Virus record (IMG/VR): IMGVR_UViG_3300005962_000003
Location: 1 to 25,098 of that record
DNA: 25,098 bases
Strand: one strand, 5' to 3'
Source: a virus
This document shows, piece after piece, positions 1-25,098 of the stretch. The notes below the pieces were generated by a model that ran no database searches, had not been told where the DNA came from, and saw only the letters and a list, made by a program, of their open reading frames with translations. Each line of letters opens with the position of its first letter. Positions within the stretch are counted from its first letter, which is position 1. A program made the translations under genes and the position numbers.

Positions 1-423
1 CTTCCCACCAGAAAGCACAATATTACCAAAATCCTTTGTTACATCGCTAGAAGAAGAATAAGTATAAACATAATCATCGCTTGTGTCCTTAATCAATACT
101 AGCGTTGGATTAGTTCCTGTTAGTGCCTTTACTCTATCCAAAGTTAAAACAGGATAATTGTAACTTCCATCATTGCTATCACTCCCCGCCGTTGATAGCC
201 ACTTGATGCTAAACCCCGTTAAGTCTTTGTAATTGTTGTAAACAGTGTTGAAGATATTTTGTAAATCATCTTTTGTGTGCCAAACCCAACCTTCGGTAGT
301 GTCCGCCAATGAAGCACGATCAATATTTCCAACAATGTCCTGTTTAAAAATAGAATGATAATATTTGCTAGTAATTTTGCCATTCCTTACAAACTTATAC
401 CTTAAATGTCCCGTTCTTATCAT
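1..423 (-). CDS. Tail/baseplate protein, N-terminal part (cut at window edge)
   Basis: The start codon at 423 is followed by 141 open codons running off the left edge, beginning MIRTGHLRYKF. The gene begins one base after the tape-measure stop, and its ribosome binding site (GGGGAGGG) is made by the last codons of the tape measure, so translation is probably coupled. Residues 89-141 match, without gaps, the protein entering at the right edge of the window: 4 differences in 53 residues and about 90% DNA identity. Being directly downstream of the tape measure suggests a distal-tail or baseplate role, as in other siphophages. That is inferred from position; I do not recognise a named family. Confidence 0.75.
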   Translation of the reverse strand, partial: MIRTGHLRYKFVRNGKITSKYYHSIFKQDIVGNIDRASLADTTEGWVWHTKDDLQNIFNTVYNNYKDLTGFSIKWLSTAGSDSNDGSYNYPVLTLDRVKALTGTNPTLVLIKDTSDDYVYTYSSSSDVTKDFGNIVLSGGK

Positions 424-424
424 C

Positions 425-3400
425 TTACCCTCCCCAAAGCCAAGCCTTGAAATTCCTGAAACCACTCAAAATTTGATTAAACACATCAAAACCACCGCTA
501 AAGTTAATATTGTTAACTACATTGTTGTTTTGGTTTACACTTGTTTGTGTCGTTGTGATATTGCTAACACTCGGATTTGTTAATATTTCCTTTAGTAACG
601 AAGAAACATCAGGAAGGTTGGAAGGTAAGAATTCGCCCGATATGTTAACTCCAATATCTTTTAAGGTTTTTAGAAAGTCGGCCCCCTTAAGTCCGCTTTC
701 CTCCAAAATCTTTGTAATTGTTTGTATGTCTTTGTAGTTCTCAACGTCAAGCCCACCTAACTCCACCACTTGCTTTAACTTGTTTATTCTCTCGTCCATC
801 AGTTTATTTATCTCTTCCTGTTGTTGTTTCTGTCTCTCTGTTATGCTATTCATTGTTTCGTAGTAGTCTATCTCCAATCGTATTGTGTCCATCCCATTCA
901 TCTTTGCTTTGTTTATCTCCTGTTGCAGGAATTTTGCTTTTTCCTGTAGTTCCAATATCGCCTTTTGCTTTTCTCCTTGTAAGTCATAAAGCCTCGTTAG
1001 GTTATCGTAATTCTTTGCCAAATCTCCTATCGCCTGTAGCCTTGTCTCATCATACTTTTCTAGCGTCCCTAAAAGTGCTTTTTGGTTTGCTATCGCATTA
1101 TTTAAGTCATTAACTTTGTTGTTTACTGCCGTTATTATATCCTTAATATCCTGTGTCACACCTGCATTATCCAGGAATAAGTCCTTTTGTTTGGATGTTA
1201 TAACATTCATTTGTTTTAGTTCGTTTACAATTCCCGCGTAAATATTCCAAGCCTCTTTGCTAGCAACAATATTAACCCCGAAAAGCCCCGTCCCAAATTG
1301 CCCTTGATTTTCCTGTAGCCATCGTAGCCAATCTTCTAACCTCCCTTTTTGCTCCGCTAACGAGTTAATACTTTCCTTTACTCTCTCTGCTTGTTTTTCT
1401 CTTTCCTCCCTAGTCATATCCGAAAGATTTTTGTTTACTACGATGATAGATTGATTAAGTTTTTCCAACCTTTCCTGTAGCCTATCTATTCCTTCCTCAA
1501 TTTCACTCCAGGAAGCCCCCTCCACTATGAATTGTTTTAATTTTTCAATTTCGCTTTTGTAATAGTTATTAACTAACTCCGCCTGCTCTCTAAATTTCTC
1601 ATTCATTGCCTTCGTTAACTCGTCCATTGCAATCTCCATGTCTTTAGTGTCATAAACTTCCCGCATTTTCTCTTTTATATCCTCAATCCTACTACTAACC
1701 TCTTCTAGCCTCGTCTTAAGTTGATTGGTGTTAGATATAACACTAACGGTTTGTTTGCTATAAAAAGAAACGATACTAGAGATATCCGAAATCATCTGTG
1801 AAAGAAGAGTAATAGCACCAACCATTGCCGAAGAGACATCACCTGTCATGAGGCCTGTTGCAAGTTCCTGAATAGAAGAGATGTAAGTTTTTAGTGCACT
1901 AGCCGTTTCGCCACTAATTGCACCTATCTTCTCAAGCCCGTTTATTACAGCATCAAAAACCTTCACAGTGTCATCAACTGCCTTCTTTACTTCCTCCAGT
2001 GTGTCTTTTAGTTTCTCGCTATCACCTTTACTTTCATTCAGTTTTGCCGTTACCTTATCCAAATCCGTTACTAATTCCGTCAAATCCACATTATCTAAAA
2101 CCGTTTGCCACTCCTCCGATGTCAATTTGTTGGTTTTTAGTTTGTCTGCTATTTCTCCAAAAGCCCCACTTAGGTTACCCACTGCCAATTGCGTTTTAAG
2201 CAGGTTATTTACTTGCTCTTGTATTTTCTTTTTGTTTTCTTCAGTTAGCGCGTTGTTTGCCTTTAGAAAGTCAACAAGTTTTTCCAAAGCCATTAGCCTT
2301 TCTTTTAGTAAGTCTAATGTGTCTTTTTCTTTTACTTTTGTTTGCTCTTTTTCATCATTGATTGATTTTATGCTTGCTAATGTAGCAGTGTTTATTTTTA
2401 TTTGCTTTTCACTATCGCTATTTATCTCCTTTATCTTTTTACCAATCTCGTTATATTCACCTTTTAGTGACACTATTTTGTTTAGTAGTTCATTAGCATT
2501 CGTAGGTGATAAGTTACTTATTATTTTTCTAAACTCATTTTCGGCTCCTACACCACCCGCAAACAATGCTTTAACAAACCCCTCTCCTACTTCGCTTCGA
2601 GTGTATTGATAAATTAGTCTTTTTGCATCACTAATTATTGCTTCTTGCTTCTTTGTTAATTTCTCAACATTCCTTGTCTCCAAAATTCCTATATTTTCCA
2701 GTGTGTTTTGGAATATCTTTGTTATGTTAGTCGCTAGATTGATAACGAAACCTAACACTTGTGACAAAACATTCATCAGTGATTTTAGTAATGGTTCCCA
2801 TCCCTTTATCACCTCTCCAACGGCGTTAAAAGCAGGTTCCAAGACATCGGCTAATTTTGTTGCTAGATTGCTAACAATATCTAAAACAGGCAAAAGTATT
2901 TTAGCAAAAGATTTTAGAATATCATTGAGTGCAATTTGTGCTCTTCCTAAACTATCCACTTTCCCCTGTGCTTCCGCCATTCCTCCATAAGTTTTAACAA
3001 GGTAATTTATCACCTCCGCATTGTCTTTACCCAATTTATTTAGGTTTTTAAGGTTAGCATCATAGCGGGTTAGCATGCTTTCGCCCGTAGCGATTTGTTT
3101 GTTAACCTGTATAAAAGCAGTTTGTAAATCCATTCCAAATGTCGCACTGACACCCGCCGCAAGTTTAGCCATCTCCTTAGCTTGCTCCGCCGTCAATCCC
3201 ATCTGCACACCCAATTTTAAAACCCCCATGATAGCATCATCATCAATTGCTGTTAATCTTGATAACGAAGAAGAAAACTCATCTAAATCCTTCGTTATTT
3301 CTTTTATCTCCTCTTTACTTTTTCCCATCGCCAACAAAGCCACCTCTAACTGCTTAATGTTTCTTTCCTTTTCCACCGCTTCCTTAATCGCTTCACCGAG

Positions 3401-3595
3401 TTTTTTAAACGCCTCCACGATTAACATTATTTTACCAAAAGCCATCACTACTGAGTTCCCGATGTTTCCTAGCCCCTCACTTACATGTTTCGTTTCTTTC
3501 GGAATACTCTTTACCCTCTTATTCACTTCGCTTATGTTTTTAATAGCATTGTCCACTTCCGCCTTAATTTCGTAAATTACTTGAATGTCACTCAT
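425..3595 (-). CDS. Tail tape measure protein
   Basis: At 1056 residues this is the longest gene in the window. It starts MSDIQVIYEIKAEV and is dominated by heptad-like helices rich in K, E and I. A hydrophobic, membrane-like stretch lies near residues 230-300 (segments such as ILLPVLDIVSNLA and VLGFVINLATNI), and predicted coiled coils cover roughly 400-560 and 640-960. This is the usual make-up of siphophage tape measure proteins, which set tail length and help DNA cross the membrane. It follows the tail tube and a small chaperone-position gene, as expected. The ribosome binding site is weak (TTAGGT), in contrast to most genes here, and a recurrent AT-rich element lies just upstream at 3634-3664. 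It ends FKAWLWGG. No peptidase or lysozyme domain was recognised. Confidence 0.9.
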   Translation of the reverse strand: MSDIQVIYEIKAEVDNAIKNISEVNKRVKSIPKETKHVSEGLGNIGNSVVMAFGKIMLIVEAFKKLGEAIKEAVEKERNIKQLEVALLAMGKSKEEIKEITKDLDEFSSSLSRLTAIDDDAIMGVLKLGVQMGLTAEQAKEMAKLAAGVSATFGMDLQTAFIQVNKQIATGESMLTRYDANLKNLNKLGKDNAEVINYLVKTYGGMAEAQGKVDSLGRAQIALNDILKSFAKILLPVLDIVSNLATKLADVLEPAFNAVGEVIKGWEPLLKSLMNVLSQVLGFVINLATNITKIFQNTLENIGILETRNVEKLTKKQEAIISDAKRLIYQYTRSEVGEGFVKALFAGGVGAENEFRKIISNLSPTNANELLNKIVSLKGEYNEIGKKIKEINSDSEKQIKINTATLASIKSINDEKEQTKVKEKDTLDLLKERLMALEKLVDFLKANNALTEENKKKIQEQVNNLLKTQLAVGNLSGAFGEIADKLKTNKLTSEEWQTVLDNVDLTELVTDLDKVTAKLNESKGDSEKLKDTLEEVKKAVDDTVKVFDAVINGLEKIGAISGETASALKTYISSIQELATGLMTGDVSSAMVGAITLLSQMISDISSIVSFYSKQTVSVISNTNQLKTRLEEVSSRIEDIKEKMREVYDTKDMEIAMDELTKAMNEKFREQAELVNNYYKSEIEKLKQFIVEGASWSEIEEGIDRLQERLEKLNQSIIVVNKNLSDMTREEREKQAERVKESINSLAEQKGRLEDWLRWLQENQGQFGTGLFGVNIVASKEAWNIYAGIVNELKQMNVITSKQKDLFLDNAGVTQDIKDIITAVNNKVNDLNNAIANQKALLGTLEKYDETRLQAIGDLAKNYDNLTRLYDLQGEKQKAILELQEKAKFLQQEINKAKMNGMDTIRLEIDYYETMNSITERQKQQQEEINKLMDERINKLKQVVELGGLDVENYKDIQTITKILEESGLKGADFLKTLKDIGVNISGEFLPSNLPDVSSLLKEILTNPSVSNITTTQTSVNQNNNVVNNINFSGGFDVFNQILSGFRNFKAWLWGG

Positions 3596-3633
3596 AACCT
3601 AATTATTTACGATTGTGTTTTAATTATTGCAAC

Positions 3634-3664
3634 ACATATACTATGTCATATATATAATGCTCAA
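3634..3664 (-). promoter_or_regulatory. Recurrent AT-rich element, copy A (candidate late promoter or operator)
   Basis: Read on the minus strand this contains TTGAGC, an AT-only stretch and GACATAGTATATGTG. The same core lies at 8714-8746 and 22386-22418, and in variant form at 19801-19830. TTGAGC and TAGTAT are spaced 15 bases apart, so it could be a promoter for the tape measure gene. The partial dyad ATATAC/ATATAT would also suit a protein-binding site. Confidence 0.5.
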
Positions 3665-3669
3665 CCGAT

Positions 3670-4230
3670 TTAATAAACCCTTAAAGCCTTCTTAAACTCT
3701 TCTAAGTCCCAAGCCCCCGCGTTGTCTACAGCCCTGTTGAAACGATAATAGTTAAGATTAATCAAAAGGATTTTTAACTCCTCAAAAGTAAACGAAAGAA
3801 TTTCTTCCAATGGCCTGTTGGAATAAAAAAAGAGTTGTGAAACAGAGTAATAAATGTTTGTCGTGAAACTATCAAAGTCAAAATTGCTTTCATTTTTGCC
3901 ACCCCCACCGATATTGTAATTCAAAATCTCTTGGTAAACCGCTTGTAGTAGTTTTAGTTTCCTATCTTTTCGCATTAATAAAAACTTTAATTTATCCCTA
4001 AACGAATAAAAAGAAAAGAACGAAGAAAAAAGTTTTTGAGTAATGTTATTAATCTTTCTAAACTCCTCTTGATTTTGTTTAATAAGAAAAGTTAAAAGGT
4101 CGCCACTAATTGTCTTGGTTTTGTTAAGGATATACAGGAGTAAATAAACCTCCCGTATACCCTTCCGTAAAATCTTAATTCGCACCCCCTCATGTTCGTA
4201 AATCTTAACCTTGTCTAAAAATGCTAGCAT
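3670..4230 (-). CDS. Unknown protein in tail-assembly-chaperone position
   Basis: A 186-residue protein between the tail tube and tape measure genes, where siphophages usually place tail assembly chaperones. Its ATG shares one base with the stop of the tail tube gene (TAATG), implying coupled translation. It is rich in K, L, I, F and Y and probably helical, with a glycine run (NIGGGGKNES) near residue 108 that may link two domains. Chaperone loci often have two frames joined by a programmed frameshift. Here only one continuous frame is present and only about 70 noncoding bases follow, so a classic second frame is absent. Function is inferred from position. Confidence 0.55.
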   Translation of the reverse strand: MLAFLDKVKIYEHEGVRIKILRKGIREVYLLLYILNKTKTISGDLLTFLIKQNQEEFRKINNITQKLFSSFFSFYSFRDKLKFLLMRKDRKLKLLQAVYQEILNYNIGGGGKNESNFDFDSFTTNIYYSVSQLFFYSNRPLEEILSFTFEELKILLINLNYYRFNRAVDNAGAWDLEEFKKALRVY

Positions 4231-4841
4231 TAAATACCAGGAGTTAGTGTGCCAATTACACCTATCACACCCTTGTTATTCGCACCATCTACACTCAAAG
4301 CTTGCACCTTTAAAGTTAATATCTGCTGGCCACTAGGATTATAACTAATCTCTAACCCACTCGCCGATACTACCTTGAATAGCAGTATAGCAGTTGGGTC
4401 TGAACCTGTCCCTAACTTCGGTGTGTTGGTTAGGTTATCAGGGTCGTAACTAGTATGATAAAGTAGTATGCTAAAAGAGTTTGTTGTTTCTGCTCCCCTA
4501 TAGGAACCCTTTAACATTTTCACACTCCCCGTTGTTGCAGTATCTGTTGGATTGATTTGGAAATACTTAACGATTTTCTCATAACTAATGTCGGCAATGG
4601 GTATTTGAATTTCCACTTTATCCACACTGTTGATTATCCTTTTTCTCATTCCCTCTTGGTCTGTTTGCAAGTCCAGTAGGTCCCTTGAAAATGTTATTTT
4701 CGCTTCGCCATTTGTGAAAATTTGCTCCCATGTTACAGTGTTTGGTATTGCGCCACCCACTGCAGTATCAACATTGGCCGCCGTCCACGCGTAAGTGCTA
4801 AAAAACACACGATACGCACCGCTTAAAACATTACTTGCCAT
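4230..4841 (-). CDS. Major tail tube protein
   Basis: A 203-residue protein starting MASNVLSGAYRVFFSTYAW. It has alternating beta-strand-like segments, for example WEQIFTNGEAKITFSRDL, then VDKVEIQIPIADISYEKI and a C-terminal half rich in T, S, G and V, as in siphophage tail tube proteins. These stack as hexameric rings to form the tail tube. It sits between the presumed tail terminator and the tape measure, and has a strong ribosome binding site (AAGGGGGTG), in keeping with a highly expressed virion protein. Family assignment rests on composition, length and position rather than on a single diagnostic motif. Confidence 0.7.
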   Translation of the reverse strand: MASNVLSGAYRVFFSTYAWTAANVDTAVGGAIPNTVTWEQIFTNGEAKITFSRDLLDLQTDQEGMRKRIINSVDKVEIQIPIADISYEKIVKYFQINPTDTATTGSVKMLKGSYRGAETTNSFSILLYHTSYDPDNLTNTPKLGTGSDPTAILLFKVVSASGLEISYNPSGQQILTLKVQALSVDGANNKGVIGVIGTLTPGI

Positions 4842-4871
4842 CTTTCACCCCCTTAAACAAAATAATAACCG

Positions 4872-5234
4872 CTAATAAAACAAATACACAATTTCAAAAT
4901 CCACCTCCAAAATTGAAATTTTAAGTTTCTCGTCTCTCGTTCTTGTGATATTAGTTATCCTAACTACCGTGAATTTGTCATCCCTTATTGCACTTAACTG
5001 CATTAAAAAATTATTAAAATCACTGAAGGAAAGAAGATTGTCCTTTACCTTTATGAATAAAGCAATATCACAATTCAGTCCCCGCCCGTCCTGAATATAC
5101 TTTTCCATATTAGACAAACTAGCCACTTGCCTATCTTGTGCATTAATAAACTCCTCAAACGGCACTAGCCTGATACCATAGCTATTTAGCAATGGTGTTA
5201 TTCTTGTTTTTATCTCCTCACTTACCCAATCCAT
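4872..5234 (-). CDS. Putative tail terminator / head-tail completion protein
   Basis: A 120-residue protein starting MDWVSEEIKTRITPLLNS. The pattern of an N-terminal helix followed by strands ending in LEVDFEIVYLFY fits small alpha/beta tail-completion proteins, which cap the tail tube and join it to the head. It lies between the HK97 gp10-like gene and the tail tube gene, the usual place for the tail terminator. The ribosome binding site is AGGGGGTG. I see no diagnostic motif, so the call is positional. Confidence 0.5.
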   Translation of the reverse strand: MDWVSEEIKTRITPLLNSYGIRLVPFEEFINAQDRQVASLSNMEKYIQDGRGLNCDIALFIKVKDNLLSFSDFNNFLMQLSAIRDDKFTVVRITNITRTRDEKLKISILEVDFEIVYLFY

Positions 5235-5244
5235 TTTACACCCC

Positions 5245-5781
5245 CTAAAGCACTTTTTTGATAATATTTTTTAAATCGTTTTTTAAAGCATTCTTTACTA
5301 ATTGTCTCGTTTTCTCCTCCACTGTTTTCTTATCCACTTTCATTAAACTCTGTTTTATCCATAATTTCGGTTTTATCTTCGTTTCGTTCTTAAGTGCAAA
5401 ATAAGGAACTATATTCTTATCCTGCTTAAGATAAAAAACATTGTTTCTTATAAACCCTCTATTAAACACATCTCTTGGTGTTTGTCTTATCACTCCCGCA
5501 CTAGTTAGATTTGGTGGTAACGGTACCCATAGCCGTTTAGCCTTCTTTGGTTTTATATCAGCCCCAAATTCCTGCGCTCTTCCGTAAACTGTTCTTGTGT
5601 AAATCTTTATTCCTTTTGTTGTTTCGTTATAGTCAAAGTCAAGCGTTCTCCTCAAAAGCCCAGTCCTCACTTTCATGTAGTTAGTAAATTCTCTTTTTGC
5701 AATATTAATTGCTTCGTTAATTATTATCCTTAACCTTGCATTTTTAAATATTTCACTAAGTTCACTTTCCAACTTATTCAT
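5245..5781 (-). CDS. HK97 gp10-like head-tail/tail component
   Basis: A 178-residue protein. An N-terminal helix is followed by MKVRTGLLRRTLDF and then YTRTVYGRAQEFGADI with KPKKAKRLWVPL. The arrangement of (R/K)TGxLR(R/N)S/T, then YgxxxEfG, then a basic strand is characteristic of the HK97 gp10 / phage Mu G-like morphogenesis family. Its members act at the head-tail junction. The start overlaps the stop of the connector gene by four bases (ATGA), showing coupled translation. The C-terminus is strongly basic (KNDLKNIIKKVL). Confidence 0.75.
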   Translation of the reverse strand: MNKLESELSEIFKNARLRIIINEAINIAKREFTNYMKVRTGLLRRTLDFDYNETTKGIKIYTRTVYGRAQEFGADIKPKKAKRLWVPLPPNLTSAGVIRQTPRDVFNRGFIRNNVFYLKQDKNIVPYFALKNETKIKPKLWIKQSLMKVDKKTVEEKTRQLVKNALKNDLKNIIKKVL

Positions 5782-6320
5782 ACACCGTAATACCCGATTT
5801 TATTCTTAATTTGGTAAATAATACTTTCTCTTTGATTATCAAAATCTTTGTAGGTGTTTCTTACTCCATCCACACTCTGCTCATTGCTCACAAGCCCCCC
5901 ATACTTCGTTTCGTAGTATTCAAGGTAAATGAGTTTCGCAATTAAAATTTTTAGATGATTGTCCATCTCCTCCTCTGTGTTATACCCTCTTTGAAAAGTT
6001 ATTCTTACCCTTCCCATTGGCCTATCTTGGAAGTATAAAACCCCTCCCATGTAAGTGTAGTCGGGGGTGCTCTCAACACCGCTTGAGTTTATCACACTGA
6101 CACTTAAAATCTGGAAATTAACATCAAAACGCTTAAAAAAGACTAGGTTTGTGTTTTTTAACAAATTATCAAATTCATAGACATAGGTAGTTAGCAATGG
6201 GTTTATGTAGTCACTTTCCAAATCTTTTAGCACTTTGTCCTTTAACGCTAGCAAATAATTGTCTTGGCTAGTGTCGGTTATGTTTAACGAAAGTTTTACA
6301 ATGTCCAAAATAGTGCTCAT
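5778..6320 (-). CDS. Head-tail connector (adaptor) protein
   Basis: A 180-residue protein starting MSTILDIVKLSLNITDTSQDNYLLAL. This N-terminal helix pair resembles gp6-like head-tail connectors, where a short helical region precedes strand segments (VNFQILSVSVI, GGVLYFQDRP, GRVRITFQRGY) and a second helical region with LIYLEYYETKYGG. Such adaptors form a ring under the portal. It is the first gene after a terminator that follows the capsid accessory gene, so it may need read-through or its own promoter, which I could not identify. Confidence 0.65.
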   Translation of the reverse strand: MSTILDIVKLSLNITDTSQDNYLLALKDKVLKDLESDYINPLLTTYVYEFDNLLKNTNLVFFKRFDVNFQILSVSVINSSGVESTPDYTYMGGVLYFQDRPMGRVRITFQRGYNTEEEMDNHLKILIAKLIYLEYYETKYGGLVSNEQSVDGVRNTYKDFDNQRESIIYQIKNKIGYYGV

Positions 6321-6331
6321 ACCGCCCTCTC

Positions 6332-6360
6332 AAAAAAAGAGGGAGGAAAAACTCCTCCCT
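6332..6360 (-). terminator. Rho-independent terminator after the capsid block
   Basis: On the minus strand the stem AGGGAGGA pairs with TCCTCCCT (6353-6360 with 6340-6347) around a 5-base loop, followed by seven T residues. It lies immediately after the stop of the 60-residue gene, between the capsid genes and the connector and tail genes. Confidence 0.85.
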
Positions 6361-6543
6361 TTATTTTTTCTTTTCCTTTTCTTTTATTTTCTCTTCCTGG
6401 TTAATCACATCTGTTGTATTTACTACTATCAGGGTGACGATGTTTTTTAGTTTCTCATAATCATCTACGCTAATATCCACTTCTTCATCAGCCTGCACTA
6501 ACTTATTATCATACCAAAAACTCGCCAACGCTTTAACCTTCAT
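6361..6543 (-). CDS. Small capsid-associated accessory protein
   Basis: A 60-residue protein starting MKVKALASFWYDNKLVQADE. The pattern of a short strand, a charged turn and DYEKL matches small proteins of unknown role that commonly follow the major capsid gene in HK97-type phages (the K-A-L-x-S-F-x-Y/x-x-G-x-x-V-x-x-G-E-E-V motif). The C-terminus is a run of lysines and glutamates (KIKEKEKKK). It lies 12 bases after the capsid gene and directly before a terminator, so it is probably co-expressed with capsid. Confidence 0.6.
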   Translation of the reverse strand: MKVKALASFWYDNKLVQADEEVDISVDDYEKLKNIVTLIVVNTTDVINQEEKIKEKEKKK

Positions 6544-6554
6544 ACTATACCCCC

Positions 6555-7628
6555 CTAAACAGCAGCAGCAGCACTTACTATTCTAGCAAACGCTTTCGTT
6601 ATTATATTACCGACACTGTGCAGTCTCGTCGCTTTTATCGTGATTAAGTCCTTCGCAAAATTAAAGTCTTTACTTATCTCTACAGTTATTTCCTGTCCTA
6701 CTCCTCTTAAGTGTCCCTTAAAGTTACCAACGATAACATAGGGTAAGCTAGCACCATTGGTGTAGTTTGGCATAACCTCCGAAAAGAAAACCCTATAGCC
6801 CAAAACAGTTGGTGGATTAAGCCCCACCGTTGCATCAATCACATAGCCGTTTGTCGTGGATGTTATTTTCTTTTGTTTTTGGAGTAGGTTAAAAAACACA
6901 ACGCTATTCATTATCAAAACAACATCGCTCGTTTGGTAGTCACTATTCACTAGTCCAATAGCCTTTATTATTTGCTCCGAATCTATCCAACCGTAGCCCG
7001 TCTGTCCAGCAGCCCCAATCAGTGCAGGAACGCTTGAATTGTATCCAATACCATTAAACGGTCCCGTTCCAAGTAACGCCTGTCTGTCCTCCTCTTTTGC
7101 CATGTCCCTGGCAATGAGTTCGGATACATAGTTGGCAAGTTGTATTTCGCTCCATTGTAGCATTTCCCTTGAGATGTTCACCAACGCGGCTTGTTTCTTT
7201 GCCGTTAGTGTTAAGCCGTTAGCAAAAATGTTATTACTTTCAGGTATCTCTATGCCCTCGTCCGGATAATACACATTTACACTACCCGCAACTGGAACCT
7301 TCATCGTTTTACTGCTCATAGGAATGTTTTTAGATAGTTTGCCAACAACCCCGTAATTGTTTATCATATCTTGCACTTCTGTGTAAATTTCAATAGGTAA
7401 GGTATATTCGGCTCCCGTAGAACCTGTCGTAACTGCTTTTTTTATGTAGTTTCCAAACTCCTTTTTTGCCTTTTCTCTTGTTGCTTCAGGTGTTGTTATC
7501 GCTAGTGTCTTTATTTTTGTTATCTCTTCAGTAACGCTACCTAGTTGCTTCTCTATCTCATCAATTTTTTCTGTTTTTGCTTTTATTTCTTCTGTCAAAT
7601 TCTCTAATTCTTTTAAAACTTCTTCCAT
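6555..7628 (-). CDS. Major capsid protein, HK97 fold
   Basis: I chose the ATG at 7628 (MEEVLKELENLTEE, 357 residues) because GGGGAGGTGG precedes it; an upstream in-frame TTG at 7643 would lie across that site. Residues 1-45 form a charged coiled coil, the delta or scaffolding-like domain normally removed by the prohead protease. The HK97-type core follows: EYTLPIEIYTEVQDMI, a P-loop-like E-loop region with MKVPVAGSVNVYYPDEG, EDRQALLGTGPFNGIGY, and a C-terminal ITIKATRLHSVGNI. The order portal, protease, capsid supports the call. It ends in alanines (IVSAAAAV). Confidence 0.92.
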   Translation of the reverse strand: MEEVLKELENLTEEIKAKTEKIDEIEKQLGSVTEEITKIKTLAITTPEATREKAKKEFGNYIKKAVTTGSTGAEYTLPIEIYTEVQDMINNYGVVGKLSKNIPMSSKTMKVPVAGSVNVYYPDEGIEIPESNNIFANGLTLTAKKQAALVNISREMLQWSEIQLANYVSELIARDMAKEEDRQALLGTGPFNGIGYNSSVPALIGAAGQTGYGWIDSEQIIKAIGLVNSDYQTSDVVLIMNSVVFFNLLQKQKKITSTTNGYVIDATVGLNPPTVLGYRVFFSEVMPNYTNGASLPYVIVGNFKGHLRGVGQEITVEISKDFNFAKDLITIKATRLHSVGNIITKAFARIVSAAAAV

Positions 7629-7668
7629 TCTCCACCTCCCCAAAAATTATGTTTTTGTTTTATTGTCT

Positions 7669-7693
7669 CGTTTTAACCATCACGGCTAAAACG
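7669..7693 (-). other. Stem-loop in the leader of the capsid gene
   Basis: CGTTTTAGCC and GGTTAAAACG can pair around the loop GTGAT, with one G-T pair. The hairpin is about 40 bases upstream of the capsid start and is not followed by a T run, so it does not look like a terminator. It could stabilise or control the abundant capsid mRNA, or bind a regulator. Confidence 0.5.
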
Positions 7694-7714
7694 GAATATT
7701 CTTATTATTTATGA

Positions 7715-8668
7715 TTACTGTAACTTTTTTCGCAATTCTTTTATCCTTTCTAAAATTCTTTTCTCTTTATCTTCATTATTACCCTCATTTTTCCTATTCG
7801 CTTCTCTTATCCTATCATAAATGTGTTGTAGTTTCCTTATGTTTTCCTCCGATATCGCGTTTTGTAGTTTTATTGCTTTTGCATTTAACCTATCTTCTAA
7901 ATACCGTAATATTACCGCCTCGGGGTTCGCGGGGATTGAAACAATAGAAACCTCCAAAAGTTCCACGCTTTCGTAAACAACACCTTTTCCGTTATCGTTC
8001 GGTTTGTGCTCCAAAGGTAAGAAGCCGATTGAAAGAGTGTTTAGAAAACCTTCCGCTACCAATTCCTTAACTTCCTGTGCAAAATAGGTATTGGCAAATT
8101 GAATTTTAACAATTAAACTATCACCTGTTTTGACGATATCTATCGTTTTACCAACCACCTTATTTGTATCGTGATTAAAAAGAACAATAGGGTTTTTGAG
8201 ATAATTGTTAGTTTGAATACCCGCTATTTTGATAACATCCCCCATCCTATCCGTTATTTCCTTACTCGCTATAGCAGTAAAGGTATTATCCTGTTGTTTA
8301 GTTATGTTAACTTTAAACTCCTTACCTTCTTTTTTATCTATTTCGTCTAACAATTTGCCCGCCGCATTGAAGATGTCTTCGTCTTTCTGTTGCCCCGCTC
8401 GTTGCCTTATTGCAATTAACCCCTGCCTGTCCACATTGCTAAAATCGCTTGTAAAAATATACTTCCATTTTGCTTTAGTCTCGTCATTTTCAATCTCGCT
8501 ATCGTAACCAAGATGCCACTTTGCATAAGCGCCCCACCCGTTATCATCAATATATCTATTCTCCTCCTCCGTCGTTGGTGGTACCCAATTTTGCGTAACT
8601 TTGTATTTCCCTTTACCGATTAGCTCTCTAGCAAACTCAAAGCCTTTATCGTTTAACTTATTAGCCAT
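7715..8668 (-). CDS. Prohead maturation protease (HK97 U35/S78-type) with N-terminal extension
   Basis: A 317-residue protein. Residues 125-260 hold the protease: ITDRMGDVI, then LFNHDTNKVVGK with the likely catalytic His166, then GFLNTLSIGFLPLE with the likely nucleophile Ser213, and LLEVSIVSIPANPEA. This enzyme cleaves capsid and scaffold in the prohead. Residues 1-110 are an extra domain (WGAYAKWHLGYDSE, ETKAKWKYIFTSDF, LIAIRQRAGQQ) seen in some phage protease fusions; I do not know its role. The tail after 260 is highly charged and helical, possibly a self-encoded scaffold. The ribosome binding site AAGGGGGTG matches the tail tube gene, and a recurrent AT-rich element lies upstream. Confidence 0.88.
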   Translation of the reverse strand: MANKLNDKGFEFARELIGKGKYKVTQNWVPPTTEEENRYIDDNGWGAYAKWHLGYDSEIENDETKAKWKYIFTSDFSNVDRQGLIAIRQRAGQQKDEDIFNAAGKLLDEIDKKEGKEFKVNITKQQDNTFTAIASKEITDRMGDVIKIAGIQTNNYLKNPIVLFNHDTNKVVGKTIDIVKTGDSLIVKIQFANTYFAQEVKELVAEGFLNTLSIGFLPLEHKPNDNGKGVVYESVELLEVSIVSIPANPEAVILRYLEDRLNAKAIKLQNAISEENIRKLQHIYDRIREANRKNEGNNEDKEKRILERIKELRKKLQ

Positions 8669-8713
8669 TTTTCACCCCCTTAAAAGAATAATAAACGATT
8701 TATGTTAGCAAAT

Positions 8714-8746
8714 TGCATATATACTATGTTGTATATATTAAGACAC
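8714..8746 (-). promoter_or_regulatory. Recurrent AT-rich element, copy B
   Basis: On the minus strand it reads TTAATATATACAACATAGT followed by ATATATGC, sharing the ACATAGTATAT core with copies at 3634-3664 and 22386-22418. It fills the gap between the portal gene and the protease gene. The TTGAG(T/C) box of the other two copies is not kept here, which argues that the core rather than a -35 box is the conserved part. Confidence 0.5.
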
Positions 8747-10642
8747 TTATGGCTCATAAATCACCGTGCACCTGCAATTAATCACCTCACTTGGGTCTAT
8801 AGAATTTGGGTCTCCAGGATACATTAAGCCGTTCGGAAACACCTCACCTATCCATGCTTTTACTCCATCTAGTTGTTGATGGCTTTCCCTTACTGCCTCG
8901 TCCATCGCCGTTACCCAAATTTTGTATTGGAAATCATATGCTTCGTGGTAAGCGAAATTAACATCCTCAACCACACTCGTTAACTCAGTCCTCGCTATCG
9001 TCATCGCTCTTGCTCGTTGAGTTTTGAATGGCTTAATGACATCCATTTTTATATTTTCTACTAGCTCATCGCTTAACTCTCTAACACTTCCATTTTCGTT
9101 AAGGAGGTTACTTATTTTGTTTCTTATTTGTCTCTTCACGCTATCGTTCGTCTTCTTTATTTTCTTTGCGTGTCTGTCAATTATATTATCCACCAGCGTT
9201 CCGAACATGTCTTTTTGCACCTGCTTTCGGTGCACCTCCTTCAAAAAAGAAAAAGCGTTTTTGATATAAAAATCTCTCGTTGTTGCTATCCAATCGTTGT
9301 TTCTATCCACAAAAAATTTATCCAGCTCATGCTCAAAGTCAGCAAGTTTCATTTCACCTTTCAACACAGAAACTACTTTATTAAACATCTCATCGTCAAA
9401 ATTTTTGATATTCTCCGCGATAAGCTTTGTTATAACATTTACAAATTCTTTATCGCTTTTTTTCCTGAAATTGAACGCCTTTACCTTCACCTCTTCCAAC
9501 ATCGTAGTATCAAATGTCTTTTTTATCACGATATTTGTATCAGTCTTACTTTTGTTATTAGTGTTATCGCTTAAACTCACATTTTCGCTATTCTTTGGCT
9601 TTGGTAAATTAAACATCTCCGCTAACTCATCAACGGTGTAGCCCATTTGCCATAGTATCATCATTGCTTGTGCTTTGTCTTTTATGTCTTGCTGCAATAC
9701 TTCAATCGCATCCGTCCTAAATCGTAGTTTTAAGTTTTGCTTTTTAAAGATTTTATTATTAAACTCATCTTCCATCAGTCTCGCTAATGGTATTATTGTC
9801 TCGGCATAGAAAACCTGGTATTGTTGTTTTGCATTAGCATAATTAACGCTATCCGTATCACCCACCAAAAGTCTTGGCACCCCCAAAACTGCTAACACTT
9901 CGTCTCTTATCTTATCTTTCACCGCTAAAGTCCATTCCGGAAACTTCGCGGTAAGCTCCTTCAAGTCGGTTTCGCCCTGCAAATAAAGGAACGAGTAATT
10001 GCCCGATAGTTTTTGCTCCATTTCGTCAATAAACTTTTCTCTCTCACTACTAGGTAATGGTTGTTTGTTAATTAACGCAACAGAAGGTAAGTTGTTTCGT
10101 TTGAAGTTAGTTTCCAACGATGAATTAATAAGGTAGTTTAGTTTTAGCATGTCCTCAATTCCCTTAGTAACGCTATCACCGCGCACTAATCTGTAATAAT
10201 CTGCTTCGTTTGGTATGAAGTGCTTGAAGTGTAGAATATCATCTCCGCTTATCTCTTTCCCTTCTAGAACGTATAACACACCACCATTTGCATTATCCTT
10301 GATTAAAACTTTTATTGGTGGTAATGAAAGAAGATTTGTAATTTTATCACCAACCCTAACGATGTAAACATAAGCATTTCCGTAGGTGTATAAGTCATAA
10401 ACAATTGCACGAATTAAATCATTCATATTTATATTATCCAAGACACTCTTAACCTTCTCGCCTTTCTCATTTACCACTTCAACTTCTAGCCTCTGCAACC
10501 CCCGTATTATCGCCTCTATACCCGCTATAAAATAAGCATTTCTAAAGACATAATCAGGTGACACCTGAATATCTGAAGATGGCAAAACCAACGATGTCTT
10601 TATTTTTTTTAACGCTCCGAACAAAGCATCAAACAGCCCCAT
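8747..10642 (-). CDS. Portal protein fused to MuF-like head morphogenesis domain
   Basis: A 631-residue protein. Residues 1-340 are a HK97-type portal: SPDYVFRNAYFIAGIEAIIRG, then YTYGNAYVYIVRVGDKI, LPPIKVLI, DILHFKHFIPN, and ..DEVLAVLGVPRLLVGD with YANAKQQYQVFYAETIIPL. The portal is the 12-mer ring through which DNA enters the head. Residues about 540-631 are a Phage Mu F / SPP1 gp7-type domain: RAMTIARTELTSV, then DEAVRESHQQLDG and the ending GDPNSIDPSEVINCRCTV. In many phages these are two genes. The middle (340-540) is helical and charged. A GGAGGG ribosome binding site precedes the ATG. Confidence 0.9.
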   Translation of the reverse strand: MGLFDALFGALKKIKTSLVLPSSDIQVSPDYVFRNAYFIAGIEAIIRGLQRLEVEVVNEKGEKVKSVLDNINMNDLIRAIVYDLYTYGNAYVYIVRVGDKITNLLSLPPIKVLIKDNANGGVLYVLEGKEISGDDILHFKHFIPNEADYYRLVRGDSVTKGIEDMLKLNYLINSSLETNFKRNNLPSVALINKQPLPSSEREKFIDEMEQKLSGNYSFLYLQGETDLKELTAKFPEWTLAVKDKIRDEVLAVLGVPRLLVGDTDSVNYANAKQQYQVFYAETIIPLARLMEDEFNNKIFKKQNLKLRFRTDAIEVLQQDIKDKAQAMMILWQMGYTVDELAEMFNLPKPKNSENVSLSDNTNNKSKTDTNIVIKKTFDTTMLEEVKVKAFNFRKKSDKEFVNVITKLIAENIKNFDDEMFNKVVSVLKGEMKLADFEHELDKFFVDRNNDWIATTRDFYIKNAFSFLKEVHRKQVQKDMFGTLVDNIIDRHAKKIKKTNDSVKRQIRNKISNLLNENGSVRELSDELVENIKMDVIKPFKTQRARAMTIARTELTSVVEDVNFAYHEAYDFQYKIWVTAMDEAVRESHQQLDGVKAWIGEVFPNGLMYPGDPNSIDPSEVINCRCTVIYEP

Positions 10643-10676
10643 TTTCTCCCTCCATCTATTATTTTATCAATGGTTG

Positions 10677-11843
10677 CTATTTAACAACAAAATAAAAACC
10701 GCTAGATTTTGTTAGATAAGTTACTGCATAACGCATAGCATCCAAAGCATGATTGGAAAAGTCAACGGGTTCATCAAGCCAACGTCCGTTCTTCTCCTTC
10801 CATGTGTAGTTTTTGAGTTCTTTTATCGTGTTTTGACAATGATTAAGCACCTTGATTTTAAATGTTTTAATATAGTTCACCTCTTCAGTCACCTTCGTTT
10901 TCACACTCGGAACCGCCCACACCCCAGCAAGTTGTAACTCCTTTATCCTATCGGGTTCGGCACTATCACATACCACTAATTCATTCCCTTTTACTTTGCT
11001 TTTAACAATCTTAACAATTTCAGAGTTGATTAAATGTGTTTGGTAAAACTCCTCCAAAATTGTTATTTGTTTTGTGTCCGTGTTTACTGCTAATTTCACC
11101 AAAGCCGTTGGGTCATTATAACCAAAATCAAGCCCCCAAATGATTTTGTCTTTTTCGTTTGGCTCATAGGAATAGATAATTTCAAAACTATCATAGACAA
11201 GCCCCTCAGGAGTAGAAAACTCGCCCAGTGTGTAGATTTTGTAAAGTGTCTCGTTTTGATTTTTTAAGTCCTCCAGTATCCGTTTATACTCCTCGCTTAA
11301 GAATGGATTATCCTTGTAGTTACTACGAATTACTCTGATATCTTTTTCCTCCACCATCACTCGTTCAGAAATAAAACACTCCACAGGATTAAGGGTAAGA
11401 ATGATTTGGTTTTTTGTATTAGTAGGTTTTGATAAACGCATTTTTAAAAGTTGGTAGTCTTCGTATGTAAATTCATTCGCTTCTTCTAACCAGATATAAC
11501 TAAATTCAGTTGATTTGATTTTTTCAGGATTATCTAGTGATGAAAACAAAAGCAAATTGTTGTTAACTGCTAGTAAGTGTTCTGATTTGTTATAAAGGTA
11601 GCGGATATTGAGGTTGTTTAACATCTCCAAGAATGGTAAAATTACTGAAACTCGCAAAGATGGAAAGGTCTTTCTCGTCACAAGGATAAATCTGTCCTGC
11701 TCCGAAAGCAGTTTGTAAATAAGATATTGCATTGTTGCATAACTTTTACCGCTCCTTGCACCACCAACATTTACGATTATTGCTTCTTTAGCATTTATAA
11801 GTTCCTTAAATATTCTCGTTACCTTTACTCTCATCTCTAGCAT
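10677..11843 (-). CDS. terL: Terminase large subunit (ATPase-nuclease)
   Basis: I chose the ATG at 11843 (MLEMRVKVTRIF, 388 residues), which is just after GAGGTGGTGG and overlaps the small terminase gene by 38 bases; an upstream in-frame ATG at 11891 lacks a binding site. The ATPase half has Walker A GGARSGKS (27-34) and Walker B YIWLEEA (116-122), then the coupling motif ILTLNP. The RNase H-like nuclease half has WGLDFGYNDPTAL, VVCDSAEPDR and the last acidic motif NHALDAMRYAV. This arrangement is that of PBSX-type (Terminase_3/6) enzymes, which cut the concatemer and drive DNA into the head through the portal. Confidence 0.95.
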   Translation of the reverse strand: MLEMRVKVTRIFKELINAKEAIIVNVGGARSGKSYATMQYLIYKLLSEQDRFILVTRKTFPSLRVSVILPFLEMLNNLNIRYLYNKSEHLLAVNNNLLLFSSLDNPEKIKSTEFSYIWLEEANEFTYEDYQLLKMRLSKPTNTKNQIILTLNPVECFISERVMVEEKDIRVIRSNYKDNPFLSEEYKRILEDLKNQNETLYKIYTLGEFSTPEGLVYDSFEIIYSYEPNEKDKIIWGLDFGYNDPTALVKLAVNTDTKQITILEEFYQTHLINSEIVKIVKSKVKGNELVVCDSAEPDRIKELQLAGVWAVPSVKTKVTEEVNYIKTFKIKVLNHCQNTIKELKNYTWKEKNGRWLDEPVDFSNHALDAMRYAVTYLTKSSGFYFVVK

Positions 11844-12174
11844 CCACCACCTCAAAAACGATTTTCTTTTCCTCGCCAGACACCATTTCATTACCCGCCA
11901 CCTTCCATCTGTTCGGTCTTCGGTTGGTTAAAAAGAATATCATCGCCCTCACATCACCTCTAACTGCTTTAGCATACAAAGCATCTTCTACCACCATCAC
12001 CGCTATCTCTTCCGCTTCCGCCACCTCTCTAGCAAACTTCTTGTCCTGTTTTAGCCAACGATAGAAAGTCGCTAAAGAAATACCCACACTCTCGCAAGCA
12101 CGATAACGGGCTTGTCCACCATTCAACGCTTCTAGGATTTGTCTTTTTATTATTTCTTTCTTCTCATTCCGCAT
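11806..12174 (-). CDS. terS: Terminase small subunit
   Basis: A 122-residue protein with an N-terminal helix-turn-helix: ALNGGQARYRACESVGIS then LATFYRWLKQDKKF. This is typical of small terminases, which recognise the packaging site and deliver DNA to the large subunit. A helical central segment (AEAEEIAVMVVEDALYAKAV) probably makes the oligomer, and RPNRWK precedes an acidic C-terminal tail. It overlaps the large terminase gene. No strong ribosome binding site is visible before the ATG at 12174, so expression may be kept low. Confidence 0.8.
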   Translation of the reverse strand: MRNEKKEIIKRQILEALNGGQARYRACESVGISLATFYRWLKQDKKFAREVAEAEEIAVMVVEDALYAKAVRGDVRAMIFFLTNRRPNRWKVAGNEMVSGEEKKIVFEVVDARDESKGNENI

Positions 12175-12279
12175 AATTACATAATAAACGATTTTACGGA
12201 GGGTTATGGTAGTAAAAGTATGTATTTTGTTCGCTTTAGGTGTGATAAAGGTAACAAGGAAGTAAAGGGTAGGTAAGGG
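12175..12279. other. Intergenic gap upstream of terS with G-run series
   Basis: About 105 bases without a gene, the largest gap in the block from 12 to 15 kb. On the plus strand it carries successive G runs separated by TAA-like spacers (GTAAAGGGTAGGTAAGGG near 12262), which could be short direct repeats or a two-tier quadruplex. Gaps next to terS often hold the packaging initiation site, so this is a candidate. Near 12185 it also holds TAAACGATTTTA, seen in similar form in other gaps. Confidence 0.35.
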
Positions 12280-13317
12280 TTAGGTTATCTTTTTAAACAC
12301 AAAAACGGGTTCGGTTTTATACCTTCTACCAGTCCCCGGGGCAGAAGACATCATCATTTCTTTTCTTTGTAAGTATTCAAATCCAGCGTCTAAAGCACAC
12401 TGCACCGTCGCATTCTCCAAATCATATTCTTTCCCGCCAATTTTCACATTTGCGATGTTAATAATCATATATGAGTTTCTTTTTAGCTTTTTGTAAACTA
12501 TTTTAAAACTTCTTTTTAGGAAGCCGTCTACCCAGTCATTAAAGGTTGGATATCTCTTCCAGCTCTGCGTATCCTCATCACTATATTTTTCCTTAGCAAA
12601 GTAAGGGGGTGATGTGAACATAATATCAAAGCTTTCGTCCTCCAAGTCATTGTCACAGTCTTCAAACGGTTTATTAATTAATCTAACACGATTTTCCACA
12701 TTTAAAAACTTCGCTAACTTGCGTAAATTCATAAAAGTCTCGGTTGCAGGGTCAACCCCCGTGTAAGAATAATTATGTTTACTACTAATAGCACCAACTA
12801 AACGGCCACCGAAGCCAGCACTCATATCCAGAACACGCGCATTATCAACACCGCAATAGAAATCATAAATACCCTTAGCAACAGATGGTAAAAAATTCTT
12901 AAGTGATTGTTTAAAGCCTACAATTTCGGCGATATGAATAAGAGTATTGAATGTTATATTATGCTCATCCCCAAGAAGCCGCACACACTTATGAACTACC
13001 CTCGCAAACCATTTTTTATCTCTTAATTTTTGAATTGGTGATTTTCCATTCTCCACTCGCCGCAAAAGCCTAAACTTCATAAACAAGTCTGCCGTTGCTA
13101 ACCCTATAGTATCCCGAAAAATGAAGTTATTTGAAACTAATTCTTTAGAGTTTCTTAACAATAACGCTTTAAAATCTCGCACAGCATCGTCATAGTTTCC
13201 CAATAGTTTTATAACTTCGTAATCACTTAAGGTTTGAAATACTTCATATCCCCAGTCGGCTAAATAATCAAGGTCGTTGGAATAATTAACAAATCCAGCA
13301 ATTTGTAGGCTATACAT
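12280..13317 (-). CDS. DNA amino-methyltransferase (N6-adenine or N4-cytosine)
   Basis: A 345-residue protein. The SAM-binding motif I is VLDMSAGFGGRLVGA (162-176), followed by YTGVDPA, and the catalytic motif IV is TSPPYF (235-240). The order motif I then motif IV and the S-P-P-Y form indicate methylation of an exocyclic amino group; base choice cannot be told. Residues 1-150 are an extra N-terminal domain with no motif I recognise, possibly the target-recognition part. It overlaps the ParB-like gene by 8 bases, so the two are translated together. Such phage enzymes usually protect virus DNA from host restriction or mark DNA. No cognate restriction enzyme is seen. Confidence 0.88.
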   Translation of the reverse strand: MYSLQIAGFVNYSNDLDYLADWGYEVFQTLSDYEVIKLLGNYDDAVRDFKALLLRNSKELVSNNFIFRDTIGLATADLFMKFRLLRRVENGKSPIQKLRDKKWFARVVHKCVRLLGDEHNITFNTLIHIAEIVGFKQSLKNFLPSVAKGIYDFYCGVDNARVLDMSAGFGGRLVGAISSKHNYSYTGVDPATETFMNLRKLAKFLNVENRVRLINKPFEDCDNDLEDESFDIMFTSPPYFAKEKYSDEDTQSWKRYPTFNDWVDGFLKRSFKIVYKKLKRNSYMIINIANVKIGGKEYDLENATVQCALDAGFEYLQRKEMMMSSAPGTGRRYKTEPVFVFKKIT

Positions 13318-13870
13318 TCTTTACCACCTCACGCAAAAAATCAGCAACACTTCTACTTCCGAGAAACTTTTTGAATTGCTCGTATAACTCTAGGGGTATT
13401 TCTTCCTTGATGTTACCAAACACGAAAAAAGCAAATAAACCTTCTTTGTTAAAAATATAATCTTCAATACTTCGCTCCTCTTTTTCTAAGTTGATTGTCA
13501 ACTTTCGTAGTTCCCCTAAATCAAGCCCCGTTAAATCTAGGTCGGGGGGTTCCATGTCTTTGATAAATGATTTTAATAGTTCTTCATTAAACTCGCCTTG
13601 AATTTTATTAAGTGCAATATTAAGTGCCTTTTCCCTTGATTTTGGTAAATCCACAACGACACAATCTACTTCCTCAACCCCCAGTTCCTGTAACGCCTTT
13701 AGTCTTTGGTTCCCACCTATCACTTCGTTTTTAGTGTTTATAACAAGCGGTTCCACAACACCGAATTCTCGCAAACTGTTTTTTAATTTTTCCAACATCT
13801 CTAAAGAAATTTTTCTTGGGTTATTATGGTAAAACTTAAGTTCCTTTACTTTTCTCTTTTCTGTTTTCAT
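13310..13870 (-). CDS. ParB/Srx-like domain protein
   Basis: I use the ATG at 13870 (MKTEKRKVKELKFYHNNPRK, 186 residues); a TTG 39 bases upstream is in frame, and neither has a clear ribosome binding site. Residues 1-80 match the ParB N-terminal fold: LKFYHNNPRKIS, a helix with LREFGVVEPLVI, and the signature EVIGGNQRLKAL (49-60). In phages this domain is often fused or adjacent to a methyltransferase, as here, and is thought to bind a nucleotide and sometimes to act as a nuclease. The C-terminal half is helical with an ending like FLREVVKNV. A chromosome-partition role is unlikely without a ParA. Confidence 0.82.
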   Translation of the reverse strand: MKTEKRKVKELKFYHNNPRKISLEMLEKLKNSLREFGVVEPLVINTKNEVIGGNQRLKALQELGVEEVDCVVVDLPKSREKALNIALNKIQGEFNEELLKSFIKDMEPPDLDLTGLDLGELRKLTINLEKEERSIEDYIFNKEGLFAFFVFGNIKEEIPLELYEQFKKFLGSRSVADFLREVVKNV

Positions 13871-13937
13871 ACCAAAAAAATGATAAGTAATTACAGAGAT
13901 TAGATGCAAGAGAAAATGTGTAATGTGACAGGAACGG

Positions 13938-14972
13938 TTATACTAAAACACCGCCCCCGTTAGAGTTTACTAAAACAATTTTACCTTTCTCATCTAAAAC
14001 TACTTGAATTCCGCTTTTTCTTGCATCTTCCAACATTAGATTTTTCCCTTCATTTCTCCACCCCGCTTTTTCAGGTTCCGTCATTACCGCCCACTCCTTA
14101 AAAATCTTATCCAGAAACGAATTAATATTCGGTAGGTATTCAACACTGCTTTTACTTAAATCTAGTATCTTTGCCTTTACGAATTTATACGACATTTGGC
14201 CAAGTTTTGGCAACATCTCTAAACTGACGTAATCCTCCTTATGAATAAGTGTCCTCCATATCTGGTTTACCAACTTTGATTTTAGTATGGTGTTTTGGTT
14301 TTTCAATGCTTTGGCAATAATACTCAAGCTCGGTAGTTGGTTTATAAAGAGTTTCCACCCACCTGCGGGGTTTGTCCTCCTGAAAATCGTCGCGAACATT
14401 AGAATATCTTCTTCTGTATAACTACTCATTTTGTCCCTCAGTGCCCAGACAAACTGCTTGGGCATTTTTTCGGGTATCTTCAGTTTTTCCCAAACTTTGT
14501 TTGCAAACGCAAAAAGCATATCCAACCTTATTTTGTTTTCCTCGTTTTCTTTTGCTTCCTTCTCTACCTTCTCCTCCACTTCTTTCACCTCTTTGCTTAT
14601 TTGTGTTCCGCTTTCAGTCGGTTCCGTTTTTGTCTCTTTTGTTTGTGTTACGAAGATTAATTCGTGTAGTTCCGAAATAGTTTTGTCCCAAAACCCTCTT
14701 CTGTACTCAAAACACCTCGCAAGGAAGGTGCTTTTTAACAAACCCGCAGTGTTAATGTTTTTGGTTTTTTGTAACGCAAAAGCAATAAGAATATCCTTTA
14801 GAATATCCATGTCTTCATAGCTAGTAAGCTCCCCTCGCTCCTGTACCATTAAAATGTAAGTTAGTATTTTTTGTTTGAGTTCTTTATCCCTAAACAGTTT
14901 TAAAACCCTGTTAATTTCCTCCATATAGCCTCCAACTAAATTCTTTACCACTTGCCTCATTTGTTTCATCAT
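13938..14972 (-). CDS. Unknown helical protein, 344 residues
   Basis: I do not recognise this gene. It begins MMKQMRQVVKNLVGGYMEEI with a binding site GAGGAGGGGG. A second start at 14924 (MEEINRVLK) also has one (TTGGAGG), so two forms are possible. Residues 120-155 are a low-complexity charged linker (KEVEEKVEKEAKE) between two helical halves. The C-terminal half has WALRDKMSSYTEEDI and NPAGGWKLFINQLPSL. A two-domain plan with a linker resembles phage replisome organisers or helicase loaders, and its place between the small early-type genes and the methylase would allow this, but there is no motif evidence. Confidence 0.7.
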   Translation of the reverse strand: MMKQMRQVVKNLVGGYMEEINRVLKLFRDKELKQKILTYILMVQERGELTSYEDMDILKDILIAFALQKTKNINTAGLLKSTFLARCFEYRRGFWDKTISELHELIFVTQTKETKTEPTESGTQISKEVKEVEEKVEKEAKENEENKIRLDMLFAFANKVWEKLKIPEKMPKQFVWALRDKMSSYTEEDILMFATIFRRTNPAGGWKLFINQLPSLSIIAKALKNQNTILKSKLVNQIWRTLIHKEDYVSLEMLPKLGQMSYKFVKAKILDLSKSSVEYLPNINSFLDKIFKEWAVMTEPEKAGWRNEGKNLMLEDARKSGIQVVLDEKGKIVLVNSNGGGVLV

Positions 14973-14974
14973 AA

Positions 14975-15454
14975 CTAGTCCCCCTCCTCTGGATATAGAA
15001 ACTTTTTTGAGGTAATAAATCTTCTTAACCCTTTTTCCTGCTCCGACATAAAACTATTATCTGTGTGTTTTCCGTTTACCCTATTGATAAACTCTTCAAA
15101 ATCCTTTAGCCCCAACATGTAACCGCTCAAAAAATATCCAGTTTCAACCTTCATAAAGTGATAATTCTCTTTCGTAAGCAACATCGCTTTAATGATGTAT
15201 CTTAGCATTGTCGCTTGGAAATCGCTCACTTTTCTTTTTAGTCTTATCAGGGTATCTACCATCTTACGAAACATTGTTTTCGTTAGAATTGTCGTCGTGT
15301 TAGCAAATAAGGAAGTTAAGAATTGTGATAATTCTTGGTTCTCTCTTACCGCCCATTCGTTTTCTTTTACCAGCACCCCCACCATGAACGCAACTTTGGC
15401 GTTTAAACTGGGGAAGTATAATTTTTTTGTTTGTTTTATAAACTCCTTAAGCAT
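14975..15454 (-). CDS. Unknown protein, 159 residues
   Basis: A protein starting MLKEFIKQTKKLYFPSLNAK after a full binding site (AAGGAGGTG), so it is a real, well-translated gene. It looks entirely helical, with basic patches (RLKRKVSDF) and no recognised motif. It ends two bases before the next gene, showing an operon. A small inverted repeat (AAGAATT with AATTCTT, 15318-15336) lies inside it. Function unknown. Confidence 0.7.
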   Translation of the reverse strand: MLKEFIKQTKKLYFPSLNAKVAFMVGVLVKENEWAVRENQELSQFLTSLFANTTTILTKTMFRKMVDTLIRLKRKVSDFQATMLRYIIKAMLLTKENYHFMKVETGYFLSGYMLGLKDFEEFINRVNGKHTDNSFMSEQEKGLRRFITSKKFLYPEEGD

Positions 15455-15467
15455 GTTGCACCTCCTT

Positions 15468-15500
15468 AAAAAAATACAAGGGGGATATTAAGCCCCCCTT
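15468..15500 (-). terminator. Terminator overlapping the end of the upstream gene
   Basis: On the minus strand AAGGGGG pairs with CCCCCTT, followed by GTATTTTTTT. The stop codon of the gene ending at 15488 lies inside the loop, so translating ribosomes could affect its folding. The next ribosome binding site begins right after the T run. Confidence 0.8.
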
Positions 15501-16294
15501 ATGATATCTTGTATTTTTCTTTTAACGGCCATTAGTCTTCTAACTTTCTCCTCATCGCCGCCCGCTTCGGCAATGAGTTTGTTAAGTTTTGAATGAATTA
15601 ACCTCGCTTTTTCGCTAATATCATTCTTCTGTGACACAAATTTAATAAACTTCTCTTCAAACACACCCGTCACTATATCCTCAAGTGAGTTAGTATTTTG
15701 GTGTTGATGGTTTTGAGGTTGATGGTTTTGTGTTTGTTGGTTTATTTTTGTTGTTGTTTCTTTAGCGGTTTCGGTGTCTACGGCATCCTCATCTTGCGTA
15801 AAAATGTTTGAGAGTCCCAAAATATGTAAAACTGCATCTACAATAGCCCTTTTCTCCGCCATCTTCAGTAGTGTGTTAGCAAGTGACTTGACAGCAATCG
15901 CTTGCGGAATATTCTTATTAATAAGCCTTTGGATTTGTAAATAATACTTAACCTCGTTACTACTAGCAACCCCGAAACCCTCCGACACTATTCTGTCGTT
16001 CTTATCCAATATCCGTGATTTAATCGTATAAGAAATTTCTGTGTCGTTTTCGTTTCTGTCCAAAACGGAAACTGATATTCTTAAGCCGAGTGCATAGGCA
16101 ATTTTTTCTGCACCCGCTTTGAAGAGGAAAGGTTTTGAAACTCCCTCCACAGTTCCGTAATCCTCCCCTTCCTTGAGGAGGCTTTTTATGAAATTATGGA
16201 ACTGTTTAACCTCCTCCAGGCGTTCTTTGAAATTTTGGAGTTGAGATTGCGACATCTCAACTCCACTTGAAATTGTCGTTATGTAGTTTTCCAT
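15488..16294 (-). CDS. Phage protein with KPxLxKxGAEK motif, possibly recombination-related
   Basis: A 268-residue protein. The N-terminal half has KEGEDYGTVEGVSKPFLFK then AGAEKIAYALGL (41-70), a strand-rich section (ISYTIKSRILDKN, IVSEGFGVASSNEVKY) and ANTLLKMAEKRAIVDAVL with LSNIFTQDEDA (about 138-172). This combination defines a phage and plasmid family I know only as uncharacterised, near recombination genes. The M-A-x-K-R-A-x-V-D-A segment recalls Rad52/DdrA-like annealing proteins, so single-strand annealing is a possibility, not a finding. Residues 185-200 are a Q/N/H linker with a near repeat (NHQPQNHQHQN). It has its own upstream repeat element and a terminator inside its end. Confidence 0.72.
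   Translation of the reverse strand: MENYITTISSGVEMSQSQLQNFKERLEEVKQFHNFIKSLLKEGEDYGTVEGVSKPFLFKAGAEKIAYALGLRISVSVLDRNENDTEISYTIKSRILDKNDRIVSEGFGVASSNEVKYYLQIQRLINKNIPQAIAVKSLANTLLKMAEKRAIVDAVLHILGLSNIFTQDEDAVDTETAKETTTKINQQTQNHQPQNHQHQNTNSLEDIVTGVFEEKFIKFVSQKNDISEKARLIHSKLNKLIAEAGGDEEKVRRLMAVKRKIQDIIRGA
16237..16264 (-). repeat. Perfect hairpin inside the 5' part of the gene
   Basis: GGAGTTGAGAT (16237-16247) and ATCTCAACTCC (16254-16264) are perfect 11-base arms around a 6-base loop. It lies 30-57 bases inside the coding sequence that starts at 16294. It belongs to a set of similar hairpins in neighbouring genes. Confidence 0.85.
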
Positions 16295-16316
16295 AGATTT
16301 ACCCTCCTTAAAATAT

Positions 16317-16336
16317 TTCCCATATTGTTCAGATAA
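16317..16336 (-). promoter_or_regulatory. Repeated leader element, copy 1
   Basis: Reads TTATCTGAACAATATGGGA on the minus strand, between a terminator T run and the ribosome binding site of the gene at 16294. Unlike the other three copies it is followed by AATA rather than TAAA, so the flanking TTTATC/GATAAA dyad is broken here. Confidence 0.7.
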
Positions 16337-16360
16337 AAAAAAGGGGGCACGAAGCCCCCT
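16334..16360 (-). terminator. Strong rho-independent terminator
   Basis: AGGGGGC pairs with GCCCCCT around a 5-base loop (TTCGT on the minus strand), followed by eight T residues that run directly into the repeated leader element of the next gene. Confidence 0.92.
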
Positions 16361-16366
16361 AAAAAG

Positions 16367-16591
16367 TTAAGAATTGCTCCCATATTTCCTTAAAAGCCCT
16401 TCCAAAGCACCTATTATTTCCAGAATTTGTGATTTTGGAAATGCAGGGGCTTTCATGTAGTATTGCTCCCACAACACCCCAATTAGAGTTTTAGTTGCTT
16501 CTAAAGCTCCCTCCTCTTCAATTATGCCGTCTAAATCCCAAACGATCTCCGAAAACCCCTCTTTTAGTTCCTTTTTCAGTTCCTCTTCCAT
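16367..16591 (-). CDS. Small unknown acidic protein, 74 residues
   Basis: I place the start at the ATG at 16591 (MEEELKKELKEGFSEIVWDL), preceded by AAGGAGGTGTGT; an in-frame GTG six bases earlier lies inside that site. The protein is acidic and appears all-helical, with a conserved-looking centre (EATKTLIGVLWEQYYMKAP). It is the only gene after acrIII-1 in the same short unit, separated from it by a stem-loop and ending just before a strong terminator. Small acidic proteins next to a known anti-CRISPR are typical candidates for further anti-defence proteins, but nothing in the sequence itself shows that function. Confidence 0.7.
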   Translation of the reverse strand: MEEELKKELKEGFSEIVWDLDGIIEEEGALEATKTLIGVLWEQYYMKAPAFPKSQILEIIGALEGLLRKYGSNS

Positions 16592-16604
16592 ACACACCTC
16601 CTTA

Positions 16605-16626
16605 AAAGGAAGCTTCGGCTTCCTTT
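16605..16626 (-). other. Stem-loop between acrIII-1 and the next gene
   Basis: AAAGGAAGC and GCTTCCTTT form perfect 9-base arms around a 4-base loop. The acrIII-1 stop codon overlaps the first arm, and the ribosome binding site of the next gene follows directly. Only a short T run follows, so it may be a weak terminator or an mRNA end-stabilising or processing hairpin. Confidence 0.75.
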
Positions 16627-16948
16627 AAAAATTAACTAATAGGAATTTGAACTGTAGCTTTGACAACTCATCTTCGCTTAAAATTTTCCCCTCTTCTAAA
16701 CGGATTGATAGCTGAAAAACAATAAGAATATCACCAGGGGAGAGTTGAATTGGAATACGGTTAAAAGTGACTTGAATGTTTAGCAATTTTGTAAGCAAAT
16801 CTGCGGTTGCTTGGTGTCCAACCGCACTAACAAAGGAATTGCTTGTTAGCAATTCCTTCACTTCTTCAATCCCTACTTCCTTAATATGTAAGGAAGTAGG
16901 AAATTGTTTTAACATACTTAGGCTAAACGCATTTGACAAGTATACCAT
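16625..16948 (-). CDS. acrIII-1: Anti-CRISPR viral ring nuclease (DUF1874 / AcrIII-1 family)
   Basis: A 107-residue protein. It starts MVYLSNAFSLSML, the hallmark opening of DUF1874 (STIV B116, SIRV1 gp29), followed by EVGIEEVKELL, then FVSAVGHQATADLLTKLL, then NRIPIQLSPGDILIVFQL and RLEEGKILSEDEL. These match the family block by block and the length is normal. Characterised members are dimers that bind and cut cyclic tetra-adenylate (cA4), switching off type III CRISPR-Cas defence. His45 in GHQATA corresponds to the catalytic histidine, and Arg83 and Glu86 fall where further active-site residues are known, so the enzyme looks intact. A full binding site (AAAGGAGGTG) and a repeated leader element precede it. 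Confidence 0.93.
   Translation of the reverse strand: MVYLSNAFSLSMLKQFPTSLHIKEVGIEEVKELLTSNSFVSAVGHQATADLLTKLLNIQVTFNRIPIQLSPGDILIVFQLSIRLEEGKILSEDELSKLQFKFLLVNF
16802..16900 (-). repeat. Three consecutive perfect hairpins inside acrIII-1
   Basis: Three inverted repeats lie one after another. TGCGGTTG/CAACCGCA is at 16802-16826 (8-base arms, 9-base loop). AAGGAATTGC/GCAATTCCTT is at 16833-16858 (10-base arms, 6-base loop). CCTACTTCCTTA/TAAGGAAGTAGG is at 16872-16900 (12-base arms, 5-base loop). They cover roughly codons 17-49, including the codon of the catalytic histidine. Confidence 0.9.
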
Positions 16949-16959
16949 AACCCACCTCC

Positions 16960-16983
16960 TTTATCCCATATTGTTCAGATAAA
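16960..16983 (-). promoter_or_regulatory. Repeated leader element, copy 2 (acrIII-1 leader)
   Basis: On the minus strand TTTATC and GATAAA flank TGAACAATATGG. The right arm touches the GGAGG of the acrIII-1 ribosome binding site, leaving no room for a promoter start after it. The left side merges with the T run of the upstream terminator. A leader hairpin or an operator fits better than a -10 box. Confidence 0.72.
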
Positions 16984-17008
16984 AAAAATAGGGGGCAAAG
17001 CCCCCCCC
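16981..17008 (-). terminator. Strong rho-independent terminator upstream of acrIII-1
   Basis: On the minus strand GGGGGC pairs with GCCCCC around the 3-base loop TTT, followed by TATTTTTTTT. It follows the gene ending at 17017. Confidence 0.92.
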
Positions 17009-17016
17009 TTTTTTTC

Positions 17017-17364
17017 TTACCTTTTCCATCTTCTTAACTTAAACTCTTCCTTTCTAGAATATCTTGAAAGGTCAAACTCTAGGGGGGCGTAAAAGTCTCC
17101 CCACCCTTTATCAATATATACGAATTTTCCGCTTAGGCCTATCTTCTCTGCAAAATTCTTTTCAACAACAATATAAGAGGGTAGATCAATCGTCCCTCTG
17201 TATTTGGAATAAGTCATATTCTCATCAATTAGTTTTACATATTTTAGCGCGCTCGGGGCATACAATTTTAGCGTTTTTAGAAACCTTCTTACCCCGGCGG
17301 GACAAGTTGTAACAGTAATAGTTTCCCATTTTTTGGGAAACTTTTCATTTTCGTAAATTAACAT
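17017..17364 (-). CDS. Unknown basic protein, 115 residues
   Basis: A protein starting MLIYENEKFPKKWETITVTT after GGAGGGAGGTG. Strand-rich in the middle (GTIDLPSYIVVEKNFAEKI, GKFVYIDKGWGDFYAPLEF), with a strongly basic ending (SRKEEFKLRRWKR). No known motif. It overlaps the preceding gene by 7 bases, so the two are co-translated and may work together. Several inverted repeats lie in its coding sequence, the best being AGTTTCCCA/TGGGAAACT at 17320-17342 and CCTTTC-AGA/TCT-GAAAGG at 17049-17071. Position beside acrIII-1 makes it an anti-defence candidate only by association. Confidence 0.7.
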   Translation of the reverse strand: MLIYENEKFPKKWETITVTTCPAGVRRFLKTLKLYAPSALKYVKLIDENMTYSKYRGTIDLPSYIVVEKNFAEKIGLSGKFVYIDKGWGDFYAPLEFDLSRYSRKEEFKLRRWKR

Positions 17365-17717
17365 ACACCTCCCTCCTTTTCTATGAAGTAATTGAGGATC
17401 TTCTCAATTACTTCTTTAGTAGATTTTATTTCCAGTGACAGCCTACCCCTTTTAACTCCAACAATCTGATTACCCAGTTTGTAGTAATAAAATGATTTAG
17501 GGGAGAAATTTCTAAACTCCTCCACATCTCCAAACAAACTGTTTAGGATACTCTTGAATGTTTTACCAACCTTCTTGCGATCCAGTCCAAGCTGCTTAAA
17601 GTTCAACCATTTTTTCCTATCGGAAAAAATGGTCAATAGACAAATCTCCCCTCTCATAGAAACATAATAAGTTTCCATTACAAATATGTAATGTTTTGTG
17701 TAGAACTTCTTTACCAT
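17358..17717 (-). CDS. Unknown basic protein, 119 residues
   Basis: A protein starting MVKKFYTKHYIFVMETYYVS after AAGGAGGTG and a repeated leader element. It is basic and of mixed alpha/beta character, with GLDRKKVGKTFKSILNSLFG and KSFYYYKLGNQIVGVKRGRL in the middle and a helical end (EVIEKILNYFIEKEGG). Not recognised. Its coding sequence contains two perfect 12-base inverted repeats (17385-17414 and 17606-17633) and one 7-base one (17676-17693). It is the first gene of a two-gene unit. Confidence 0.7.
   Translation of the reverse strand: MVKKFYTKHYIFVMETYYVSMRGEICLLTIFSDRKKWLNFKQLGLDRKKVGKTFKSILNSLFGDVEEFRNFSPKSFYYYKLGNQIVGVKRGRLSLEIKSTKEVIEKILNYFIEKEGGVC
17385..17414 (-). repeat. Perfect 12-base hairpin near the gene's 3' end
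   Basis: GAAGTAATTGAG (17385-17396) and CTCAATTACTTC (17403-17414) flank a 6-base loop. The hairpin lies entirely within codons near the end of the gene that stops at 17358 and just before the start of the next gene at 17364. Confidence 0.9.
17606..17633 (-). repeat. Perfect 12-base hairpin inside the gene
   Basis: ACCATTTTTTCC (17606-17617) and GGAAAAAATGGT (17622-17633) flank the 4-base loop TATC. It encodes part of an ordinary-looking stretch (FSDRKKWLNF), so the palindrome sits on top of coding sequence. Confidence 0.9.
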
Positions 17718-17735
17718 AACACACCTCCTTTTATA

Positions 17736-17761
17736 TTTTATCCCATATGGTTCAGATAAAA
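17736..17761 (-). promoter_or_regulatory. Repeated leader element, copy 3
   Basis: On the minus strand TTTTATC and GATAAAA flank TGAACCATATGG, which itself holds the 8-base palindrome CCATATGG. It is followed by TATAAAAGGAGGTG and the gene at 17717. It is identical over its 26 bases to copy 4. Confidence 0.75.
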
Positions 17762-17785
17762 CAGAATAGATAGATAGATAAAGAG

Positions 17786-17803
17786 GGGGAGGATATCCTC
17801 CCC
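17786..17803 (-). terminator. Palindromic hairpin, probable terminator
   Basis: An 18-base perfect palindrome, GGGGAGGATATCCTCCCC, six bases after the stop of the gene ending at 17809. The following sequence is CTCTTTATC rather than a pure T run, so termination may be weak. A short GATA tandem repeat (17767-17781) separates it from the leader element. Confidence 0.65.
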
Positions 17804-17808
17804 ATGAA

Positions 17809-18135
17809 TTAACGAGTATCTATGCTTACTATGTATTTTCTGTTTCCTAGCCTTTTTCTTATTTTCTCTACAAACTTTTGCCTTCTGTCGTCTCCATGAA
17901 GCAACCACAACTCCAACTCAAGCCTATCTATAAAGGGGTCCCACATGGTTAATATCGCATTGTCATACCAGTCATCTTTTTCGGTGCGAACATCCCACCT
18001 CAGTGAGGCTCCGTATATATAGGAGTCACTTACTTCTACCCTTTTGTAATATTTTCTGAGCTCTTGGGCGTAGAGCTCCAAAATTTTTTTCTCAACATCA
18101 TGCCCCTCGTAAAACTTCATGACTAGCCATCTCAT
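17809..18135 (-). CDS. Unknown protein, 108 residues
   Basis: I use the ATG at 18135 (MRWLVMKFYEGHDVEKKILE), preceded by AAGGAGGTGTGT. The protein has an N-terminal helix (HDVEKKILELYAQELRKYY), then strands (KRVEVSDSYIYGASLRWDV) and a tryptophan-rich acidic centre (DDWYDNAILTMWDPFIDRLE), ending in a basic helix. Aromatic and charged content is high for a phage accessory protein. No family recognised. It is a single-gene unit with a leader element before it and a hairpin after it. Confidence 0.7.
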   Translation of the reverse strand: MRWLVMKFYEGHDVEKKILELYAQELRKYYKRVEVSDSYIYGASLRWDVRTEKDDWYDNAILTMWDPFIDRLELELWLLHGDDRRQKFVEKIRKRLGNRKYIVSIDTR

Positions 18136-18152
18136 ACACACCTCCTTTTATA

Positions 18153-18178
18153 TTTTATCCCATATGGTTCAGATAAAA
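18153..18178 (-). promoter_or_regulatory. Repeated leader element, copy 4
   Basis: Identical to copy 3 over 26 bases, with the same TATAAAAGGAGGTG following. It begins at the T run of the hairpin at 18177-18198, so terminator and leader overlap as in copies 1 and 2. Confidence 0.75.
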
Positions 18179-18221
18179 GGGGAGGGTATCCTCCCCTTAT
18201 AAGAGGGGGTGCTAAGCCCCC
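18177..18221 (-). terminator. Two tandem terminator-like hairpins
   Basis: The first in transcription order (18205-18221) pairs GGGG and GC with GC and CCCC around TTA; it overlaps the last codons of the gene ending at 18212. The second (18177-18198) pairs AAGGGGAGG with CCTCCCCTT and is followed by TTATC. Two in a row suggest that reading through is strongly limited. Confidence 0.8.
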
Positions 18222-18514
18222 ATAAAAACTTTTACATCACTGTTCAACCTTTCAAGTATTAATAATGATGATTTTGTGCTTGGGGTAATAAGAATATAAT
18301 CGTCAAATTCTTCAATAGTTAGTAAAGTTTTCTTCAGCGCCTTGAGACAATGAGTATCACACTGAAAATCATCTAGCGTAAAATTACTCAAATCTATTGT
18401 ACTGATACAATCGCTAAATTCTACTTCTCTGTAATAATTAGAGAAGTAGTTTTTAAGAGTTCTGTAGAACTCTTCTCTCTTCTCTCTTTCAACATAAAAT
18501 TTGAATCTTTCCAT
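18212..18514 (-). CDS. Unknown protein, 100 residues, first gene of the early-type cluster
   Basis: I use the ATG at 18514 (MERFKFYVEREKREEFYRTL) after AAGGAGGG. It sits directly downstream of a consensus promoter (18541-18570), making it the first gene of the transcript. The protein has an N-terminal basic helical segment, then EVEFSDCISTIDLSNFTLDD, two further cysteines/histidines (CDTHC), and a strand pair (DDYILITPSTKSSLLI). C-D-T-H-C could bind metal, but one cluster alone is not a known motif. Not recognised. Three consecutive inverted repeats lie inside it (18396-18474). Confidence 0.72.
   Translation of the reverse strand: MERFKFYVEREKREEFYRTLKNYFSNYYREVEFSDCISTIDLSNFTLDDFQCDTHCLKALKKTLLTIEEFDDYILITPSTKSSLLILERLNSDVKVFMGA
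18396..18474 (-). repeat. Three consecutive hairpins inside the first cluster gene
   Basis: ATTGTA/TACAAT (18396-18411, 4-base loop), CTACTTCTCT/AGAGAAGTAG (18421-18449, 9-base loop) and AAGAGTTC/GAACTCTT (18455-18474, 4-base loop) follow one another. The arrangement resembles the triple hairpin in acrIII-1, though the sequences differ. Confidence 0.88.
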
Positions 18515-18540
18515 ATAACCCTCCTTTTTCTTACACATAC

Positions 18541-18570
18541 ATTATAAACTATTGCACCCCTGTTTGTCAA
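18541..18570 (-). promoter_or_regulatory. Consensus sigma-70 promoter
   Basis: On the minus strand TTGACA (18565-18570) and TATAAT (18541-18546) are perfect consensus boxes 18 bases apart, and the ribosome binding site of the gene at 18514 follows about 20 bases downstream. This is the best promoter in the window and suggests that the host's housekeeping RNA polymerase transcribes the 18.5-15 kb cluster early in infection. Confidence 0.9.
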
Positions 18571-18599
18571 GTCTTTTTTAACGAGTTTCACTAAAGATG

Positions 18600-18818
18600 C
18601 TATTTTTCTTCCTTTGGCTCAAAGTGGATGCAACCGAACTTCTCACCAGTAACAGCAACAAAGAAGAAATCGGAGTTTGCTACGACAACATCAGGTTTGT
18701 CATTGCTAGGATACATTTCAAACAATTTGCAATCACCAAACTCTAAATAAACTTTCATATGGTCGAAAAACTGTCCCAGGTTTCTCCAGTGTTTGCAATT
18801 CTTGCAAATTTTTTCCAT
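18600..18818 (-). CDS. Small four-cysteine zinc-ribbon-like protein
   Basis: A 72-residue protein with CKNCKHW at the start (Cys5, Cys8), GDCK (Cys30) and FGCIHFEP at the end (Cys63). This CxxC...C...FGCxxFE pattern is common in small phage proteins of unknown role, presumably binding zinc. The ribosome binding site is AAAGGAGGT. It is transcribed from its own probable promoter (18841-18870), upstream of the consensus promoter. A small hairpin (TTTGCAA/TTGCAAA, 18792-18808) overlaps the first codons, including the first cysteines. Confidence 0.8.
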   Translation of the reverse strand: MEKICKNCKHWRNLGQFFDHMKVYLEFGDCKLFEMYPSNDKPDVVVANSDFFFVAVTGEKFGCIHFEPKEEK

Positions 18819-18840
18819 AACTACCTCCTTTCACTAAAAA

Positions 18841-18870
18841 ATAATAAGTGATTAGGGATGGATTTGTAAA
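18841..18870 (-). promoter_or_regulatory. Probable promoter of the zinc-ribbon gene
   Basis: TTTACA (18865-18870) and TATTAT (18841-18846) on the minus strand, 18 bases apart, each one base from consensus. It lies at the edge of the AT-rich repeat region, about 23 bases before the start codon, so AT content alone raises the chance of a false match. Confidence 0.55.
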
Positions 18871-18882
18871 GGGTTTTGAAGT

Positions 18883-19322
18883 AAAAAAATGCTTAAAAAT
18901 CGTTACAAAACCACGCGATTTTTGATAAAAAACACCCCATTTTTTACGCAAAAACACACATTTTTGAACAGATTTTCGTATTATATAATACTATATATAG
19001 TATTATATAATATTATTATATACCGAAAATCTCACCAAAACTACGCGATTTTTGATAAAAACCCCCTAAAAAATGCCAAAAATCGCTATGTTTTGAATAG
19101 ATTTTTGACACTTTTTAGATGGAAAAAATGATTAAAAAATGCTTAAAAATCACCTCATTTTTGATAGAAAAACCCCCCATTTTTGATAGAAAAAATGCTA
19201 TTTTTTTTGATAAAAAACGCTACATTTTTGACACTTTTTGATGCTAAAAATGATTAAAAAAACCGCCATTTTTTTGATGGAAAAACGCACATTTTTTAAC
19301 GATTTTTGATAGAAAAAATTGC
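18883..19322. repeat. AT-rich noncoding region with iteron-like repeats (origin candidate)
   Basis: The gap from 18819 to 19352 has no credible gene. At least seven copies of a TTTTTGATA(A/G)AAAA-type motif occur (near 18919, 19049, 19157, 19180, 19203, 19269 and 19302). Longer direct repeats also occur: 18906-18931 with 19036-19061 (one mismatch, exactly 130 bases apart), 18884-18901 with 19134-19151, and 19101-19138 with 19224-19261. All repeats have the same orientation. Iteron-like direct repeats in very AT-rich DNA with a large palindrome are typical of replication origins. The origin role is inferred; a regulatory or noncoding RNA locus is the alternative. Confidence 0.75.
18970..19032. 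repeat. 34-bp perfect palindrome within larger inverted repeat
   Basis: Bases 18979-19012 are a perfect 34-base palindrome of A/T with a single C and G near its centre. It is enclosed by AGATTTTCG (18970-18978) and CGAAAATCT (19024-19032), separated from it on one side by about 11 extra bases. It could form a cruciform or a long RNA hairpin. It lies between two copies of the 26-base direct repeat. Confidence 0.92.
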
Positions 19323-19352
19323 TTATTTTTAGCACGAAAACATGTCATTTTT

Positions 19353-19679
19353 TTAATTTATATCCATATCCATACCTACTATTACTTTTACGGGTTTATG
19401 CAATCTCTTTGCAAGTCGTAGTTCTCTCTTAAGTCCATTACTTGTGAAAAAGTCGGTTTTGTCAAACACATAAACCCATACCTCATCGCATAAACTTAAC
19501 AATTTTAGGCTCTTTTTTATTGCTTCTCTTTCGTTTATTCCTGTCCATCCAAATAGAATTGGTGTGTTGATTATTACGATGTCTTTTCTTTCCTTGTATA
19601 TTCCCGCTATAAACTCCTTTACTTCCTTTACTCGCCATTTCTCCCTGTTGAATTTATGTGCAAGATAAATCACCAGCAT
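19353..19679 (-). CDS. DUF4406 / nucleoside deoxyribosyltransferase-like protein
   Basis: A 108-residue protein starting MLVIYLAHKFNREKWRVKEV. The order of an opening strand ending in a small residue and H/P, a helix, IVIINTPILFGW, then LLSLCDEVWVYVFD and SNGLKRELRLAKRL resembles the DUF4406 and nucleoside 2-deoxyribosyltransferase-like fold (S-x-G-x-x-x-E at the substrate site). Such phage proteins are thought to act on nucleosides or nucleotides; the substrate is unknown. The ribosome binding site is weak. It is the last gene before the AT-rich repeat region. Confidence 0.6.
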   Translation of the reverse strand: MLVIYLAHKFNREKWRVKEVKEFIAGIYKERKDIVIINTPILFGWTGINEREAIKKSLKLLSLCDEVWVYVFDKTDFFTSNGLKRELRLAKRLHKPVKVIVGMDMDIN

Positions 19680-19709
19680 ACGCTAAAACCTTTTTTACCG
19701 TAAACAAAA

Positions 19710-20120
19710 TTAAAACGAATACGAAACAAACACATAAACTGATAAATTCGTTAGAGTGAAATAGTTAAACCTCAAACCAGCACCAAGAAAAAAATCATTA
19801 TATACACTATGTGTATATATTAATACTCCTTCATTGTCATTAACTCCCAACCCAACCATATTATCCTTTCTTACTTTGTATAAAATCGTATTAGTTACAC
19901 TTTCGCTCTTCGTTATTATTACTTCCTTCACAATCTCGCTACTGTTGGTAATGTAGTTAGTTTTATAATTCGTTTTGATGAAACTCTGCATGTTTGTTAT
20001 GTAGTTAGTGTGTTTTGGTGTCTCGTCCTCGCTAAAAAAAAGATACTTACAAATCATAACGCCCCCCACAAATGATACTACTAACATTACTAACATCGTT
20101 ATAGCAAAGACATATCGCAT
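19710..20120 (-). CDS. N-terminally anchored envelope protein, spanin candidate
   Basis: A 136-residue protein. Residues 3-29 form a transmembrane segment (FAITMLVMLVVSFVGGV) followed by an acidic KYLFFSEDE. Residues 37-75 are N/T-rich (TNYITN, KTNYKTNYITN). The C-terminus (VGLGVNDNEGVLIYTHS to VYVFVSYSF) is a set of alternating strands ending in Phe, like outer-membrane beta proteins. One segment in the inner membrane and an outer-membrane-like end, inside a lysis block, would suit a one-gene spanin-type protein in a Gram-negative host. This is inference. It overlaps the upstream gene by 22 bases. Confidence 0.65.
   Translation of the reverse strand: MRYVFAITMLVMLVVSFVGGVMICKYLFFSEDETPKHTNYITNMQSFIKTNYKTNYITNSSEIVKEVIITKSESVTNTILYKVRKDNMVGLGVNDNEGVLIYTHSVYNDFFLGAGLRFNYFTLTNLSVYVFVSYSF
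19801..19830 (-). promoter_or_regulatory. Recurrent AT-rich element, variant copy D inside a gene
   Basis: On the minus strand it reads GAGTATTAATATATACACAT then AGTGTATA, identical for 15 bases to copy C at 22386-22418 and containing the perfect dyad TATACAC/GTGTATA. It lies inside the coding sequence of the anchored protein (codons for LIYTHSVY), 120 bases before the start of the next gene. Confidence 0.45.
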
Positions 20121-20497
20121 TCCTTACCCTCCATCTTTGTCTTGATAAATTTAAGAAGGAAATCATCAAGCCTAACATACCTACGATTTGGCTTTTTATT
20201 GCTTGGATATATGAATAGGTTTCGTTTAATTTGTATCGTCGTAAATCTCAGTAGCGTCCAGCCCAACACACTTGCTAGCGTGTATTTGATGCAATCCTCC
20301 TGATAGCCCGAAGGTGAGTTATGTCTTCCATAGTTCCACACACCCCCCTCCACTTCTATTGCTAACTTAATACTTGGAATAGCATAATCAAACCTGTATT
20401 TGTATTTAGGATAAGCAAAGTAATATTCTCGTTCCCAATTTAGGTTGTAGATTGTCTTTATCGTGTCTAAAATCGCTTCCAGTTCCAAATACTTCAC
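20099..20497 (-). CDS. PD-(D/E)XK-like endonuclease (DUF559/Vsr-like)
   Basis: I choose the GTG at 20497 because AAGGAG stands six bases before it and it overlaps the upstream stop as GTGA; a GTG 18 bases earlier is an alternative. The 132-residue protein has Glu24, then RFDYAIP with Asp37 and IEVEGGVW with Glu48 and Glu50. It continues GRHNSPSGYQEDCIKY and LGWTLLRFTTIQI. This fits a phage nuclease family of the Vsr/DUF559 type with fold PD-(D/E)XK, in which R-F-D-x-A and E-V/I-x-G-G-x-W are diagnostic. Possible roles are Holliday-junction resolution or DNA processing. Confidence 0.78.
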   Translation of the reverse strand: MKYLELEAILDTIKTIYNLNWEREYYFAYPKYKYRFDYAIPSIKLAIEVEGGVWNYGRHNSPSGYQEDCIKYTLASVLGWTLLRFTTIQIKRNLFIYPSNKKPNRRYVRLDDFLLKFIKTKMEGKECDMSLL

Positions 20498-21078
20498 AAC
20501 CTGCTCCTTACCCACCTCACAAAGTCATCTACTTTGTTTTTTAGAATGATGTTTCTTATCACCGCTTCATAGTCATTGTTTGTCTTTATTACAATCCCCT
20601 TCTCCTTCTGATACTTCTCCGCCAAGTCCAACAACACATCTCTACTCATTGCCTCTATTTCGTTTTCCTTTTTAAAATCACTCACAGCGTCCCATATCTC
20701 TTTACGAGGGTTTGGTAAACTAGTGTTGTTTTTTGACAACAATTGCTCCGAATATAAAAGCGTTTTGTTTAGCATAAACGAGAGTTCTTTAGCAAGTAAT
20801 ACCATGTTTTCTGTCATTTTCTCTAGCCTCGCCAATTGCTCATCCACCTTACCAATTTTGGTAAGGTTATCGCCATCCACCTTACCAATTTTGGTAAGGT
20901 CATCAAACTTCACAATTCCCTTGTGTTTTATGGCACCTACAATCTTTACTAGTTCTTCATCGTTTAGCAATGTCCTGACACCATTCTGAATTTTGTTCGG
21001 AAATAATTCTTTTACCACCTTTCTGATGGTATTATGTGACACGCCAAGCATACTAGATATTTTCTTTATTGTCCACAT
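20494..21078 (-). CDS. Helix-turn-helix DNA-binding regulator with tandem 11-residue repeat
   Basis: I choose the ATG at 21078 (MWTIKKISSMLGVSHNTIRK, 194 residues), preceded by AAGGAGGAT. Residues 3-25 are a clear helix-turn-helix (IKKISSMLGVSHNTIRKVV). Residues about 60-81 hold a tandem 11-residue repeat (LTKIGKVDGDN, LTKIGKVDEQL), followed by a coiled-coil-like helix and a helical C-terminus. The DNA of the repeat contains two copies of a 20-base near-palindrome (20847-20899), like operator sites. It sits between the holin-type genes and the nuclease. A repressor or antirepressor role is possible. Confidence 0.72.
   Translation of the reverse strand: MWTIKKISSMLGVSHNTIRKVVKELFPNKIQNGVRTLLNDEELVKIVGAIKHKGIVKFDDLTKIGKVDGDNLTKIGKVDEQLARLEKMTENMVLLAKELSFMLNKTLLYSEQLLSKNNTSLPNPRKEIWDAVSDFKKENEIEAMSRDVLLDLAEKYQKEKGIVIKTNNDYEAVIRNIILKNKVDDFVRWVRSRL
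20847..20899. repeat. Two palindromic 20-base repeats, 33 bases apart
   Basis: CCTTACCAATTTTGGTAAGG occurs at 20847-20866 and 20880-20899 and is palindromic in 9-base arms. It lies within a 27-base direct repeat. The 33-base spacing keeps the frame of the host gene and places the two sites about three helical turns apart, on the same face of the DNA. Confidence 0.9.
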
Positions 21079-21310
21079 CTTTATCCTCCTTACTAGCTTC
21101 AAAATTAAAACCGCCCGTTTTTACATTTAAACTTTTTAAGTCTAAAACCCCCTCTACAAACAAATACAAAAGTGACACAGAAAGCACGATTATTAAATAA
21201 GTTTCATCGTTGATTTTACCAAGATACTTTAGTGTAAACGCACTAATAAAGCTAGAAATAAAAACGAAAAATTTCCTAGAGAATATATTACTTAACTTTT
21301 GATAAAACAT
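21053..21310 (-). CDS. Putative holin (two transmembrane segments)
   Basis: An 85-residue protein with two hydrophobic segments, near residues 14-31 (FFVFISSFISAFTLKYL) and 37-56 (TYLIIVLSVSLLYLFVEGVL), followed by a charged tail (FEASKEDKDVDNKENI). Size, two segments and a polar C-terminus fit a small phage holin, which makes the membrane hole timed for lysis. It overlaps the XhlA-like gene by 23 bases and the next regulator gene by 26, so all are coupled. The ribosome binding site is weak. Assigned from topology and location. Confidence 0.6.
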   Translation of the reverse strand: MFYQKLSNIFSRKFFVFISSFISAFTLKYLGKINDETYLIIVLSVSLLYLFVEGVLDLKSLNVKTGGFNFEASKEDKDVDNKENI

Positions 21311-21530
21311 ACATTACAAAACTAGTTATAAATGATAACACGGCGGTGATAAGTGCAGTGATTGTTAAATTCCTATTGCTTCTCGTCTCTTTTTCAAAGT
21401 CCTCTAGCCTGGATATTCTAACATTATGCTCCGTCACTTTTTTATCTACCGAATAAAGGATAGCCTTTATTTCCTCTAACTCCTTTAGTATTACATCAAG
21501 TGTGCTTTTGCTTTTACCTTCCCCTCCCAT
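21288..21530 (-). CDS. XhlA-like lysis-associated membrane protein
   Basis: An 80-residue protein. Residues 10-55 form an acidic and basic coiled coil (DVILKELEEIKAILYSVDKK, VRISRLEDFEKETRSNRN) and residues 57-77 one C-terminal transmembrane segment (ITALITAVLSFITSFVMYVL) with a short basic tail. That is the layout of the XhlA/hemolysin family, which works with a holin and muramidase in phage lysis. It starts two bases after the upstream stop. Confidence 0.68.
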   Translation of the reverse strand: MGGEGKSKSTLDVILKELEEIKAILYSVDKKVTEHNVRISRLEDFEKETRSNRNLTITALITAVLSFITSFVMYVLSKVK

Positions 21531-21532
21531 AC

Positions 21533-21790
21533 CTAAAGCCCCTCAGCAATCGGTGTAGCGGTGTATTTTTCTAGATAAACACTAACTTTGTAACAAGTCC
21601 CTTTATCAAAACTTATGCTGTTAAGAATGTTTACTATATCCGCTTGTAGTTTTTCTTTAAGGTAACTCGTAATTGTAGTTATAAAATCATCTCTTTTTAG
21701 TAGTTCGTTTGTAACATCTTCAGGAGTGATGCTTACATAATACCCACTCTCAACATTTATGCTATTCAAAACGACATTAACTTCTTTCAT
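21533..21790 (-). CDS. Small unknown protein, 85 residues
   Basis: A protein starting MKEVNVVLNSINVESGYYVS after GGGAGGG. It shows alternating strand and helix: VVLNSINVE, DVTNELLKRDDF, YLKEKLQADIVNIL, KVSVYLEKY. No membrane segment. It lies between the muramidase and the XhlA-like gene, so may belong to lysis or to the end of the tail module. Not recognised. Confidence 0.65.
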   Translation of the reverse strand: MKEVNVVLNSINVESGYYVSITPEDVTNELLKRDDFITTITSYLKEKLQADIVNILNSISFDKGTCYKVSVYLEKYTATPIAEGL

Positions 21791-21841
21791 TTTCCCTCCC
21801 TAACCGCTTTTTTAAACGATTTAATTACTTACTTGCAATAA

Positions 21842-22369
21842 CTATCCAAAATCCTTAACACCCCTATACTCCGCTCGCCTTAGCCATCCATTTAGGAATT
21901 TTCGGTTCCTTGGCCTTTTATTCGCTATCGTAATGTAGTAATTCTTTTGATTTTTTATAAAATTGTTTATAAACGCTTCTTTCTTGCCAGTCATTACAAT
22001 CTCTTTAACAGCAAGCAAAATATCTTCATTCATGTCGTTATGATTGACGATATCATATCCAAGCTCATTAATACTTTTAATTAAAACAGGTTTAGCATTC
22101 TTTTCTCCAGCATTCACAAGAAAATCAAAATACTTACTCGCCACCTGAAAACTCGCTTTCGCTAATTTATCCACACGATACTTAAGCCAATAATCGTAAT
22201 AGTAGATGGTTTTTGCTTGCTCTTCCGTAAGTTTCGCAATATCCAAATTAGGGTATTGGCGTTTTGAAATACCAAACTTTGTTTCACCGCCTAAATCGTT
22301 CTTGTCATTCGTATAACCACCCTCATGCTTCTTTATGTCCTCAAAAACTCTACTAAATCTCTCATCCAT
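21842..22369 (-). CDS. Endolysin: GH108-type muramidase
   Basis: I choose the ATG at 22369 (MDERFSRVFEDIKKHEGGYT, 175 residues), right after GGGAGGTGGAGG; an upstream in-frame ATG at 22390 overlaps that site. The family signature is KKHEGGYTNDKNDLGGETKFG, with Glu16 as the likely catalytic residue of the HEGGY motif (written here with spaces: KHEGGY, then NDLGGETKFGIS). It continues YYYDYWLKYRVDKL and FDFLVNAGEKNAKPVL, as in glycoside hydrolase 108 N-acetylmuramidases, which cut peptidoglycan. No signal peptide is seen, so it needs the holin to leave the cytoplasm. Confidence 0.92.
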   Translation of the reverse strand: MDERFSRVFEDIKKHEGGYTNDKNDLGGETKFGISKRQYPNLDIAKLTEEQAKTIYYYDYWLKYRVDKLAKASFQVASKYFDFLVNAGEKNAKPVLIKSINELGYDIVNHNDMNEDILLAVKEIVMTGKKEAFINNFIKNQKNYYITIANKRPRNRKFLNGWLRRAEYRGVKDFG

Positions 22370-22385
22370 CCTCCACCTCCCATTA

Positions 22386-22418
22386 CACATATACTATGTT
22401 ATATATATTAATACTCAA
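22386..22418 (-). promoter_or_regulatory. Recurrent AT-rich element, copy C
   Basis: On the minus strand TTGAGT is followed after 16 bases by TAGTAT, with the shared ATAACATAGTATATGTG core. If TAGTAT is a -10 box, transcription would start about 15 bases before the muramidase start codon, leaving just a short leader containing the ribosome binding site. Confidence 0.5.
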
Positions 22419-22426
22419 CTCTTTCA

Positions 22427-23917
22427 TCACCACCACACCCTGACATAAACATTAAAACTACTAAGTGGTGAATAAACAGGTGCACTAAAAGTTTTTAAAT
22501 AAAGGTTTATTTTGTTGTTTTCCTTCTTTATCACCTTCCCTACCACGCTACCACTATAGCCAAGCTCAGTACCATCCCCATCATTCTCATGTGTCCACAG
22601 TAAAATATCCTCTCCATAATAACTCTGTGAACCTGCACCGCTCCCTCCCGCATAAATCCACACTTCCAAAAAAGATGGCATTATTGGTAACTCCGTGATG
22701 AGGTAAGTTGTGTTTTGTTGATAAGATAAGTTTTTTAAAGTGTAAACAAAATCAGGTGTAGGCAAACGATACTGAAGAATATAAAAATACGGCGTTGGAA
22801 CACTTGAGTTTCTCTCCACCATTAGCCTTACATCCAAAGCACTATACGGAACTGAATAGTGCCACACCACCCCACCCCTCGTTACTCCATACTCATTGAA
22901 AAACTTCCATCCATCCTTGCAAATAATATTCGGGTTAGCACTAGTATAGTAAAAAGTCATTAAGACATCCGTCTGAATGTTTAAAGAAATTGAGGGTGCA
23001 AATACTGTATTTGTGTAGTGATAAAACGGGGATGTAGAAATAACAAAACTACCACTATAAACATTTACAAGCTCAGCACTAGGTGGATACATAAATAGCA
23101 CCTTGCTATTGCTTGAATACTCACTCCCATACAAGTAGATTTGTTGTGTCGTAATACCGCCGACATTCCCCTGTTGGATGATGGTAGGAACGATTTTTTT
23201 GTTAAGAGTAGAAACAAGAGTGTTGTCGTCTTCGTAAACGAAAGTTCTGAAACAATGGTTTTTGGGATTTATTCTTTTTCCCAAAAAAGAGTTTTGGAAG
23301 TTAACAGGATTACCGAGATCGTTAGCCATCACCACATGAACTACATCCCCCACTAACGCATTCGTGTTTTTAAAGTATTCTATCGTAACACTATTTTGAA
23401 ATGTAGTAAAATTTACTCTTTTTACAGCAATGTAGTAATAAACTCCATTCTCCTTCTCGCAAACAATCGTTTTATATTGGTTTCCATCATCACCCGAAAC
23501 GATACTTAAAGGTGGTAGGTATTTAACACTTTTAAATTGCACAATGTTTTTAAGCAAGTAGTAATAATAAACATAATAAGCAAGCTCGTTAGTATCGTTT
23601 ACGGTTATAGTTAAGTCTTCTACACCAACTCCGTTTTTGTTTTGATAATAAGCACTAGCATTATAAAACCTTACCCAAACACCACCTGAATAGTCGGATT
23701 TGGTTTGAATGCTAACGCTAAAAGAGAATGAACTATTTTCGTATTCAAGTGAATAAGCATTATCACTGCCATATACCACTAAACCCGTATCACAAAACAA
23801 ACCATTTTTGATTTTCGGTGTAGTCACATTTGAGTAACTAACACCGAAGAAGTCTTCTACAATTAAGTTATTGCCATCTTCACTTACTGTTTCCTTACTT
23901 AAGCCATACAGCAACAT
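22427..23917 (-). CDS. Large tail/fibre-type structural protein
   Basis: A 496-residue protein starting MLLYGLSKETVSEDGNNLIV, after GTGGAGG. It is rich in Y, V, S, N and T with many short strands and no coiled coil. The C-terminal part (EVWIYAGGSGAGSQSYYGED, ending FNVYVRVWW) looks like a compact beta-domain. It lies between a large tail paralogue and the muramidase, which is the usual place for receptor-binding or baseplate-fibre proteins. No specific family motif is recognised. A tail fibre or baseplate role is inferred from composition and place. Confidence 0.65.
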   Translation of the reverse strand: MLLYGLSKETVSEDGNNLIVEDFFGVSYSNVTTPKIKNGLFCDTGLVVYGSDNAYSLEYENSSFSFSVSIQTKSDYSGGVWVRFYNASAYYQNKNGVGVEDLTITVNDTNELAYYVYYYYLLKNIVQFKSVKYLPPLSIVSGDDGNQYKTIVCEKENGVYYYIAVKRVNFTTFQNSVTIEYFKNTNALVGDVVHVVMANDLGNPVNFQNSFLGKRINPKNHCFRTFVYEDDNTLVSTLNKKIVPTIIQQGNVGGITTQQIYLYGSEYSSNSKVLFMYPPSAELVNVYSGSFVISTSPFYHYTNTVFAPSISLNIQTDVLMTFYYTSANPNIICKDGWKFFNEYGVTRGGVVWHYSVPYSALDVRLMVERNSSVPTPYFYILQYRLPTPDFVYTLKNLSYQQNTTYLITELPIMPSFLEVWIYAGGSGAGSQSYYGEDILLWTHENDGDGTELGYSGSVVGKVIKKENNKINLYLKTFSAPVYSPLSSFNVYVRVWW

Positions 23918-23929
23918 GTTTTACCTCCA

Positions 23930-25098
23930 CTACAAAATCAATAGGTTTGTTTTATCCACAATCTCATTATCGTAGTTCCTAAAAATCAAAGTCCCTTCAT
24001 ACGAATTGTCCTCGTATTTTTTGAAGCTCACACTTTCCGATAACTGCCATACTTGAAAAACATTTACGATTTTCCAATTCCAAGCACTCCCGATAACATC
24101 GTTCATACTCCATACAGTGTTATACACATTTTGGTTGAATACTAAAGCAACATCATAAGAACTACTGTCGTTTGTTTTTTGTAGAAGTAACAAAAAATTT
24201 TCATTCAAGCCTGCTAAATCGTCCGCCGTTATCTGACTTATAGTTTTATTTAAAAAACTACTATAATCATCGTTTCTGTCCACTAACCAATAACCGTTCA
24301 AAAACTGAGGGTAATCGTTATAAAAATTAGGTTTTAAGGTAATAACATACTCGTTTACAAAGTCGTTAATAAGTCCAATCCTTCGTAACACAATCCTATT
24401 TTCTATTTCCGCATTAATCACTCTCCAAACCCCCGTTGTTAGATTAGAAACAACAAACATATCTTTAGCCACAGCCTCATTACTTAAAAGATAATTCATT
24501 ACCGTGTCTCTTAAAGCATAATAATCACTACTACTACCACTGTAGATTAGATTGTTATTAAAATCGTAAACTGTTCCCTCATAATTAGCATAAAGAGTAA
24601 TTCTTGCATATTTACTCCCCGTGTAAATGTATTCGTTAAAACTAGTTGGTCCGTCCGTATTTCTTGCTAAATGAAAGTAGCACCATCTTGGGTTTTGCAT
24701 GTTAACAGTATCCTCAAACCCCCATGTTCTAAATAAATCTTGGAAGATAGTATTAAAGTATTGCTCATTCGTGCTACTTGTGTTTATTGTCATACTTGGA
24801 TAGTTTGTGGCATATTTGATAATTTTAACATTGTGAATTTCCTTAAAATTTATCGTGAAGGTTATTGTTGATGCCGCCGTTGATTGTAGTTTTATTGTTG
24901 GCCTCGTTACGCTCGTGCACTGCAAACTACTATTAAACTTCCCACCAAAAAGCACAATATTAGAAAAATCTTTTGTCACATTACTAGAAGAGGAGTAAGT
25001 ATAAACATAATCATCGCTTGTGTCCTTAACTAATACTAGCGTTGGATTAGTTCCCGTCAGTGCTTTTACTCTATCTAAAGTTAAAACAGGATAATTAT
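23930..25098 (-). CDS. Large tail/baseplate protein (5' end beyond the window)
   Basis: The frame is open to the right edge, so at least 388 residues are present and the true start is outside; the internal GTG near 24979 is not the start. The first 53 residues visible match residues 89-141 of the protein at 1-423 almost exactly, so the N-terminal 88 or so residues are missing here. It has many short strands (IKLQSTAASTITFTINF and similar), aromatic-rich sections (SAWNWKIVNVFQVWQL) and no known motif. It probably belongs to the baseplate or distal tail, by relation to the gene after the tape measure. Confidence 0.72.
   Translation of the reverse strand, partial: NYPVLTLDRVKALTGTNPTLVLVKDTSDDYVYTYSSSSNVTKDFSNIVLFGGKFNSSLQCTSVTRPTIKLQSTAASTITFTINFKEIHNVKIIKYATNYPSMTINTSSTNEQYFNTIFQDLFRTWGFEDTVNMQNPRWCYFHLARNTDGPTSFNEYIYTGSKYARITLYANYEGTVYDFNNNLIYSGSSSDYYALRDTVMNYLLSNEAVAKDMFVVSNLTTGVWRVINAEIENRIVLRRIGLINDFVNEYVITLKPNFYNDYPQFLNGYWLVDRNDDYSSFLNKTISQITADDLAGLNENFLLLLQKTNDSSSYDVALVFNQNVYNTVWSMNDVIGSAWNWKIVNVFQVWQLSESVSFKKYEDNSYEGTLIFRNYDNEIVDKTNLLIL

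Follow-up and report, generated by a model that had tools for sequence, protein, structure and literature searches.

An intact AcrIII-1 (DUF1874) family gene in a variable island of a bacterial tailed-phage genome

The AcrIII-1 gene, its family and its modelled fold

The window, by which we mean the whole 25,098-base stretch analysed here (36% G+C), is the complete IMG/VR virus record IMGVR_UViG_3300005962_000003. It encodes one protein that matches the DUF1874 profile PF08960, the only such match in the record:

16625–16948, minus strand: DUF1874 / AcrIII-1 ring nuclease gene, 107 amino acids, assigned by profile, sequence relatives in the PDB, conserved residues and modelled fold

This interval includes the stop codon, and its reading frame opens with ATG and is intact. 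The initial annotation had given the ORF without a strand; the plus strand at the same positions contains many stops and is non-coding. PF08960 aligned end to end with residues 2–101 of the protein (E 2.6e-27; 95.4 bits against a curated cut-off of 26), phrog_5063 matched with an E value of 3.6e-35, and the sequence relatives in the PDB were AFV3-109 (7e-19), STIV B116 (9e-18) and the cA4-cleaving SIRV1 gp29 (4e-17), confirming the DUF1874 membership that had been proposed from the letters. The PADLOC 'Csx16' model also matched (5e-18), more weakly than PF08960 did in its own library; Csx16 has been regarded as a ring nuclease in its own right, whose structural resemblance to 2J6B is only weak (PMC12409355). 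The ORF is clearly an intact member of the DUF1874 / AcrIII-1 family.

The motifs YLSNAFSLSML and GHQATA singled out in the initial annotation are both present in the translated ORF. In an alignment of 15 diverged members from archaeal and bacterial sources, N6, G44, H45, R64, R83, E86 and G87 are invariant, so that the three residues it had named, His45, Arg83 and Glu86, are in place in all 15. The residue aligned with H45 is His in 2x4i, the native protein of SIRV1, and Ala in 6scf, the AcrIII-1 structure solved from the catalytic mutant of SIRV1 gp29. The H47A form of SIRV1 gp29 is catalytically inactive (PMC7213978), and substitution of the equivalent His in Csx1-Crn2 (H495A) abolishes cA4 degradation (PMC7293037). 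In a protein tree of 27 members the window protein had no well-supported place, and we do not propose that the gene moved between viruses of archaea and those of bacteria.

An AlphaFold2 model built from an alignment of 14 members reached a pLDDT of 91 and a pTM of 0.81 as a monomer; it replaced a poor single-sequence model (pLDDT 46). Foldseek matched the model to 6scf with an E value of 2.2e-12, and by VIA the closest folds were STIV B116 (Z 16.3), SIRV1 gp29 (Z 14.9) and the Crn2 domain of Marinitoga Csx1-Crn2 (Z 14.4), with the next unrelated fold at Z 2.7. Both programs thereby identified the DUF1874 monomer fold, with matches to 6scf, 2j85, 2x4i and 2j6b, and the comparison with SIRV1 gp29 that had been suggested as a check returned the same fold.

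AcrIII-1 is a described anti-CRISPR family; one survey of 28,114 phage genomes detected it in 36 (PMC12409355). Sixty-two records of a phage collection matched the window protein, among them Hydrogenobaculum, Thermoanaerobacterium, Fusobacterium and Microcystis phages. The surprise initially attached to finding the family in a bacterial phage was therefore overstated: such members are already published, and that of phage THSA-485A has been tested (PMC7371418).

The phage genome and its two close relatives

The contig is a nearly complete genome, about 25 kb long, of a hot-spring tailed phage. Among its products are the large terminase subunit, a portal protein with a fused head-morphogenesis domain, a major head protein of HK97 type, a prohead protease and a GH108 endolysin, and a 1056-aa protein lies in the tape-measure position. 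Of the earlier description as a bacterial siphophage, the tailed-phage backbone is borne out by these matches, with the siphophage part likely, as judged from the 1056-aa protein. Scans of the window for tRNAs and Rfam families returned nothing.

Two close relatives share 72–88% protein identity with the window phage along the structural genes. The first (G001; IMG/VR 3300005452_000001, 26.3 kb) ends in exact 110-base repeats and therefore looks complete; its metagenome is among those of the Mushroom Spring undermat, Yellowstone (PMC4911352). The second (G002) is IMG/VR 3300031812_000022 (23.5 kb). The window's own ends, 1–159 and 24938–25096, share a 159-base overlap of 91% identity, which suggests a circular or permuted genome. 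From this overlap, and from the single copy of the segment in G001, we infer that the contig most likely closes to a circle of about 24.9 kb whose assembly joined two strain variants.

The AcrIII-1 gene lies outside any CRISPR locus, on the same contig as the terminase, portal, capsid, protease and endolysin genes. This setting bears on whether the protein might instead be a cellular Crn2 ring nuclease, acquired together with a CRISPR locus and serving host regulation, since it shares its fold with the Crn2 domain of Csx1-Crn2. The contig shows no recognisable integrase or cas gene, and the neighbouring genes are phage structural and replication genes that are syntenic with those of the two relatives, making a cellular origin of this kind extremely improbable.

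Several other features of the genome were recorded. Adjoining ParB-like and DNA-methyltransferase genes occupy 12280–13909; in both relatives a ParB–methyltransferase is located elsewhere, bordering the variable island, and in G002 it is one fused 421-aa protein. The non-coding, AT-rich interval 18880–19340 holds at least six TTT(T/C)TATCAAAAA(T/A) repeats and, at 18979–19012, a perfect 34-base palindrome; parts of it are retained in both relatives, and its repeats and palindrome are possibly a replication origin. At 19353–19679 (minus strand) lies a gene for a 108-aa nucleoside 2-deoxyribosyltransferase-like protein (phrog_355, DUF7768), 74–75% conserved in both relatives.

Searches for the host covered some phyla, with Aquificota, Nitrospirota and Thermotogota outside their scope, and gave nothing specific. 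Terminase matches reached at most 37% identity across 299 genomes from the Thermoanaerobacterium phylum, and the leader motif described below was not found in 398 genomes of that phylum. A scan of genome contigs found DUF1874 in five genomes, none clearly a host; an alignment of four members had diverged too far to be used in such a scan.

The variable island and its leader motif

The AcrIII-1 gene sits in an island bounded by a 268-aa gene (15488–16294) and a 72-aa gene (18600–18818), between which the gene content of the three genomes is almost wholly different. From its head, the island in the window contains the following features:

18541–18570, minus strand: perfect sigma-70-type promoter (TTGACA-18-TATAAT, 12 of 12 consensus bases) at the island head, upstream of the 108-aa gene
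18212–18538, minus strand: gene for a 108-aa protein of no assigned family, 33% identical to a G002 island protein
18158–18175, minus strand: 18-bp leader motif upstream of the 110-aa gene (motif search)
17809–18141, minus strand: gene for a 110-aa protein with no family match and no homologue in the loci compared
17741–17758, minus strand: 18-bp leader motif upstream of the 119-aa gene (motif search)
17358–17717, minus strand: gene for a 119-aa protein with no family match and no homologue in the loci compared
17017–17364, minus strand: gene for a 115-aa protein with no family match and no homologue in the loci compared
16990–17006, minus strand: intrinsic terminator of the upstream gene, immediately before the AcrIII-1 leader motif (terminator scan)
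16964–16981, minus strand: 18-bp leader motif TATCTGAACAATATGGGA of the AcrIII-1 gene, between the terminator T-tract and the Shine-Dalgarno (motif search)
16955–16959, minus strand: Shine-Dalgarno GGAGG of the AcrIII-1 gene (read from the sequence)
16605–16626, minus strand: short hairpin AAAGGAAGC-CGAA-GCTTCCTTT lying between the AcrIII-1 stop codon and the next Shine-Dalgarno, read from the sequence and absent from the scan results
16367–16597, minus strand: gene for a 76-aa protein, second in the AcrIII-1 unit, with no Pfam or PHROG match (pN/pS 0.38)
16342–16360, minus strand: intrinsic terminator ending the AcrIII-1 unit (terminator scan)
16318–16335, minus strand: 18-bp leader motif upstream of the 268-aa gene (motif search)

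After the promoter the island is built of short units, each opening with a terminator, a T-tract, TATCTGAACMATATGGGA, GGAGG and ATG, and terminator-like sites are frequent in the window as a whole (23 found, 6.0 expected). One leader motif stands before both the 119-aa gene and the 115-aa gene that overlaps it, and the AcrIII-1 gene is the first of a two-gene unit whose second member, the 76-aa protein, has a homologue (56% identical) downstream of the AcrIII-1 gene in G002 and none found in G001.

Allowing up to three mismatches, the leader motif occurs four times in the window against 0.05 expected. There are two copies in G001 and three in G002, and the genes behind them are mostly different, the G002 DUF1874 gene being among them; both DUF1874 copies in this phage lineage therefore lie directly downstream of the motif. 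Among 2.9 million viral contigs, the exact motif in its context of terminator and Shine-Dalgarno was found in one further phage only, IMG/VR 3300031749_000013 (G007; 40.6 kb), whose similarity to the window is distant or patchy. In this phage the motif is followed, after about 1 kb, by another DUF1874 gene (L075:18200-18565); the phage also encodes a baseplate J-like protein, and a ParB-like protein that shares 67% identity with that of the window. Other viral matches to the motif lacked the terminator and Shine-Dalgarno context and look like chance occurrences inside coding sequence.

Across the ten leader sites, 14 of 18 positions are invariant, and between 2 and 26 bases separate the motif from the Shine-Dalgarno. 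RNA folding showed no structure common to all ten, and the idea of a conserved RNA hairpin was rejected on that ground. The motif could work as promoter, as operator or at the level of the RNA. The leader and terminator signals that had been ascribed to the AcrIII-1 gene are both real, and the leader is not unique to it, standing upstream of four genes in the window. Dedicated early expression was proposed on the strength of these signals; the leader is common to three other genes, and the AcrIII-1 gene stands at the head of a two-gene unit. Early expression as such we judge somewhat more likely than not.

Archaeal viruses provide a close precedent, their anti-defence genes having been sought through regulatory sequences (PMC11065993), and the leader motif may likewise mark an anti-defence island. 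The broader idea that the 18-bp leader TATCTGAAC(C/A)AT(A/G)TGGGA is a regulatory signature across phages of one thermophilic bacterial host group, marking an anti-defence island in which the unassigned small genes behind it would be new counter-defence genes, as in the archaeal-virus precedent, we offer tentatively, as a possibility on the weaker side of even.

The three genomes form a series in which the AcrIII-1 gene is present, frameshifted or absent. No DUF1874 gene was found in the apparently complete G001. G002 carries one (C1:15807-16125, minus strand) at the same island position as the window copy; over its C-terminal 77 residues it is 67% identical to the window protein, making it the closest protein of all, and its frame is broken in a homopolymer A-run. 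Comparing the window and G002 genes gave pN/pS values of 0.33 and 0.31 for the two gene halves, against 0.11–0.18 for structural genes, with synonymous sites close to saturation. These ratios indicate purifying selection on both halves, so the break in G002 is either recent or a sequencing error. The frameshifted relative raises the question of whether the window protein might be a degraded, inactive member acting only as a binding sponge. We consider this highly improbable: the window copy is full length and keeps every catalytic residue, and a pN/pS of about 0.3 speaks against decay. The absence of the gene from G001 and its broken frame in G002 count against a need for AcrIII-1 and indicate that the lineage does not always depend on it. 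In this lineage the gene is accessory yet constrained.

Predicted role and comparison with known AcrIII-1 systems

The gene product is a phage ring nuclease of the AcrIII-1 family. By homology it is predicted to dimerise, and the dimer to bind cyclic tetra-adenylate (cA4), the alarm molecule produced by Cas10 of type III CRISPR systems. His45 would act as the general acid in cutting cA4, in this family to A2>P / A2-P, assisted by Arg83 and Glu86, and removal of cA4 would keep cA4-activated effectors such as Csx1/Csm6 off. The gene itself would be swappable phage cargo, lost or gained between close phage relatives within an island of small genes that share leader signals. We think this account likely to be right as a whole. 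Its biochemical core is the firmest part, as the protein very probably cleaves cA4; that the gene shields the phage from type III immunity in its natural host is probable to a lesser degree. A host with a cA4-signalling type III system, as the initial annotation anticipated, is a reasonable prediction.

The native anti-CRISPR action of the family is itself in dispute. In an archaeal virus, natively expressed AcrIII-1 is reported to have no anti-CRISPR action (Martinez-Alvarez et al. 2025, as cited in PMC12751052), the same is stated for SIRV2 gp37 (PMC11065993), and the dispute, carried on in a 2025 exchange (cited in PMC12751052 and PMC13131331), extends to the archaeal type member (PMC12751052). 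The window protein might accordingly cleave cA4 and yet serve no natural anti-CRISPR function, acting instead in housekeeping or regulation during infection, or clearing the cyclic nucleotides of another defence system. In favour of this reading, AcrIII-1 homologues of archaeal viruses have among the lowest rates of association with an early anti-defence leader motif, only 0.13 (PMC11065993). In the present lineage, by contrast, the leader stands upstream of the gene in both carrier genomes, its patchy occurrence suits an accessory counter-defence gene, and protection by a member from a phage has been seen in a heterologous assay (PMC7371418). We regard a non-anti-CRISPR role as unlikely, if far from negligible; most likely the window protein dampens type III CRISPR signalling by cleaving cA4.

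The window gene is a sound further AcrIII-1 from a bacterial phage, in a family already known there, and one more such gene adds little alone. What is new, and more useful, is its genomic setting: the variable island, the present/frameshifted/absent pattern, the purifying selection and the shared leader motif. Together, the three-phage series and the shared leader point to candidate anti-defence genes among the neighbours, and the lineage offers a bacterial setting for the dispute over native AcrIII-1 action.

Compared with known systems, the window protein resembles SIRV1 gp29 in its fold, its N-terminal YL(S/A)NAFS, GH and R-L-E-E-G motifs and its catalytic His, whereas SIRV1 is an archaeal rudivirus of a different virus realm and its protein is 41% identical. 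The AcrIII-1 of Thermoanaerobacterium phage THSA-485A (Tsac_2833) comes, like the window protein, from a bacterial tailed phage and has a conserved active site, and in a plasmid-immunity assay it almost completely prevented Csx1-mediated immunity in E. coli (PMC7371418); it differs in that its AcrIII-1 is 45% identical, its genome is 41.9 kb, its terminase is only 39% identical and a leader island is not described. Hydrogenobaculum phage 1 gp18 also comes from a hot-spring bacterial phage and conserves H/R/E, but is 38–42% identical, differs in its N-terminal half and belongs to a 19-kb phage. The closest intact protein found, at about 50% identity, is the DUF1874 protein of IMG/VR 3300033431_000002 from the Yellowstone GGS063 spring; the backbone of that phage is unrelated to the window, DUF1874 being the sole protein in common. 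The G002 gene matches the window copy in island position, leader and downstream 76-aa gene, differing in its broken frame.
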